Source of the DNA: Solibacillus sp. FSL H8-0538
GTDB taxonomy: Bacteria > Bacillota > Bacilli > Bacillales_A > Planococcaceae
Direction: 5' to 3'
NCBI RefSeq assembly: GCF_038003525.1
Contig: NZ_JBBOPI010000001.1
Span: forward strand, 3,031,001 to 3,095,000
DNA length: 64,000 bases
Under the pieces are notes generated by a model. It saw only the letters and a program-made list of their open reading frames with translations. It made no database searches and was not told the origin of the DNA. The translations under genes were made by a program, and so were the position numbers. This document shows, piece after piece, positions 1-64,000 of the stretch. Positions within the stretch are counted from its first letter, which is position 1; the number at the start of each line of letters is the position of its first letter.

Positions 1-2
1 AA

Positions 3-659
3 CAATTTGTCGGCAATGCCTCGCACGAATTAAAAACGCCACTCACGGTCATCGAAAGTTATGCAAAATTACTGGAACGTCGAGGCTTTGAAAATGTCCA
101 AGTTGCACAGGAAGCTGTCCATGCCATTACAAAAGAAACCGCTACTATGAAAGCGTTGATTGAACAAATGTTGCAACTTTCCAAAGCAAATGAAAAACTA
201 AAAATGGACTGGGCTGAAGTAAATATCCTGCACCTGCTCACACATATTGCTACTCAAATGAAGCAAGCTTATGGCACAACCATTATTATTTTAGGAAATG
301 GTGCCACGATTATTTCTGATGAAGAAAAGCTAAAGCAGTTGCTTTTCATTTTTTTAGATAATGCACGCAAGTATAGTGATGACGATATATGTGTGCACGT
401 CACTACCACTACTACTGTCCAAATTTCCATTCAAGATAAAGGCATCGGCATTCCGAAAGATGATCTCCCTCATCTATTTGACCGTTTTTATCGTGTCGGT
501 GAGGACCGCAATCGTAAAACAGGAGGCACAGGTCTTGGTCTAGCGATCGCAAAACAGCTCACAGAAAGCTTATCTGCTCATATTGACATTGAAAGTGCAG
601 AAGGCGTAGGGACAACGATTTTACTTACCTTACCGAAAGAAGGTGGCGTACATGACTAA
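3..659 (+). CDS. Sensor histidine kinase, C-terminal part (5' truncated by window edge)
   Basis: The reading frame is open from base 3, so only the cytoplasmic catalytic end of a membrane sensor kinase is present. Its first visible residues are the phospho-acceptor box SHELKTPLTVIESYA, followed by the dimerisation helices. The HATPase domain follows, with an N box (FLDNARKYS), a G1 box (DKGIGIP), an F region (LFDRFYRV) and a G2 box (GGTGLGLAIA). This is a complete transmitter that would autophosphorylate on His and pass phosphate to a response regulator, presumably encoded just upstream outside the window. The stop overlaps the start of the next gene by 8 bases, so the kinase and the PepSY protein are probably translated together. 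The signal sensed cannot be read from this fragment. Confidence 0.93.
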   Translation, partial: QFVGNASHELKTPLTVIESYAKLLERRGFENVQVAQEAVHAITKETATMKALIEQMLQLSKANEKLKMDWAEVNILHLLTHIATQMKQAYGTTIIILGNGATIISDEEKLKQLLFIFLDNARKYSDDDICVHVTTTTTVQISIQDKGIGIPKDDLPHLFDRFYRVGEDRNRKTGGTGLGLAIAKQLTESLSAHIDIESAEGVGTTILLTLPKEGGVHD

Positions 660-1191
660 AATGTATTTACGGATCATTGCGCTATTTTTCGTTGTCATTC
701 TGGCGAGCTACTTATTATTTACAAGCTTCAATGACATCACAAAGGATACTCCTTTTACACAGCAGGAAATCTCATCTCGCGTCGAGCTTTTGTATGCTGG
801 GAACGTCGAGACAATTGTTCATCAAAACGATGCCTATATCGTCTCCTTCTTAAAGAATTCGGTTGTTTATGAAGTCGTCGTGGATCGTCAAAGCGGAGCA
901 TTTTCTAATTTAAAGCTTGTTTTTGAGCAACTCGATCAAACTACACAACAGCCAACAACTGAAAAGCCTGTTGAAAAACCACCTGTCACACCTATACCTG
1001 TCCATTTAACCGCGCAACAGGTGCAACAAATTGCTTTAAAGCAGCTTACAGGGAAGGTCGAAAGCATCGATTACTACGATACAGCAGATGGCGGCTATTA
1101 CTTAGTTGAGGTGGATGGCGAGGATGAGGAAGCAACCCTTCAAATCCACTCGATCACAGGGAAAGTTCTATCGGTCACATTTGATGACTAA
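652..1191 (+). CDS. Membrane-anchored PepSY domain protein
   Basis: The product is 179 residues if started at the ATG at 652. That ATG lies 5 bases after AAGAAGGTGG; an in-frame GTG at 643 is inside that ribosome binding site and is less likely. One N-terminal hydrophobic helix (about residues 5-25) is followed by an extracytoplasmic region, a Pro/Thr-rich linker (about 100-120) and a PepSY domain (about 122-179, LTAQQVQQIALKQLTGKV to the end). PepSY domains are extracytoplasmic modules often linked to peptidase inhibition or to sensor kinases. Overlap with the upstream kinase suggests it may modulate that kinase, which is an inference from position only. Confidence 0.85.
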   Translation: MTKMYLRIIALFFVVILASYLLFTSFNDITKDTPFTQQEISSRVELLYAGNVETIVHQNDAYIVSFLKNSVVYEVVVDRQSGAFSNLKLVFEQLDQTTQQPTTEKPVEKPPVTPIPVHLTAQQVQQIALKQLTGKVESIDYYDTADGGYYLVEVDGEDEEATLQIHSITGKVLSVTFDD

Positions 1192-1281
1192 ATTCTCATC
1201 GTTTTCTAATGTTTCTCTCAGTGTTATTTCATTTACTTCCCTTACAATAAAATTATCAACAACACATTGGAGGAATGAAAA

Positions 1282-1827
1282 ATGAAAAAATGGTTAGTCA
1301 TTGCAACAGTATTCATTGGTATTCTTGGTGGATATGCATTCGCTCAGACAGACATTTTAGGCTCGGCAGAAAAAGCTACAACAATCTCGGCAGCAGAAGC
1401 GAAAAAAATTGCCTTAAAGCAATTCGACGGGAAAATTTCTGACTTCGAATTTGATGGCGATGATGCTGTTCCTCATTACGAAGTCGAAATTAAAAATGAT
1501 ACTGAAAAAGTAGAAATCAAGGTAAACGCACAAGATGGTACAGCAACGATTACTGAACGCAAAGCTTTGAAAGCAGCAAAAACAACAAACTCTTCATCAA
1601 CTACAAAAGCTCAAAATGCAAAGCTCTTAACAGAAGCGGAAGCGATTGCAATTGCCCAAGCAAAAGCAAGTGGCACAGTTGTAAAAGCCGAGCTTGATAC
1701 AGAAGACGGCGTACAAATTTACGAAATTGAAATCCGCAACGGTCAAAAAGAGTACGACTTTGATATCGATGCAATTACAGGTGCTATTTTAAGCTACGAA
1801 GAAGATACGGATGACGATAATGACTAA
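1282..1827 (+). CDS. Secreted protein with two PepSY domains
   Basis: The product is 181 residues. The start is fixed by TTGGAGGAATGAAAA directly before the ATG. An N-terminal signal peptide or signal anchor (about residues 4-22, ending near AFAQ) precedes two PepSY repeats, at about 35-92 (ISAAEAKKIALKQFDGKI) and about 115-175 (LTEAEAIAIAQAKASGTV), joined by a Thr/Ser/Lys linker. The tail is very acidic (EEDTDDDND), which could bind cations. It lies 90 bases after the previous PepSY gene, in the same direction, and is followed by a strong terminator, so it is probably the last gene of the kinase operon. The molecular function is unknown. Confidence 0.85.
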   Translation: MKKWLVIATVFIGILGGYAFAQTDILGSAEKATTISAAEAKKIALKQFDGKISDFEFDGDDAVPHYEVEIKNDTEKVEIKVNAQDGTATITERKALKAAKTTNSSSTTKAQNAKLLTEAEAIAIAQAKASGTVVKAELDTEDGVQIYEIEIRNGQKEYDFDIDAITGAILSYEEDTDDDND

Positions 1828-1844
1828 CAATTAAGAAGAGCACA

Positions 1845-1950
1845 TTCGCTCCCGTTTGCACCCGACAAGCGCTGGAGAGTCCGAAGCGAAAGTAAACGCT
1901 CCACCACTTTCGCCCGAGAGCAGACCGCGACCTCAAGCGTGCGGCGCGAA
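1845..1950. repeat. GC-rich dispersed palindromic repeat, copy 1
   Basis: This block is noticeably GC-richer than its surroundings. It shares a core of about 75 bases with the block at 21001-21112: CGCTGGAG, then GAAGCGAAAGTAAACGCTCC, then CACTTTCGCCCGAG and CAGACCGCGACCTC. Within the core, GCGAAAGT can pair with ACTTTCGC. The outer flanks of this copy (TTCGCTCCCG and GTGCGGCGCGAA) pair roughly with each other although they differ from the flanks of copy 2. Confidence 0.8.
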
Positions 1951-1964
1951 TACCTAGGCATGAC

Positions 1965-1993
1965 TACAAAGTTATACTTTCTTATCCACTAAA
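1965..1993 (+). repeat. Fragment of the two-hairpin dispersed repeat
   Basis: AAAGTTATACTTTCTTATCC followed by ACTAAAA matches the loop and right arm of hairpin 2 of the two-hairpin repeat (best copies at 16765 and 60293). The left half is absent; the GC-rich repeat occupies that position. Confidence 0.6.
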
Positions 1994-1995
1994 AA

Positions 1996-2032
1996 AGCAA
2001 ATCCACATCATTTGGATTTGCTCTTCTTTTTG
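1996..2032 (+). terminator. Rho-independent terminator after the PepSY gene
   Basis: AGCAAATCCA and TGGATTTGCT form a perfect 10-bp stem with a 7-base loop and are followed by TCTTCTTTTTG. It ends the + strand kinase/PepSY operon. Confidence 0.85.
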
Positions 2033-2066
2033 TTATTTATAAGAAATTGTAAGGAAACTTAATCAC

Positions 2067-2410
2067 TTATGACGCAACAACAAATTTCGGAAGCGGATCT
2101 ACAAATGTCTTCCAGTCCTGCTGCATTTCCTGTTCTGTTAATAAGCATGTATCCAGTACGACTTCAATTTCTTCCTGATCCATATCCATGCCGATAAACA
2201 CTAGCTCTGATTGGCGATCGCCTACTTTAGTAACCCAACTCCATTAGTTTTTCAACGTCGATTATTAAGTTCTTGTAGCGTACAACAGATACAACTATTT
2301 GTAATTTATGCTGATTTTCTTCCTTCGCGATTTGATAGTAATGCGTTTAAAATCGTCGTCTTCCCTGCTCCTAAATAACCACTTAATACTGTCACCGGAA
2401 TCTTTTTCAT
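2067..2410 (-). pseudogene. Decayed CobW/COG0523 metal-chaperone GTPase (YciC/ZagA-like)
   Basis: Three pieces of a CobW-family GTPase (normally about 400 residues) are recognisable on the minus strand, in different frames. They are an N-terminus [20 protein letters not shown] with the Walker A motif (from 2410), a CICCTLQEL segment matching the family's CxCC metal motif (about 2290), and a C-terminus GDRQSELVFIGMDMDQEE running to the stop at 2067. Everything between these pieces has been lost by internal deletions, and in-frame stops interrupt the N-terminal piece. Zur-like boxes upstream suggest that the intact ancestor was a zinc-limitation gene. The product cannot be functional. Confidence 0.85.
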
Positions 2411-2430
2411 CTATCTCACCTTTTTCTAAA

Positions 2431-2445
2431 TAGTAATAATTACGT
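2431..2445. promoter_or_regulatory. Putative Zur box 1
   Basis: TAGTAATAATTACGT is a 7-1-7 inverted repeat that closely matches the Bacillus Zur operator consensus TCGTAATNATTACGA (12 of 14 positions). It lies about 20 bases upstream of the decayed CobW-family gene. Confidence 0.6.
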
Positions 2446-2499
2446 TTTAAAATCAATCGAGATAAATATAGCACTCCACAAAATAAAAATCAACACAAA

Positions 2500-2514
2500 T
2501 AGTAATGTTTACGT
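2500..2514. promoter_or_regulatory. Putative Zur box 2
   Basis: TAGTAATGTTTACGT is a second, weaker Zur-like inverted repeat (11 of 14 consensus positions), 69 bases from the first. B. subtilis yciC is known to carry two Zur boxes. This site also lies 67 bases before the start of the NERD gene on the other strand, so it could now affect that gene. Confidence 0.5.
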
Positions 2515-2580
2515 TTTACTTATTAATTAGATTGAATTTTCTATTAATTGAAATTATCATTGAAACGAGGAGGTGATCAT

Positions 2581-3543
2581 TTGTTATTACTAAATCGGAA
2601 GAAATCCATTCAACATATATATTTACAAGCCTTGCTTCGACGCTTATACGATTTGGAACATGATTACAGTACATTTCAACAACAATTAATGAAATTTGAA
2701 GCTGGCTTATCAGGTGAACAGCGCGTTGATCGTGAATTGCTAGATTTTTCAATTCCCGGCAAGCATTTTCTTTTACAAAATGTTGAGCTGTTGAATCATC
2801 AGACATTTCCCCATCAAATCGATTCAATCCTTCTTACGCCAAATTTTTTATTAATCCTCGAAATAAAAAATATAACGGGGACACTCCTTTTCAAACCGGA
2901 ATTCCATGAATTTACACGAGTACGCTTAGATGGCACTGCCGAAAATTTTTTAAATCCCTTCGACCAAGCTTATCGTCACCAGCTCTTTTTGCAGCAATTG
3001 TTAAAGCAATGGAATGTGCATGTGCCGATTAAATATGTAGTCGTCATTGCTAATCAAAATGCGGTGCTAGATAATTCGTTGAAAAATTATCCGATTTTTC
3101 ATTTGAGCGGCTTACGGCTATTTATAAATAGGCTATTTCAAAAATATCCGCAAGCTTCTTTGAATAGTGAAATGCTTGAAAAAGTTGCGCGGCGCTTATT
3201 AGCAAGTGTGCAACGGTCAGCTCCAAATCGCCCCGTTGATGCTAGTAGAATTAGAAAAGGTGTCCTTTGTGCGCATTGCGATTTTAAAGAGTTGATGCGT
3301 TATCAATACGGGTCTTGGTGCTGCACGAAATGCTCTGTGCGAAATAAAAGAGCGGTCCGGCAAGCGATGCATGACTACCGGTTGTTAATTAGTGAGCGCA
3401 TTACGAACAAAGAGTTTAGGGATTTTGTTGGCATTGAATCCATCCAGATTGCTTCAAAAATCTTAATGCGGCTCGGATTTGAGAAAGTCGGGGAAAAACG
3501 AGGAAGATATTATATTATCCCTGAAGAAGTGTTTGAAGAATAG
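2581..3543 (+). CDS. NERD domain protein with C-terminal zinc ribbon
   Basis: The product is 320 residues from the TTG at 2581, which sits 6 bases after a perfect AGGAGGT. An in-frame TTG at 2548 has no such site. After a basic N-terminal helix, a NERD (nuclease-related) domain spans about residues 45-160, with GEQRVDRELLDF, a conserved LLQNVEL strand and the QIDSILLTPN/LLILEIKN motif expected of a nuclease-like fold. A zinc ribbon with two CxxC pairs (CAHC and CTKC, about residues 238-257) follows. NERD proteins are suspected DNA-processing enzymes, but the role of this one is unknown. It stands alone, convergent with eno. Confidence 0.85.
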   Translation: MLLLNRKKSIQHIYLQALLRRLYDLEHDYSTFQQQLMKFEAGLSGEQRVDRELLDFSIPGKHFLLQNVELLNHQTFPHQIDSILLTPNFLLILEIKNITGTLLFKPEFHEFTRVRLDGTAENFLNPFDQAYRHQLFLQQLLKQWNVHVPIKYVVVIANQNAVLDNSLKNYPIFHLSGLRLFINRLFQKYPQASLNSEMLEKVARRLLASVQRSAPNRPVDASRIRKGVLCAHCDFKELMRYQYGSWCCTKCSVRNKRAVRQAMHDYRLLISERITNKEFRDFVGIESIQIASKILMRLGFEKVGEKRGRYYIIPEEVFEE

Positions 3544-3604
3544 AATAATGACGCGTTGGATTGGAGATAAAGAGGTGGGGTTTGTCCATAATCAGGGGGC
3601 AGAT

Positions 3605-4195
3605 GTCTATTAACTAATAGATATTGGCAATTAAATTTTGCGCTGGCGATTATGGGGGTGAGCTTGTCTATTACTGGTCTGCGGGCAGCTATTATTGCCC
3701 GCGGACTGGCTATTAACTACGCAAGGTTGTCTATTATATCTGCCGCTATCTATTTGTAGCCGGAGTTTGGCTATTACTTGGCCGCGACTGGCTATTATTG
3801 CCGGCAGATTGTCTATTAACACCGCGATACTGGCTATTATTTCTGCAGCTGTCTATTAGTAGCTGGAGTTTGGCTATTACTTCGCCGCGAGTGGCTATTA
3901 TTGCCCGCGGACTGGCTATTAACTACGCAAGATTGTCTATTATATCTGCAACTGTCTATTAGTAGCCAGAGTTTGGCTATTACTTCGCCGCGAGTGGCTA
4001 TTATTGCCCGCGGACTGTCTATTAACTACGCAAGGTTGTCTATTAACGCCACGATACTGTCTATTAGTAGCCGGAGTTTGGCTATTAACTACGCGAGAGT
4101 GGCTATTATTGCCCGCGGACTGTCTATTAACTACGCAAGGTTGTCTATTAACGCCACAACTCTGTCTACTAGCTAAACAAGACTGGCCATTACTC
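3605..4195. repeat. Array of about 25 degenerate 21-bp tandem repeats
   Basis: The unit is TGKCTATTA plus 12 variable bases, with a strict 21-bp spacing over most of the array and occasional 2-bp losses. A higher-order period of about five units (about 105 bp) is visible: units ending CTTCGCCGCGAG, TTGCCCGCGGAC, ACTACGCAAGRT, one variable unit, and GTAGCCGGAGTT recur in that order. Because 21 is a multiple of 3, long meaningless open frames appear on both strands. The array fills the space between the convergent NERD and eno genes, ending at the eno terminator. A related array lies at 12804-12908. Confidence 0.92.
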
Positions 4196-4228
4196 AAAAG
4201 AAAACCGAGCCTCTTAAAGAGACCCGGT
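4194..4228 (-). terminator. eno terminator
   Basis: Read on the minus strand, ACCGGGTCTC and GAGGCTCGGT pair around TTTAA and are followed by TTTCTTTTG. It lies 12 bases past the eno stop and closes the glycolytic operon. Confidence 0.88.
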
Positions 4229-4239
4229 CATAGTAAATA

Positions 4240-5607
<1,368 letters not shown>

Positions 5608-5623
5608 TCAATACTGAACAAAG

Positions 5624-7150
5624 TTAAAATAATGATTTCCCTGTCATTTCTTCAGGTTGCTCTACTTCTAAAAGTTTTAACATAGTAGGTGCTAGGTCAG
5701 CTAAAATTCCATCATTACGCAGTACAACACCTGGTTTTGTCACAATGACTGGCACTGGATTTGTTGTATGGGCTGTCATCGGCTGATCATCTAATGTAAT
5801 CACCTCATCCGAGTTGCCGTGGTCCGCTGTAATAATTGCAGCGCCGCCTTTATCAAGAATTGCATCTACTACTTTACCTAGACATTCATCTACCACTTCG
5901 ATTGCTTTTATGGTTGGCTCTAGCATGCCGCTATGACCAACCATGTCTGGATTCGCGAAGTTTAATAAAATCGCATCAAACTTGTCCGCAGCAATTTCTT
6001 GAAGCAAGGCATCCGTTACTTCATAGGCACTCATTTCGGGCTGTAAATCATACGTTGCTACTTTCGGTGAAGCGACTAAAATGCGTTCTTCTCCGTCAAA
6101 TTTCTCCTCACGTCCACCGCTCATAAAGAACGTTACGTGCGGATACTTTTCTGTTTCGGCAATACGTAATTGAGTTTTCCCATTTTTAGCTAATACTTCT
6201 CCAAAAGTATTTACGAGATTATCCGTTTCAAAAGCAACAAGTGCATTTACTTCATCACTATATTGTGTAAATGATACAAATTTCAAATTCGTTGGATGCT
6301 TGTCTGAAAGCTCGAAGCCGTCAAACGCTGGATTCGTAAATACTTTTGATAGTTGAATCGCACGGTCTGGACGGAAATTAAAGAAAATTACTGCATCGTT
6401 TGATTCGATTGTATCGACTGGATGGTTTTCCTGTGTAATAACTAGTGGAAGGACAAACTCGTCAGCAACATCTTGCGCGTACGATGATTCTACACCGGCA
6501 ACTGCTGACACTGCTGTTTGACCAATACCATCTACTAAGGCATTGTAAGTTAACTGTACGCGGTCCCAGCGCTTATCGCGGTCCATTGCGTAGTATCGTC
6601 CATGAAGTGATGCGAATTTACCAATACCGATTTCTGCCATTTTCTTTTCTGTTTCTTCGATGTAGCTAATTGCTGTTGTCGGTCCAACATCACGTCCGTC
6701 AAGGAAGCCGTGAACATATACTTCCTCTAGCCCGTTTGCTTTTGCTAGCTTTAAGAGGGCAAAAAGGTGTTCATAATGACTATGCACCCCACCATCAGAA
6801 AGTAACCCCATTAAATGAAGCTTTGAGCTGTTTTGTTTGGCATGATTTACTGCTTCTAAAAACTGCGCGTTACGGAAAAAATCTCCCTCACGAATGGATT
6901 TATGAATGCGCGTTAAGCTTTGGTAGACAATGCGGCCCGCACCAATATTTAAGTGACCAACTTCGGAGTTTCCCATTTGACCTTCTGGTAGTCCTACTTC
7001 TTCACCACTCGCAATCAATGTGGCGTTTGAATAAGTGTTCCAATAACGATCAAAATTTGGTTTATTTGCTTGTGCTACGGCATTCCCTTTCACTTCATCT
7101 CGAAAAGCTAAGCCGTCTAATATGATTAGTGCAACTGGCTGTTTAGGCAT
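5624..7150 (-). CDS. gpmI: 2,3-bisphosphoglycerate-independent phosphoglycerate mutase
   Basis: The product is 508 residues, typical for this Mn2+-dependent alkaline-phosphatase-superfamily enzyme, which converts 3- to 2-phosphoglycerate. The metal site starts at LDGLAFRDE (Asp12). The phosphorylated serine is Ser62 in [22 protein letters not shown] binds substrate, and the C-terminal metal ligands lie in [12 protein letters not shown] and TADHGNSDE. The start overlaps the end of tpi by 8 bases, which indicates translational coupling. Confidence 0.97.
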
Positions 7151-7904
7151 TAGCTGCTGCCTCCAATAATTTTAAGTAAGAATCTGGTTGTAGGCTTGCT
7201 CCTCCTACAAGAGCTCCATCAATATGCTCTTTCCCTAGTAATTCCACGATGTTTTCCGGTTTTACGCTACCGCCATACTGAATGCGTACTGTTTCTGAGG
7301 TTTCTGAGTCGTAAAGATCTGCAACAACCGCACGAATCGCGCCACATACTGCATTTGCATCGTCTGCTGTTGCTGTTTTACCAGTACCGATTGCCCAAAT
7401 TGGCTCGTATGCTAGTACCATATGCGCCACTTCTTCTGCTGTAAAGCCTTCAAGGGCCGCACGAATTTGACCAGAAACTTTCGCTTCCGTCGAACCTGCC
7501 TCGCGCTCTTCTAAAGTTTCACCGCAGCAAATAATTGGCACAATACCATGATTTAATGCCGCGCGTACTTTTTTGTTCACTGCTTCGTCTGTTTCATTAA
7601 ACAATTCGCGGCGCTCAGAATGCCCTAAAATCACGTAATCTACATGGATTGTCGAAAGCATTGCTGGACTAATTTCCCCTGTAAATGCACCTTCATCTTC
7701 AAAATGCATGTTCTGTGCACCAATTGCCAAATCCGTATCTTCTGCTGCTACAACTAATGTTGGCAAGTATAGTGCTGGTGCACAAATGACCGTATCTACC
7801 TTTTCTTCTGAAGGAATTGCTTCTTGGATAGCTTCCACAAAATCTACTGCTTCATCAAATGTTTTATACATTTTCCAGTTTCCAGCTATTATCGGTTTAC
7901 GCAT
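7143..7904 (-). CDS. tpiA: Triosephosphate isomerase
   Basis: The product is 253 residues starting [12 protein letters not shown], matching the Bacillus enzyme in length. The ATG at 7904 follows GGAGGG by 7 bases; an upstream in-frame ATG at 7919 is part of that ribosome binding site. The catalytic residues are visible: Lys13 region GNWKMYK, His in ILGHSERR (about 95) and Glu in [14 protein letters not shown] (about 167). It interconverts DHAP and glyceraldehyde-3-phosphate. It begins 15 bases after pgk ends and overlaps gpmI. Confidence 0.97.
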
Positions 7905-7918
7905 CCTACATCCCTCCA

Positions 7919-9103
7919 TTACTTATCATTCAATGCTACAATTCCAGGAAGTTCTTTGCCTTCCATTAACTCTAGAGACGCACCGCCACCTGTTGAAATG
8001 TGGTCCATCTTGCCTGCTACTTCAAATTTTTCTACTGCTGCAGCTGAATCGCCACCGCCGATAATTGTGTAGCCTGCCGTACGCGCCATTGCGTCCGCTA
8101 CAGTTTTCGTACCATTTGCGAATTTGTCCATTTCAAACACACCCATTGGCCCGTTCCAAATGATTAATTTAGAGCTTTCAATAATTTCTGCATATTTCGC
8201 CGCTGTTTTTGGTCCAATATCAAGGCCCATCCAGTCAGCAGGAATTGCATCCACATCGACTACTTTTGTTTCTGCATCTTTTGAGAATTCATTTGCCACC
8301 ACTGTATCGATCGGCATATGAAGCTCGACGCCCTTTTCTTTCGCTTTTTCAATAAACGATTTTGCTAGCGCAATCTTATCTTCTTCAAGTAGTGACTTTC
8401 CGATAGCGTGGCCTTGCGCCTTAGTGAACGTGAAAGACAAGCCGCCACCGATAATTAAGTGATCTACTTTATCTAGTAGGTTTTCGATGACACCAATTTT
8501 ATCCTTCACTTTTGCGCCGCCGATAATTGCTGTAAATGGACGCTCTGGCTCTGATAATGCCTTCCCAAGTACATCTAGCTCTTTTTCCATTAAAAGACCT
8601 GACACAGCCGGTACAAATTTTGCGATACCTTCTGTAGAAGCATGGGCACGGTGAGCAGCGCCGAATGCATCATTTACATATAGATCCGCTAGCTTTGCAA
8701 AGCTTCTTGATAGCTCTTCATCGTTTTTCTCTTCGCCTTTATGGAAGCGTACGTTTTCAAGTAAAACGATCTCGCCGTCCAGCATTTCATTCACAGCTGC
8801 TTCTACCGCTTCACCAATTGATTCGTCAAGTTTCTTTACTGGACGTCCCATTAATTCAGCCAGGCGTTCACCCACCGCTGTTAAACGCAACTCTTCTTTT
8901 ACTTCGCCTTTTGGACGACCTAAATGAGAGGCTAAAATTACTTTTGCCCCTTGTTCTACTAGCTGTTTAATTGTTGGGATGGCTGCGCGAATACGTGTTT
9001 CATCCGTAATACGACCATCTTCCATCGGTACATTGAAATCAACGCGCACAAATACGCGCTTCCCTTTAACATTTACATCATTCATCGTCTTCTTTAAAAA
9101 CAT
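7919..9103 (-). CDS. pgk: Phosphoglycerate kinase
   Basis: The product is 394 residues, the usual two-domain length. It transfers the acyl phosphate of 1,3-bisphosphoglycerate to ADP. The N-domain signature [11 protein letters not shown] lies near residues 20-30, followed by the substrate-binding ASHLGRPKG and [13 protein letters not shown], the nucleotide-binding hinge [13 protein letters not shown], and the C-terminal [11 protein letters not shown] and [15 protein letters not shown] loops. The start follows AAGGAGGG. It heads the pgk-tpi-gpmI-eno group, separated from gap by a terminator. Confidence 0.98.
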
Positions 9104-9235
9104 GAAGAAAACCCTCCTTCAATTTTGGAAAAGGTGTCACCCTTTTGTTATTAAAAAATAGACTTGCTACTTCAAATAGTAACAAAACTCTATATGTATG
9201 TCTTGCATGAACAAAGCGTTGCCTATGTCCAATTA

Positions 9236-9273
9236 CAAAAAAAGGAGCGAATAGGTAATCCCTTCCGCTCCTT
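9236..9273 (-). terminator. Terminator between gap and pgk
   Basis: On the minus strand GGAGCG pairs with CGCTCC across a 16-base loop and runs into TTTTTTTG. It separates cggR-gap from pgk onward, or attenuates read-through. The remaining 132 bases to pgk presumably hold a second promoter, but I could not identify a convincing one. Confidence 0.75.
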
Positions 9274-9387
9274 ACCCTCATATATTATAAATGCTATGCT
9301 ATTTAAAGGCTATACTTTTCATAACAGTTTACGTGTAATATGTTACACTTTTTCACCGATTTGAAAAAAGTATGTCACATTTAGATT

Positions 9388-10398
9388 TTAGTCTTCTAAA
9401 CCTTGTCTTGCGATGTAAAGTGCTAAGTCCATAAGTCGAGTTGAATAGCCGATTTCATTGTCATACCAAGAAACAATTTTCACCATTTGACCTTCCATTA
9501 CCATCGTAGATAAACCATCAATTGTTGAGGATGCTGAGTTTCCATTGTAGTCAATTGATACTAAAGGTAATTCATTGTAAGCAAGAATGCCCTTTAATTC
9601 GCCTTCAGATGCTTCTTTTAGTGTTGCGTTGACAGATTCCGTTGTTACTTCTGTATTTAGCTCAACAACTAAGTCTACGCAAGAAACGTTCGGCGTTGGT
9701 ACACGCATCGAGAAGCCGTCTAATTTACCTTTAAGTTGTGGTAATACTTTTGAAACGGCAAGTGCTGCACCCGTTGTTGTTGGAATCATTGATACTGCGC
9801 CTGCACGTGCACGGCGAGGATCAGAGTGTGGGAAGTCAAGAATTCGTTGGTCATTTGTGTACGAGTGAATAGTTGTCATCATACCACGTTTAATACCAAA
9901 TTTTTCATCCAACACTTTCGCAAGTGGTGCTAAACAGTTTGTCGTACAAGAAGCATTAGAGATTACATTTTCTGATAGGTCGTAATCTGTATGGTTAACA
10001 CCCATTACATACGTTGGCATATCACCTTTTGCTGGTGCTGAAAGGATTGTTTTTCTCGCGCCTGCTTCGATATGTTTTGAAACTTCTTCCATTGAACGGA
10101 ATCTACCTGTACATTCAAGCACAACGTCAACGCCTAGTTCACCCCACGGTAAGTTTGCTGGGTCTTTTTCAGAATATACATGAACGCGTTTACCATCTAC
10201 GATAAATGCATTTTCTTCTGCTTGAACATCCGCATCATACACACCATGAACTGAGTCGTATTTTAATAAATGTGCTAGTTGACCTGCATCTGTTAAGTCA
10301 TTTACTGCTACTACTTCAAATTCATCATGCTTCATTGCCTCACGGAACACTAAACGTCCGATACGACCAAATCCGTTAATTGCTAATTGTAATGCCAT
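9388..10398 (-). CDS. gap: Glyceraldehyde-3-phosphate dehydrogenase (glycolytic type)
   Basis: The product is 336 residues from the ATG at 10398, which follows GGAGG by 7 bases; five extra N-terminal codons in the longest frame include the ribosome binding site itself. The NAD-binding fold starts INGFGRIGRL, the catalytic cysteine is in SNASCTTNCLAPL (about residue 153), and the catalytic His region TIHSYTNDQ follows. The C-terminus has WYDNEIGYS. It lies directly downstream of the repressor cggR, as in B. subtilis gapA. It makes 1,3-bisphosphoglycerate with NAD+. Confidence 0.97.
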   Translation of the reverse strand: MALQLAINGFGRIGRLVFREAMKHDEFEVVAVNDLTDAGQLAHLLKYDSVHGVYDADVQAEENAFIVDGKRVHVYSEKDPANLPWGELGVDVVLECTGRFRSMEEVSKHIEAGARKTILSAPAKGDMPTYVMGVNHTDYDLSENVISNASCTTNCLAPLAKVLDEKFGIKRGMMTTIHSYTNDQRILDFPHSDPRRARAGAVSMIPTTTGAALAVSKVLPQLKGKLDGFSMRVPTPNVSCVDLVVELNTEVTTESVNATLKEASEGELKGILAYNELPLVSIDYNGNSASSTIDGLSTMVMEGQMVKIVSWYDNEIGYSTRLMDLALYIARQGLED

Positions 10399-10498
10399 GT
10401 CTAATTCCTCCAATTAATAAATTTATTTAAATAGTATGCGCTAAGCGACACTATAAAAAACACCATCAACTATACAACTGCATAATTGCGTTGAGACT

Positions 10499-10539
10499 AA
10501 CTTCGTACAGCGGGCGTTTAAAGCGCACTATACGAAGTT
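10499..10539 (-). promoter_or_regulatory. Long hairpin straddling the cggR stop codon
   Basis: AACTTCGTATAGTGCGC and GCGGGCGCTGTACGAAGTT-like arms fold into a roughly 15-bp imperfect stem whose loop contains the cggR stop codon (10518-10520). There is no U-run, so it is not a classic terminator. In B. subtilis the cggR-gapA transcript is cleaved near the end of cggR and a stem-loop stabilises the gapA part; this hairpin is in the equivalent place. Confidence 0.65.
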
Positions 10540-11558
10540 AAAATTTCATTTGCTGCACGTTCATCAGTAATTAATATTGTTTGGGGTGCGGCATTTTTGA
10601 AGTAGGCTTGAATGGCGTTAGCCTTCTCTACTCCTGCAGCAATCGCAATGACTTTATCGCTTTTCCGAACTTGGGTAAGCTGAATACCAATTGTGTGAAT
10701 ATGATGAACGATTTCACCCTGCTCGTCGAAATAATACCCAAATGCTTCTCCAACAGCACCTTTTTCGGCTAGCAATTGTCGGTCTTGCGCTGAACTATTG
10801 CGCCTATTTGCCATTTCCTTTGCTGCGCCAATGCCATGAATCACAATATTCACCGTATCATAGAGCGCCATCATATCTTTAACAATTGGCTCTTCCTTCA
10901 TCGCTTGGTATGCCTGCTCACTTAAATATTCGGGTAAAAATAGTGAACGGTAAGTGCTGTCACATTGCTCTGCAAACTGTGCAACAAGCGTATTTGCCTG
11001 TAAGCTCATTTCATCCCCGATACCGCCACGTGCGGCAATAAACTGCACGCTGTTTAATGGCTTTACAGGTGATAAAAAACTTGTTAATGCGGCAACAGAA
11101 CTTCCACCTGTAACAGCAACCTTGCTATTTTCTATCGCACTATTTGCCAGCACGGTACTGGCTTCTTTACCAAGCTGCGATAAGATTGTCGCATCCTGTG
11201 CTACATCACCTGGAACGATAATAACCTTTTCGATACTAAAACGTGCGGCAAGCTGTTGTTCTTTATGGGCAAGCCCGGATAGTTCATGGATCAATGCTTT
11301 CAGCTGCTCTAATACTTCATATCCTTGTTGCGTGCAAACCATACCCTTTTGTTGAATCGCAATTAATTGCTGTTCATTTAAGGTTGTCGTTTCGTTGCGA
11401 ATTTCTCGCTCCGTAAGCTGCAATTGATCTGCTAATGTGCGCCGCCCAATTGGACCTGTTAAAAAAACTGCTTGTAAAATACGAAACCGCTTTTTTAATA
11501 GCATATCCATTTCAGGCATAAGCCTTCGCTCAGCTTCAAAAAATGAAAATCCGTCCAA
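10518..11558 (-). CDS. cggR: Central glycolytic genes regulator CggR (SorC/DeoR family)
   Basis: The product is 346 residues from a TTG at 11558, preceded by TAGGTGAT; the N-terminus lines up with CggR from the first residues (FFEAERRLMPEMDMLLKKRF). A helix-turn-helix (GRRTLADQLQLTEREIRNE, about residues 38-56) is followed by a SorC-type sugar-binding domain (about 90-340), with TGGSSVAALTSF at the phosphosugar site. It is expected to repress its own promoter until fructose-1,6-bisphosphate accumulates. It is the first gene of the transcript that includes gap; promoter and operator are visible upstream. Confidence 0.95.
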   Translation of the reverse strand: MDGFSFFEAERRLMPEMDMLLKKRFRILQAVFLTGPIGRRTLADQLQLTEREIRNETTTLNEQQLIAIQQKGMVCTQQGYEVLEQLKALIHELSGLAHKEQQLAARFSIEKVIIVPGDVAQDATILSQLGKEASTVLANSAIENSKVAVTGGSSVAALTSFLSPVKPLNSVQFIAARGGIGDEMSLQANTLVAQFAEQCDSTYRSLFLPEYLSEQAYQAMKEEPIVKDMMALYDTVNIVIHGIGAAKEMANRRNSSAQDRQLLAEKGAVGEAFGYYFDEQGEIVHHIHTIGIQLTQVRKSDKVIAIAAGVEKANAIQAYFKNAAPQTILITDERAANEILTSYSAL

Positions 11559-11584
11559 AAAAAATCACCTACTAAATATAGCTG

Positions 11585-11620
11585 GGCGATTCCTGTCCCA
11601 TGCCGTAAAATTTTGTCCCA
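11585..11620 (-). promoter_or_regulatory. CggR operator
   Basis: On the minus strand two TGGGAC half-sites lie exactly 20 bases apart (complement at 11615-11620 and 11595-11600), the spacing of the B. subtilis CggR operator (CGGGAC-N6-TGTC-N4, repeated). The intervening TGTC half-sites are degenerate. The site lies between the cggR promoter and its start, where bound repressor would block elongation. Confidence 0.75.
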
Positions 11621-11650
11621 CTTGTAGCAAAAAAAATACTTCCTGCACTT

Positions 11651-11679
11651 ATTATAAGATGAATACTTTTCGGAAGCAA
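11651..11679 (-). promoter_or_regulatory. cggR promoter
   Basis: On the minus strand TTGCTT, a 17-base spacer and a perfect TATAAT form a strong SigA-type promoter, 30 bases upstream of the CggR operator. Confidence 0.8.
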
Positions 11680-11725
11680 ATGTTTTTTCATTTATTAGAT
11701 AATTTATCTATTAAAAGGCGTCAGC

Positions 11726-11959
11726 TCAATCGCTAAACGCCTCAAGTAATGTGGGATAATCAAGTAGACCATATTGAATGATTTGTCCATCTCGCTCCAC
11801 AACAGGAATCATGACCATGAATTTCTCATGTAGCGCTTCGTCTTCTTCAATATTAATAATGTCGATTGCAAATGAGAAATCCTCTTGTACAAGTTTAAGC
11901 TGCTGCAAGCCTTTAACACATAGCTCACAATTCGGTCTACTGTAAAATTGAACCTTCAT
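11726..11959 (-). CDS. Glutaredoxin-like thioredoxin-fold protein
   Basis: The product is 77 residues with a redox motif CELC (Cys11, Cys14) at the N-terminus of a glutaredoxin-like fold, and the cis-proline segment MVMIPVVERDGQ. Small proteins of this kind (NrdH or Grx-like, DUF836 family) are cytoplasmic thiol-disulfide oxidoreductases. It lies just upstream of cggR in the same direction, about 50 bases before the cggR promoter, and may have its own promoter. Substrate unknown. Confidence 0.85.
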   Translation of the reverse strand: MKVQFYSRPNCELCVKGLQQLKLVQEDFSFAIDIINIEEDEALHEKFMVMIPVVERDGQIIQYGLLDYPTLLEAFSD

Positions 11960-12139
11960 AAAATGAATCGCCTCCTGTGTTTATTATAAGGGAATTTTTA
12001 GTTGAGATGTAGTTGGTTTAATCGATAACTACCTATTCATTTTTTGATAAACCAATTACTTCATTCAAAACTTACGTATAGATCATTACGAAAACGACCA
12101 AACTTTTCAATGAACGATGAAGAAATGGAGGAGAACAAA

Positions 12140-12760
12140 TTGAACGAAAATATGTCTAACGATTATTCAGCCAATAATGAAATACCCCCACTATCTATGA
12201 ATCACGGTGCCCATGAAGTATTGGATGTGCATGAAGTACTCAGTTCAATGATTGGTGGTTTAAACCATTACGTTTTACTACGTGATCAAGTACAATGTCC
12301 GGAGCTTCTTTCTATTTTAGACAAACAATATGCATTCATGCTTGATGAATACAATATTACGGTGGAGTGTTACAAAACAGGGCAAGATCCAAAGCATCCG
12401 ACACGCTCCTACAATATGCAAACAGGCAATGATTTTACGTACGGTCTAACACCAAGTGAAGCCAAAAAGCCAATTCAGTCAGCACAAGAGTTAAATGATG
12501 CGATGATTTCAGGCTTTTTACTCGGCATTCATAAAGCAGGGGCAACTGGAAAAACAGGGGCTGCACTTGAAGTAACAAACCCTGTTGTACGCCGCGTTCT
12601 GCAGGATTCCGTTCCAAACTGTATTGAGATGGCGTATGAACTCTCCATTTATCAAAATAAAAAGGGCATTTACCAAGTGCCAAAGCTATCGCCAACGGAT
12701 ATGAATACAATGTTGAATAAGTACGGTCCAGCACAAAGAGCAAAGAATATGCCGAACTAA
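12140..12760 (+). CDS. Spore coat protein, CotF family
   Basis: The product is 206 residues from the TTG at 12140, which follows GGAGGAG by 6 bases. The longer frame from 12044 would place this ribosome binding site inside the coding region. The N-terminal 35 residues are polar, followed by a CotF-type helical domain (about residues 40-190) with the conserved DVHEVLSSMIGGLNHY and a four-helix ferritin-like pattern. CotF proteins are inner coat components made in the mother cell during sporulation, so the organism is probably a spore-former. It is monocistronic and convergent with the ABC transporter. Confidence 0.8.
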   Translation: MNENMSNDYSANNEIPPLSMNHGAHEVLDVHEVLSSMIGGLNHYVLLRDQVQCPELLSILDKQYAFMLDEYNITVECYKTGQDPKHPTRSYNMQTGNDFTYGLTPSEAKKPIQSAQELNDAMISGFLLGIHKAGATGKTGAALEVTNPVVRRVLQDSVPNCIEMAYELSIYQNKKGIYQVPKLSPTDMNTMLNKYGPAQRAKNMPN

Positions 12761-12803
12761 TAGGTGCTTTGGCGATGCTCGTACTTTTTGCGTGGAATTT
12801 TTC

Positions 12804-12908
12804 GAGTTATCCGCCAATTTTTTTGAGTTATCCGCCAAACTTTACGAGTTATCCGCCAAAATTACTCCTATATCCGCCAATTCACTGTGTTTATCCGCCA
12901 ATTGTAAA
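12804..12908. repeat. Second 21-bp tandem array, five units
   Basis: Five units with exact 21-bp spacing share TATCCGCCAA; the first three are GAGTTATCCGCCAA plus 7 variable bases. Compared in the opposite orientation with the 3605-4195 array, GCCAAACT is shared, so the two arrays look related. It again lies between convergent genes and abuts a terminator. Confidence 0.88.
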
Positions 12909-12950
12909 AAAATCCATTCGGGGCAAGTTGCCTCGAATGGATTTTCTATT
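12905..12950. terminator. Bidirectional terminator between cotF-like gene and ABC transporter
   Basis: AATCCATTCG and CGAATGGATT pair with further GGCA/TGCC pairing inside. An A-run precedes it and TTTTCTATTT follows, so it can serve both convergent transcripts. Confidence 0.8.
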
Positions 12951-13672
12951 TATAAGACTTTCCCTAAAAATGCTTTTGTGCGCTCATTTTGAGGGTTCCC
13001 GAATAATTTATCTGGATGTCCTTCTTCCACAATATAACCACCGTCCATAAATAGTACACGGTCACCTACTTCACGTGCAAAACCCATTTCATGCGTTACG
13101 ACTACCATTGTCATCCCTTCAAGTGCAAGGCTTTTCATTACTTCTAAAACCTCATTTACCATTTCAGGGTCTAGCGCTGATGTAGGTTCATCAAACAGCA
13201 TAATTTTTGGCTTCATCGCGAGTGCACGGGCAATTGCTACACGTTGCTGCTGACCACCTGAAAGTTGCTGCGGGAAGTTATCTGCCTTTGCGCGTAATCC
13301 GACTTTATCTAAAAGTTCAAGCGCTAGCTGTTCTGCCTCTTTTTTAGATAATTTTCGAATTTGCATCGGCGCCATCATAATGTTATCAATAACTGACATA
13401 TGTGGGAATAGGTTAAACTGCTGAAACACCATGCCGACTTCAGTACGAATTTCATTTATATTGGCTTTAGGATCATTAATTTTGACGCCTTCAATATAAA
13501 TGGCTCCATCCGTTACTTCTTCCAGCAAGTTAATGCAACGAAGGAATGTACTTTTGCCTGAACCAGATGGCCCGATTACGCACACCACTTCTTTTTCTTT
13601 AATTTCATAATCGATACCTTTTAAAACTTCAAGCTTGCCGAAATGTTTGTGTAAATTTTCTACTTTAATCAT
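12950..13672 (-). CDS. Polar amino acid ABC transporter, ATP-binding protein
   Basis: The product is 240 residues, typical of GlnQ/ArtM-type ATPases. Walker A is GPSGSGKST (about residues 33-41), the Q loop [10 protein letters not shown], the signature LSGGQQQR, and Walker [14 protein letters not shown], with a switch His in VTHEMGFA. It powers uptake of a polar amino acid with the permease and binding protein upstream. It overlaps the permease by 8 bases. Confidence 0.95.
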
Positions 13673-14375
13673 GATTTAACGCGCCCTTTCTTTTACGCGG
13701 GTTGTAACTATTGTTTGCTCGTTTTTCAACAAACCCAATAATTTTTGTTACACCGTACGTTAAAACTAAATATAAGAACGCTGCAAATAAATACGGCTCC
13801 CAGAAACGTTGGTACGTTCCTGCAACTACTTTACTTACATATAAAATTTCTGAACCTGCGATGACTGTTACTAATGATGAATCTTTTAACAATGCAATAA
13901 ATTCATTCCCTAGTGGTGGAATCATACGACGGAATGCTTGTGGTAGGATAACTTTGCGCATTGCTTGGTTATGAGTTAAACCAAGGGAACGAGCCGCCTC
14001 CATTTGTCCTTTATCAATTGATTGAATTCCTGCACGGAAAATTTCTGCATTGTATGCCGCGCTATTCAAAATTAAACCTATAATCCCGGATACCCACCAG
14101 CCCATTGACTGACCAAAAATTGTTGGGATTACCGCTAAGTGAATTAATAATAATTGTACGAGCATCGGTGTTCCACGAAATACATCGACGTAAAGCTTAC
14201 ATGGCCAATAAATCCACTTTTTCTTTGAAACTTCTCCTAGCCCTAAAAACAGACCGAAGAATATCCCACCAAAATAACCACATGCAGTTAGAACGATTGT
14301 TGCCCAAATACCTTTTATATATAATTCACGGTAGTTCCAGATTATATCCCAGCGGAAAAAATCAAAAAGCTCCAT
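13665..14375 (-). CDS. Polar amino acid ABC transporter, permease
   Basis: The product is 236 residues from the ATG at 14375, which follows GGAGGTG; an in-frame ATG at 14390 overlaps that site. It has the HisM/GlnP permease fold with about five membrane helices, the [14 protein letters not shown] segment and the EAA loop [29 protein letters not shown] (about residues 145-173) that docks to the ATPase. It is the membrane channel of the importer, probably as a homodimer because no second permease gene is present. Confidence 0.94.
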
Positions 14376-14400
14376 CTGAAACACCTCCATTTACTTTAGA

Positions 14401-15186
14401 TTATTCGATTTCTTTAGTGCCTGTAATTTCAGCTAACTTACCGTTGTCTTTAATTTTTTGTAAACCTTCGTTTAATAAATCAAGTAATTCTTTGTTACCT
14501 TTTTTCACCATGAAGCCGAAGTGGTCTACTTTAAATGAATCATCTTCAATTGCTTTTAATCCTGAATCCGGATTATTTTTTAGGTAATCTAAAATAACGG
14601 CATTATCACCGATCGCTGCAACTGTCGCCCCTGTTAATACTTCTGTTAACGCAACCGAGAAGTTTTCATAGGCTAAAGTATTTGAGCTTGCAATCCCTTG
14701 TAATTCTTGTGCAGCAATATGACCTGTTGTATTGATTTGCACGGATACTTTTTTATCCTTTAACTCTTCAAAAGAAGCAATGTTTGAATCTTCTTTTGTC
14801 ACGATTAGTAAAGATGCTTCATAGTATGGTTCTGTGAAATCGTATGTTTCTTTACGTTCATCTGTAATTGTGATCGCTGCTGCACCCATATCAACTTCGC
14901 CTGTTGTTACTTGGCTCATCATCGAGTCCCAACCAACGTTTTTAATTTCTGTCTCTACACCCATTTCTTCACCGATCGCTGCTAAAATCTCAGCATCAAT
15001 TCCGACAACATTTCCTTTGTCATCCAGATACTCGAATGGTGCGTAAGTTGCCTCAGTACCTGCAACGATTTTTGTGATGTTGCCACCCGTATCTTTTGTT
15101 GAGCTATCCTCTGCACCACAAGCCGCTAAAATCATTGACGCAGCTGCAAATGGAGCAATTATTTTAAAGAATTTACTTGTTTTCAT
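14401..15186 (-). CDS. Polar amino acid ABC transporter, substrate-binding lipoprotein
   Basis: The product is 261 residues with a lipoprotein signal peptide ending in the lipobox LAAC (Cys22), so it is anchored to the outer face of the membrane. The family 3 solute-binding fold is shown by EATYAPFEYLDDKGNVVGID, the DMGAAAITITDERKETYDFT hinge and FMVKKGNKELLDLLNEGLQK near the C-terminus. The ligand may be glutamine, arginine, cystine or another polar amino acid and cannot be fixed from sequence. It is the first gene of the three-gene operon. Confidence 0.94.
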   Translation of the reverse strand: MKTSKFFKIIAPFAAASMILAACGAEDSSTKDTGGNITKIVAGTEATYAPFEYLDDKGNVVGIDAEILAAIGEEMGVETEIKNVGWDSMMSQVTTGEVDMGAAAITITDERKETYDFTEPYYEASLLIVTKEDSNIASFEELKDKKVSVQINTTGHIAAQELQGIASSNTLAYENFSVALTEVLTGATVAAIGDNAVILDYLKNNPDSGLKAIEDDSFKVDHFGFMVKKGNKELLDLLNEGLQKIKDNGKLAEITGTKEIE

Positions 15187-15246
15187 AATAATATTCCTCC
15201 TAAATAAATTAATGTTTTGTATACTGAATCATCAATACTTCGGTTT

Positions 15247-15275
15247 ATTATACTGTTTGCCGAATTAATATACAA
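15247..15275 (-). promoter_or_regulatory. Promoter of the amino acid ABC operon
   Basis: On the minus strand TTGTAT, 17 bases and a perfect TATAAT. TTCGG motifs recur around it (three within 60 bases), which may be a regulator site that I cannot name. Confidence 0.75.
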
Positions 15276-15356
15276 CACCGAATTTTATAAATAATGATTA
15301 TTATTGCACCGAAATGAATTTTTATAAACTATTCTACTATAGAAATTTAGTTTTAT

Positions 15357-15437
15357 TCGAAAGACACATCTCCCCCAATATAGGGAGAGATGATGCCCTT
15401 CCTTATGTAGATAGGAAAGTTATACTTTTCTATCTAC
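15357..15437 (+). repeat. Two-hairpin dispersed repeat, copy 1
   Basis: Hairpin 1 pairs ATCTCCC with GGGAGAGAT. Hairpin 2 pairs GTAGATAGGAAAG with CTTTTCTATCTAC around TTATA. The arm sequences differ from other copies but remain complementary. Confidence 0.85.
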
Positions 15438-15469
15438 CAAATAAATATTCATATGACAAATCCCTTTTA

Positions 15470-15515
15470 GGCAAAAAAAAACGTCACATTTTGAGCATGT
15501 GACGTTTTTTATATA
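15470..15515. terminator. Hairpin with A-run before and T-run after
   Basis: ACGTCACAT and ATGTGACGT pair perfectly, flanked by nine A and six T. It is terminator-like in both directions; the nearest gene reading into it is the tRNA-Arg on the minus strand. Confidence 0.7.
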
Positions 15516-15704
15516 GTTGACGTTAACTGTTAAATGGAAATATTGTAAAAATTAGTATAAAGAGGATGAATTTGGGATAAAATAAATCGGTACAGTGTTC
15601 ATACTATCCCAACCCTATTCATTCCCCATTGTATCTAATCAAGCTGCTAAACTAATCGCTACAATTGGGTAATAGCTATAAAATATATAAATTAAACAGT
15701 AAAA

Positions 15705-15779
15705 TGGCGCCCTCGGAGGGAATCGAACCCCCAGCGGAAGAACCGGAATCTTCAGTGTTATCCATTACACCACGAGGAC
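15705..15779 (-). tRNA. tRNA-Arg (anticodon CCG)
   Basis: A 75-base minus-strand cloverleaf. The acceptor arm GTCCTCG pairs with CGAGGGC, the anticodon stem is GAAGA/TCTTC with loop TTCCGGT (anticodon CCG, reading CGG), the T loop is GGGGGTTCGATTCCCTC, and CCA is encoded. A lone tRNA-Arg(CCG) next to clpP is also found in B. subtilis. Confidence 0.95.
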
Positions 15780-15931
15780 TAAGTATAAGAAAACAGTAAA
15801 ATCATAAAGCGGATGAAAATAGGATGCTAAAACCTATTAACTGATTTTAGGCATTTTGACAATTTACTTCATGACTTTCCTATTATACAAAGGTCAGACG
15901 TACTTTTCAACTACCAATATCAGACTTTATA

Positions 15932-15948
15932 TTTGACCATCATTGACT
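15932..15948. promoter_or_regulatory. CtsR operator of clpP
   Basis: Read on the minus strand, AGTCAAT-GAT-GGTCAAA matches the CtsR heptad direct repeat RGTCAAANANRGTCAAA at all but one core position. It overlaps the clpP -35 region, as expected for repression. Confidence 0.8.
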
Positions 15949-15962
15949 ATTCTGTGTATGAT
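15933..15962 (+). promoter_or_regulatory. clpP promoter
   Basis: TTGACC, 18 bases and TATGAT. The -35 box is inside the CtsR operator; the clpP start is 76 bases further on. Confidence 0.7.
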
Positions 15963-16038
15963 AAGATTACAGCTGAAGTTATTTCCAATTTCAGCATAAA
16001 GTATACGAATTTACCCTTTATTAAAGGAGGATTTCCTA

Positions 16039-16632
16039 ATGAATTTAATCCCTACAGTTATTGAGCAAACAAACCGCGGTGAACGTGCTTACGACATCTA
16101 CTCACGTTTATTAAAAGACCGTATCATCCTACTAGGAAGTGCAATTGATGACAACGTAGCAAACTCAATCGTTGCCCAGCTACTTTTCTTAGAAGCTGAC
16201 GATCCAGAGAAAGATATTTCTCTATACATTAACTCTCCAGGTGGATCAATCACAGCTGGTATGGCAATTTATGACACAATGAATTTCATCAAACCAAAAG
16301 TACAAACAATTTGTATCGGTATGGCGGCTTCAATGGGTGCATTCTTACTTTCAGCTGGTGAACCAGGCAAACGTTTTGCCCTACCAAATGCTGAAGTGAT
16401 GATTCACCAACCACTTGGTGGCGCACAAGGTCAAGCAACTGAAATCGAAATCGCAGCAAAACGTATTTTATTCTTACGTGACAAATTAAACCGTATCATG
16501 GCAGCAAACACTGGCCAAGATTACGAAACACTTGCTCGTGATACAGATCGTGATAACTTCAAAACAGCTGAAGAAGCAAAAGCTTACGGCTTAATCGATC
16601 ACATCATCGATCGCTCAGTTGAAAAGAAATAA
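16039..16632 (+). CDS. clpP: ATP-dependent Clp protease proteolytic subunit
   Basis: The product is 197 residues, the standard ClpP length. The tetradecameric serine peptidase degrades substrates fed by ClpC, ClpX or ClpE. The catalytic triad is visible: Ser98 in [11 protein letters not shown], His123 in MIHQPLGG and Asp about 172 in DTDRDNF. The Gly-rich strand [10 protein letters not shown] and the N-terminal [22 protein letters not shown] pore segment are typical. The start follows AAAGGAGGA. The CtsR site puts it in the heat and protein-stress regulon. It is monocistronic, followed by a strong terminator. Confidence 0.98.
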
Positions 16633-16644
16633 TTAGTATGTTAG

Positions 16645-16684
16645 AAAGGTATTTTACCCAGAAGTGGGTGAGATACCTTTTTTG
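16645..16684 (+). terminator. clpP terminator
   Basis: AAAGGTATTTTACCCA pairs with TGGGTGAGATACCTTT, followed by a T-run, 12 bases after the clpP stop. Confidence 0.85.
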
Positions 16685-16764
16685 TTTGGATTTAGAGTTA
16701 ATTCAATTACATACCAGTAAGTGCGCCCACCATATTCTACACTCCTAGCATTTTTTCTCCACTT

Positions 16765-16846
16765 TTAGAAAGACACAACTCGCCCAAAATAGGGCGAGTT
16801 GATGTCCTTACTTATGCAGTTAAGAAAGTTATACTTTCTTAACCGC
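16765..16846 (+). repeat. Two-hairpin dispersed repeat, copy 2 (reference copy)
   Basis: The most regular copy. Hairpin 1 is GACACAACTCGCCC / GGGCGAGTTGATGTC with loop AAAATA. The linker is CTTACTTATGCA. Hairpin 2 is GTTAAGAAAG / CTTTCTTAAC around TTATA. It lies in the 530-base gene-free stretch between clpP and crh. Confidence 0.9.
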
Positions 16847-17020
16847 TAAAATATAACTCAATGTTCTCGACTAACTGCTCCGTAACAAAATGACTACCGT
16901 TGTCAATAAATTGGTCTGCTTTCGCGCAGCAGCGGTCCAAATACGTTTTACTTTCCTCACTCCAAGCAAGCGGAAATCACCTAATCCGTGATGCCATGTA
17001 CTAGTAAAACCTTTATTTGT

Positions 17021-17088
17021 TCCATTGTGGCTTGTAGAAATTTTATGACAGCTAGCTGTCATAAATAACCACTCATCGCCACAATGGA
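17021..17088. repeat. Concentric double palindrome in a gene-free stretch
   Basis: An outer inverted repeat (TCCATTGTGGC at 17021-17031 with GCCACAATGGA at 17078-17088) encloses a perfect 24-bp palindrome (17042-17065, half-site TTTATGACAGCT). Both share the same centre to within one base. The rest of 16850-17117 shows no gene that I can support. Confidence 0.75.
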
Positions 17089-17117
17089 TGCTAATGACTG
17101 TCATTAAGAAAGAACCA

Positions 17118-17157
17118 ACTAAAAATATGCTCACTAAACTGCAGTTAGCGAGCATAC
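17118..17157 (-). terminator. crh operon terminator
   Basis: On the minus strand TATGCTCGCTAA and TTTAGTGAGCATA pair around CTGCAG and are followed by TTTTTAG, just after the crh stop. Confidence 0.82.
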
Positions 17158-17160
17158 TCC

Positions 17161-17418
17161 TTAGTCTTCTTGTTCGATTAATTTTGCTAAAGACTCCACA
17201 ACATTTTCTGCGTCTTGCCCGTCTGCAATTAATGTCACCTTTGTCCCTTTTGCAACTGCTAAGCTCATGATGCCCATGATAGACTTGGCATTTACTTTTT
17301 TATCTTCTTTTTGTAAAAAGATATCCGAACTAAAGCGGTTTGCTTCTTGTACGAAAAGCGCGGCTTGTCTTGCTTGTAAACCCGATTTTAATTTTACTTC
17401 TACTTGTTTTTCTACCAT
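17161..17418 (-). CDS. crh: Catabolite repression HPr-like protein Crh
   Basis: The product is 85 residues from the ATG at 17418 (8 bases after GGGAG), identical in length to B. subtilis Crh. The HPr active-site histidine is replaced by Gln15 (SGLQAR), the hallmark of Crh, while the regulatory Ser46 is kept in NAKSIMGIMSL. It therefore cannot pass PTS phosphate but can be phosphorylated by HPr kinase, encoded here at 32222-33160, and act as a CcpA co-repressor. The nearly invariant Pro18 of the family is Gln here. It is the last gene of yvcI-rapZ-glmR-whiA-crh. Confidence 0.95.
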   Translation of the reverse strand: MVEKQVEVKLKSGLQARQAALFVQEANRFSSDIFLQKEDKKVNAKSIMGIMSLAVAKGTKVTLIADGQDAENVVESLAKLIEQED

Positions 17419-17523
17419 TCGCAAAACTCCCTTTCACAACCGTTCATAATTATATGTTTATCTTATCTAAATTGTCGGAAAAGAACAACGTCAGAATGCC
17501 CAAATAATGAAATCGTTACCATT

Positions 17524-18471
17524 TTAATTTTTAATTTGTTCTCCTCGACGAAGTCCATCGGCAATTTCATCAATTTTTCGTAGACGGTGATTAACACCAG
17601 ACTTGCTTACGACACCCGTTGATACCATTTCTCCAAGCTCTTTTAAGGTAATATCCTGGTATTCTACGCGTAGACGTGCGATTTCTCGAAGCTTTTCAGG
17701 CAGCTGATCGAGTCCGATAGTATTTTCGATAAATCGAATATTGTCGACTTGTCGAATTGCAGCACCAATTGTTTTGTTTAAATTCGCCGTTTCGCAGTTA
17801 ACTATACGATTGACGCTGTTCCGCATATCACGCACAATGCGTACGTCTTCAAATTTTAACATAGCTTGGTGTGCGCCAACTAAATTTAAGAAGTCCGAAA
17901 TTTTCTCGGCCTCCTTTAAGTATGTGACAAAACCTTTTTTTCGTTCAATTGTTTTTGCATTGAGCTCGTAAGTATTCATTAAATCGGCTAGCGCCTCTCC
18001 ATGCTCTTTATATAAAGAGTATACCTCTAAATGGTATGAAGAGGTTTCTGGATTGTTGACGGAGCCACCTGCTAAAAAGGCACCGCGCAAATAAGCTCGA
18101 CGCTGATTATTTTTTGCAATTAATGTCTTTGCAATTGTATGATTAAGCTGAAAATCATCCGAAATAATTTGTAAATCCGTTAATAGCTCTTTTGCGCCAT
18201 CGCGAACACGGCAAATATATACATTATTTTTTTTCAGTCTCATCTTCTTCCGAACTAATAGCTCTATATTATATGGATAGAGCTTTTTCATAATGGTATA
18301 AAGTCGTCTAGCAATCGCCGCATTTTCTGTTTGTACATCTAGGCTTAGCTGCCGATTTGCAAAGCTTAATGAACCATTCATTCGAATTAGGGCGGATACT
18401 TCTGCCTTTAAACTATTGTCATCTGTTTCTATTTGTGTGAGCTCTTTCTTTGTCTCTGATGCAAATGACAT
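17524..18471 (-). CDS. whiA: DNA-binding protein WhiA
   Basis: The product is 315 residues from the ATG at 18471, preceded by AAAGGGGG. The N-terminal region is a degenerate LAGLIDADG homing-endonuclease fold (about residues 1-210, with [19 protein letters not shown]) and the C-terminal helix-turn-helix is in [28 protein letters not shown] (about 275-302). In sporulating actinobacteria WhiA is a transcription factor; in Bacillus it influences cell division and chromosome segregation. It sits 54 bases after glmR. Confidence 0.96.
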
Positions 18472-18524
18472 AGATTTGTCCCCCTTTCCTTGCAAACTAT
18501 GTATGCTTAAATGATAACATACGG

Positions 18525-19511
18525 TTAATTATTTCTAGTATTTTCTTTGGTATTGTGCATGCTAGCATAGTCATTTAACCAGAGCGCTACATTTTTAGAA
18601 TGATGACGAACAAAGCCGTTACGAATTGTAGCGATGTCTTTTTTTATAATATCAATGCCCATCTGCTCAAGTTTAGCCGTATCAAACTCGACAGGCTCGG
18701 CATTTTCTTCTTTATAATTTTCTTTAACGAGCGACGGTAATTCCATATCATTGATCAAAATGGACTGAATAAATGGTCGACCAACGTGTGCATGAATTGC
18801 TTCTACATGCTGTGAGGCAGTGTAATGAAGCGTTTCTCCCTTTTGCGTCATTAAATTGGAAATATAAATTTTATGCCCCTTTGCCCGTACAATCGCTTCA
18901 CCTATTCCTTTAACGAGCAGATTTGGGATAATGCTCGTATACAAACTACCTGGCCCGATTAAAATATAGTCGGCGCGATTGATAGCTCGAATGGCTGCTG
19001 GCAGTGGCTTGACATTGTGTGGCTCTAAAAAGACACGTTTAATAGGTGCTTTACATAAAGGGATTTTGGATTCCCCTACAATATAAGTCCCATTTTGAAG
19101 CTCCGCATGTAGCGTTACCTTTTTGTTGGAGGCAGGGATAACTTTTCCGTGGACATTTAATACTTTACTCATCTCAGCAATCGCATGGTTAAAATCACCA
19201 GTAATATCGGTTAATGCCGTTAACATTAAATTCCCGAGAGAGTGGCCACCTAAATCATCTGACTGCGAAAAACGGTACTGAAACATTTGCTCTACTAATG
19301 GCTCCACATCCGAAAGGGCTGCAATTACGTTGCGAACATCTCCAGGTGGTGGGATATCATAGTCATCTCTAAGACGTCCAGAGGAACCGCCATCATCTGC
19401 TACCGTGACAATGGCAGTAATATCAAATGCATAATGCTTGAGCCCCCTAACTAATGTCGATAACCCTGTACCCCCACCAATGACAACGATGCGTGTCTTC
19501 TTTTTTTTCAT
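18525..19511 (-). CDS. glmR: Gluconeogenesis factor GlmR (YvcK, CofD-like)
   Basis: The product is 328 residues of the CofD/YvcK fold, opening [19 protein letters not shown] with [26 protein letters not shown] (about residues 36-62). In B. subtilis it binds UDP-GlcNAc, stimulates GlmS and supports peptidoglycan precursor synthesis on gluconeogenic carbon. [14 protein letters not shown] and [19 protein letters not shown] are further family motifs. It begins 4 bases after rapZ ends, so the two are coupled. Confidence 0.96.
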
Positions 19512-19515
19512 TACA

Positions 19516-20400
19516 TCAATCCTTTCTATGATTGATATCTCTGTGTGTAATAACCGTGTGCTCGGTGTTGCCTAATAATTTCCCAAAGTACTCGGCTAAA
19601 GTAACAGAACGGTGCTGGCCTCCTGTACAACCAAATGCAATGACAAGCTGAGATTTCCCTTCGTCCTTATATTGAGGAATCATAAATGCAAAAAGATCCG
19701 TCAACTTCGCAATAAGCTGCTGAGTCTCATCTGTCGCAAGCACATACGATGACACTTCGGTTTGCAAACCTGTTTTATGGCGTAATTCTTCAACATAATA
19801 AGGGTTTTTTAAGAAGCGCACGTCAAATACTAAGTCCGCATCAATTGGTAAGCCATGCTTGAAACCAAATGACATGACATTAATTGAAAATGTAGGGCTA
19901 CTCATATTGGAAAACTCCGTTGCAATACGTTCGCGCAGTTCGCGAGGCTTTAAATTCGATGTATTCACAACTGTTTTGGCACGTCCCTTTAACTCAAATA
20001 ACATTTTACGTTCATGCTGAATACCTTCTAGTGGTAGCCCGTGTGGTGCAAGTGGGTGTGAACGACGCGATTCCTTATAGCGGCGAACAAGTGTCGCATC
20101 ATCTGACTCTAAAAATAAAATACGCGGAATAAGATCCTCTTCTTTTTGTAGTGCATCTAGCGACTCAATTAATGACTCGAAAAATTCACGTCCGCGTAAA
20201 TCCATTACAACTGCAATACGCGTAATTTTTTTCTCAGATTCCTTTAATAAGGCTAAAAATGTCGTCAATAGCTCCGGTGGTAAATTGTCGACACAATAAT
20301 AACCTAAATCCTCAAAGCTTTGGACTGCTACTGTTTTTCCTGCTCCCGACATGCCTGTAATAATGACTATCTCATGTGTATAGCATTGTCTACTACCCAT
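19516..20400 (-). CDS. rapZ: RNase adapter / nucleotide-binding protein RapZ (YvcJ)
   Basis: The product is 294 residues from the ATG at 20400, which follows AGGAG by 9 bases; the ATG at 20409 directly abuts that site. Walker A is [11 protein letters not shown] (about residues 15-25), followed by DNLPPELL, and the C-terminal domain carries [16 protein letters not shown]. coli RapZ senses glucosamine-6-phosphate and guides RNase E to a small RNA; the Bacillus YvcJ binds and hydrolyses nucleotides, with a role linked to competence. It clusters with glmR, whiA and crh. Confidence 0.95.
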
Positions 20401-20417
20401 GAATTTCATCTCCTCTA

Positions 20418-20885
20418 CTATTGTTCAATGGATGTTTGGATGTTTTCGCTAAGTAGCTCGAATTCTTCTGTATATTCAAATGTACCATATTGCATCCCTT
20501 TATTTAATGCCGCAAATAATAAATTTGTGCGGTCACCTTGCGCCATTGGTAAATCATTTAGGCTTTCAAGTGGGTGCCAAGCTAACTTTCCTTCACGTGT
20601 TTCCTCAAACGGCGTGCCTTCTACTCCATGTGCGACAAATGTATAGAGCATCCATTCATCTAAAACGCGATCACCGTCTTTAATGACCATTGTATAAACA
20701 CCTTTTAAATGTACATGTTTCGGTGTAACATTCGTTTCTTCTTTAAATTCACGAATAGCTGAATCATAAATCGATTCGCCTAATTCCATCTTGCCACCTG
20801 GTGCTACATACCAACCTCTTCTAGGTTTTTGTAGTAATAATACTTGTCCGTGCTGTACGGCTAACAAATTGGCAATTCTTTGCAT
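20418..20885 (-). CDS. yvcI: NUDIX hydrolase (YvcI-like)
   Basis: The product is 155 residues with a complete Nudix box [20 protein letters not shown] (about residues 30-50), which coordinates Mg2+ for cleaving nucleoside diphosphate linkages. GWYVAPGG precedes it. It resembles the 8-oxo-dGTP/ADP-ribose clean-up class annotated as YvcI; the true substrate is undetermined. It is the first gene of the yvcI-rapZ-glmR-whiA-crh operon and its start follows GAGGTGTATAT. Confidence 0.9.
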
Positions 20886-20922
20886 ATATACACCTCAAAC
20901 CTTTTCTTTGCTCTTTGTTACT

Positions 20923-20951
20923 ATTATACCGTTTCATGCGTCAACCGTAAA
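20923..20951 (-). promoter_or_regulatory. Promoter of the yvcI-rapZ-glmR-whiA-crh operon
   Basis: On the minus strand TTTACG, 17 bases and a perfect TATAAT, about 40 bases before the yvcI start. Confidence 0.65.
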
Positions 20952-21000
20952 AGAACGCGTCCATTATCCTTTTATTTTTCACAGCAACAATAACAAAAGC

Positions 21001-21112
21001 GCTAAAGCGCCTGCTTAGCCCCGACAAACGCTGGAGATCCCGAAGCGAAAGTAAACGCTCCATCACTTTCGCCCGAGGGCAGACCGCGACCTCGAGGGGC
21101 TGGCGCTTTAGC
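21001..21112. repeat. GC-rich dispersed palindromic repeat, copy 2
   Basis: It shares the core of the 1845-1950 block with about 90% identity. Its outer arms GCTAAAGCGCC and GGCGCTTTAGC pair perfectly and AGCCCC/GGGGCT extends them, although these arms are unrelated to those of copy 1. It lies between yvcI and trxB. Confidence 0.85.
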
Positions 21113-21177
21113 CTAGACGTTGCATTTACTTATTTAATTGTTATCCACATGGCGAAATTTTATATTTTCCTTAACAA

Positions 21178-21226
21178 TAAAAAGAGGTTGCTTCCATGTG
21201 TATCCACATGGAAGCAACCAAAAAAA
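21178..21226 (-). terminator. Strong hairpin downstream of trxB
   Basis: GGTTGCTTCCATGTG and CACATGGAAGCAACC form a perfect 15-bp stem with a 4-base loop. On the minus strand it is followed by TCTTTTTATTG, so it probably ends the trxB transcript about 170 bases past the stop. I see no gene in 21227-21397. Confidence 0.75.
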
Positions 21227-21397
21227 CTAAAAAAGGGGGTTAACAATTGATCCCGATTAATAGGCAGTAAATGCCTGATTAGTGAAACGAACAATGAACG
21301 AGAACATCCCCTATTCATTGAATTTTCACTTTATAGGTTTATCTTACACCTTCTTTGTTTCAAAACAATTACAATTAGATTAAGTACACATTAAAGA

Positions 21398-22375
<978 letters not shown>

Positions 22376-22426
22376 TTAATATACATATATCGTACGCGAT
22401 GCATGTAATTTGTTCAATTAAAAAGC

Positions 22427-23953
22427 TTAGTCTAGACTTGTCGGTACAAAGTCATATAATGCATCAATATACTTTGATAATGTTGCAACGGTTGTGTTGT
22501 ATTTTAAGGCGATGTCTTTTTTTGTCACCGACTCTTCCATTGCTGCGTAATACGTAAATTCCATCGCTGCGGCAATAGCTTGAATATTCTTAAATGGATA
22601 ATCATGTTCAAACGCTACTTCACTAATCGAGAACCAAATGTGTAAAATTTGCGCAACTTCCATCGTAATAGACCCATTAATGCGTACGATTTCTTCTGCG
22701 ACATGCATTAATCGTTGGAAATAAAGCTCTTCTATCACCTTAGTATTAAACGGGTGCTCTAATGCGTATGCTAGACTTAACTTTTCGATATTTGAATAGT
22801 TTGATACGTCGACAATTGTTGGGTGCGAGATAATCTCTTGCTTATGCGCCGATGTTTTCAGTAAAAACAAACCAAACATACGGTCACTCACTTCTACGCT
22901 CGACAATTTACGCATGATAAGCTCACGGTTGTTTTCTGCTGATTTTTGGTAGTCCCCTGTAGCCGTATTTGACCACGGTTCATACCCTTCTTTCGTTGGG
23001 TCAAGCTCAATAAGTGATTTCCATGTTGCCTTCGCCACTTCCTCATGACCAGAGAAATACGCAGATTGTGCCAGCCAGAAGTAAAATCCAGGATCCCCCT
23101 CATAGCCGCGCTTGCTCATTGATCGAAGCCATTTATACGCGTCCTCATACTGCCCAACTAGCGCAAGACTTGCACCTAATTTATAGCGATTTTCCCATTC
23201 ATAGGGTTGTATTTTCCGTAATAGCTCTAATAATGCGTTTAACTCTTTGTCATTTTTTTCGTAATAGGCAAATACAGTTAAGTTACATAAAGCATGTAAG
23301 TTGCCGTGATTTTCACGTAAAACCTGATGCAGTAATGCCTTCGCCTGTTCCGCTTCACCTACATAAAAATAAGCAAGTGCCAAATTATTATACGCTGCCC
23401 ATAATTCTGGGTACAGCTCAATCGTTTCCTCAAGAATCCCAATAGCACGTGGGAATTCACCTTGCTCCATAAAGCGACGTGCCTTTTCCTGAGCTAACAT
23501 TTTAGCCGAGTCATTGTCATCTATTTCCTCATAGTCATCCTGTTCAAATTCGACGAAATCTAAAATTTCCATCGCATCCTGCACATACATGCCGTCAGGA
23601 TCCATCTCTAGATATTGGTTCGCATATTTTTTGGCATCATGCATAAGCCCCATGCAGCCAGAAACTTCTGCTAGCATAAAAACAATTTCAGCTTCACTTG
23701 GCTCTAGACTATAAGCTGTATGAATAAGCTCGTATGCGTGTTCGAAATTTTGTACTTCCATTTCTAAAATCCCATATTGTAATAATACAAGAGCATCGTC
23801 CGGGTTAAGTTCTGCCGCACGCTTAATATATTTATACGCTTTGTCCATTTCATCGCGATCAATCGCCTTTAGGGCTTTATTATAATAATAATCACCGTTC
23901 GGAATAAATGAAACGACATTACTACTTTTCACTTTTAAACGTTTATTTTCCAA
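22427..23953 (-). CDS. yvcD: Tetratricopeptide-repeat protein (YvcD-like)
   Basis: The product is 508 residues from the TTG at 23953, which follows GGAGG by 7 bases; the longer frame from 23992 would begin inside a dispersed repeat. TPR units occupy most of the first 330 residues (NKALKAIDRDEMDKAYKYIKRAAELNPDD, then ALVLLQYGILEMEVQNFEHAYELI, then ELWAAYNNLALAYFYVGEAEQAK), with an acidic linker DDYEEIDDNDSA at about 160. The C-terminal 170 residues are helical and end in a short HTH-like segment (YNTTVATLSKYIDAL). Such scaffolds mediate protein-protein contacts; the partner is unknown. Confidence 0.88.
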   Translation of the reverse strand: MENKRLKVKSSNVVSFIPNGDYYYNKALKAIDRDEMDKAYKYIKRAAELNPDDALVLLQYGILEMEVQNFEHAYELIHTAYSLEPSEAEIVFMLAEVSGCMGLMHDAKKYANQYLEMDPDGMYVQDAMEILDFVEFEQDDYEEIDDNDSAKMLAQEKARRFMEQGEFPRAIGILEETIELYPELWAAYNNLALAYFYVGEAEQAKALLHQVLRENHGNLHALCNLTVFAYYEKNDKELNALLELLRKIQPYEWENRYKLGASLALVGQYEDAYKWLRSMSKRGYEGDPGFYFWLAQSAYFSGHEEVAKATWKSLIELDPTKEGYEPWSNTATGDYQKSAENNRELIMRKLSSVEVSDRMFGLFLLKTSAHKQEIISHPTIVDVSNYSNIEKLSLAYALEHPFNTKVIEELYFQRLMHVAEEIVRINGSITMEVAQILHIWFSISEVAFEHDYPFKNIQAIAAAMEFTYYAAMEESVTKKDIALKYNTTVATLSKYIDALYDFVPTSLD

Positions 23954-23969
23954 AAAAATTCCTCCGAAA

Positions 23970-24052
23970 TTAGAAAGACACATCTCGCCCAAAACAAAGG
24001 CGAGATGTTGTCCTTACTTATGTCGTTAAGTTAGTATGCTTTTATTAACGAC
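23970..24052 (+). repeat. Two-hairpin dispersed repeat, copy 3 (in the yvcD leader)
   Basis: Hairpin 1 is CATCTCGCC / GGCGAGATG; hairpin 2 is GTCGTTAA / TTAACGAC. It begins immediately upstream of the yvcD ribosome binding site (in the opposite orientation), so it is transcribed into the yvcD 5' untranslated region. Confidence 0.85.
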
Positions 24053-24084
24053 CAAAGAAATAAGGAACGCTAGACACGTTCCTC
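24050..24084 (-). terminator. Probable his operon terminator
   Basis: On the minus strand AGGAACG-TGTCTAG-CGTTCCT is followed by TATTTCTTT. It is about 100 bases beyond hisI and downstream of the yvcD promoter below, so it may also attenuate yvcD. Confidence 0.55.
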
Positions 24085-24098
24085 ACACAATTGTTTCT

Positions 24099-24126
24099 AT
24101 TATAGCACATTCGCTTGTGCTGTCAT
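24099..24126 (-). promoter_or_regulatory. Candidate yvcD promoter
   Basis: On the minus strand ATGACA, 16 bases and TATAAT. The spacer itself contains GCACA/TGTGC, an inverted repeat touching the -10 box. Confidence 0.55.
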
Positions 24127-24180
24127 TTATTTCTCATCATGACGCTTCGCTTTCAGTATAGTTTGTATCTAAAGCTCTTA

Positions 24181-24798
24181 TTACTTTCTGTTATGTCGCT
24201 CTTCTAATACTGCTAATACGTCATACACATTCACTTTTTGCTCTTGTAGTAATACAAGTAAGTGATACATTAAATCCGCTGATTCCCATTTCACTTCTTC
24301 TGTATCACGGTTTTTCGCGCCGATGACGACTTCGGTTGCTTCTTCGCCAACCTTTTTACAAATTTTATCGATGCCTTTATCGAATAGGTACGTTGTGTAC
24401 GCGCCTTCTGGCATATCGATTTCACGCTGACGGATAACGTCAACGAGCTGAGGTAAAATCGCCACTGAGCCAACTTTTGAGTTTTCAACGATTGTTTCTG
24501 TAAAGCAAGACGTTGTGCCGTTATGACACGCCGGGCCTGCTGGAAGTACTTCTACAACTAGTGCATCTTTATCGCAGTCTGTTTTGATTGAGATCACTTT
24601 TTGTGTATTACCGCTTGTTGCCCCCTTATGCCAAAGCTCTTCACGAGAACGTGAGTAAAACCAAGTTTCGCCTGTTTCTAGCGTTTTTGCTAATGATTCT
24701 TCATTCATATAAGCAACTGTTAATATTTCTTTTGATTGCGCGTTTTGAACAACGGCTGTAATTAAGCCTTGTTCGTTAAATTTTAATCCTTCAATCAT
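24181..24798 (-). CDS. hisI: Bifunctional phosphoribosyl-AMP cyclohydrolase / phosphoribosyl-ATP pyrophosphatase
   Basis: The product is 205 residues, a HisI-HisE fusion catalysing steps 3 and 2 of histidine synthesis. The N-terminal cyclohydrolase half (about 1-105) has [21 protein letters not shown] and the metal-binding [11 protein letters not shown]. The C-terminal MazG-like pyrophosphatase half (about 115-205) has [19 protein letters not shown] and [13 protein letters not shown]. It is the last gene of the his operon and overlaps hisF by four bases (ATGA). Confidence 0.97.
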
Positions 24799-25553
24799 CT
24801 GATAGGAACTCCTTTATCACGTAGATAAGCTTTTACTTCGGCTACGCTCGTTTCTTTATAGTGAAAAATAGATGCCGCGAGTGCCGCATCTGCATTAACG
24901 TCTTGTAAAACGGCAGCGAAATGCTCCGCGTTACCTGCTCCGCCACTTGCGATAACCGGAACTGTCACCGCATCACGCACGGCTTTTGTTAAGCCTAAAT
25001 CAAAGCCCGACTTCTCACCATCTTTATTCATGCTTGTTAGTAAGATTTCACCTGCACCTAGGCGCACAGCTTCCTGTGCCCAGTCAACCGCTTTCCATGA
25101 AGTTTTATTGCGGCCACCATGCGTATAAACCATCCATGTACCGTCCTCTTCACTGTACCGTGCATCGATTGCGACAACAATGCATTGTGCACCGAAATAG
25201 TCAGAACCTTCTTTTATTAGCGTTGGACGTTCTAAAGCAGAAGTATTCACCGACACTTTGTCTGCCCCTGCACGTAAAATACGTTTCATATCATCTAGCG
25301 TGCGAATACCGCCACCTACTGTGAATGGAATGGCTAAACTTGCCGCTGTTTGGCGCACTACATCCACCATCGTCTCACGGCCTTCATGAGAAGCGGAAAT
25401 ATCGAGGAATACTAATTCGTCTGCGCCTTGCTCATCATAAAACTTCGCAAGTTCTACTGGATCTCCAGCATCGCGCAGCTCGACGAATTGAACTCCTTTT
25501 ACAACACGGCCTTCTTTTACATCAAGGCACGGAATAATACGTTTTGTTAGCAT
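24795..25553 (-). CDS. hisF: Imidazole glycerol phosphate synthase, cyclase subunit
   Basis: The product is 252 residues from the ATG at 25553 (after AAAGGAGTG), the standard HisF length. Catalytic Asp11 (IIPCLDV) and Asp130 (IVVAIDAR) are both present, and [10 protein letters not shown] and [11 protein letters not shown] bind the two phosphate groups. With HisH it converts PRFAR and glutamine-derived ammonia to IGP and AICAR. It overlaps hisH directly. The hisA gene that normally lies between hisH and hisF is missing. Confidence 0.97.
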
Positions 25554-26173
25554 GTAACTGTCACTCCTTTGAGCCATTGTGCTAGTAAATAGACACCGAA
25601 CTGGCCTGATTTTTCTGGATGGAACTGCATGCCTGTAAATGTGCCATTTGCAACAATGCCAGGTACTTGTACACCTTCGTAATCAGCGCATGCTACAAGC
25701 TGCTCCTTGGCAATATTCGCCGCATAAAATGAATGCACGAAATAGACGAATTTGTCAGTCGGAGTTGCCTCTGATTTTAGCCAGTTTGGTACTTGGGCTA
25801 ACTCCAACTCATTCCAGCCCATATGCGGAATACGTGAAACATCATGGAAGCGTTCAATGCGGCCTTTAAAAATACCAACGCCCTTAGTTAAAGCGACTTC
25901 CTCACTTTCCTCGAATAATAATTGCATGCCTAAACAAATGCCTAAAAGGGGCTTGTTCACTTCCTTCATTTCGTAAAGGAATGGAATTAAATTCGTCTCT
26001 TGTAAACGTTTCATTGCGTCGGGAAATGCACCAACACCCGGTAGTACCAGTGCATCTGCTGTACGGAGCTCCGCCACATCGCTTGTGACAACCACTTCAC
26101 AGTTTAAGCGTTTTAACGCCTGTTCCACGCTAAATAAATTTCCCATGCCATAATCAATTACACCAATCTTCAC
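25547..26173 (-). CDS. hisH: Imidazole glycerol phosphate synthase, glutaminase subunit
   Basis: The product is 208 residues of class I glutamine amidotransferase. [15 protein letters not shown] starts the protein, the nucleophilic Cys is in [13 protein letters not shown] (about residue 80) and the His/Glu pair is in [10 protein letters not shown] near the C-terminus. It supplies ammonia to HisF through the complex. It overlaps hisB by 4 bases and hisF by 7 bases. Confidence 0.97.
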
Positions 26174-26763
26174 GTTAACAGTCCTTTCGTTGACGGTACA
26201 CCTTTCACACGTGGATCAATTTGTACTGCGTCATCAATTGCTCGTGCTAATGCTTTGAAAATTGCTTCAATAATATGATGTGTATTTTTTCCGTATGGGA
26301 CGATAACATGTACATTCATGCGTGCTTCAAGTGCAAACTTCCATAAAAATTCATGTACAAGTTCTGTATCAAATGTGCCGACTTTTTCTGTTAGTGTAGG
26401 TTCAATTCGATACTCTAAATGGGGACGATTTGAGCAATCAATGACTACTTGTGCAAGAGTATCATCCATTGGTACGAAAGCATTGCCATAGCGTTTAATA
26501 CCTTTTTTGTCGCCAAGCGCCTCGCGAATAACTTGTCCTAGCACAATACCGATATCTTCTGTTGTGTGGTGATCATCAATATGTATATCACCATTCGCGA
26601 TAATTTTGCCATCAAATAATCCGTGCTTCACGAATAGGTCTAGCATATGGTCCATGAACGGTACGCCTGTATTGATTTCGGCTTGTCCAGAACCATCTAA
26701 ATTTAACTCGACAGAAATTTTTGTTTCATTTGTATTGCGTTCGATTTTTGCAAAACGTGTCAT
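26170..26763 (-). CDS. hisB: Imidazoleglycerol-phosphate dehydratase
   Basis: The product is 197 residues, the monofunctional IGPD without a fused histidinol phosphatase. Two HxxHH-type Mn2+ motifs are visible: IHIDDHHTTEDIG (about 60-72) and KNTHHIIEAIFKALARA (about 160-176). MDHMLDLFVKHGLFD is the typical N-terminal signature. It dehydrates IGP to imidazole acetol phosphate. HisC and a HisJ/HisK-type phosphatase must be encoded elsewhere. Confidence 0.97.
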   Translation of the reverse strand: MTRFAKIERNTNETKISVELNLDGSGQAEINTGVPFMDHMLDLFVKHGLFDGKIIANGDIHIDDHHTTEDIGIVLGQVIREALGDKKGIKRYGNAFVPMDDTLAQVVIDCSNRPHLEYRIEPTLTEKVGTFDTELVHEFLWKFALEARMNVHVIVPYGKNTHHIIEAIFKALARAIDDAVQIDPRVKGVPSTKGLLT

Positions 26764-26765
26764 AT

Positions 26766-28046
26766 TTATTCTTCTCCTTTATCCCAGCCGCGCGCTTCTA
26801 CTGCACGTGCATGTCCTTCTAAGCCTTCCATACGTGCAAGGCGAGCAATTTTCTGTGCATTTCGTGCCCACGTTTTTTCACTATAATAAACAACGCTCGT
26901 GCGTTTAATAAAATCATCGACATTTAAACCACTAGCAAAACGAGCTGTACTATTCGTTGGCAGTACGTGATTTGTACCCGCAAAATAATCCCCGACCGGC
27001 TCCGAGCTAAAACGTCCGATAAAAATAGCTCCAGCATGCGTAATTTTTTCTGCATCAGCTTCAGCATTTTCTGTGACAACTTCTAAATGTTCAGGTGCTA
27101 ATGCATTGACGGCATGAATGGCCTCTACCATCGTTTCTGCTACATAAATATGACCGAAGTTTTCTATGGATTTACGTGCAATGGCCTCACGCGGAAGCTT
27201 TTGCAATTGCTTTTCTACCTCATCCACTACCGCTTCTGCAAGTGCGTCAGATGTTGTAATCAATATAGCGCATGCTAATACATCATGCTCTGCTTGTGAT
27301 AATAGGTCGGCTGCTACTTCATCGGCATACGCCGTGTCATCTGCTAACACACAAATCTCACTCGGACCAGCAATCATATCAATTGCTACCTCACCGAATA
27401 CTTCACGTTTTGCAAGAGCAACAAAAATATTGCCTGGACCTGTAATTTTATCGACTGCAGCAATCGTTTCTGTCCCGTAAGCAAGTGCGGCAATGGCTTG
27501 AGCACCTCCGACTTTATAAATTTCGGTAACCCCTAAAATATGTGCGGCCACAAGAACTGCTGCTGGTAGCTTGCCATCCTTGCCTGCTGGCGATGTCATC
27601 ACAATGCGTTTCACACCTGCTACTTGTGCAGGGATTACATTCATTAGTACAGAAGATGGATACGCTGCAGAACCACCTGGAACGTAAAGACCCACTGCAT
27701 CAAGCGGAATAATGCGCTGTGCAAGCCACGATCCATCCGCCATTGGAAGCTTGTAGCCGTCTCGTTTTTGCTCTTCATGGTATACGCGGATATTGGCAGC
27801 CGCCTCTGATAAGTCTTGTAGTAATTGCGGATCAAAGCCTGTTACAGCCTCAACAATTTCTTCCTTTGTTACGCGGAAGCTATCATGCACAACACCGTCC
27901 CATTTTTCTGTATAGGCACGGACAGCTGCATCTCCTTGTTCACGAACTGCTTGTAGTACTTCCCGGACAACTGCAAGCTGCTGCTCATTGCCGCTTTCAA
28001 GTGGTCGTTTTAAAGAAATTTCATTTGTTAATGTCGTAATTTGCAT
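26766..28046 (-). CDS. hisD: Histidinol dehydrogenase
   Basis: The product is 426 residues, the usual length. It oxidises L-histidinol to histidine in two NAD+ steps at a zinc site. Recognisable segments are LYVPGGSAAYPSSVLM, DKITGPGNIFVALAKREVFG, IDMIAGPSEICVLAD, LLSQAEHDVLA, the catalytic EHLEV region APEHLEVV and GDYFAGTNHVLPT. The next gene, hisB, starts 3 bases downstream. Confidence 0.98.
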   Translation of the reverse strand: MQITTLTNEISLKRPLESGNEQQLAVVREVLQAVREQGDAAVRAYTEKWDGVVHDSFRVTKEEIVEAVTGFDPQLLQDLSEAAANIRVYHEEQKRDGYKLPMADGSWLAQRIIPLDAVGLYVPGGSAAYPSSVLMNVIPAQVAGVKRIVMTSPAGKDGKLPAAVLVAAHILGVTEIYKVGGAQAIAALAYGTETIAAVDKITGPGNIFVALAKREVFGEVAIDMIAGPSEICVLADDTAYADEVAADLLSQAEHDVLACAILITTSDALAEAVVDEVEKQLQKLPREAIARKSIENFGHIYVAETMVEAIHAVNALAPEHLEVVTENAEADAEKITHAGAIFIGRFSSEPVGDYFAGTNHVLPTNSTARFASGLNVDDFIKRTSVVYYSEKTWARNAQKIARLARMEGLEGHARAVEARGWDKGEE

Positions 28047-28062
28047 TTGTGCACCCTTCTTT

Positions 28063-28686
28063 CTACTTCACGCACTTCTTCAAACGTGATACTAAATCAC
28101 GGATACGCGCGCTCTTCATACGGTAACTTACTGGATTGGCAATCAGGCGTGATGAAACGTCAGTAATATGCTCATACTCGACTAAGCCGTTCTCCTTTAA
28201 TGTGCGGCCCGTTGATACGATATCAACAATGCGATCAGCGAGGCCGATCATTGGGGCTAGCTCAATCGAACCATTTAGCTCAATAATTTCAACTTGCTCG
28301 CCAATCCCTTTATAATATTTCATTGCAATATTTGGATATTTTGTTGCAATACGCGGTGCAATTTCATTCATCATTGTGTTTGGTAAACCCGCTGACGCGA
28401 TATAACATTCACTAATTTTTAAATCCAGTAGCTCATGTACTGTACGCTGTTGCTCAAGTAACACGTCTTTACCAGCAATGCCGATATCTGCAACACCATG
28501 CTCTACATAAACCGGTACATCCATTGGTTTTGCTAAAATAAAGCGGATTTTTTCTTCTGGGATTTCAATCATTAGCTTACGTGACATTTCTACTTCTTCT
28601 GGTAAATTAAACCCTGCCTCAATAAGCATTTGATATGCTTCCTCAAAAATTCTTCCTTTTGGCATGGCAATTGTTAGTTCAGTCAT
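28063..28686 (-). CDS. hisG: ATP phosphoribosyltransferase, short form
   Basis: The product is 207 residues, the short HisG that lacks the C-terminal regulatory domain and works with His[18 protein letters not shown] starts the protein; [13 protein letters not shown] and the PRPP loop [14 protein letters not shown] are typical. It condenses ATP and PRPP, the committed step. It starts 5 bases after hisZ ends. Confidence 0.97.
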
Positions 28687-28690
28687 TGAC

Positions 28691-29848
28691 TTAATCCTCC
28701 TGCCTTACATAGACAACTTCTTTAAACTGCTTTTTAAACGTTTCGACATCCTGTAACCCTTTTGTTGACTGCATCGTAACACGCTTTTGCTGTTCACGTA
28801 GCAACTGCGCCTGATGAAGCGCTTGAACATAACGCGTATCATCAAATAACACAAGTGCCGTTACATTTTCAATATCTTTTAGTGGGACAACTTCTAGTAA
28901 ACGGTCAACGCGTAAACCAAAGCCTGTAGCTCCCACGCCATTGCCGAAGTGCTCTAGTAGACCGTCATAACGTCCACCGTTACCAAGAGGGAAGCCACTG
29001 CCTTCTGCAAATACTTCAAACAGCATACCTGTGTAATAATTCATATGGCTCGATATCGTAAAATCAAACGCAATATAGGAATCTAAGTTTGCCTGCTCAA
29101 GTAATTGCCAAAGCAACTGCATATACTCGAGCGCATCATTTTTGCGCACGTATTTTTCAATATCTTCTATAGAAGAAAGATTTGTCGCCTCTTCAATAAA
29201 TTGCCGTAGCGCATCGGATTTTGTTTTCGGTAAATCGAACGTACGGACTGCTTCTTCAAAGCCCACATAATTGCGTTCGACTAGAAGTTGGCGTAAACTT
29301 TCTGACTGTTCATCGCTTTCTGTATAATCTTGCAAGATGCATTGCAGCACGCCTGCATGGCCAATTGTTAATTTGAATTTCTGAATACCGAATGCTTGAA
29401 CGAGCTCAATCGCTGTTAGAATAACTTCTGCATCGGCAAAAACGGAATTATCACCGATTAGTTCAACGCCCATTTGCTCGAATTCTGCGGGACGGCCACC
29501 TTCAGTTTGCTGTGCACGGAATACACTTGCGAAATATGCTAAACGTTGCGGAATTTTTTCTTTTAATAATTTTGATGTGACAACGCGAGCAATCGGCGTC
29601 GTCATATCTGGACGAAGAACAAGCGTATTCCCCTGGTTATCGACCAATTTAAATAACGCAGCTTCTTTAATAGCTGAAGCTCTACCGACTGTATCGTAAT
29701 ATTCAACAGTTGGCGTTTTAATAAATTCATATCCACGCGCACGTAAAAAGCTTCGTCCGATTTCACGTACACCTTCTAATTTTTCATAAATTTGCGGGAA
29801 TGTATCGCGCATTCCAACTGGCTTTTCGAATAATTTGATTGACGACAT
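28691..29848 (-). CDS. hisZ: ATP phosphoribosyltransferase regulatory subunit
   Basis: The product is 385 residues, a HisRS paralogue without aminoacylation function. The class II synthetase core is seen in [50 protein letters not shown] and [14 protein letters not shown]. It forms the hetero-octamer with the short HisG and confers histidine feedback. It is the first gene of hisZ-G-D-B-H-F-I. No T-box motif is visible in its leader. Confidence 0.96.
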
Positions 29849-29913
29849 TTGAACACATCCTAAACTTTTTACTTTAATGCGCTAGAGTATTAGAGAACTA
29901 GTATATGAAAGTT

Positions 29914-29942
29914 ATTTTACGACTATATAACTTTTCAGTCAA
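29914..29942 (-). promoter_or_regulatory. his operon promoter
   Basis: On the minus strand TTGACT, a 17-base spacer and TAAAAT, about 65 bases upstream of hisZ. Confidence 0.65.
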
Positions 29943-30011
29943 TGATTATTGAGAAATTTTTAAATTCACAAAATATTTAGATATTATTTACACATTATAC
30001 ACCAAATAAAG

Positions 30012-30067
30012 TTTAGAAAGACACACCTTCCCAAAAATAGGGCGAGATGCTGTCCTTTCTTATCTAC
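30012..30067 (+). repeat. Two-hairpin dispersed repeat, copy 4 (hairpin 2 missing)
   Basis: TTTAGAAAGACACACCTTCC, then AAAAATAGGGCGAGATGCTG and TCCTTTCTTATCTACGAA, match the first two thirds. The left arm of hairpin 1 has decayed and hairpin 2 is cut off where the yvoF terminator begins. Confidence 0.75.
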
Positions 30068-30076
30068 GAAAAAAAT

Positions 30077-30115
30077 CAAAAAAAAAAAGGATGTGACATA
30101 GTTTTGTCAAATCCT
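30077..30115 (-). terminator. Terminator after yvoF
   Basis: On the minus strand AGGATTTGACA pairs with TGTCACATCCT (one mismatch) and runs into a long T-run. It separates the hprK operon from the his operon. Confidence 0.85.
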
Positions 30116-30150
30116 CTTTTCCGAAGTAATTCACTGTTTTTATATGTAAC

Positions 30151-30684
30151 CTAGGCATTATGCCACTTCGGCACATCTGCTTTTTTACGTGAAGCCATTT
30201 GCTCTGCTGTATAAATAATTCTCATTGGATTTCCCCCGACCATACAGCCTGCTGGTACGTCTTTATGCACGAGGGTTGCAGCAGAAACAACTACACCGTC
30301 TCCAATTTCAACACCTGGTAAAATCGTTGAATTTGCACCGATCATAACATTGCTACCAATAACGACATCACCTAGACGGTATTCTTCAATCAAATACTCA
30401 TGCGCTAAAATCGTTGTACTAAAGCCGATTACTGTATTATTTCCAATCGTAATACGTTCAGGGAACATTGTATCTGGCATTACCATTAGAGCTATGGACG
30501 TTTGCTTACCAATGCGCATTTTTAAAAATGTGCGATAGAGCCAGTTTTTCACCGTTAAAAACGGCATGAAACGACCAATTTGAATAATGATGAAGCATTT
30601 CATTACTTTCAAAAATGATACCGTTTGATAAATATTCCATAGCGAATTGGCACCTTCTACGCGGTAGCGTTCCGTTCTCCTCAT
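30151..30684 (-). CDS. yvoF: Hexapeptide-repeat acyltransferase (YvoF-like)
   Basis: The product is 177 residues. A left-handed beta-helix made of hexapeptide repeats spans about residues 70-155 (ITIGNNTVIGFSTTILAHEY, then VVIGSNVMIGANSTILPGVEIG and DGVVVSAATLVHKDVPAG), ending in the typical GGNPMRII. The family O-acetylates sugars or other small acceptors with acetyl-CoA; the substrate is unknown. It is the last gene of hprK-lgt-ppaX-yvoF and starts one base after ppaX ends. The first 65 residues are basic and amphipathic. Confidence 0.88.
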   Translation of the reverse strand: MRRTERYRVEGANSLWNIYQTVSFLKVMKCFIIIQIGRFMPFLTVKNWLYRTFLKMRIGKQTSIALMVMPDTMFPERITIGNNTVIGFSTTILAHEYLIEEYRLGDVVIGSNVMIGANSTILPGVEIGDGVVVSAATLVHKDVPAGCMVGGNPMRIIYTAEQMASRKKADVPKWHNA

Positions 30685-30685
30685 C

Positions 30686-31327
30686 TTATGCCCCTTTCAC
30701 AATTGCCAGCAAGTCCGTCATATGCTGCAACATATAATCTGGGTTCAACTGTTGTAAAAATTCCTCGCCCTTAATAGACCAAGCAACACCAGCTGTACGT
30801 ACGCCTGCATTTTTTCCGCCTTCAATATCGTGGAAATTGTCACCAATCATAATGACTTCCTCTTTTTTGACGCCTAGCTTTTCAAGTGCAAGTAAAATCG
30901 GCTCCGGGTGTGGTTTCACATGCCTCACATCTTCAAGTCCGATATAAAACTCAAATAAATGCGCCGCCCCTAAAACGCGAAGTCCTCGCTCGATACCATC
31001 ATGGCTTTTTGTCGAGACGATCGCTAACCGAATCCCTGCTGCCTTTAATTGCTCCAATGTAGAAAGGACTGCATCATAGCCTGTTACAAGTTCATCATGA
31101 TACGCTATATTCCATTCGCGGTATTTCGCAATCATTGCGTCCGTTTCACCGGGTGTAATGTCGTCAAATGTTTCTTTTAGTGACGGACCAATGAATTTTA
31201 AGCAGTCTTTTGGCGAATATTGCCCAGGAAATTTTTCTTCCAGTAAATGCATAAATGTTTGAATGATTAAATCATTTGTATTTAGTAATGTACCATCAAA
31301 ATCAAATAGTAATGCCTTTGTGCTCAT
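30686..31327 (-). CDS. ppaX: Pyrophosphatase PpaX (HAD family)
   Basis: The product is 213 residues with HAD motif [11 protein letters not shown] (about 8-17), motif II IVSTKSH, the motif III lysine region KPHPEPILL and motif [18 protein letters not shown]. In B. subtilis PpaX removes the pyrophosphate produced by HPr(Ser-P) phosphorolysis by HprK. Its position in the hprK operon supports that role. It overlaps lgt by ATGA. Confidence 0.95.
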
Positions 31328-32190
31328 CGTGAAGCTCCTTTTGATTTCCCTTTTTTACTTTTTAATTTTTCCGGTTGATCTAAATAATGAACTACAGGAC
31401 GTACCTTCAGACGACGGTAAACAATCGCAATGATGCCAATTGCAATTCCAATAATTGAGACCACCTGCGCTGAACGTAACTCTCCGATTAAGTACAAGCT
31501 GTCTGTACGTAAGCCTTCAATGAAGTAACGGCCTGCTGAATACCAAATTAAATAGAAGAAGAACATTTCCCCTCGTCGCCAATTTAATTTACGCGCAACG
31601 ATTAAAATAATTAAACCAATAAAATTCCAAACCGATTCATAAAGAAAAGTCGGATGTACATACGTATTTTCTTTCGCGATATACATCTGCTCAATCATCC
31701 AGTTTGGTAGCATTAGATTTTCTAAAAACGTACGTGTTACTGGGCCACCATGCGCTTCTTGGTTCATAAAGTTACCCCAGCGCCCAATAATTTGACCAAC
31801 CAAAATGCTCGGTGCTGCAATATCCGCAATACGAAGGAAGCTCACATTACGGCGTTTTGTAAAGAGATATGCAGTAATAAACGCGCCGATTAACGCACCA
31901 TGAATAGCAATTCCACCATTCCAAATTTCAATTATTTTGCCCGGATTCACACTGTAATAATCCCACTTCATCGCCACGTAATAAATACGCGCTGATAAAA
32001 TACCAATCGGGATTGCCCAAATAAGCAGATCGGCAAAAAAATCATCATGTAGTCCGAGCTTTACTGCCTCTCGCTGCGCAAGTAAATACGCTAGTACAAT
32101 TCCTGTGGCAATAATAATACCGTACCAACGTACCTCAATCGGACCTAAATGAAATGCGATTGGGTTAATTAATAATAAGCTAATGTCCAT
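31324..32190 (-). CDS. lgt: Prolipoprotein diacylglyceryl transferase
   Basis: The product is 288 residues with seven or so membrane helices. The signature [14 protein letters not shown] (about residues 137-150) contains the essential Arg and the H-x-GG motif, and [13 protein letters not shown] and [11 protein letters not shown]-like segments are present. It adds diacylglycerol to the lipobox cysteine of prelipoproteins, of which this window encodes several. The C-terminal tail is very basic. Lies between hprK and ppaX; the yvoD gene found here in B. subtilis is absent. Confidence 0.96.
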
Positions 32191-32221
32191 CCTGTTCTCC
32201 TTCCAATGCTAACTACTTTTA

Positions 32222-33160
32222 CTAAAAATCATCCATTTCGTCATTTGATGCAATGACTTCTTCTAAGCGGCGGGCAAATTCCTCCGCTGCGTTGACGCCC
32301 ATCTTTTTCAGACGATAATTCATAGCAGCTACTTCAATAATAACGGAAACATTTCGACCTGGTTGCACAGGGATTGTTAGCTTCGTTACGTTTGTATCAA
32401 TAATTTTCATTTTTTCTTCATCTAGACCGAGGCGATCATACCCTTTATCTGGGTCCCATGTTTCAAGCTCTACAACTAGTGTAATACGCTTATAAGGACG
32501 CACTGCACTCGCCCCGAATAGCGTCATAATATTAATGATACCAATGCCACGAATTTCAAGTAAATTCTCAAGTAAGGGCGGGGGATTCCCAATAAGCATA
32601 TTTTCCGCTTCTTGACGAATTTCTACACTATCGTCTGCAACTAAACGGTGACCTTTTTTGATCAGTTCCAGCGCAGTCTCACTTTTTCCTACACCACTTT
32701 TCCCCATAATCAATACGCCAATCCCATAAATATCCACTAACACTCCGTGAATAGCCGTTGTCGGTGCAAGCTTACTTTCTAAAAAGTTTGTCAAGCGACT
32801 CGAGAAGCGCGTCGTCGTTAACTGTGTGACCAATACTGGCACATTGTTATCATTTGATGCTTCAATTAATTCCTGCGGTACATCCAGCCCGCGAGAAATA
32901 ATAATAGCTGGTGTCTCCTGTGAGCAAAGCTTCGATATACGCTCTTGCTTAATATCTGGCGGTAGCATATCAAAAAATGATAATTCGGTTTTCCCTAAAA
33001 GCTGTACGCGATTTGCCGGATAATGCGTAAAATAACCCGCCATTTCGAGTCCAGGCCTTGAAATATCACTTGTCGTTATATAACGTCCAATTCCTTCTTG
33101 ACCGCTCACAAGATGTAATTTAAATTTTTCCATTACATCCTTTGTTATTACTTGAATCAT
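32222..33160 (-). CDS. hprK: HPr kinase/phosphorylase
   Basis: The product is 312 residues from the ATG at 33160, 8 bases after GGAGAG (an in-frame GTG three bases earlier is possible). The Walker A motif is [16 protein letters not shown] (about 153-168), followed by RGHRLVADD-like [14 protein letters not shown] and the HPrK signature [18 protein letters not shown]. It phosphorylates HPr and Crh on Ser46 in response to fructose-1,6-bisphosphate and dephosphorylates them by phosphorolysis. It links the glycolytic state to CcpA control. First gene of its operon. Confidence 0.97.
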
Positions 33161-33240
33161 CACGTCAACTCTCCAATCTTACGCATTGCCTATCTTTATT
33201 TATTTTAACATGTACGCCTTATTTTACTATTATTTTGCAA

Positions 33241-33282
33241 AAAGAAAAAACGGTAAGGCATCGAAGCACCTTACCGTTTTTG
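33241..33282. terminator. Terminator after cccB
   Basis: CGGTAAGG and CCTTACCG pair with an A-run on the left and a T-run on the right; on the minus strand it follows the cytochrome gene directly. Confidence 0.85.
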
Positions 33283-33288
33283 AATCAC

Positions 33289-33609
33289 TTATTTTTGAGT
33301 TGCTAACCAAGCTGCAGCCGCTTCTGCATCTGCTCCAGTAATTAAGCCACCCGGCATACCGTTTCTACCATTAACAATGATGCCTAAAATTTCTTCTTCT
33401 GATAAGCGAGAACCAACGTTATTTAAAGCCGGTGTATTCCCCATACCCTGTAGTTGTCCACCGTGACATGTTGCACAGCTTGTCATAACAATTTTTTCGC
33501 CGGCTGGTTTTTCCGTTTCTCCCGTTGTGGTTGGTTCTTTATCGCCACCACCACATGCTGCTAAAAATAGTGCTGATCCAAAAATTATTGTTAATAAACT
33601 TTTCTTCAT
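33289..33609 (-). CDS. cccB: Cytochrome c551 lipoprotein
   Basis: The product is 106 residues from the ATG at 33609, preceded by GGAGGAG; the longer frame overlaps the neighbouring gene. A lipobox LAAC (Cys19) anchors it to the membrane surface. The haem c attachment site is CATCH (residues 45-49) and the distal Met ligand is in GRNGMPGG (about 81). It carries electrons on the outer membrane face, probably to a terminal oxidase. It follows a YitT-family gene. Confidence 0.94.
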   Translation of the reverse strand: MKKSLLTIIFGSALFLAACGGGDKEPTTTGETEKPAGEKIVMTSCATCHGGQLQGMGNTPALNNVGSRLSEEEILGIIVNGRNGMPGGLITGADAEAAAAWLATQK

Positions 33610-33661
33610 TTTGAATCTCCTCCAAAAAAGAATTTTTATTACATTTAGTATTATAACAAAA

Positions 33662-34528
33662 TTAGGCTCGTTTGAAACCTTCTCCCAATACCTCATAGGC
33701 ATCTGCAACAATGACAAATGCTGTCGGGTCAACGCTTTTAATGAGTTGTTTCAGCTTTGTGAATTCTGTTTGATAAACAACGACCATTAAGATTGGCCTA
33801 TCTTTACCTGTATAACCACCAACTGCGGGAAGCTTCGTGACACCGCGATCAATTTTTGCATAAATCTCATCGCGTATCTCATCTTGCATATTCGTAATAA
33901 TATACACCATTTTAGACTGACTGAAACCAAGCTGTACGATATCAATCGTTTTCGTCGTTACATAAAGTCCAATTAACGCATACAAACCTTTTTCTAAATC
34001 AAACACAAGCGCAGCACTAACTGCGATAATTCCGTCAATAAGCAGTACACTCGTCCCAAGCGTTAGTCCAGTATACTTCGTAATAATTTGCGCAAGTAAA
34101 TCTGTTCCACCAGTAGAAGCTTGCCCTTTAAATACAAGACCTATACCGAGTCCGACCATAATACCGCCAAAAATTGCACCGAGAAGTGGATTCATCGTCC
34201 ACGCATCCCAGTCCTCCGATAAAATAACGAACAACGGTAAGGAAAGCGTTCCGACAAATGATTTAAACCCAAATGTCTTCCCTAAAACGAATACACCTGC
34301 AATGAATAAGGGAATATTAAATGCATATTGAATAAGTCCTGCATTCCACCCGAATAAGCCATGTAAAATCGTACTAATCCCACTTACACCACCAGATGCC
34401 ACTTGATTTGGAAATAAAAATACATTAAAACCAAAAGCGACAACCGCTGCTCCAGCTATTACGCATACATATTCCATCACTGTATCTTTTGTAGAAAAAC
34501 GTTCATTATGTAGTGATAAATTTCCCAT
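33662..34528 (-). CDS. YitT family membrane protein (DUF161/DUF2179)
   Basis: The product is 288 residues. Five or six membrane helices occupy about residues 18-190, with GFNVFLFPNQVASGGVSGIS and QASTGGTDLLAQII being the family repeats. A cytosolic ligand-binding-like C-terminal domain follows (about 205-288, SQSKMVYIITNMQDEI to VLGEGF). Function unknown; it corresponds in position to yvjA of B. subtilis, beside cccB. Start follows AGAGAGG. Confidence 0.88.
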   Translation of the reverse strand: MGNLSLHNERFSTKDTVMEYVCVIAGAAVVAFGFNVFLFPNQVASGGVSGISTILHGLFGWNAGLIQYAFNIPLFIAGVFVLGKTFGFKSFVGTLSLPLFVILSEDWDAWTMNPLLGAIFGGIMVGLGIGLVFKGQASTGGTDLLAQIITKYTGLTLGTSVLLIDGIIAVSAALVFDLEKGLYALIGLYVTTKTIDIVQLGFSQSKMVYIITNMQDEIRDEIYAKIDRGVTKLPAVGGYTGKDRPILMVVVYQTEFTKLKQLIKSVDPTAFVIVADAYEVLGEGFKRA

Positions 34529-34828
34529 AAAAACCTCTCTTTATATTAAAGTATTTCACAATTATAACAAACGCTCCAATAAAAGAGAACTTCGATAAGA
34601 TGAAGTGTTCTTCCATAATAGAGTAATGCTTTTTTACCCCATGGCATTATTAGACGCTATTGTCGTTTTATTAACAAACCCAAACGTGCAGATGGTTACT
34701 GCAGATGTGGTCATAGAGTTAATTACTGTCACAAGGATGTGCATGTTTACCACCCACTATGCAAGCCAAGGTAACAGTAAGTCACTAATTTCATAAAAAC
34801 AACCATATAATTTAACTGATCTTAACGA

Positions 34829-34914
34829 TTAAAAAGACAGAACTCGCTCAAAATAGGGCAAGTTGAGGTTATTAGCTATGTGGATGAGAACGTTATACTA
34901 TCTTATCCACATAG
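34829..34914 (+). repeat. Two-hairpin dispersed repeat, copy 5
   Basis: Hairpin 1 is AACTCGCTC / GGGCAAGTT; hairpin 2 is CTATGTGGAT / ATCCACATAG around AACGTTATACTATCTT. The 34529-34828 stretch before it shows no gene that I can support. Confidence 0.82.
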
Positions 34915-34950
34915 AAAAAAGCAAAGGCATTAATGCCTTTGCTTTTTTTT
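34911..34950. terminator. Bidirectional terminator after the EAL/HDOD gene
   Basis: GCAAAGGCATT followed by AATGCCTTTGC is a perfect 22-bp palindrome, with six A before and eight T after; it abuts the stop of the EAL/HDOD gene on the minus strand. Confidence 0.85.
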
Positions 34951-36214
34951 AGTGCAGCGAAATTGCATCATCTACCCATGCATTTGCTTCGTCATAAATA
35001 CGCACGATTGCTTCATTTGATAGCTTAAGCTGCGTTGATAACTTCTCTAGTTGATTCCAGTCTAGCTTATTTAAAGCTAAACTAAATTGTAAATACGGTG
35101 TCATCTCCGTTATCGTTCCGCTAATTGTTTCTGCAATACTTTCAGATAATGGGAGCTGACTCAAGATTATATTCATCGGTCTCTTAAGCAATGAATCAAT
35201 TAACGAAAATAGGCCGACAAGGAAATACTCCGAAAAATTTTCTCGGTAATTAATCTTTGCTACCTTTTCACACACTTTCGCTCTGAATAAGGACGCACGC
35301 ATTAATTCTTTAAATACATCGGATTCTTTTTGATTTTCTACTTCACGCATTGCTAATAAATAGACCCATTTTCGCAGCTCTGAAAGCCCTAATAATAAAA
35401 TCGCCTGCTTAATTGAACGTACCTTGGATTTTGTACGCTTATTTGAGTTATTAATTAATTGTAGTAATTTGTATGAAAGTGAAATATCTCGTTCAATATT
35501 TTCTGCAAGCATATTAATATTAGGTTCCTCATCCTTCAATATTGAAATGATTTGGAAGTACTGCAATGTATTCGCTGGGATGTCCGTTGATTTGATAATT
35601 TGTGGCTGTTCAAAGAAATACCCTTGGAACAAAACATAATCAGAGTGCTTTGCTACCTCAAATTGATTACGTGTTTCAACTTTCTCTGCTAATAATTTTA
35701 TATTGGGGAAATTTGTTTTCACTTTGTTTTCGATTTCCATCCGCTCTAATAAAGGCGAAAGTAAAAAATCTACCTTAATATAATCGATATAATGGAATAG
35801 CTCATCATACACCGTTACATTTTGATCTAATACAAAATCATCGAGGGCAACTTTAAATCCACGTTCTTTTAACTCAGAAACGCGCTCTACTAACTGAGGA
35901 GTAATCGGTACATCTTCTAATATTTCAATTACTACTTTTGTCGGATCTAAATAATCAAGCATCGTACCCATTAATAAATTTTCTGTAAAATTCACAAAGC
36001 ACGGGCGACCATTCGTTACTTCATCGATACCAATTGATAAAAATGAATTGACTAAAACGTCCACAGTGGCTGCGTCTGAATCTATTAGTGGAAATGCATT
36101 CACATTTTTATTTCGGTATAATAATTCGTAAGCGACAATTTGCTCGTGAATATTGAATATTGGCTGTCTACCGATAAAAACTTCCACTTCTTTCTCCTCA
36201 CTTTTTTCATTCAT
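34949..36214 (-). CDS. EAL/HDOD signalling protein
   Basis: The product is 421 residues. The N-terminal EAL-like domain (about 10-205) starts FIGRQPIFNIHEQIVAYELLYR, where the EAL motif reads YEL, and contains VIEILEDV and ALDDFVLD. Some metal ligands of active c-di-GMP phosphodiesterases are replaced, so it may bind but not cleave c-di-GMP. A HDOD domain follows (about 210-400, LQLINNSNKRTKSKVRSIKQAILLLG). It resembles the YuxH group. Monocistronic; the exact output is unknown. Confidence 0.88.
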   Translation of the reverse strand: MNEKSEEKEVEVFIGRQPIFNIHEQIVAYELLYRNKNVNAFPLIDSDAATVDVLVNSFLSIGIDEVTNGRPCFVNFTENLLMGTMLDYLDPTKVVIEILEDVPITPQLVERVSELKERGFKVALDDFVLDQNVTVYDELFHYIDYIKVDFLLSPLLERMEIENKVKTNFPNIKLLAEKVETRNQFEVAKHSDYVLFQGYFFEQPQIIKSTDIPANTLQYFQIISILKDEEPNINMLAENIERDISLSYKLLQLINNSNKRTKSKVRSIKQAILLLGLSELRKWVYLLAMREVENQKESDVFKELMRASLFRAKVCEKVAKINYRENFSEYFLVGLFSLIDSLLKRPMNIILSQLPLSESIAETISGTITEMTPYLQFSLALNKLDWNQLEKLSTQLKLSNEAIVRIYDEANAWVDDAISLH

Positions 36215-36348
36215 TTTTTTAATCTATAATTCAACTATATTGCTTTATTGTCATCTTGTAAAATATTTGGTTAAAGTTTCCATATTTTTTAATAACATTG
36301 TACTATAAAAATAGTATAAAATACAAAATAAAATCGGGAGGCATTACT

Positions 36349-37125
36349 ATGACTGTTCTAAAGTATGAGCAAAAAGAGTTTATAGCCTATATTACACTGA
36401 ATCGTCCGGATGCTTTAAACGCTTTTAATTACGAAATGCTTGAAGAACTACAAAAAGTTGTTGAATCCGTCCGCATCCATCCAGATATTCGTCTTGTTAT
36501 TATTACGGGAACGGGAAATAAATCGTTTTCTGTTGGTGCCGATTTAAAGGAACGAAAATCTTTACCTGATTCACTCGTAAAGCGTAATCTAAACAAATTC
36601 GGTGAAGTATTTTCGATGATCGAGCAACTACCACAGCCAACGATTTGTGTATTGAATGGGTATGCTTTTGGTGGTGGGTTAGAACTTGCGCTCGCTTGCG
36701 ACTTTCGAATTGCCTCTGATCATATATCGGTTGGACTGACTGAAACTAGCTTAGGCATAATACCTGGGGCTGGTGGCACGCAACGTCTCCCACGCCTAAT
36801 TGGAGAAACGAAAGCACTAGAACTTATCTTAACAGCCAAAAAATTAGACGCAGCTGAAGCACTTAGTATCGGTTTAGTTACACAAATCGTCGGAGAAGAC
36901 ACACTTCAACAAACTACCGAGGACTTTGCTTCCCGTATTTTACGTAACGCACCAATCGCCATCCAACAAGCAAAATTTGCGGTCAAACAAGGTATGAAGG
37001 TTGATCTTCATACTGGTTTACAAATTGAACGAAAAGCGTATGAACTCACTATTCCTACTGAAGATCGGATTGAAGCGTTGAATGCCTTCTCTGAAAAACG
37101 GAGTCCTCAATTTAAAGGAAAATAA
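36349..37125 (+). CDS. Enoyl-CoA hydratase/isomerase family protein
   Basis: The product is 258 residues from the ATG at 36349, which follows GGGAGG by 8 bases; the longer frame adds 17 residues that include the ribosome binding site. Crotonase motifs: NRPDALNAFN, the oxyanion loop GNKSFSVGADLKE (about 60-72), GYAFGGGLELALACDF and the Glu-containing ETSLGIIPGAGGTQRLPRLIG. It probably hydrates 2-enoyl-CoA in beta-oxidation or a related pathway; the exact substrate is not fixed. It stands alone. Confidence 0.92.
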   Translation: MTVLKYEQKEFIAYITLNRPDALNAFNYEMLEELQKVVESVRIHPDIRLVIITGTGNKSFSVGADLKERKSLPDSLVKRNLNKFGEVFSMIEQLPQPTICVLNGYAFGGGLELALACDFRIASDHISVGLTETSLGIIPGAGGTQRLPRLIGETKALELILTAKKLDAAEALSIGLVTQIVGEDTLQQTTEDFASRILRNAPIAIQQAKFAVKQGMKVDLHTGLQIERKAYELTIPTEDRIEALNAFSEKRSPQFKGK

Positions 37126-37359
37126 TTTTCTTCTTTAAAATATCAACAACGAAATTTAAAAATGCCTAAAACTAAAATAGACGAATTTGAGATACAACTT
37201 ATCCGTAAATAAGTGCCAATTATGACGCTTAATTTCAAATAAGTCGTATGTCAATTTGGCCGATTGAGACAAATCACGTTTTCTAAAACTCTTTTGTTTT
37301 TATGGAAGTAAACATTAGTAGTGAAAACTTTCTACAACCGTTCCTAAAAAACATAGCGA

Positions 37360-37409
37360 GAGGAAATCCTTTAAAATTGGTTAAAAAAGCTATACTTTTC
37401 TTAACCATA
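37360..37409 (+). repeat. Decayed copy of the two-hairpin repeat (hairpin 2 only)
   Basis: GGTTAA and TTAACC flank AAAAGCTATACTTTTC, matching hairpin 2 of the family; the upstream half is barely recognisable. Confidence 0.6.
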
Positions 37410-37474
37410 AAAAAAACGCTGAGCAACTATACGTGGGCACTGAAAAACTCACGCACTTATAAATCGCTTAATTT

Positions 37475-37531
37475 ATGAATCAAAATAAGGCACTTTCTCT
37501 TTAATTATGAACAGAAAGCGCCTTATTTCTT
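37475..37531. terminator. Hairpin of unclear role
   Basis: AATAAGGCACTTTCT and AGAAAGCGCCTTATT form a 15-bp stem with one mismatch in a gene-free region next to a transposase fossil. Confidence 0.5.
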
Positions 37532-37621
37532 TGGCTATTCCTCGTTTTTTTCGTGGAATAGTTTCAATATAAGTTTCAAATTCAATTGAACCTCTTTTTT
37601 GTTTGTATAGATTATCTTTCC

Positions 37622-37875
37622 CTAATAAGCTGTATCTCCAGTTACTGTATCAACTACCATGCCTGTTGCTTTACTTTTTCCAATTAAATCTTAAAGGTAT
37701 TTCCCGTCACTTTGTTCACTTTTTGTCACCATTGCCGCTGAAATAATTCGCTCATGGCGATATGTGTTTTATAGCCAAAGAAAGAAGAATTGGCGGAGCC
37801 TATTATCTATTGCAAAGATTAAATTATGGAGCCCATGTATGGACTTAAGTTGAGTATTTCTTGGTTTGTAATCAT
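37622..37875 (-). pseudogene. IS1182-type transposase fossil
   Basis: The minus strand starts MITNQEILNLSPYMG, matching the N-terminus of the transposase gene at 63704 (MISNQETLNLSPFMA), then jumps by a large deletion to GYKTHIAMSE, ERIISAAMVTKSEQSDGKYL, and SKATGMVVDTVTGDTAY, which are central and DDE-domain motifs of IS1182/IS1478-like transposases. The frame is broken by stops and a shift, so it is dead. Confidence 0.8.
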
Positions 37876-37964
37876 TGGGAACTTCACCTGCATTTACTTT
37901 ATTTAAGTATATAAGAAGATGCGGCATTATTTTAGCAAAGGAATATTCTTTTCATTGGCAAATT

Positions 37965-38036
37965 GAGTGGATTGGGGTGGAATGCGGCGACTCCTGCCGG
38001 AAAGCGTCCGCAATGGAACGGAAAGCCACGGGTTCA
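37965..38036. repeat. GC-rich dispersed repeat fragment
   Basis: GATTGGGGTGGAATGCGGCG, then ACTCCTGCCGGAAAGCGTCC and GCAATGGAACGGAAAGCC, belongs to a repeat type common in Bacillaceae genomes and resembles one arm of the foldback element at 63421-63610. It lies close to an IS1182 fossil, as does the other copy. Confidence 0.65.
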
Positions 38037-38045
38037 AAGAAAAAG

Positions 38046-38079
38046 CAAGAAGCTGAACGAATTTTCGTTCAGCTTCTTG
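38046..38079. terminator. Perfect 16-bp hairpin
   Basis: CAAGAAGCTGAACGAA and TTCGTTCAGCTTCTTG flank a 2-base spacer. No clear U-run follows in either direction; it may be part of the adjacent repeat. Confidence 0.5.
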
Positions 38080-38138
38080 TGACTAAACCCTGGAAGGGAC
38101 TTTTTCAGTGGTCTCGCAACTATACTAAGCGTATTTTT

Positions 38139-38207
38139 TATGTGGATGGACTTCCACCCATATAAGTAATGACATCAACTCGCCCTATTTTGAGGGAGTT
38201 TTGTCTT
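38139..38207 (-). repeat. Two-hairpin dispersed repeat, copy 6 (overlaps dedA end)
   Basis: On the minus strand AAAGACAAAACTCCC, AAAATAGGGCGAGTTGATGT and CATTACTTATAT match the family; hairpin 2 is shortened to GGGTGG-AAGT-CCATCC. It supplies the last codons and stop of the DedA gene. Confidence 0.82.
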
Positions 38208-38844
38208 TAGAAAGTTTGGCACGAACTGCGCCGATAATTGCCGGTAGTATTGAAATGAAAATAATTAAAATTAACACTGTTGAAAAATTATCTTTAATAA
38301 TAGGAATATTCCCAAAGAAATACCCTATTAACGTACAACTCATCACCCATAAGAACGCACCGACCACATTATAAATAAGGAAATATTTATAATCCATACG
38401 GCTGGCACCTGCAACAAACGGAATAAATGTACGAATAAACGGCATGAAGCGTGCCATAACAATTGTTTTGCCACCGTGCTTATTAAAGAAATTTTGTGCT
38501 ATTTCCATGCGCTCACGATTAATAACACGTCCTAAAAAGCTACCCTCTGGAATTGAAGTACCGACTGTTTTCCCGATCTGATAGTTGACAGTATCCCCAA
38601 GCACAGCCGCTACAAAAAACACAATTAGTAACGTAAGTAAATTAAATGCGCCTAATGCTGCTAATGTTCCACTTGCGAACAACAGCGAATCGCCCGGTAA
38701 AAATGGCATTATAACAATCCCAGTTTCGACAAATACAATAGAAAATAAAATTCCATATGACCAAGCACCGAACTGTTGAATGATGTCCACTAAGTGCTCA
38801 TCAATATGCAATATAAAATCGATTAATCCTTGAATTATTGACAT
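38185..38844 (-). CDS. DedA family membrane protein
   Basis: The product is 219 residues from the ATG at 38844 (AGAGAG 7 bases before); a GTG at 38874 is an alternative. The DedA/VTT fold shows ETGIVIMPFLPGDSLLFASG (about 35-54), GDTVNYQIGKTVG and FNKHGGKTIVMARFMPFIRTFIPFVAGASRM (about 125-155), with about five membrane helices. DedA proteins act in membrane lipid (undecaprenyl phosphate or phospholipid) translocation and envelope homeostasis. The final residues KDKTPSK and the TAG stop lie inside a dispersed repeat, so the native C-terminus has probably been replaced. Confidence 0.92.
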   Translation of the reverse strand: MSIIQGLIDFILHIDEHLVDIIQQFGAWSYGILFSIVFVETGIVIMPFLPGDSLLFASGTLAALGAFNLLTLLIVFFVAAVLGDTVNYQIGKTVGTSIPEGSFLGRVINRERMEIAQNFFNKHGGKTIVMARFMPFIRTFIPFVAGASRMDYKYFLIYNVVGAFLWVMSCTLIGYFFGNIPIIKDNFSTVLILIIFISILPAIIGAVRAKLSKDKTPSK

Positions 38845-39003
38845 CGGTCTACTCTCTTTCAAATCAAATTTCACTCACCATTTTAGCATACTCACCCTAT
38901 AAATAGTGCGTGAATCTCTGTACGTTTAATGAATAAGACGTATTTCCAGTCTAGATGTTGCCACTTTTCACGATGATTTCTTAAATTTACAAACCTGTAA
39001 TAA

Positions 39004-40986
39004 TTACATGTATTGATTAAACCATTCCACAATTTGATTTAGACGTTCTATCCGCAGATTCGGCTTTCCTGTACGCGATAAATTGTGATTACTGTCCGGG
39101 AAACGCACGAAGCCTACTTCTTTGCCCATCGTTTTTAACGTAATATAAAGTTGTTCTGCTTGTTCAATTGGGCATCGGAAATCCTTTTCACTATGCAAAA
39201 TTAAGAGCGGCGTTTCTATGTTTTCTGCGTACTTTAGCGGTGAGTGCTTCCAAAGTGTTTCAACATCCTTCATGCCAGCTTTCATTTGCCAATCGCTAAA
39301 ATAATAGCCGATATCCGATACGCCGTAGAAACTAATCCAATTTGAGATCGAACGTTGCGTAACGGCTGCCTTAAAGCGATTGGTATGACCAACAATCCAG
39401 TTTGTCATAAAGCCTCCGTAGCTACCACCTGTTACACCTAAACGATTCTCATCAATCCAGCTTTTTTCACTGAGTACATAATCAAGTCCTGCCATAATAT
39501 CCTCATAATCTCCGCCGCCGTAATCACCGCGGCAACCGTCCACAAATGTTTGGCTATAGCCGTGACTACCACGCGGATTCACATATAAAACACCGTAGCC
39601 TTGTGCTGCTAATAACTGAAGCTCATGGAAAAACGTATTCGCATACATTGCATGAGGTCCACCATGAATTTCAACGATTAATGAGTATTTATCTCCCTCG
39701 ACGAAATTTGCCGGCTTCATTAACCATCCGTGCACTGTTTGATTGTCCGTACTGTCATAAACAATTGGCTTTGGCTCCACTAACGTCACTTCTGCTAACA
39801 AGGCTTCATTAAAGTTTGTCAGTTGCTTACGCTCACCTGTAGTAATGTCTAAATCAAATAATTCCCCAGGGAACGTCGGATTAGACACGGTAATTAGTGC
39901 CCCGTTGCCATCCTTTTTAATCGCATAGCCGTAAATATGCTCACCCTCTGGAGACGCGGGGTAAATGGCACCTTCTAATGTCGCGTAGTATAAGCGTACA
40001 TCTCCCATCGTCGACAGTTGGAAGTATAAATCATTCGTTTCTGTCCACATGACGGACGGTGATGTAGCGCCTTGCTGTACGTCTGCTACAGCATAATCGC
40101 CCACTGGTGCATCTAGGCCAACTGTTAGGTTTTGTGTTATGCCGGTTTCTGTATCGTAAATATAAATTTGCGCGTGCGTTGCGTTTTTAAATGTGTTGTC
40201 ACTACCAACATATGCTATAAAACGATTATCATATGAATAAATAGCATCTCCATAATAGCCATCCAGTTCAACTAGCACTGTTTCTTCCTTTGTTTCTACA
40301 TCCACTAAATACAGGGGCGTGCGAAAATCATAGTCCATGTTTTCTGTGCGATTTACACCGACAACAAGCGTTTTGCCGTCACGAGAAATCCCGCTTAACG
40401 AATGGGAGTAATTCCCCTCAGTGAATTGTTCGACCGCTCCTGTAGCAATTGTTACTTTAGCGGTTTGTGTGTACCTGTTTTGTTCACGCAGACCGTCTCC
40501 ACCTATACCGTCCATTTTATATTTCATTTGATCCACTACATGAACTTGTGGGAATTTCTTGTCATCTTTTTGGGGCTTATCCATAAATGTATTACCTACT
40601 TTTAAGCTGCCGGTTACCCAAATCATGTCACCACAAGGACTCCATAAAAACGAAGTAACGCCTGCTTCAAAATCCGTTACTTTTTTTGCTTCGCCACCAT
40701 TTTTATTTAGTACGAACAGTTGATTTTTTTCATCGCGATTCGATAAAAATGCGATTTGCTTGCCGTTTGGTGACCATTGAGGACTTGAAATTCGTTCTTT
40801 GCCAAATGTCCACTGCGTTACTTCACCATCAGTGAGTGCCACATGAAAAAGGTTGGTATTGTATTCATTATCTTCCTCATTGATGATTGTGCGCAAAACT
40901 ATAGCTTCTTGATTATCTGGAGATAAAACTGGATTAGTAACGGACTGTAATGCAAATAAATGTTCCTTCGTTAAAAATTGCTTCAT
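39004..40986 (-). CDS. S9 family prolyl oligopeptidase-type peptidase
   Basis: The product is 660 residues without a signal peptide. An N-terminal WD40-like beta-propeller (about 15-400, with repeats such as ISSPQWSPNGKQIAFLSNRD) caps an alpha/beta hydrolase domain. The catalytic triad is Ser522 in VTGGSYGGFMTNW, Asp602 in HSEKDFRCP and His634 in SNHNLS. It resembles YuxL and acylaminoacyl-peptidases (S9C) that trim oligopeptides in the cytosol. Monocistronic, no obvious regulator nearby. Confidence 0.94.
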   Translation of the reverse strand: MKQFLTKEHLFALQSVTNPVLSPDNQEAIVLRTIINEEDNEYNTNLFHVALTDGEVTQWTFGKERISSPQWSPNGKQIAFLSNRDEKNQLFVLNKNGGEAKKVTDFEAGVTSFLWSPCGDMIWVTGSLKVGNTFMDKPQKDDKKFPQVHVVDQMKYKMDGIGGDGLREQNRYTQTAKVTIATGAVEQFTEGNYSHSLSGISRDGKTLVVGVNRTENMDYDFRTPLYLVDVETKEETVLVELDGYYGDAIYSYDNRFIAYVGSDNTFKNATHAQIYIYDTETGITQNLTVGLDAPVGDYAVADVQQGATSPSVMWTETNDLYFQLSTMGDVRLYYATLEGAIYPASPEGEHIYGYAIKKDGNGALITVSNPTFPGELFDLDITTGERKQLTNFNEALLAEVTLVEPKPIVYDSTDNQTVHGWLMKPANFVEGDKYSLIVEIHGGPHAMYANTFFHELQLLAAQGYGVLYVNPRGSHGYSQTFVDGCRGDYGGGDYEDIMAGLDYVLSEKSWIDENRLGVTGGSYGGFMTNWIVGHTNRFKAAVTQRSISNWISFYGVSDIGYYFSDWQMKAGMKDVETLWKHSPLKYAENIETPLLILHSEKDFRCPIEQAEQLYITLKTMGKEVGFVRFPDSNHNLSRTGKPNLRIERLNQIVEWFNQYM

Positions 40987-41085
40987 CTATAACCCTACTT
41001 TCTACTATTTCGATTTTCGTAATAATAAGTTTACCACCGTTCATCTATGTGTCAATCGAAACAGCGTCAATATTCCGAAAATAAG

Positions 41086-41150
41086 AGGCATATCTCGCAG
41101 GCATAAATAGGGCGTGTTGATGTACTTAAAAGTTATACTTGCCTAACCAC
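41086..41150 (+). repeat. Two-hairpin dispersed repeat, degenerate copy 7
   Basis: GAGGCATATCTCGC, AAATAGGGCGTGTTGATGTA and CTTAAAAGTTATACTTGCCT match the family in order but both stems have lost much pairing. Confidence 0.65.
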
Positions 41151-41182
41151 AAACAAAAGAGATGTCCCAGTTAGGACACCTC
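41151..41182 (-). terminator. fadD terminator
   Basis: On the minus strand GAGGTGTCC-TAACTG-GGACATCTC is followed by TTTTGTTTG, just past the fadD stop. Confidence 0.78.
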
Positions 41183-41188
41183 TACTTC

Positions 41189-42739
41189 TTATACTGTTGA
41201 TGCTTCTTTTAACGAACGGCGTAAAATTTTCCCTGTCGTATTTTTTGGAAGCTCGTCTAATAGTTCTATTACTTTAGGAACTTTATATTTTACAATATGC
41301 TCTGCGCAGAATGCTTGTAGTTCAGCGAGTGCTTGCGATTTATCCTTTAGTACCACATAAGCATGAACTGCTTCGCCAAAGTCAAGATCTGGGAAGCCAA
41401 CAACTGCAGCTTCAATAACATTTGGATGTGCATATAATACTTCTTCCACTTCACGTGGATACACATTGAAGCCACCAACGATAATTGTATCTTTTTTGCG
41501 GTCTACAATATAGAAGTAACCTTCATCATCTTGTTTAGCAAGGTCTCCTGTATACAACCAGCCATCGCGAATTGTACGAGCTGTTTCCACAGGCAATTTA
41601 TAATACCCTTTCATCACATTTGGTCCACGTACGATTAGTTCACCTACTTCGCCAATCGGAACTTCAACACCATTTTCATCCACTACTTTATTTTCAACGT
41701 TCACGACGGATGTTCCTATTGAGCCTGCTTTACGCTCACGATCAATTGGATTAAAGCATGTTACCGGCGACGCTTCCGACAAACCATAGCCTTCTGACAC
41801 TCTTACATTAAACTTATTTTCAAAGTTATGTAGCAGTGATACCGGAAGTGAAGAGCCACCTGAAATGGCTAATCGTAAAGTTGAGAATGCCGACACGTCC
41901 CCTTGCTCATATTGATATAAGAAGTTAAACATCGTTGGTACTCCAGCAAACACTGTTGCTTTATGCTTCGCTGCTAAATCAAATATCTCACCTGGGCTAA
42001 AGCGCGGTGTAAGTAGAATCGTCGCACCTTTTGACAAGGGCGCGTTTACTACAACTGTTAAAGCAAATACATGAAACACCGGTAATGTCGCAATAACACG
42101 GTCTTCTGAAGACATTTTTAAAGAATCACTAACATCTCGAGCATTTGAAAATATATTACCATGTGTTAACATCGCACCTTTTGGATGACCTGTTGTACCA
42201 GAAGTATAGAGGATAATTGCAGTATCATCATCCTCTACCGCTACTGGATCCACTGTATTTGTAGTCTGAGTCAGCACTTGCGTAAACAACTTTGTTTTCG
42301 CCCTTGCTTCATCATTTAATGCTGCATACTTTTCTTCAATATCTGACGTTGTTTCACAAACGATATAGCTTTCAACTTGTGGGAATAATCGCACCCCTGC
42401 TTCCACAAGCGGTAATAACATATCAAGTGCAATGACAACTTTTACATCTCCATTTTGGATAATGTATGAAATTTCGTCTGGTGTGTAAATTGGATTGACC
42501 GGAATCGCCGTTGCACCAATTCGCATCGTCGCATATAACGAAATTAAATAATGTGGTGTATTGCCGAGTAATAAGGCCACATGATCGCCTTTTTGTACAC
42601 CAATATTTTGTAGTGCAGCTGCAAAGCGAGCTACTGTTTGTTCAAACTCTCCATAAGAAGTGTCTGTCCCCATAAAATGATACGCAGTTTTTTGTGGTTG
42701 ATCGAAAGCCTGTTGTCTTACTTTTCCAACTAAATTCAA
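41189..42739 (-). CDS. fadD: Long-chain fatty acid--CoA ligase
   Basis: The product is 516 residues from the TTG at 42739 (9 bases after AGGGGG). AMP-forming ligase motifs: P-loop ILYTSGTTGHPKGAMLTHGN (about 175-194), SGGSSLP, EGYGLSEASPV, GWLYTGDLAKQDDEGYFYIVDRKKD and the C-terminal catalytic Lys in PKNTTGKILRR. It activates fatty acids to acyl-CoA at the membrane face. A FadR-like palindrome lies directly upstream. The position beside lplJ and yhfH matches yhfL of B. subtilis. Confidence 0.93.
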   Translation of the reverse strand: MNLVGKVRQQAFDQPQKTAYHFMGTDTSYGEFEQTVARFAAALQNIGVQKGDHVALLLGNTPHYLISLYATMRIGATAIPVNPIYTPDEISYIIQNGDVKVVIALDMLLPLVEAGVRLFPQVESYIVCETTSDIEEKYAALNDEARAKTKLFTQVLTQTTNTVDPVAVEDDDTAIILYTSGTTGHPKGAMLTHGNIFSNARDVSDSLKMSSEDRVIATLPVFHVFALTVVVNAPLSKGATILLTPRFSPGEIFDLAAKHKATVFAGVPTMFNFLYQYEQGDVSAFSTLRLAISGGSSLPVSLLHNFENKFNVRVSEGYGLSEASPVTCFNPIDRERKAGSIGTSVVNVENKVVDENGVEVPIGEVGELIVRGPNVMKGYYKLPVETARTIRDGWLYTGDLAKQDDEGYFYIVDRKKDTIIVGGFNVYPREVEEVLYAHPNVIEAAVVGFPDLDFGEAVHAYVVLKDKSQALAELQAFCAEHIVKYKVPKVIELLDELPKNTTGKILRRSLKEASTV

Positions 42740-42764
42740 TACACCCAACCCCCTCGTGTGTAAA

Positions 42765-42784
42765 ATGAATGAATATTCACTTTA
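42765..42784. promoter_or_regulatory. FadR-like operator upstream of fadD
   Basis: ATGAATGAATATTCA followed by CTTTA fits the left two thirds of the Bacillus FadR operator palindrome ATGAATGANTANTCATTCAT. The start codon is 25 bases away. FadR is a TetR-type repressor released by long-chain acyl-CoA. Confidence 0.65.
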
Positions 42785-42890
42785 TTGTTATTATAGAATA
42801 AGTATACTAGAAAAACAATAGCGAATTTACATAAAAATACAACAAATCATCAGAAACAGCATCTTTCTTCTATGTTGGGACATTTTTTTG

Positions 42891-44825
42891 TTAGCTCTTC
42901 ATATGCGCAATATAGCGCCAGCGAATTAAATAAAAGTACACTACTTGAATAATGACAAAGAAACCAAAGGCAAAAACAACTTCCTTTACAATAGAAATAT
43001 TCAACACATCATTGAGCACAGTTTGTAGCGCAATGAATGCAAACCCACTATGAACAAGCGCTAGTCCCCACGGTAAAAAGAACTGCGGGATTAAATAACG
43101 AGTAATTAAATTTTTCAATTCGGCATCTGTTAACCCAATACGCTTCAAAACTTCAAATTGTTTTTTCTCACGATCCAAGCTTGTGTACAGCTTAAAGTAA
43201 ACAAAGCTCCCTGCTGCTAATAAGAAAACTGCTACAACTAATACCCCTACTAATGTAAATAAAGAGTACGTCGCTAAAATATAAGAATAATTTAATCCTG
43301 TATTCTCATAATAAAATGGCAGTGTATATTCCTTATTGTTCAAATACTCTTTGGAAACAAGTTGCTGGACATCTAATCCTATTTCCTTCGTTTCGACCCA
43401 GTTTGGAATATCAAATGTAAATAAATGATAACCTGGTTCCATTAAAGGAATTTGTTCCAATGGATTCACAAGCAATAAAAAATCCTCATCGCTCACGATA
43501 ATGGAGTTTTTACTAACGATTGAAGAAGGAAAAATAATTTTAGGATAAACACTATCAATTGTAATCGGTAAATTATTTTCCATTAAGACGGTTTGTACAA
43601 TCGTATTTTCAAGCTGTATAATCGAGTCCTCTGAATACGGAATAAACATCGCCTCGCCTAGCTCAAGCCGAACCATTGGATACCCGAAAGAAAATAACAA
43701 ATTATTAATATCAGACTCACGAAACACTTCTACGATATTTGATGTATACGTTGACGTTTGGCGCTTCACTGAAAAGGGTGTCAAATGATAAGATAACCCC
43801 TTCTTCTCGAGCTCTTGTACAAGCGATGTAATATGCTTGCCCTCATACTGATTATCGATATGTCCTTTATAAATCATACCGAGTGGATTGATTTTATCGT
43901 ATTGTGACGTGTACGATGACAAAGCCGACAGTAGCCCAACACATAAAAAGGCAAGTGTTGAAACCATCGTAACGACAAAAAACATCCGCGCATTAGATCG
44001 TAAAATATGCGTTTGCTCTGCTATCGATAACATTCGTGATTTTTTCCAATAATAATTTTTTTTTCTCTTCAGACGATCTAATAAAAAAATCATTGAATCC
44101 GTAAAAAAATAATACGTTCCAAATGTCACGACAATCGGAATGAGTAGCGTAAAATTAAATAAGGATGTTTTCGTTGTAATAAGTGCTAGTACGTACCCGA
44201 TCGTAATGAGTCCGAGTCCTAAAAACGCATTACGTGTAGAATATGCATCCGACACATCCACGTATGTTTGCCCTTTTAATAAATCAATTATTTTTGTTTC
44301 AGGTGTGAACATCACACTAACAAATGAAATGATAACAAAGGCACTTAAAAAAACAGATAATGTTAAGACAAAAGGCTGCCATGATAAATACAGCGGTAAC
44401 GCCTCTAAATGTAAAATTTCGCGTACAATCATAAAAAAGAACTTCGCGAACGCAAAGCCAAAAATAATGCCGGCGACGCTCGACAAAATACCAATAATCA
44501 TCGTTTCCAAAAATACAAGCTTACTTAGCTGTTTGCGTTCCATTCCAAGATGCAGTAGTATGGCAAATTCCTTTGACCTCGCCTGTAAAAAGGCCCGCAT
44601 GGAGTAAAAAATAAAAAACCATGAAAATAACACTAAAATGATTTCAGCAAATACCATGCCAACAATGGACATTCCCCCTAAAAACCCACTTTCTATTTTA
44701 GGGTGAAACATAAGCATGGAGTAAATAAAAAATACAAATACAGAAAAAAAGCTCGCCATAAAAAATGCCGCATAAATTCGGAAATTTCGAAAGACATTAC
44801 GGTAAGCGAATTGATGAAAGGTCAC
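42891..44825 (-). CDS. Peptide-antibiotic ABC transporter, permease (BceB type)
   Basis: The product is 644 residues starting at a GTG after GGAGGGGG. The layout is that of BceB: ten membrane helices, four near the N-terminus (MTFHQFAYRNVFRNFRIYAA onward), a large extracellular domain (about residues 310-520) between helices 7 and 8, and a C-terminal FtsX-like part (REKKQFEVLKRIGLTDAELK). These permeases free lipid II-cycle intermediates from bacitracin-like peptides and present the signal to a BceS-type kinase. It overlaps the ATPase gene by 29 bases. Confidence 0.93.
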   Translation of the reverse strand: MTFHQFAYRNVFRNFRIYAAFFMASFFSVFVFFIYSMLMFHPKIESGFLGGMSIVGMVFAEIILVLFSWFFIFYSMRAFLQARSKEFAILLHLGMERKQLSKLVFLETMIIGILSSVAGIIFGFAFAKFFFMIVREILHLEALPLYLSWQPFVLTLSVFLSAFVIISFVSVMFTPETKIIDLLKGQTYVDVSDAYSTRNAFLGLGLITIGYVLALITTKTSLFNFTLLIPIVVTFGTYYFFTDSMIFLLDRLKRKKNYYWKKSRMLSIAEQTHILRSNARMFFVVTMVSTLAFLCVGLLSALSSYTSQYDKINPLGMIYKGHIDNQYEGKHITSLVQELEKKGLSYHLTPFSVKRQTSTYTSNIVEVFRESDINNLLFSFGYPMVRLELGEAMFIPYSEDSIIQLENTIVQTVLMENNLPITIDSVYPKIIFPSSIVSKNSIIVSDEDFLLLVNPLEQIPLMEPGYHLFTFDIPNWVETKEIGLDVQQLVSKEYLNNKEYTLPFYYENTGLNYSYILATYSLFTLVGVLVVAVFLLAAGSFVYFKLYTSLDREKKQFEVLKRIGLTDAELKNLITRYLIPQFFLPWGLALVHSGFAFIALQTVLNDVLNISIVKEVVFAFGFFVIIQVVYFYLIRWRYIAHMKS

Positions 44826-45573
44826 CTACTTGTCCCCCTCCGAGTAAGCTCAGCAAGTTTAAAATGCGTTGGAAAAACATCTGTCTACGATCATCACGGT
44901 AAATTTCATTAAAAAACTCGCCGTCCTTAATAAAGAGCACCCGGTCACAATAACTGGCTGCTATTGGGTCATGCGTCACCATCACAATTGTCGCCTGCTT
45001 CTCAGCATTCATTTTACTAAGAAGCTCCAGCACCTCACGCGACGAATTCGAATCTAAATTCCCTGTCGGCTCATCCGCCAAAATTATTGAGGGTTCATGA
45101 ATAAGTGCTCTAGCAATCGCTGTACGTTGAGCCTGTCCACCTGAGATTTCATTCGGACGCTTATTTAATATATGCATTAAATCAAGCTTTTCACTAAGTA
45201 GTTGTACACGCTCCTCCATTACCGCTACCGGCTGTTCATCGAGCGTTAAAGGCAACACAATATTTTCCTCCACCGTCAGCATCGGCAGCAAATTGAAATC
45301 TTGAAATACAAAACCGAGCTGGCGTCGTCTAAAATACGCCAACTCTTGTTTCTTTAAGTTTTGCGGCTTTATGCCATCGAAAATAATTTCTCCAGATGTC
45401 GGCATATCAATTGTCGAGATAATATTAAGCAGCGTCGTCTTACCACTTCCGGACGGACCCATTATTGCTAAAAATTCACCCTTTTCCACTTCAAAGCTTA
45501 ACTGATTAAGCGCACGATTCGTGACTTTCCCTTCGTACACCTTTGTTACTTCACTTATTTGCAATATTGGCAT
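44797..45573 (-). CDS. Peptide-antibiotic ABC transporter, ATP-binding protein (BceA type)
   Basis: The product is 258 residues. Walker A is MGPSGSGKTTLLN (about 38-50), the Q loop FVFQDFNLLP, the signature ISGGQAQRTAIARAL and Walker B IILADEPTGNLDS. The MacB/LolD-like sequence and the paired long permease identify it as the ATPase of a BceAB detoxification module. A 30-residue C-terminal extension carries the start signals of the permease gene. Confidence 0.94.
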   Translation of the reverse strand: MPILQISEVTKVYEGKVTNRALNQLSFEVEKGEFLAIMGPSGSGKTTLLNIISTIDMPTSGEIIFDGIKPQNLKKQELAYFRRRQLGFVFQDFNLLPMLTVEENIVLPLTLDEQPVAVMEERVQLLSEKLDLMHILNKRPNEISGGQAQRTAIARALIHEPSIILADEPTGNLDSNSSREVLELLSKMNAEKQATIVMVTHDPIAASYCDRVLFIKDGEFFNEIYRDDRRQMFFQRILNLLSLLGGGQVGDLSSIRLP

Positions 45574-45604
45574 CGTTATCCCTCATTTAACTTTCACATT
45601 TCAT

Positions 45605-46015
45605 CTATTCAAGCACCCAAGGCAGTACAACTTCAAAGCTAATTTCAATTGTAGGTTCCTTCATCATCGTTGGAATGTGTGTATATTCATCGGTTATCGA
45701 AAAACAGTGTTGCCCAACAATGGCATCCCAGCCGTCAATTTCTCCTGCCTCCACTTCTCCGATTACATGATACTGACCAGAATACATGACCGAACTATTG
45801 TCCTCTAAACGATGACAAGATAATTGACTTGGCTTCGATAAATCGATGGCTAGGCACTCGGCAAAATCAAGTACAACCTTGTCTAAGGAAGCACACGCTG
45901 CAACAAAGTTTTGGCAATCCTTACTGACGCATTGATACGTTATTAAATCCAATGCTTTTGTCGTTTTCTCTACATCTACTAACAATATCCATTCCCCAAT
46001 TTGAACACTTTCCAC
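45605..46015 (-). CDS. Conserved hypothetical protein inserted in the Bce module
   Basis: The product is 136 residues from a GTG preceded by AGGGGG. I recognise the pattern of a small Firmicutes family without a known function: a CVSKDCQNFVAAC motif (about 29-41), a LAIDLSKPSQL segment and a YSGQYHVIGEV motif (about 78-88). No signal peptide or membrane helix is present. It lies between the kinase and the transporter with gaps of 11 and 31 bases, all in one direction, so it is cotranscribed with the module. Usual BceRS-AB operons lack such a gene. Confidence 0.7.
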   Translation of the reverse strand: MESVQIGEWILLVDVEKTTKALDLITYQCVSKDCQNFVAACASLDKVVLDFAECLAIDLSKPSQLSCHRLEDNSSVMYSGQYHVIGEVEAGEIDGWDAIVGQHCFSITDEYTHIPTMMKEPTIEISFEVVLPWVLE

Positions 46016-46026
46016 ACACTTTCCCC

Positions 46027-47010
46027 CTATGAATGAAAAATAATTTGGATCATTGTACCTTCCCCGACTTCAGATGAAATAACTAGCTGATGACCGAGCT
46101 TGTCACAAATTTCTTGTGCTATATATAAACCCATCCCGGTAGATTCTCCCGTTCTGCGTCCATTTTCTCCAGTAAAAAATGCTTTCGTTACACGAGATAA
46201 ATCAGATTTCGGTATCCCAATCCCTTCATCCTTGATTGACAGTATGACCGATTTATTCGTTTGTTCTGTTGTTATATAAATTTTTTTATTCACGTCGAAT
46301 GTGTATTTCACTGCATTTGTAATAAACTGCTCAAATACGAAACGAAGCCATTTAAAATCGCTCATTACCGTGATTTCCTCGTCAACTTGAACGTCAGGAA
46401 ATACACGTTTTGTAATAAAGAGACGCTTATTTTCATTAATCGTTGCAAGTATCATAGATTTCAGAGGTACTTGGACAATTTGCATATCATCCTCAAAATT
46501 TTCTAAACGTGCGTTCATGAGCACCATTTCAAGCCCTCGCTTTAACCGCTCCACTTCTTCTTGCACGCTTTTTTTATCAAGCTCTTCATCCTGCTGCAGT
46601 AATAACTCTAGAACGGAGACGGGTGTTTTCATTTGGTGCACCCACTGATTCATAAATTTATGTTGCCTTGATTGGCTGGCATATAGCGTCTGCACCTCTC
46701 GCTGATAAATGCGGTACAGCTCCTGCATATATTCCTCCGTCACAAAATACTCCGGTGTCTTGGAATTTTTTTGTAGCGCTCCATCCATTGAGGTTGGCAG
46801 ATGCGTAATTTTATTTAAATAGCGTCGTCTTAACATATAGCGGAGAACCAAAAACGAACTGATTAATAAAATTGTAATTACCACAGCGTAAATAGCAGTA
46901 TTAATATTACGGAAACCATCTAGCCAAAATAGCGATAAGATAAACAGCGTCACAAATACTTGAAATACGATATAGGAAATATGCTCCTTTAAAAAAAGTC
47001 TAACGCCCAT
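46027..47010 (-). CDS. Intramembrane-sensing histidine kinase (BceS type)
   Basis: The product is 327 residues. Two membrane helices (about 10-30 and 35-55) are joined by only a few residues, so it has no external sensor domain. The phospho-acceptor region is HKFMNQWVHQMKTPVSVLELLLQ (about 118-140, His in the QMKTP-type box), and the ATPase domain has FVFEQFITNAVKYT, DEGIGIPKSDL and GESTGMGLYIA. In this kinase class the BceAB transporter itself is the sensor. It overlaps the response regulator stop (TAATG). Confidence 0.94.
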   Translation of the reverse strand: MGVRLFLKEHISYIVFQVFVTLFILSLFWLDGFRNINTAIYAVVITILLISSFLVLRYMLRRRYLNKITHLPTSMDGALQKNSKTPEYFVTEEYMQELYRIYQREVQTLYASQSRQHKFMNQWVHQMKTPVSVLELLLQQDEELDKKSVQEEVERLKRGLEMVLMNARLENFEDDMQIVQVPLKSMILATINENKRLFITKRVFPDVQVDEEITVMSDFKWLRFVFEQFITNAVKYTFDVNKKIYITTEQTNKSVILSIKDEGIGIPKSDLSRVTKAFFTGENGRRTGESTGMGLYIAQEICDKLGHQLVISSEVGEGTMIQIIFHS

Positions 47011-47714
47011 TACATTTCCTCCGAACTTAATACAAAGCGATAGCCAGCCCCTCGTACCGTTTCGATTACCGACGCAATTTTGTAATCCGTCAGCTTTTTA
47101 CGTACACGGGTCATATTTACATTTAAAGTATTTTCATCAACGAAAGCCTGGTCGTCCCATAACTCTTCAAGCAGTCGATCACGTGTCACAACTCTTGGCG
47201 CTTGGCTCATTAATAAATCTAATATGATACATTCTTTTTTTTGCAACGGAATAGCCAAATCCTTTAAATGCAATTCCATTCGCTCTAAATAAAGCGTCAG
47301 ATTTCCCTGCTTCACGGTACGTTCCTCTTGGCGAGCAGCATATTCACCGTATGTTCTGCGTAAATGACTGCGGATTTTTGCCAGCACGATTTCATAGTTA
47401 AACGGCTTCGTAATAAAATCATCCCCGCCATTCTCTAGCGCAAATATTTGATCCATCTCCCCAGAACGTGCCGAAATAAATAAAATCGGGCACATCGTAT
47501 ATTGGCGTAACTGACGACACCAATAGTAACCATCATAAGACGGTAAATTTATATCAAGCAGTACAATATGCGGTGCAAATGCTAGGCACTGTTCAATCAA
47601 TGTATCAAAATTTTGAATTGTCTCCACTTCGTATTGATATTTCCGAAGTGTATCTGCAAGCATTGAAGCAATTTTCGGATCATCCTCAACGATAAAAATC
47701 CGATGTTTTTCCAT
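47010..47714 (-). CDS. OmpR-family response regulator (BceR type)
   Basis: The product is 234 residues. The receiver domain (1-115) has the acidic pair Asp11/Asp12, phospho-acceptor Asp54 in VLLDINLP and Lys in FITKPFNYE. The winged-helix domain (about 130-230) ends with VNMTRVRKKLTDY and TVRGAGYRF. It would activate the bceAB-type genes downstream in the same cluster. First gene of the module. Confidence 0.94.
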   Translation of the reverse strand: MEKHRIFIVEDDPKIASMLADTLRKYQYEVETIQNFDTLIEQCLAFAPHIVLLDINLPSYDGYYWCRQLRQYTMCPILFISARSGEMDQIFALENGGDDFITKPFNYEIVLAKIRSHLRRTYGEYAARQEERTVKQGNLTLYLERMELHLKDLAIPLQKKECIILDLLMSQAPRVVTRDRLLEELWDDQAFVDENTLNVNMTRVRKKLTDYKIASVIETVRGAGYRFVLSSEEM

Positions 47715-47764
47715 ATAGATTGCCTCCTTTTCGCGTTTATTTTATGTATTGCAATATGATTGTA

Positions 47765-47806
47765 TCAAAAAAGAGAAGATCTCGAAAATAAATCCGAGCC
47801 TTCTCT
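47765..47806 (-). terminator. lplJ terminator
   Basis: On the minus strand AGAGAAGGCTCG pairs with CGAGATCTTCTCT and runs into TTTTTTG. Confidence 0.8.
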
Positions 47807-47847
47807 TGTGCAATGATTTTTTCAAGATTCACAAAAAATCTAGCGTT

Positions 47848-48840
47848 TTAATATATTAATTGTAAGAAATCCTCTTTTGTAATGCCGCCTAAGTATTTTT
47901 GCATGTCGATTTCTTCCATTGCTGTAGCAATCGCTGCACGGTCATATTTAGCCCCTACGAGTAGCGCTTCTACTTCGGCAATATCGCCAACTCCAAAGAA
48001 ATCACCAAAAATCGTGGCTTCTTCAATAATGCCGCGATTTACCTCTAGGCGAACATCTATGCCTCCTGATGGGAATCGGTGCGTTTTTTGAATGTTAAAG
48101 CGTGGCGATTTGCCGTAGTTCCAATCCCATTGCTGATAACGCTCCTCCGACAATGCGTAAATTTGTTCCCAGTCTGCTTCAGTTAACTCGTAGTACTGAA
48201 TATTTTCTTCGCCGCCGAAAATTGATTTCAAAATTTCTACACGAAACTCTTCTACCGTAATTTTTTCTGGTAAGAAATCAATAATATTTGCTACGCGTGA
48301 ACGGACCGATTTAATTCCTTTTGATTCAATTTTATCTTTTTTCACTTTTAATGAAGCAACAACTGCATCAATATCTAAATCAAACATTAGGGTCCCATGA
48401 CTAAACATGCGCCCACGAGTTGCATACTGCGCATTTCCAGATACTTTGCGGCCTTCTGCTAAAATATCATTGCGTCCGGATAACTCTGAATTCACACCGA
48501 GCTTTGCCAGTGCTTCTACTACAGGCTGCGTGAATTTTTTATAGTTATGGAAGCTGTTGCCGTCATCCTTTGTTAAGAAGCTAAAATTCAAGTTGCCTAG
48601 GTCATGATACACCGCACCACCACCAGAAAGTCGACGAACAACGATTATGCCGTTATCTTCCACATAATTTGTATTAATTTCTTCGATTGTGTTTTGATTC
48701 TTTCCGATAATGATTGATGGCTGGTTTATATAAAATAATAAAAAGTCATCTTTTTCAATATCCATATTTTTTAATACGTACTCTTCAATCGCTAAATTGA
48801 CGCGAGGATCTGTAATCCCCTTATTATCGATAAAATACAC
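47848..48840 (-). CDS. lplJ: Lipoate--protein ligase
   Basis: The product is 330 residues from a GTG at 48840 (8 bases after AAGGAG; an earlier GTG at 48849 overlaps that site). The lipoate ligase core has FYINQPSIIIGKNQNT, VVRRLSGGGAVYHDLGNLNFSF (about 70-91) and the catalytic Lys region KVKKDKIESKGIKSVRSRV. It activates free lipoate with ATP and attaches it to 2-oxoacid dehydrogenase E2 or GcvH. Positioned as in B. subtilis near yhfH and the fatty-acid ligase gene. Confidence 0.96.
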   Translation of the reverse strand: MYFIDNKGITDPRVNLAIEEYVLKNMDIEKDDFLLFYINQPSIIIGKNQNTIEEINTNYVEDNGIIVVRRLSGGGAVYHDLGNLNFSFLTKDDGNSFHNYKKFTQPVVEALAKLGVNSELSGRNDILAEGRKVSGNAQYATRGRMFSHGTLMFDLDIDAVVASLKVKKDKIESKGIKSVRSRVANIIDFLPEKITVEEFRVEILKSIFGGEENIQYYELTEADWEQIYALSEERYQQWDWNYGKSPRFNIQKTHRFPSGGIDVRLEVNRGIIEEATIFGDFFGVGDIAEVEALLVGAKYDRAAIATAMEEIDMQKYLGGITKEDFLQLIY

Positions 48841-48894
48841 TGTCTTCACTCCTTCACAAAATATCCATATTTATTTTAACTTAAAACTCCGCTT

Positions 48895-48923
48895 TTGTAT
48901 TGACGAACCTAAACTGTTATAAT
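48895..48923 (+). promoter_or_regulatory. yhfH promoter
   Basis: TTGTAT, 17 bases and a perfect TATAAT, 57 bases before the yhfH start. Confidence 0.75.
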
Positions 48924-48979
48924 ACAATAGATAATATCAACACAGTAATATAACAGTTAAAGTAAAGGAGGAGCCCACA

Positions 48980-49105
48980 ATGTTAGAAAACGTAGTCGAA
49001 TTTTTCAAAAATTTACCCGATAAAGTTTGTGTTCAATGCGGTGATAAAATCGAAGAACAAAGCGAGTGCTACAGCAACAATTGTGATAAATGCAACTCTC
49101 TTTAA
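48980..49105 (+). CDS. yhfH: YhfH family small cysteine-rich protein
   Basis: A 41-residue protein after AAAGGAGGAGCCCACA. Five cysteines (Cys17, 20, 30, 35, 38) include CVQC and CDKC pairs, suggesting a minimal zinc-binding knuckle. The sequence MLENVVEFFKNLPDKVC fits the YhfH family of Bacillus, also encoded near lplJ. The function is unknown. It has its own promoter and terminator and is divergent from lplJ. Confidence 0.9.
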   Translation: MLENVVEFFKNLPDKVCVQCGDKIEEQSECYSNNCDKCNSL

Positions 49106-49196
49106 TCAATATATTATTGTTACTCCGTTAGCTACTGCTAACACCTTCATCTAAGTTTAGGATCGCTCTATAAACTAATACAGCTTACAACATTCA

Positions 49197-49232
49197 AAAT
49201 CCAGGGTTCGCTCAATGCCCTGGATTTTTTTT
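49197..49232 (+). terminator. yhfH terminator
   Basis: AAATCCAGGG and CCCTGGATTT form a 10-bp stem followed by an eight-T run. Confidence 0.85.
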
Positions 49233-49237
49233 GCACG

Positions 49238-49282
49238 TAAAAAAACGATTCACGGGCACTAGCCGCGAATCGTCTTTTTTAT
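49238..49282 (-). terminator. yhgE terminator
   Basis: On the minus strand GACGATTCGCGG and CCGTGAATCGTTT pair and are followed by a T-run, directly after the yhgE stop. Confidence 0.8.
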
Positions 49283-51469
49283 TTACACTTGTTCTACGCC
49301 TTTTGAATAGCGTTTGTTATATAGCAGTGCAAAGTAACCAAAAGTTAATGCTAGGCATGCTACTAAGAAGACACCAAGAATTGACCAATTGTATATTAAG
49401 AATGAACTATCCCCTGTTGAAATCGCCGCTTTGAACGATTGAACAGTAAATGTCATCGGTAAGAATGTATTAAAGATGTGCAACTGATTCGGTACTAATT
49501 CAATTGGGAATGTCCCCGCGCTTGTTGTTAATTGGAAAATTAAAATTAATATACCAACGAAACGACCTGAATCACCAAGTACAGACACTAATAACTGAAT
49601 TAACGCTATGAACGTAAAACTTGTTAATATTGCTGTTACAATAAATTTCGGCATGCTATCCACTTCTAATCCTAACCAGCCGACAACAACGAATACTGAT
49701 ATTAACGCTTGAATAATACCAACAATTGTTAATACAGAAACTTTACTGAAGAACCAACTTGCACCGCTTTTCGGGCGAATGGCTGGCTCAACGAGTGGAA
49801 ATACGATCGAAATTAGTAAAGCTCCAACAAATAATCCAAGAGAAATGAAGTACGGTGCGAAACCTGTACCATAGTTTGGTACGTGGTTAACCGCTGTTTT
49901 TTCAATTTCTACGGGTGCTGCTACCATATCGTATGTTTCCTCTGTTGGATTCACGTTTACTTGCTCACTTGCTTCACCCAATTTTCCAGCTAAAGTAGTT
50001 GTACCATCTGCTAACTCTTTTGTGCCATTTACTAAAGTAGTTGTACCATCTGCTAGTTCCCCAGTTTTTTCTGCAAGCAAAGATGTACCATCATTTATTT
50101 TTATTGATCCTACCGCTAAAGTATTTAAACCTGTTGCTAAATCATTTGCGCCTATAGCAGCAGTTTGTGCACCCGCTGTAAGCTCCGTTAATTTTTCAGC
50201 TAATGTTGCATTACCGCTAGCAAGACTATTTGAACCGTCTACTAACTGTGATGAACTACCATTTAATTGTTTCACACCTGCTGCTACTTGTTGTTGACCC
50301 GCATTTAATTGGGCTGCGCCGTCGCTCAGTGCTGCAATTTTATCATCAATATTTTCTGTACCCGTGTAAAGCTGTGATAATCCACCGCTTACCTGTTTAC
50401 TACCTGCTTGTAATTGTACTAATGCTGTTTTTAAAGCAGTTTGATTTTCTTCAGGAAGCATGGGAATGATTGCTTCGAGTGATGCCGCTAGCTGATCAAT
50501 GCCCCCTGCTACACTTGTTGAACCATCTGCTAACGCTTTAATCTTGTCATCAATTCCAGCTGTACCTGTTGTAAGCGCCGCTAAGTTTTCAGCTAAACTT
50601 GATTGACCACTTGTAAGTGATGCCTGGCCATCAGCTACTTGAGCGACCCCATTAGTATATTGAGCAATACCTTGCTGCAACTGACTAGCACCTTCAGACA
50701 CAGTGGAGGCTCCTGATGCTAGCTGTGCACTAGCATCTGCAATTGTTGAAACACCTGACGCTAGTTGAGATGCTCCTGTTGCTGCACTAGCAGCACCAAC
50801 CGTTAACTCACTAGTACCATCAGATAACTCAATCGTACTTGATGCTAACTGCTCTAAATACCCTTTGATGTCACCTGCTCCGTCCACAATTTTTTGTGCA
50901 CCATCATCAAGCTTAGTAGCACCGACTGACGCTTCTGTAAAGCCATCACCTAATGTTGAGATGGAATCGAATAATTTTTCAGCATATGTTTTAGAAACTT
51001 GACTATTCACCTCTGCTTTAATTCGATCCATTGCTGTTTCCCCGATTTGTGCTCCTAAAAAGTTAAAACCTTCGTTAGGAATGTATTCAATTGTTAATTT
51101 AGAGGGTGTTTCATCTAATAATGTTGTTGCATGTTGTGAGAAGTTTTCAGGGATTTTGATTAAAATATAATAATTTTGTTCCTTTAATTTATCTTCTGCA
51201 CCGTCTGAGTCGATTTCAATGAACTTAAATTGTTCACTTTCAATCAACTCGTCTGTTAACGTTTCTCCTAATCGTATTTCTTCACCGTCTATTGTAGCAC
51301 CTTTGTCTCCATTGACAATCGCAACCGGCATACTACTTAGCTGAGCATACGGATCCCAAAATGCCCAGAGAAACATACCACTATACAGTACTGGAATAAA
51401 TAATACTGCAAAAATTGCCACAAGCATTTTTTTCGTTTTGAAAATTTTTAACCATTCTGCCTTAATCAT
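49283..51469 (-). CDS. yhgE: YhgE/Pip family membrane protein
   Basis: The product is 728 residues. One N-terminal membrane helix (about 15-35) is followed by a conserved domain (NGDKGATIDGEEIRLGETLTD), a long periplasm-side coiled coil of short repeats (about 170-490, units like ALADGSTSVAGGIDQL and LADGTTTLVNGTKEL) and five C-terminal helices (about 540-720). The family includes the lactococcal phage infection protein Pip and ABC-2-like exporters; related proteins are linked to envelope stress or secretion. The adjacent TetR gene is its probable regulator. Confidence 0.92.
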   Translation of the reverse strand: MIKAEWLKIFKTKKMLVAIFAVLFIPVLYSGMFLWAFWDPYAQLSSMPVAIVNGDKGATIDGEEIRLGETLTDELIESEQFKFIEIDSDGAEDKLKEQNYYILIKIPENFSQHATTLLDETPSKLTIEYIPNEGFNFLGAQIGETAMDRIKAEVNSQVSKTYAEKLFDSISTLGDGFTEASVGATKLDDGAQKIVDGAGDIKGYLEQLASSTIELSDGTSELTVGAASAATGASQLASGVSTIADASAQLASGASTVSEGASQLQQGIAQYTNGVAQVADGQASLTSGQSSLAENLAALTTGTAGIDDKIKALADGSTSVAGGIDQLAASLEAIIPMLPEENQTALKTALVQLQAGSKQVSGGLSQLYTGTENIDDKIAALSDGAAQLNAGQQQVAAGVKQLNGSSSQLVDGSNSLASGNATLAEKLTELTAGAQTAAIGANDLATGLNTLAVGSIKINDGTSLLAEKTGELADGTTTLVNGTKELADGTTTLAGKLGEASEQVNVNPTEETYDMVAAPVEIEKTAVNHVPNYGTGFAPYFISLGLFVGALLISIVFPLVEPAIRPKSGASWFFSKVSVLTIVGIIQALISVFVVVGWLGLEVDSMPKFIVTAILTSFTFIALIQLLVSVLGDSGRFVGILILIFQLTTSAGTFPIELVPNQLHIFNTFLPMTFTVQSFKAAISTGDSSFLIYNWSILGVFLVACLALTFGYFALLYNKRYSKGVEQV

Positions 51470-51495
51470 GCTTTTCCACCTTCCTATAAAACTAA

Positions 51496-51520
51496 TTGAC
51501 CCATATCGTCATTCGGTCAA
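51496..51520. promoter_or_regulatory. Putative TetR operator before yhgE
   Basis: TTGACC-N13-GGTCAA, an inverted repeat 27 bases before the yhgE start. The same spacing and half-site occur before the TetR gene at 52170. Confidence 0.65.
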
Positions 51521-51571
51521 ATTAGACTATGAAAAAATCAGTTTTCCATTACTGAAAATCTGATTTTCACA

Positions 51572-52144
51572 TTAATTTTTAGCTAATCCACGAAAAATTG
51601 TTTCTTTAAATATCGATAAAATAGCCTGTTCACCTAATTGCTCATCATGTGTTATTTGCCAATCGACAATAAAGGCTAAATAGGATTTTAATAATAAATA
51701 TGCGACATGCTGAGGATTACATGGATTAATCTCGTCTTTATCAATACCGATTTGGATACGACCTGCCACATACGATACGATTTCTTCTTCTATTTGAAGG
51801 AGCATTTGTTTCACTGTAGGTGTTCGAAGTTCCTTTTCCTCTTCAATCAGCTTTGCAAACAACAAATGACGCTCCCTAAATTGAAGCATTTTCATTAGTG
51901 CAATATGTGCATTTTTCATAAAACCTAGATTAGGATCAATTGTTGCATCCGTTTCTGCCTTCATTTCACGAATCATCGAAATAACAACTTCTTGAAGTAG
52001 CTCTTCTTTATTCGCAAAAAATGTATAAATCGTTCCTTTACCGACATTAGCAATTTTTGCTACTTGGTCCATTGTCGTTGCTTTATAACCAAATAATGAA
52101 AAAGATTTTGATGCGGCTTCTAAAATTTCTTGCCTTCTATCCAT
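51572..52144 (-). CDS. yhgD: TetR family regulator (YhgD-like)
   Basis: The product is 190 residues from the ATG at 52144 (after GGGGGTGA). The TetR DNA-binding domain is RRQEILEAASKSFSLFGYKATTMDQVAKIANVGKGTIYTFFANKEELLQEV (residues 3-53). The C-terminal ligand domain is helical and unclassified. It precedes yhgE by about 100 bases in the same direction, the arrangement found in B. subtilis, and two matching palindromes suggest autoregulation and control of yhgE. Confidence 0.93.
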   Translation of the reverse strand: MDRRQEILEAASKSFSLFGYKATTMDQVAKIANVGKGTIYTFFANKEELLQEVVISMIREMKAETDATIDPNLGFMKNAHIALMKMLQFRERHLLFAKLIEEEKELRTPTVKQMLLQIEEEIVSYVAGRIQIGIDKDEINPCNPQHVAYLLLKSYLAFIVDWQITHDEQLGEQAILSIFKETIFRGLAKN

Positions 52145-52169
52145 GTCGTTCACCCCCAAAATTAAAAAG

Positions 52170-52192
52170 TGACCAGAAAACCATTTCGGTCA
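52170..52192. promoter_or_regulatory. Putative TetR operator before yhgD
   Basis: TGACC-N13-GGTCA, 26 bases before the yhgD start. On the minus strand it shares TGACCGAA with the yhgE site in addition to the half-site. Confidence 0.65.
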
Positions 52193-52232
52193 TCTAGTCA
52201 CCATTATACACCCACCACATTAAATTGCAATA

Positions 52233-52757
52233 TTAATGATTGTGATTTTCATCTGATTCTTCAGTTTGGCCATGCCCATCTTCTGATTCATCCATCTCTT
52301 GGTTGCCGTGATTCATAGAGTTTGAGCTCGTATCTTCTAACACTTTGCCCATGTCTGGATTCCCAACTATAATTTCTTGTTTCGGCATCATGTGTAAACC
52401 GCGAGCTGTAGTATGTGCAAACATATAGTACACACCATCATGATCAAATGTGTAATCCACTTTATACGTACCTTCTTCCGTTAATGTCCCATCAAGCATT
52501 TCGCCCATATCACGCATTCCGGATTCCCATATTTCAAACTTCACTTCGTCAGCATCATTTACAGCTTCTTCCCCCTGTGTTACATGTGCAGAAAGCTCCA
52601 CTGTCTCCTTTGCATTAAAAGTTGCTGGAGATGTAATTGCTACATCAATTGCAACCGGCATCACGCCGCTATCAATTGTATCCACGACTGGCTCTTCTTC
52701 CGCACAGCCAAATAATAATGCTGGTACTGCTACTAAACTAAATAACCACTTTTTCAT
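52233..52757 (-). CDS. YtkA/FixH-like lipoprotein with histidine-rich tail
   Basis: The product is 174 residues. A signal peptide ends in the lipobox LFGC (Cys18). An Ig-like beta domain of the YtkA/FixH type spans about 30-130 (VELSAHVTQGEEAVNDADEVKFEIWESG, then YKVDYTFDHDGVYYMFAHTTARGLHMMPK), with His and Met residues that could bind copper. The tail is acidic and His-rich (GHGQTEESDENHNH), likewise metal-binding in appearance. It is the last gene of a four-gene operon and starts directly after the kinase gene. Confidence 0.85.
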   Translation of the reverse strand: MKKWLFSLVAVPALLFGCAEEEPVVDTIDSGVMPVAIDVAITSPATFNAKETVELSAHVTQGEEAVNDADEVKFEIWESGMRDMGEMLDGTLTEEGTYKVDYTFDHDGVYYMFAHTTARGLHMMPKQEIIVGNPDMGKVLEDTSSNSMNHGNQEMDESEDGHGQTEESDENHNH

Positions 52758-52758
52758 T

Positions 52759-54150
52759 TTATAGTTCCTCCATTAATGGCAGCGTTATATGCACGCATGT
52801 CCCTTTTTCTAGCTCACTTGTAATAACTAACTTCCCATTATGCAGTTTAATTAACTGCTCCACAATGGACAGTCCTAACCCACTGCCTCCATCTACTCGG
52901 CTACGTGCTTTATTAACACGGTAAAAGCGCTCCGTAATATGTGGTAAGTCTTGTTCAGGAATTCCGATCCCATAATCCTGTACCGTAATCTGTGCAGCGT
53001 CACTAGCTTGCGTAGTAACAATCAATACTCTCGAATGTTCATTTGAGTAACGAATCGCATTTTCAATTAAATTAATAAAAATTTGCTTTAGTTTTTCCTC
53101 ATCTCCGAGCACAATCAATTCTTCGTCAAGTTCGGTATGAAATGTTATATGTTTAACTGCTGCCTGATACTCTAACAGTGACAACGCATCACGAATCGTT
53201 TCCGCTAAAACAATTGGATCGAATTCTATCGTATCTAGCTCCTGATTCGTACGCGCGAGTTGCAGTAGTTCATTCGTGAGCCGCTCCATCCGGTTTGCCT
53301 CACGAGTAATTAGTTGGAGTGCCTCATCACGCTCTGCTCCTTCAATAAAGCCATTTTGTATCGTTTCACTATACCCCTTTACATAACTAATCGGCGTACG
53401 AAGCTCATGTGAAATCGTAGCTAAAAACACTTTTTGTGCTTCGTCCTCTTGCTGAATCGACTGAGCCATTTGATTGAAAGCCGAAGATAGTGTACCAATC
53501 TCGTCACGCGATGTTACTGCCACTCTGGCTCCGTAGTCACCTTTCGACATTTGCTCCACAGCATGCTGTAATTCATTTAGTGGACGCATAATGCGACGAA
53601 TACCTTTATAAACGAAGAAGCCGATTAGTAACGAAAAGATAAGTGCCCCGCCGAGCAATAACAGAACCTCTTTATTCGCAAGCTCTGAAATTTTGGCAAG
53701 TGGATAATATAAATATAAAATGCCTTCTAGTCGATTTTGATCGGTAAATGGCAAAATGACCGAAATAATTTGACGTTCAAAACGCTCCTCATAGCCGATT
53801 TTCGTAATCGACTTGCCTTCTAAAAGCAGCTGCCGTTCATCAACACCGATTAATGTATCATAATCGATATCAAACGGTACGCAGGCACTCAGCTCCCTCG
53901 GGTTTCGCACCGCAAATACATTTATATTTGAAAAAGCATTATAGCTTTCAATTTCTTGGATCAGGTCTTCCGTTACCTTGCCGCCCTTATAAATCGTTTG
54001 TAGCTTTTCGCCAATCTCGACCATCGAGACTTCGGTATCCTCAACATATAATTGCTCATATAAAAAGTCCGTAAACCAATACATAAAAATAATCGTCACA
54101 AGTAAAAACAGGACAATTAGTAACCAAATTTTTGTAGATAATTTCTTCAT
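52759..54150 (-). CDS. Sensor histidine kinase with HAMP domain
   Basis: The product is 463 residues. Two membrane helices (about 9-28 and 163-185) flank an extracytoplasmic sensor of about 130 residues. A HAMP domain (about 187-240, RIMRPLNELQHAVEQMSKGD), the His box FLATISHELRTPISYVKGYS (about 248-267) and an HATPase domain (NLIENAIRYS, DYGIGIPEQDL, GGSGLGLSIVEQL) follow. It is cotranscribed with the regulator upstream (ATGA overlap) and with lipoproteins on both sides, so an envelope or metal/redox signal is likely but not proven. Confidence 0.94.
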   Translation of the reverse strand: MKKLSTKIWLLIVLFLLVTIIFMYWFTDFLYEQLYVEDTEVSMVEIGEKLQTIYKGGKVTEDLIQEIESYNAFSNINVFAVRNPRELSACVPFDIDYDTLIGVDERQLLLEGKSITKIGYEERFERQIISVILPFTDQNRLEGILYLYYPLAKISELANKEVLLLLGGALIFSLLIGFFVYKGIRRIMRPLNELQHAVEQMSKGDYGARVAVTSRDEIGTLSSAFNQMAQSIQQEDEAQKVFLATISHELRTPISYVKGYSETIQNGFIEGAERDEALQLITREANRMERLTNELLQLARTNQELDTIEFDPIVLAETIRDALSLLEYQAAVKHITFHTELDEELIVLGDEEKLKQIFINLIENAIRYSNEHSRVLIVTTQASDAAQITVQDYGIGIPEQDLPHITERFYRVNKARSRVDGGSGLGLSIVEQLIKLHNGKLVITSELEKGTCVHITLPLMEEL

Positions 54151-54839
54151 TTACATTTTTCAAAGCGATAACCAATACCCCATACCGTTTGGATATAGTC
54201 ACTTGCTTCCTTCGACTTTTTGCCTAGCTTTATGCGCAGCGTTTTAATATGGGTATCTACCGTGCGCGTGCCTCCAGCATAATTAATATCCCAAATAAGC
54301 TCTAGCAATTGCTCACGTGAATAGACCGTATCTGGATTTTGCATAAATAAATGCAGGAGCTCGTATTCTTTTAATGTTAAGACTACGGGCTGTTGATTAA
54401 TCATTACTTTACGTGAACTTTCATCGAGCTGAATAACCCCACGCTGTAAAAACTTTTGCTCCACATCATGTGTAGTTACACCTGTACGACGTAGCACTGC
54501 GTTAATTCGTGCTATGAGCTCACTTGCTGTAAATGGTTTGACCATATAATCATCGCCGCCAAGCGTTAATCCTTTTACTTTATCCTCATTTGCATCGCGA
54601 GCTGTTAGGAAAATAACTGGGGTATTTGAAAGACTACGAATCGCTTCGCACACCGTAAAGCCATCTTCCCCCGGCATCATCACATCAAGTAAAACGAGAT
54701 CCACTATTTCTTGCATGAGAACATGGTATGCTTCCGTTCCATTAGCAGCGGTAAATGTTTTGAAGCCAGATTTAGTTAGCATAACGTCAATTAAATTACG
54801 CATATCTTGTTCATCATCGACGATTAAAATCGTTGCCAT
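54147..54839 (-). CDS. OmpR-family response regulator
   Basis: The product is 230 residues. The receiver domain has Asp8/Asp9, phospho-acceptor Asp52 in LVLLDVMMP and the Lys in YMVKPF; the C-terminal winged helix includes YSREQLLELIWD, GGTRTVDTHIKTLRIKLG and VWGIGYRF. It pairs with the kinase downstream and starts 4 bases after the propeller lipoprotein gene. Confidence 0.95.
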   Translation of the reverse strand: MATILIVDDEQDMRNLIDVMLTKSGFKTFTAANGTEAYHVLMQEIVDLVLLDVMMPGEDGFTVCEAIRSLSNTPVIFLTARDANEDKVKGLTLGGDDYMVKPFTASELIARINAVLRRTGVTTHDVEQKFLQRGVIQLDESSRKVMINQQPVVLTLKEYELLHLFMQNPDTVYSREQLLELIWDINYAGGTRTVDTHIKTLRIKLGKKSKEASDYIQTVWGIGYRFEKCK

Positions 54840-54843
54840 ATGT

Positions 54844-55800
54844 TTATCCCTCTCTTACAAGTAATTGAAACGGACCTTTGCCTGTCCTGATTTCTGCTGT
54901 TACATTGCCGTCCTGAATGAAATATAAGGTTTGGTCGTCATAGCCTGCTACTATAATCGCTTTCTTAAAATAAGCGACCGCAAATGGATTGGCTCCTATT
55001 TCAGCCTGCCATTTGATCACTCCTGCTGAATCTGTTACATATAGCTCATTTTCACCGTGACTAATAACAGCAATTTCATCGTCTTGCTTAGCAAATCCTA
55101 CAGGCATTAATGGCATAGCTACTTCCTTCACTTTTTTACCGTTGTTCAAATTATAAATATCGACGCTTTGATTTGGGCTACTTCCTTCACCGTGCCCACC
55201 AATCCAAATACTATCTTGTTCTGGCAATACTAAAATACCATGTGATGATTTGGCAATGTCCCATTCATCGACCAGTTGTAAATCTTTCATTGATACGACG
55301 GATAGCACCGTATCTTTATAGTTAATTACATATAAATTTTCTCCAGAAGCCGCCATAGACATCGGATAATTCCGTAGCTTTATAGATTGTAAGAGGCGGC
55401 CCTGTGCGCTATAGCTCGATAACTCATTCGTTCGACTATTAGTAATAAATAATTGTTCCGATGCGTCATTATAATATGCATTCGTAACGCCAAGCCCTGT
55501 TTCTATCGCCGTTAATTTTTTACCAGACGACAATTCATATAAATCCGCTTCATCTAACTGATGTCCATATAGCAAGATAGAATCGTAGCCAACTAAGACT
55601 GCACCTGTATATGCTTTTTCAAAAGACCATGTTGCAATTTCCTTTGCTTTTTTGTCATAAATTGTGAGCGACGGCTGTAAAATATTCATCGATGCAACAA
55701 AGGATTGATGGGGATCAACTTCTGCATAATGTTCATTTGAACAGCCTGCAATAAGACAAACACATAACATACTCATATAAATTATTCGACGTCCTGTCAT
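54844..55800 (-). CDS. Beta-propeller lipoprotein (YncE-like)
   Basis: The product is 318 residues. A signal peptide ends in IAGC (Cys20), so it is a surface lipoprotein. The rest consists of repeating beta strands of about 40 residues (VLVGYDSILLYGHQLDEADL, YYNDASEQLFITNSRTNEL, SMAASGENLYVINYKDTVL) with YVTN/YncE-type motifs, forming a propeller of about seven blades. The function is unknown; as the first gene of an operon with a two-component system it may be an accessory sensor. Confidence 0.85.
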   Translation of the reverse strand: MTGRRIIYMSMLCVCLIAGCSNEHYAEVDPHQSFVASMNILQPSLTIYDKKAKEIATWSFEKAYTGAVLVGYDSILLYGHQLDEADLYELSSGKKLTAIETGLGVTNAYYNDASEQLFITNSRTNELSSYSAQGRLLQSIKLRNYPMSMAASGENLYVINYKDTVLSVVSMKDLQLVDEWDIAKSSHGILVLPEQDSIWIGGHGEGSSPNQSVDIYNLNNGKKVKEVAMPLMPVGFAKQDDEIAVISHGENELYVTDSAGVIKWQAEIGANPFAVAYFKKAIIVAGYDDQTLYFIQDGNVTAEIRTGKGPFQLLVREG

Positions 55801-55875
55801 TAAACGACACCTCTATTTTAGAGTACTTGATAAATGTGAAATTTGCATGAAGTATCTGAAAAAAATTATGAACGT

Positions 55876-55921
55876 AAATAGGGGGGTGATTCTAAAAGAT
55901 TTTAGAATCACCCCCCTATTT
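55876..55921. terminator. Perfect 22-bp hairpin after hemY
   Basis: AAATAGGGGGGTGATTCTAA continues to 55897 and is exactly complementary to 55900-55921, with only two bases between the arms. It begins three bases after the hemY stop. It has only a weak T-rich tail on the minus strand. Confidence 0.72.
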
Positions 55922-55923
55922 CG

Positions 55924-57357
55924 TTAAACGGCTTCACTTGAAAACATTTGGTCTATAAGGTGCTTTGCTGCATTTTTCCCTTGTGCAACACAGTCCGGTA
56001 CACTAATCCCCTCATATGAGCTCCCAATAAGCTGTACTTGAGGGAACTGCTCACTAAACCGTTCCTTTAAAATGCTTAAAAGTTTATCATGACCTACTGT
56101 GTACTGCGGCATAGATTGCTTCCAACGTGCAACGACTGTAAATACTGGATTATCATGCAGGTCAATTGCCTTTTGTAAGTCTTGAACGACAGTTTTTTCA
56201 ATTTCGCTATCCGATAATTCTACGATTGATTCATCTCCAACACGACCAATATACACACGGAGTAAGTCGTAGCCTTCTGGTGAGACATTATCCCATTTTC
56301 GGTTATTCCATGTACACGATGTAATCGCAAAATCACTGTTACGTGAAACAAAAAAGTTTAACGCGTCCTTATATTTATTAATTTGGCCTTCTTTAAATGC
56401 CATTGTGACAGTAGCAATCGTCGCATAGTTCATACTCGGTAAATCTTGCATTAGGTTGGAACCTCTAAATACATCTTTTGCTACATTATACGGTGTCGTC
56501 ATAATGACCGCATCCGCTTGAATCGGTGCAATATTATTTAAATAAATTTGCAATGAATTGTCAGATGATTTTTCGATTGAATCGACTTTTACACCTTTTA
56601 GAATCGTATTTGGTGCTAGTTCCGCTTCTAACGTTTCGACTAATGTTTCTAAGCCATTGCGAAATGTTTCGTAATGTAGCTCATCTTTATCGTCTCCAAT
56701 GGCGTAAATTCCTTTACCTGATTTCTTCATGCCTAAAATAAGACTGCGATGCTCTTTCTCTAACTGGTAAAACTGTGGAAACATAGATTGCATACTTAAA
56801 TGGTCCACATCACCTGCAAATGTACCTGCAAGAACGGGCTCCACTAAATTTTCTACCACTTCTTTTCCGAAACGTCGTCTAAAGAAATCACTAATTGGTT
56901 CGTCTATTTTCTCACTTGATTTCGGCAATAAAAGATCACCTGCTGCTCGAATTTTACCACTTATAGAAATTAAACTAGAAGTAATGAATGAGGAGACTTC
57001 AGGTGATCCCCCGAATAATAAATTACTCGGGATTGGATGCAGTTCACTACCCACTGCTATATAAGTTTGTCCATTTTTATTTTGAACAATCTCATGTTCA
57101 ATCCGCAAATCACGAGCTAACGAACGGACACTACTACAAGAATCGAAAAACGACTCAGGGCCACGCTCAATGATAAATCCATCCTTGCGCAAAGTATGGA
57201 TTTTCCCACCTACGCGCAATGAGGATTCGATTAACACCACATCTAATGGCAAATTATACTGCTTCGCTTCTTGTTGTAAATAGAATGCCGTCGTTAAACC
57301 TGTAATTCCACCACCTATTACGACTACCTTGCGTCTTGTTAAAGTCACCCTCATCAT
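55924..57357 (-). CDS. hemY: Coproporphyrinogen/protoporphyrinogen oxidase
   Basis: The product is 477 residues of the oxygen-dependent PPO family. The FAD-binding motif is VVVIGGGITGLTTAFYLQQEA (about 11-31), followed by SSLRVGGKIHTLRKDGFIIERGPESF, and the C-terminus has LIGSSYEGISVPDCVAQGKNAA. In Firmicutes it oxidises coproporphyrinogen III in the coproporphyrin-dependent haem pathway. Last gene of hemE-hemH-hemY, 12 bases after hemH. Confidence 0.95.
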   Translation of the reverse strand: MMRVTLTRRKVVVIGGGITGLTTAFYLQQEAKQYNLPLDVVLIESSLRVGGKIHTLRKDGFIIERGPESFFDSCSSVRSLARDLRIEHEIVQNKNGQTYIAVGSELHPIPSNLLFGGSPEVSSFITSSLISISGKIRAAGDLLLPKSSEKIDEPISDFFRRRFGKEVVENLVEPVLAGTFAGDVDHLSMQSMFPQFYQLEKEHRSLILGMKKSGKGIYAIGDDKDELHYETFRNGLETLVETLEAELAPNTILKGVKVDSIEKSSDNSLQIYLNNIAPIQADAVIMTTPYNVAKDVFRGSNLMQDLPSMNYATIATVTMAFKEGQINKYKDALNFFVSRNSDFAITSCTWNNRKWDNVSPEGYDLLRVYIGRVGDESIVELSDSEIEKTVVQDLQKAIDLHDNPVFTVVARWKQSMPQYTVGHDKLLSILKERFSEQFPQVQLIGSSYEGISVPDCVAQGKNAAKHLIDQMFSSEAV

Positions 57358-57368
57358 CGCTCTCTATA

Positions 57369-58301
57369 TTAATTCGCTAACGTTTTATTGATTACATCTA
57401 CCATTGCATCTATAAATAATGGATGCGTGTTTGGCATTGTTGGGCGGTAGTAGCTTGCCCCAATTTCGTCACACACAACTTTACATTCGATATCGTTATC
57501 ATAAAGAACTTCTAAATGCTCCGTTACAAAGCCAACTGGAATATATACGAATGCTTTATAGCCAAATTCATTATATAAATCACGTGTTAAATCTTGTACA
57601 TCGGGTCCTAACCATGGCTCTGGTGTTTGACCAGCTGATTGCCAACCAACTTTTACGTTTTCGATACCAGCTGCTTCTTGAATAAGACGCGCTGTTTCGA
57701 TTAATTGCTCCTCGTATGGGTCACCAGCTAATTTGATTTTTTCTGGTAATGAGTGGTTTGACACAACTAGACATGCATTTGCTCGTTCATCGTCTGTCAT
57801 TTTTGCAAACTCACCTTGAACGGCTTGCTTCCAAAATTCGATAAACTTTGGCTCAGTGTAGAATGATTCTACAGAAGTAATGTTTAATGTACCACCAAGT
57901 TTTTCAGCCGCTTCTTTTGCACGACCGTTGTATGATTTGATTGAGAATGTCGAAAAGTGAGGAGCAAGTACGATTGATACCGCTTCACGGATTCCTTCTG
58001 CAACCATTGCTTCAACAGCATCTTCTACGAATGGCTCAATGTGCTTAAGACCGATAAATAGTTTGTATTCTACTTCGTCTTGTACTTCATTCAACCGTGT
58101 ACAAAGTGCTTCTGCTTGCGATTTAGTCATTTTAGCAAGTGGTGAAATCCCACCGATTGCCTCATAACGAGCAGCAAGGTCATCAATATGTTCTTGAGAT
58201 GGCTTACGACCGCGACGGATATGTGTGTAATAACGTTCGATATCTGCCTCTGAGTAAGGAGTTCCGTATGCCATGACTAATAATCCACGTACTTCTTTCA
58301 T
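57369..58301 (-). CDS. hemH: Ferrochelatase (coproporphyrin ferrochelatase, CpfC)
   Basis: The product is 310 residues, the Bacillus HemH length. LLVMAYGTPYSEADIERYYTHIRRGRKP starts the protein; the active-site histidine is in LAPHFSTFSIKSY (about residue 182) and the Glu in GFVTEHLEVLYDNDIE (about 263). It inserts Fe2+ into coproporphyrin III. It lies between hemE and hemY. Confidence 0.97.
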   Translation of the reverse strand: MKEVRGLLVMAYGTPYSEADIERYYTHIRRGRKPSQEHIDDLAARYEAIGGISPLAKMTKSQAEALCTRLNEVQDEVEYKLFIGLKHIEPFVEDAVEAMVAEGIREAVSIVLAPHFSTFSIKSYNGRAKEAAEKLGGTLNITSVESFYTEPKFIEFWKQAVQGEFAKMTDDERANACLVVSNHSLPEKIKLAGDPYEEQLIETARLIQEAAGIENVKVGWQSAGQTPEPWLGPDVQDLTRDLYNEFGYKAFVYIPVGFVTEHLEVLYDNDIECKVVCDEIGASYYRPTMPNTHPLFIDAMVDVINKTLAN

Positions 58302-58366
58302 TCTTAATCACCTCTAGTTTTTTTATCCCTACTTGTATTATAAAATTCGAATAATTTGTGACAAAT

Positions 58367-59416
58367 TTATTTACGTGTAGCAATTTGCTCACGGCTATAA
58401 TCATGTATAAATGCTGTTAATCGTTTTAATACGTCTGGGTCTACTTCTGGGAACACCCCGTGACCTAAGTTAAAAATATGACCTGGTGTTTCTAAACCTT
58501 GGTCAATAATATCTTTCGCACGAGCCTCAATTACTGACCAGTCCGCAAGTAATAATGTTGGATCTAAATTACCTTGTACTGGTTTTGTGATGCCTTTAGC
58601 TCTTGCTTCACGAATTGGTAAACGCCAGTCTAAGCCTACTACATCAATTGGAAGGTCATGCCACTCATTAACTAAGTGACTAGCACCCACACCAAACTGA
58701 ATTAGCGGTACATTTAACTTACGTAATTCGCCAAAAATACGTGTCATTATTGGTTTAATGAAAATGCGGTAATCTTCAACGCTTAATGCGCCTACCCAAG
58801 AGTCAAAAATTTGCACAGCTTTTGCGCCTGCTTCAACTTGTGCTGTAATATCAACAATAATCATATCGCTTAGCTTATCCATTAATAAAAACCAAGCTTG
58901 TGGTTCTGATACCATAAATGATTTTGTTTTTGCATAGTTTTTAGAAGGGCCACCCTCAATCATGTAACTTGCTAATGTGAACGGTGCCCCACCAAAGCCG
59001 ATTAACGGAACATTCAGTTGTTCTTCTGTTAACATTTTAATTGTATCTAATACGAATGGTGTATGTTCTTTTGCATTAAATTCGCCAAGTTTCTCTACAT
59101 CTGCAGCTGAACGAATTGGATTTGAAATTACCGGACCAACACCCGCTTTAATTTTTACGTCTACACCAATCCCTGGTAGTGGCGTTACAATATCTTTATA
59201 TAGAATTGCTGCGTCTACATCATAGTTTTCTACTGGTAAACGTGTTACATATGCACATAATTCTGGTTGCATTGTAATTTCTTCTAAAGAATATTTTTGT
59301 TTAATTTCTCGATATTCTGGTTGTGAACGACCAGCTTGACGCATGTACCATACTGGTGTGTAATCTGTACGTTCGCCTTTTGCAGCACGTAACAATGTAT
59401 CATTAATTGTTCTCAT
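58367..59416 (-). CDS. hemE: Uroporphyrinogen decarboxylase
   Basis: The product is 349 residues from the ATG at 59416, preceded by [26 protein letters not shown] (about 22-37) and [17 protein letters not shown] are the family signatures, and the catalytic Asp is in [14 protein letters not shown]. It removes four carboxyls of uroporphyrinogen III to give coproporphyrinogen III. First gene of hemEHY, divergent from hmoB. Confidence 0.97.
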
Positions 59417-59461
59417 GAACTTGTACCTACCCCTCAATATTGTTTTAAATCTCTCTTTTGT

Positions 59462-59482
59462 TATTGATATCAGCTATCAATA
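59462..59482. promoter_or_regulatory. Inverted repeat in the hemE upstream region
   Basis: TATTGATA-TCAGC-TATCAATA, a perfect 8-bp inverted repeat 46 bases before hemE and about 80 bases before the hmoB promoter. It resembles a dimeric repressor site; the regulator is unknown. Confidence 0.5.
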
Positions 59483-59555
59483 TAAACTGTTCCTTCAATA
59501 TTGTATAGTTTTCCAAGGTAAATGTCATAAAATTGTTCTTTCTAACTGCATGTTT

Positions 59556-59585
59556 TTGACAAATTGCTTGAATCTGCTTTTTAAT
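59556..59585 (+). promoter_or_regulatory. hmoB promoter
   Basis: A perfect TTGACA, 18 bases and TTTAAT. Transcription from it would create a leader of about 145 bases. Confidence 0.6.
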
Positions 59586-59621
59586 GGAAATAGTAAAGGG
59601 AAACTTCAATTATAGAGCTTT

Positions 59622-59735
59622 ACTTGCAGTTGCCTCCTCTACTTACGCTTTGTTGCTTACACCAAGTATGAATTTAGGGAGCTTACTGCAAGTTAATGCG
59701 TAAAAAAGAACAACTACTAAAATGAGGAGGCAACT
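59622..59735 (+). promoter_or_regulatory. Switch-like structured leader of hmoB
   Basis: Four segments pair. A, ACTTGCAGT (59622-59630), pairs perfectly with C, ACTGCAAGT (59685-59693). B, AGTTGCCTCCTC (59628-59639), pairs perfectly with D, GAGGAGGCAACT (59724-59735), which contains the hmoB ribosome binding site. A and B overlap, and A-C crosses B-D, so the two helices compete. TTACGC (59643) with GCGTAA (59698) can stack inside B-D only. B-D would hide the ribosome binding site and A-C would free it. No match to a known riboswitch class is evident. Confidence 0.7.
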
Positions 59736-59737
59736 TT

Positions 59738-60244
59738 ATGTATATTTATTTAACGTCCGGCACAGCTGATTACATGGAAAAACTAGTAGAGAAATACACG
59801 AAAGAAAATTTATTAATTTTACATGGCAACGGGAATTCTGTGTTATTGCATGAATCCGAAAAAAAATCAGTGTTTGCGATGCCACGCAAGTTCGAGGTCA
59901 TTGATGGAGTTGGTGACTTGCAGCAAAAAGGCTTCTTTGTTTTTCATAATATCCCAGTTACAGAGGAAGGGCGTCCCATTTTTGAAAAGCAATTTTTAGA
60001 ACAGACCGCTTCGCTAAAATCTGATTCTTCGTTAATTGCCTACCGTTTTTTAAGACCCGTTAAGGCAGAGACGTATATCATTTTGACACAATGGCCTGGC
60101 CCTGCTTCCTTTGAGGTTTGGAAAAACTCGAGCCATTATAAAAACAACATCGCCCCATTAATTGAAGAATCAACTTCTACAGTTCAAGCCATTTTTCATG
60201 CTACGGCTTATACAACAACTTATTCTGCACCACCAAAAAAGTAG
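59738..60244 (+). CDS. hmoB: Haem-degrading monooxygenase HmoB-like (ABM domain)
   Basis: The product is 168 residues, matching B. subtilis HmoB/YhgC (166) in length and in position beside hemEHY. The N-terminal 65 residues are specific to this group; the antibiotic biosynthesis monooxygenase ferredoxin-like domain (about 68-165) has FFVFHNIPVTEEGRPIFEKQF and ILTQWPGPASFEVWKNSSHY. HmoB opens the haem ring and helps iron recovery or haem detoxification. Translation may be controlled by the structured leader described above. Confidence 0.9.
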   Translation: MYIYLTSGTADYMEKLVEKYTKENLLILHGNGNSVLLHESEKKSVFAMPRKFEVIDGVGDLQQKGFFVFHNIPVTEEGRPIFEKQFLEQTASLKSDSSLIAYRFLRPVKAETYIILTQWPGPASFEVWKNSSHYKNNIAPLIEESTSTVQAIFHATAYTTTYSAPPKK

Positions 60245-60292
60245 GGACTGTCTAATAAGTCACATTTCGAATGAAACGGAGAATAGTCTAAT

Positions 60293-60377
60293 TAGTAAGA
60301 CACAACTTGCAAAAATAGGGCAAGTTACTGTCCTTACGTATGTGGATAAGAAAGATATACTTTCTTGTCCACATACA
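60293..60377 (+). repeat. Two-hairpin dispersed repeat, copy 8
   Basis: Hairpin 1 is AACTTGC / GCAAGTT. Hairpin 2 is the longest in the family: TATGTGGATAAGAAAG / CTTTCTTGTCCACATA around ATATA. Just before it, GGGACTGTCTAATAAGTC (60245) resembles an IS1182-type terminal sequence. The remaining 60378-60569 has no gene that I can support. Confidence 0.88.
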
Positions 60378-60569
60378 AAACTTTGACCATCATTCTTTGT
60401 TTTTTACTTTTTGCCCCCCTCTTTTACATAGAAAATACAATTAACTGAATATTTTAACATTTAAACTAAAGATGTTTAGCACTTCTGACGAAGATACCCA
60501 TAGAGGCATCATATTTTTTACAATAGCCTTAAGTTTTAAGGGGATTTCACTATACAAGGGGGTCTATAC

Positions 60570-62210
60570 ATGACATTTCAATACCGTGCAACAACAATGG
60601 CGACAAAAGGGATGGTAACTACACCACATTATTTAGCTTCTCAAGCTGCAATGACTATTTTACAAAAGGGTGGCAATGCAATTGAGGCCGCGATTGCAGC
60701 AGCTTCTACTATAGGCGTTGTTTATCCACATATGAACGGCATTGGTGGCGATAATTTTTGGCTTATTTACAATGCGAAAACGAGTGAACTAAAAGCAATT
60801 AATAGTAGTGGTCGTTCTGGTGAAAACGCAACAATTGATTTTTATACATCACAAGGCATTGCAAAAATCCCATCACGCGGGCCACTCGCAGCAAATACGG
60901 TGCCCGGTGCGGTTGCTGGCTGGGGACAAGCATTTGAATATGGCAAGCGTGAAATGACCAGCTCAATGGAATGGGCAGACCTTCTTGCACAGTCCATTCA
61001 TTATGCATCTGAAGGCTTCCCGGTTACACCAAGCCAAGAATACTGGACTTCAGTCAATCTAGATGCTAACGATACAGAGTTTCGCGCGTTACAACGTTTT
61101 GAGGAATTTTCTCGCGTTTTCTTAAAAGACGGGGCACCTTATAAAGCTGGCGACATTATGAAGCAAACAGATTTAGCAAAAACGTTAACTGCTATTGCGG
61201 AAAACGGTGCAGACTATCTATACAATAGCGAGCTAACTGAAAAAATTATCGCTGATTTGCAAGCATTAGGTGGCGTTTTAACAATTGAAGATTTCAAGGC
61301 ACATAGGGGCGATTGGGTTGAACCAATTTCTGTCCCGTACCGTGATTATGTAGCTTACAACTTACCACCAAATACACAGGGCTTTGCTTCCTTATCTATT
61401 TTAAATATTCTAAATCATATGGATTTCAATGCCATTGAGGAAGGCTCTGCAGAGTACTATCACGTGCTTGTTGAGGCGATTAAACATGCATTCATTGACC
61501 GAGATGCGTTTTTAACAGACCCTGAGTTCCATGATATTCCCATCGATGCACTACTTAGTAAAGAACACGGCGCGCTACTGGCAGAAAAAATTAAAGAAAA
61601 CTTCTTTGCAAAAGAATTACAGCCACTTGATCCAAAGGGTGACACAGTGTGGTTTGGTATAGTCGATGCGGAAGGCAATGCCGTTTCTTTTATTCAAAGT
61701 ATTTATCATGAATTTGGTTCAGGAATTATCCCAAAAGGCACAGGCATTGTACTGCAAAACCGTGGAAGCTTCTTTTCATTAGACGAGACGCAAGTGAATG
61801 CACTAGCACCGCGCAAACGCACGTTCCATACATTAAATCCAGCGATGCTACTAAAGGACGGAAAGCCCGCACTCGTTTATGGCACAATGGGCGGTGAGGG
61901 TCAGCCGCAAACACAAGCTGCACTCGTTACACGTATTATTGACTACGGCATGTCTGTACAGGCTGCAATTGAAGCGCCACGCTGGTTATATGGACGTACG
62001 TGGGGTGCCTCTTCTAATAGCTTAAAAATTGAAAATCGCATTTCCAAAGATGTGCGCGTAAATCTTCAAAACGATGGTCATGAGCTTGAGGTGTTAGCTG
62101 ACTTAACAGATATTATGGGTCATGCCGGCGCGATATTTATTCACGAGGAGACAAACGTTAAATACGGCGGCGCTGATCCACGCGGCGACGGAGCAGCATT
62201 AGGTTATTAA
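60570..62210 (+). CDS. Gamma-glutamyltransferase family protein
   Basis: The product is 546 residues without a signal peptide, so it is cytoplasmic, unlike the secreted Ggt. The N-terminal signature MVTTPHYLASQAAMTILQKGGNAIEAAIAAAS is typical of the Ntn-hydrolase. Autoprocessing would occur before Thr359 (GDTVWFGIVDAEGNAVSF), with the small subunit containing NRGSFFS and GTMGGEGQPQTQ. Cytosolic relatives such as YwrD have uncertain substrates. The start follows AAGGGGG. It precedes two chromate-transporter genes, the ywrD-ywrB-ywrA arrangement of B. subtilis. Confidence 0.92.
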   Translation: MTFQYRATTMATKGMVTTPHYLASQAAMTILQKGGNAIEAAIAAASTIGVVYPHMNGIGGDNFWLIYNAKTSELKAINSSGRSGENATIDFYTSQGIAKIPSRGPLAANTVPGAVAGWGQAFEYGKREMTSSMEWADLLAQSIHYASEGFPVTPSQEYWTSVNLDANDTEFRALQRFEEFSRVFLKDGAPYKAGDIMKQTDLAKTLTAIAENGADYLYNSELTEKIIADLQALGGVLTIEDFKAHRGDWVEPISVPYRDYVAYNLPPNTQGFASLSILNILNHMDFNAIEEGSAEYYHVLVEAIKHAFIDRDAFLTDPEFHDIPIDALLSKEHGALLAEKIKENFFAKELQPLDPKGDTVWFGIVDAEGNAVSFIQSIYHEFGSGIIPKGTGIVLQNRGSFFSLDETQVNALAPRKRTFHTLNPAMLLKDGKPALVYGTMGGEGQPQTQAALVTRIIDYGMSVQAAIEAPRWLYGRTWGASSNSLKIENRISKDVRVNLQNDGHELEVLADLTDIMGHAGAIFIHEETNVKYGGADPRGDGAALGY

Positions 62211-62230
62211 CACATTCAGGAGATGAGTTC

Positions 62231-62785
62231 ATGGGAATACAAAAGGATATTTTTATAGCCTTCTTTCGCTCAGGCATTCTTGGGTTTGGTGGAGGTCCTT
62301 CTACCATTCCCCTTGTTCATAAAGAAGTCGTTGGCACGTTTAATTGGATGACCGACGAGGAATTTTCAGATGTACTATCCATCGGAAATACGCTCCCAGG
62401 TCCAATCGCCACAAAAATGGCCGGCTATATCGGCTACCGCGTTGGTGGATGGCGAGGATTAGTGACAGCCCTAATTGCAACGGTATTACCAACCGTTGTC
62501 TTAATGGTCCTGTTTTTAGGCTGGTTCAACCAATACAAAGATTTAGATTTTGTAAAAGGGATGACGAATGGCGTTGTACCCATCGTTGCAGTAATGCTCG
62601 CCGTAATGACATGGGACTTTCTAAAAAAATCTCAAAAATCACTCGGCTGGAAGGTTGGAGCGCTAATACTAGTAACTAGCTTTGTTTTAATGATAATACT
62701 AAATATTCATCCTGGCATTGTAATTGCTATTTTACTACTTCTTGCTCTCTTCCTACCTATTAAAAATGAGGAGGAAAGTGAATGA
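62231..62785 (+). CDS. Chromate transporter, half 1 (ChrA/YwrB-like)
   Basis: The product is 184 residues with about five membrane helices. It carries the CHR domain motifs GFGGGPSTIPLVHKEVV (about 17-33) and LPGPIATKMAGYIGY (about 55-69). Short CHR proteins act in pairs and export chromate or transport another oxyanion. It starts 20 bases after the gamma-glutamyltransferase gene and overlaps the second half by ATGA. Confidence 0.93.
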   Translation: MGIQKDIFIAFFRSGILGFGGGPSTIPLVHKEVVGTFNWMTDEEFSDVLSIGNTLPGPIATKMAGYIGYRVGGWRGLVTALIATVLPTVVLMVLFLGWFNQYKDLDFVKGMTNGVVPIVAVMLAVMTWDFLKKSQKSLGWKVGALILVTSFVLMIILNIHPGIVIAILLLLALFLPIKNEEESE

Positions 62786-63309
62786 TTTATTTTCAAATCT
62801 TTTTAGCCTTCTTCTTTCCAGGAATTTTAGGTTATGGCGGTGGCCCTTCCTCAATTCCGTTAATAGAGCATGAGGTCGTAGAAAAATATGACTGGATGAC
62901 AACAGCTGAGTTTAGTGAATTACTTGCAATTGCAAATGCCTTACCTGGTCCTATTGCTACGAAAATGGCCGGCTATATTGGCTTTGAGCAAGCTGGGGTT
63001 TTAGGCGCTGTCATTGCCCTGTTTGCAACAGTTGGACCTTCACTCATTTTAATGCTAATTTTATTAAATCTTTTATATCGGAATCGCAATTCACCTCGTG
63101 TGAAGCGCTTATCCAATTTTATCTTACCTGCTATTACGATTTTACTAGCGGATTTAACATTCGACTTTTTACATACGTCGTATAATTTAATTCACTTACT
63201 GCCAACTATCGCAATCGTTATTATTAGTTATTTTGCGCTTGAGAAATATAAAGTTCATCCAGCTTTTGTAATTATCTCTGGTTTAATCGTTGGCGGTTTA
63301 TTTTTATAA
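62782..63309 (+). CDS. Chromate transporter, half 2 (ChrA/YwrA-like)
   Basis: The product is 175 residues, homologous to the previous gene, with GYGGGPSSIPLIEHEVV (about 14-30) and LPGPIATKMAGYIGF (about 53-67). In paired systems the two halves adopt opposite membrane topologies. The linkage with a gamma-glutamyltransferase suggests a natural substrate other than chromate, which is an inference. Last gene of the operon. Confidence 0.93.
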   Translation: MIYFQIFLAFFFPGILGYGGGPSSIPLIEHEVVEKYDWMTTAEFSELLAIANALPGPIATKMAGYIGFEQAGVLGAVIALFATVGPSLILMLILLNLLYRNRNSPRVKRLSNFILPAITILLADLTFDFLHTSYNLIHLLPTIAIVIISYFALEKYKVHPAFVIISGLIVGGLFL

Positions 63310-63366
63310 TGATAAGAGGGAGAGATTCCCTTTTGGAGGGCATTGAAAAAGTCTATAAAGTAGTTT

Positions 63367-63410
63367 AGCCAGTTCTTGAACGATGAATCGTTCAAGAACT
63401 GGCTTTTTTT
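63367..63410 (+). terminator. Terminator of the ggt-chrA-chrA operon
   Basis: AGCCAGTTCTTGAACGAT and its exact complement form an 18-bp stem with a 2-base spacer, followed by a T-run. Confidence 0.9.
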
Positions 63411-63420
63411 CTTCGATGTC

Positions 63421-63610
63421 GTTGATTTCCGTTGCGGCGAACGCTTTTCTGGGGGCGAGCCTTGAGCCGCTTCGAGGAAATAATGGAACAAAGGCTAAGT
63501 ACGCCACGTCCTGTGGCAACGCCTTTGTGACCAACATAGTGTTGGCCTCATTCCAGGGTCTCAAGCTGCTCGCTAATCCCCTAGAAGTCGTCGCCTCCAC
63601 TCCAATCAAC
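63421..63610. repeat. 190-bp foldback repeat
   Basis: The element begins GTTGATT and ends AATCAAC; its arms GCGGCGAACGCTTTTCTGGG with GGGCGAGCCTTGAGCC and the right arm GGTCTCAAGCTGCTCGC with CCCCTAGAAGTCGTCGCC are imperfect complements. Short hairpins (GCCACGTCCTGTGGC, CCAACATAGTGTTGG) lie in the middle. It is GC-rich and of a type widespread in Bacillaceae intergenic DNA. Confidence 0.8.
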
Positions 63611-63703
63611 TTGTATCTGTTAAGAATGAATGGTTCGTTCTCTTATCTAAAAAGAGTGATTTTCTTGTATAATAAAAGGAATAAATTACAGGTAGTGCTC
63701 ACG

Positions 63704-64000
63704 ATGATTTCAAACCAAGAAACACTCAATTTAAGCCCGTTTATGGCGATTTACGATATTGTTGTGCCAAAAGATAACATGCTTCACCAAATCAATGAAC
63801 TTGTTGATTTCCCATTATTTTAGAAGAGTTAAAAACAAAATATTGTTTAGACAATGAACGTAACGTGATTCCCCCAAACCGTATGTTTAAGTACTTATTA
63901 TTAAATTCGATTCATGATGCATCAAACGTCGACTTAGTAGAACGCTCAAAATACGGAATCAGCTGCGGGTCTATTTGGCATAAAAATATTAGGTGCCACA
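63704..64000 (+). pseudogene. IS1182-family transposase, frameshifted, runs off the window
   Basis: The start MISNQETLNLSPFMAIYDIV followed by VPKDNMLHQINELVDF is the IS1182-like transposase N-terminus. The frame closes at 63823 after VDFPLF; a one-base loss there shifts the frame, and the reading continues at about 63808 as LEELKTKYCLDNERN and RMFKYLLLNSIHDASNVDLVERSKYG, then diverges again. The remaining catalytic part lies beyond the window. It is probably inactive. Confidence 0.85.

Follow-up and report, generated by a model that had tools for sequence, protein, structure and literature searches.

A dispersed structured repeat in the leader of a Solibacillus hmoB-like gene and the helix predicted over its Shine-Dalgarno sequence

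How did the leader of an hmoB-like gene come to contain two long helices that exclude each other, one of them covering the ribosome binding site, and do these helices regulate the gene? The question arises from a 64,000-nucleotide stretch of DNA from Solibacillus sp. FSL H8-0538 (hereafter referred to as the window), whose initial annotation held that the hmoB leader looks like a two-state RNA switch. The pairings that it described were confirmed at the same coordinates. The segment AGTTGCCTCCTC (59628–59639, + strand; the A arm) is the exact 12-bp complement of GAGGAGGCAACT (59724–59735, + strand; the C arm), which is the Shine-Dalgarno (SD) region of hmoB, and ACTTGCAGT (59622–59630, + strand; the B arm) is the exact 9-bp complement of ACTGCAAGT (59685–59693, + strand; the D arm). 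The two helices, A-C and B-D, cross, share the bases 59628–59630 and are mutually exclusive. We consider it likely that this leader is a structured, mobile-type repeat inserted between the ancestral hmoB promoter and the ancestral SD, in which B-D is a stem of the repeat, hereafter P2, and A-C is a locus-specific pairing that would reduce translation constitutively.

The hmoB locus and its ancestral leader

The hmoB-like gene occupies 59738–60244 on the + strand, beginning with the ATG at 59738, and encodes an ABM-domain protein of 168 aa. It is divergent from hemE, which lies on the opposite strand and was assigned by TIGR01464. The hmoB label is presumptive, resting on the position beside hemE and on a match of modest strength to the ABM domain (PF03992, E=3.8e-6); an NCBIfam search with the protein returned no match. 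Relatives of hmoB were present in 140 of the 201 genomes searched, own genome counted, and the upstream regions of 15 relatives from several genera were aligned with that of the window.

In all 15 aligned relatives, a conserved block of the form AAATGTCATAAAATTGTTCTTTC...TTTTTGACAAA...TATAAATGGAAATAATA reaches the SD within tens of bases. The window's hmoB promoter (59556–59585, + strand) aligns with the TTTTTGACAAA...TATAAATGG portion found in relatives from several genera. It consists of TTGACA at 59556–59561 and a -10 element at 59579–59585 (TTTTAA/TTTAAT) that is weaker than the TATAAA of the relatives. From the conserved promoter, hmoB transcription would be expected to start at about 59592 (59591–59593), which coincides with the 5′ end, or first base, of the repeat described below. 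The weakness of the -10 element could instead be taken to mean that most hmoB transcripts begin downstream of 59640, in which case the repeat would not act in the mRNA. We regard this as quite unlikely, given the conservation of the promoter block across genera and the failure of a search for sigma-70-like sites on the + strand between 59000 and 60400 to find any. The SD region itself lies outside the repeat and is aligned with AAGGAGGGCAAA and similar sequences in the relatives; SD contexts such as AAGGAGGGCAAAGTTATG in these genomes indicate that the hmoB SD is ancestral.

The intergenic region between hemE and hmoB also contains, at 59465–59479, an imperfect palindrome, TGATATCAGCTATCA, and many relatives have similar sequences (TGATATCCATTATCGA and TGATATCCGTTATCA) at the corresponding position. 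It is possibly a Fur/PerR-type box, and as such would be a better candidate than the leader for an input from iron or peroxide.

A dispersed repeat inserted in the leader

Compared with the 15 aligned relatives, the window's hmoB leader has about 105 extra bases, at 59593–59707. It follows the conserved block as far as AATGGAAATAGTAAA, at 59597, then carries the added bases and then resumes with AAAGAACAACTACTAAAATGAGGAGGCAACTTTATG. None of the 15 leaders has the insert at hmoB, nor is there room in them for such a structure. At the two Solibacillus hmoB loci in genomes G047 and G013, no insert was present at hmoB in the alignment region of L024. The genus was represented by only the window genome among the genomes searched, and the insertion was deduced from comparison across genera rather than within the species. 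Deletion in silico of the body and one GTAAA (59598–59704) left a leader that aligned from the promoter through the SD with the unoccupied sites of several genera, and the joined flanks had about the length of the longer unoccupied leaders (L030, L043 and L044). The motif GTAAA stands at both ends of the insert, at 59593–59597 and at 59700–59704 (+ strand), where the consensus of the family described below has ATAAA. We presume that the two GTAAA are a target duplication; the duplication can only be deduced, because the ends of the window copy have diverged (GTAAA, GCGTAAAAAA). The initial annotation did not mention that the leader holds an insert missing from relatives. Among the observations that it had named beforehand as refuting its reading was a lack of conservation of the arms in homologous hmoB leaders; the 15 relatives lack them.

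In a plain DNA search, the middle of the leader matched sites away from hmoB in other genomes (for example L002, L006 and L016). When a full-length copy was used as the query, 36 of the 131 relatives yielded matches, with several to a genome. Full-length copies are 146–163 bp long; their ends are clean (ATAAAGTGAAACTTC...GTTAATGCGGGATAAA) and their flanks unrelated. Members of the family as a whole range from about 115 to 160 bp and end in ATAAA (TTTAT on the other strand). We built a covariance model, R1, from 38 copies, excluding the hmoB-leader locus. R1 matched the hmoB leader at 59593–59707 with 52.0 bits (cmsearch; E=1.1e-10 in 74 kb and 5.7e-9 genome-wide), and the window copy keeps every pair of the model. 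The insert (59593–59707, + strand) is thus a copy of the dispersed, ATAAA-ended repeat, which is absent from the hmoB leaders of the relatives at the orthologous position, as expected of an insertion. It is only 115 bp long because hairpin P1 is missing; the short form without P1 also exists elsewhere, L006 in another genus being a similar copy of 113 bp.

On the whole genome, R1 gave seven matches, five of them at E<1e-6, the hmoB copy included, and two weak ones (E=0.0037 and 0.013). In a sample of Bacilli, matches at E up to 1e-5 occurred in 46 of 399 genomes and 25 of 146 genera, many of them multi-copy. A second copy in the window (21247–21334, - strand; 44.3 bits, E=8e-9) lies 3′ of a trxB-like gene and has kept P1, with its P2/P3 domain reduced; a terminator-like hairpin (GTTGCTTCCATGTG...CACATGGAAGCAAC) comes after it. 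Outside the Bacilli, the Klebsiella grimontii plasmid CP079755.1 (221561–221624) showed an unexpected 82% match to nucleotides 1–68 of the repeat consensus, possibly through contamination or transfer. A blastn comparison of the repeat with plasmids gave no match to a plasmid of the B. cereus group, and a B. cereus-type 16S marker identified no genome of that group among the 399 Bacilli sampled.

The B-D helix is the conserved stem P2 of this repeat, which occurs at many unrelated loci. Its 5′ arm, ACTTGCAGT in the hmoB leader, is replaced in other copies by ACGGGCAGT, ACAGGCTGT, ACGGTCAGT or AGGGGCAGT, and its 3′ arm, ACTGCAAGT, by the compensatory ACTGCCCGT, ACAGCCTGT, ACTGACCGT or ACTGCCCCT, respectively. 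P2 arms of the same copy fitted each other over a mean of 7.9 bp, as against 5.8 bp for arms crossed between copies. An inner stem, P3, is formed by CTCC (59634–59637) and GGAG (59678–59681) on the + strand, as placed by the R1 alignment, again with all model pairs kept. Over the family, 96% of the cells in the structure are standard pairs, and in 20 of the 32 pairs both partners have changed. Of 500 shuffles, none was as good on any measure, and structures slid along the alignment dropped to 24–48% paired. The initial annotation had argued that two such long helices were unlikely to occur by chance, a point that held for the 12-bp helix (see below) and not for the 9-bp helix on its own, since 79 of 1000 leader shuffles reached at least 9 bp. 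P2 is nonetheless real, because its pairs are compensated throughout the family.

These results bear on the proposal that the leader is a dedicated hmoB riboswitch or thermosensor responding to haem, iron or temperature. The proposal draws on the two mutually exclusive helices and on the position of the leader ahead of what is presumably a haem monooxygenase gene, divergent from hemE. It is contradicted by the absence of the leader from hmoB in other genera, and the repeat to which B-D belongs occurs at many unrelated loci. We saw no sign that haem, iron or temperature acts as an input, and HmoB of B. subtilis has been reported as not iron-regulated (PMC5189952). The remark in the initial annotation that the layout fits no riboswitch class known to be described agrees with our search of Rfam 15, which at gathering and at relaxed thresholds returned no relevant match to the leader and no such family among the matches; the layout matches no riboswitch class because it is that of a mobile-type repeat. 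We consider a dedicated sensor of this kind extremely improbable. A known Bacillaceae RNA family, Bacillaceae-1 RNA (RF01690), does occur elsewhere in the window, at 63479–63545 on the + strand (77.5 bits, E=1.4e-12).

The strong RNA-type covariation might alternatively mark the family as a widespread cis-regulatory RNA class that happens to stand before many genes, and not as a mobile element. A crude count over the 174 distinct copies collected gives this idea some substance: 61 have an SD-like motif and a start codon in the sense direction within 95 nt downstream, as against 34 with an SD and start reading away upstream. At ten loci (L054, L070, L106, L133, L136, L156, L227, L232, L233 and L244), the 3′ ATAAA end either directly adjoins a gene's SD or stands no more than about 20 nt from it. 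The family behaves as if ATAAAGGAGG were its preferred target, and a sense bias is to be expected if the ATAAA in ATAAAGGAGG is the target. The genomic positions of the copies moreover appear unrelated, the clean ends adjoin unrelated flanks, and copies also lie 3′ of genes, as at 21247–21334. Furthermore, two or three copies can lie head to tail, with neighbours sharing one ATAAA (G075:C1:713886-714363, G084:C3:41915-42159, G402:C1:488896-489172 and G457:C7:164119-164430); such arrays suggest site-specific insertion at the repeat's own end. A cis-regulatory class in place of a mobile element is therefore very unlikely in our judgement.

The helix over the Shine-Dalgarno sequence

A helix like A-C is rarely reached by chance. 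Perfect inverted repeats of 12 bp or more appeared in only 2 of 1000 dinucleotide-shuffled leaders, and when the SD segment was held fixed and the upstream part shuffled, none of 5000 sequences reached 12 bp on the SD (maximum, 11). In a crude survey confined to the window, with 49 gene starts modelled, the next-best exact anti-SD helix was 7 bp. We also asked how the repeat pairs with the SD elsewhere, using the 38 copies with a start within 45 nt and the 1406 crossed pairs of their arms and SDs. Own pairs had a mean of -12.0 kcal/mol and crossed pairs -12.3 kcal/mol (permutation P=0.82). Because own pairs are no better than crossed ones, the repeat family is not a general device for hiding SDs, and we rejected that idea. 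Only hmoB stood out: it has 12 bp, whereas its arm or its SD reached no more than 8 bp with crossed partners. The A-C helix is specific to the hmoB site.

In predicted folds, the initial annotation's SD-hiding state dominates at equilibrium: it is the MFE state, at -39.1 kcal/mol as against -34.6 kcal/mol with P2 enforced, and the SD is more than 99% paired in the predicted ensemble. Prefix folds of the growing transcript contained P2 until about 59730 and A-C from 59736. The leader as a whole folded only modestly better than its shuffles (z=-1.28; 24 of 200 shuffles were as good). A third helix, TTACGC (59643–59648) with GCGTAA (59698–59703) on the + strand, had been described as compatible only with the hidden state. 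As added support we set it aside, the pairing being at chance level: about three 6-bp helices are expected in leader shuffles, and most of the 15 counted are sub-windows of the two long helices. Its 3′ arm derives from the diverged 3′ end of the copy (compare GCGGGATAAA in A1).

Taken with the insertion, these predictions suggest the following course of events. The repeat, with its ATAAA...ATAAA ends, would have landed between the ancestral hmoB promoter and SD, bringing an arm that joins the hmoB SD in A-C; the pairing may have attained its SD-sequestering length by the accident of insertion or by later polishing. During transcription, P2 would form first and give way to A-C once the SD had been made. 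Since the SD is predicted to be hidden at equilibrium, the insertion probably lowers the translation of hmoB, and the likely outcome would be a constitutive, unregulated reduction, presumably without any ligand.

Two related readings assign a function to the alternative between the helices. In one, later tuning of the insertion has made hmoB translation depend on which of P2 and A-C forms, under the control of some signal, such as transcription speed, an RNase or helicase, a small RNA or temperature. In the other, the insertion made an SD-sequestering switch in one step, with P2 as the on state and arm-SD pairing as the off state, and this switch is now selected to tune hmoB. Selection has some room here, since the A-C match exceeds the length that chance would give: it surpasses every shuffle with the SD fixed and all the crossed pairs, and the predicted energies of the two states lie within about 4.5 kcal/mol, with the prefix folds switching at the SD. 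Arguing in the other direction, A-C could be reached by few changes, because the SD context of the relatives, GGAGGGCAA, already resembles GGAGGCAA. An SD that is almost wholly paired represents, without a trigger, an off state rather than a switch, and the leader was found in only one genome among those searched. We consider a later-tuned switch unlikely, and grant a switch made in one step and now under selection a similarly small chance. The 12-bp match itself may be due to chance, to templated correction between near-inverted sequences or to selection.

Likeness to bcr1 and implications for leader evolution

The repeat recalls bcr1, a MITE-like element known from the B. cereus group (Okstad 2004, Kristoffersen 2011). 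According to PMC6542083, PMC3446304, PMC2267715 and PMC3733652, bcr1 is 147–167 bp long, has the TTTAT motif at its ends, is structured, often lies in UTRs and is restricted to the B. cereus group. The present family, at about 150–160 bp, shares with these accounts the TTTAT ends, the intergenic and multi-copy occurrence, the conserved stem-loop, the head-to-tail copies sharing TTTAT and the frequent location in 5′ or 3′ UTRs; only the ends of the window copy (GTAAA) have diverged. It differs in its distribution, being found in 25 of 146 sampled genera of Bacilli, including that of the window, in contrast to the confinement of bcr1 in those accounts. That the family would work like bcr1 is well supported, the likeness being one of described features.

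Other known systems are less close. RUP, NEMIS and ERIC, which appear in a list in PMC3733652, are likewise short, non-coding, structured repeats found by genes and co-transcribed with them, but by the usual definition they have terminal inverted repeats of 15–30 bp, whereas the present family has only its ATAAA ends and internal stems. As in translational riboswitches and RNA thermometers, an arm of the hmoB leader can hide the SD and an alternative helix can free it; unlike them, the leader lacks an aptamer and orthologous conservation, and its alternative helix comes from a dispersed repeat.

What appeared to be a new riboswitch thus becomes an example of a mobile structured repeat rewriting a leader, and two mutually exclusive helices can arise without regulation. 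Our literature search found no description of a bcr1-like family outside the B. cereus group placed before SDs. Such a family, present in many genera of Bacilli outside that group and often directly before SDs, could alter the translation of many genes. If the A-C helix is under selection, the hmoB leader would be a case of a transposable element giving rise to a regulatory leader.
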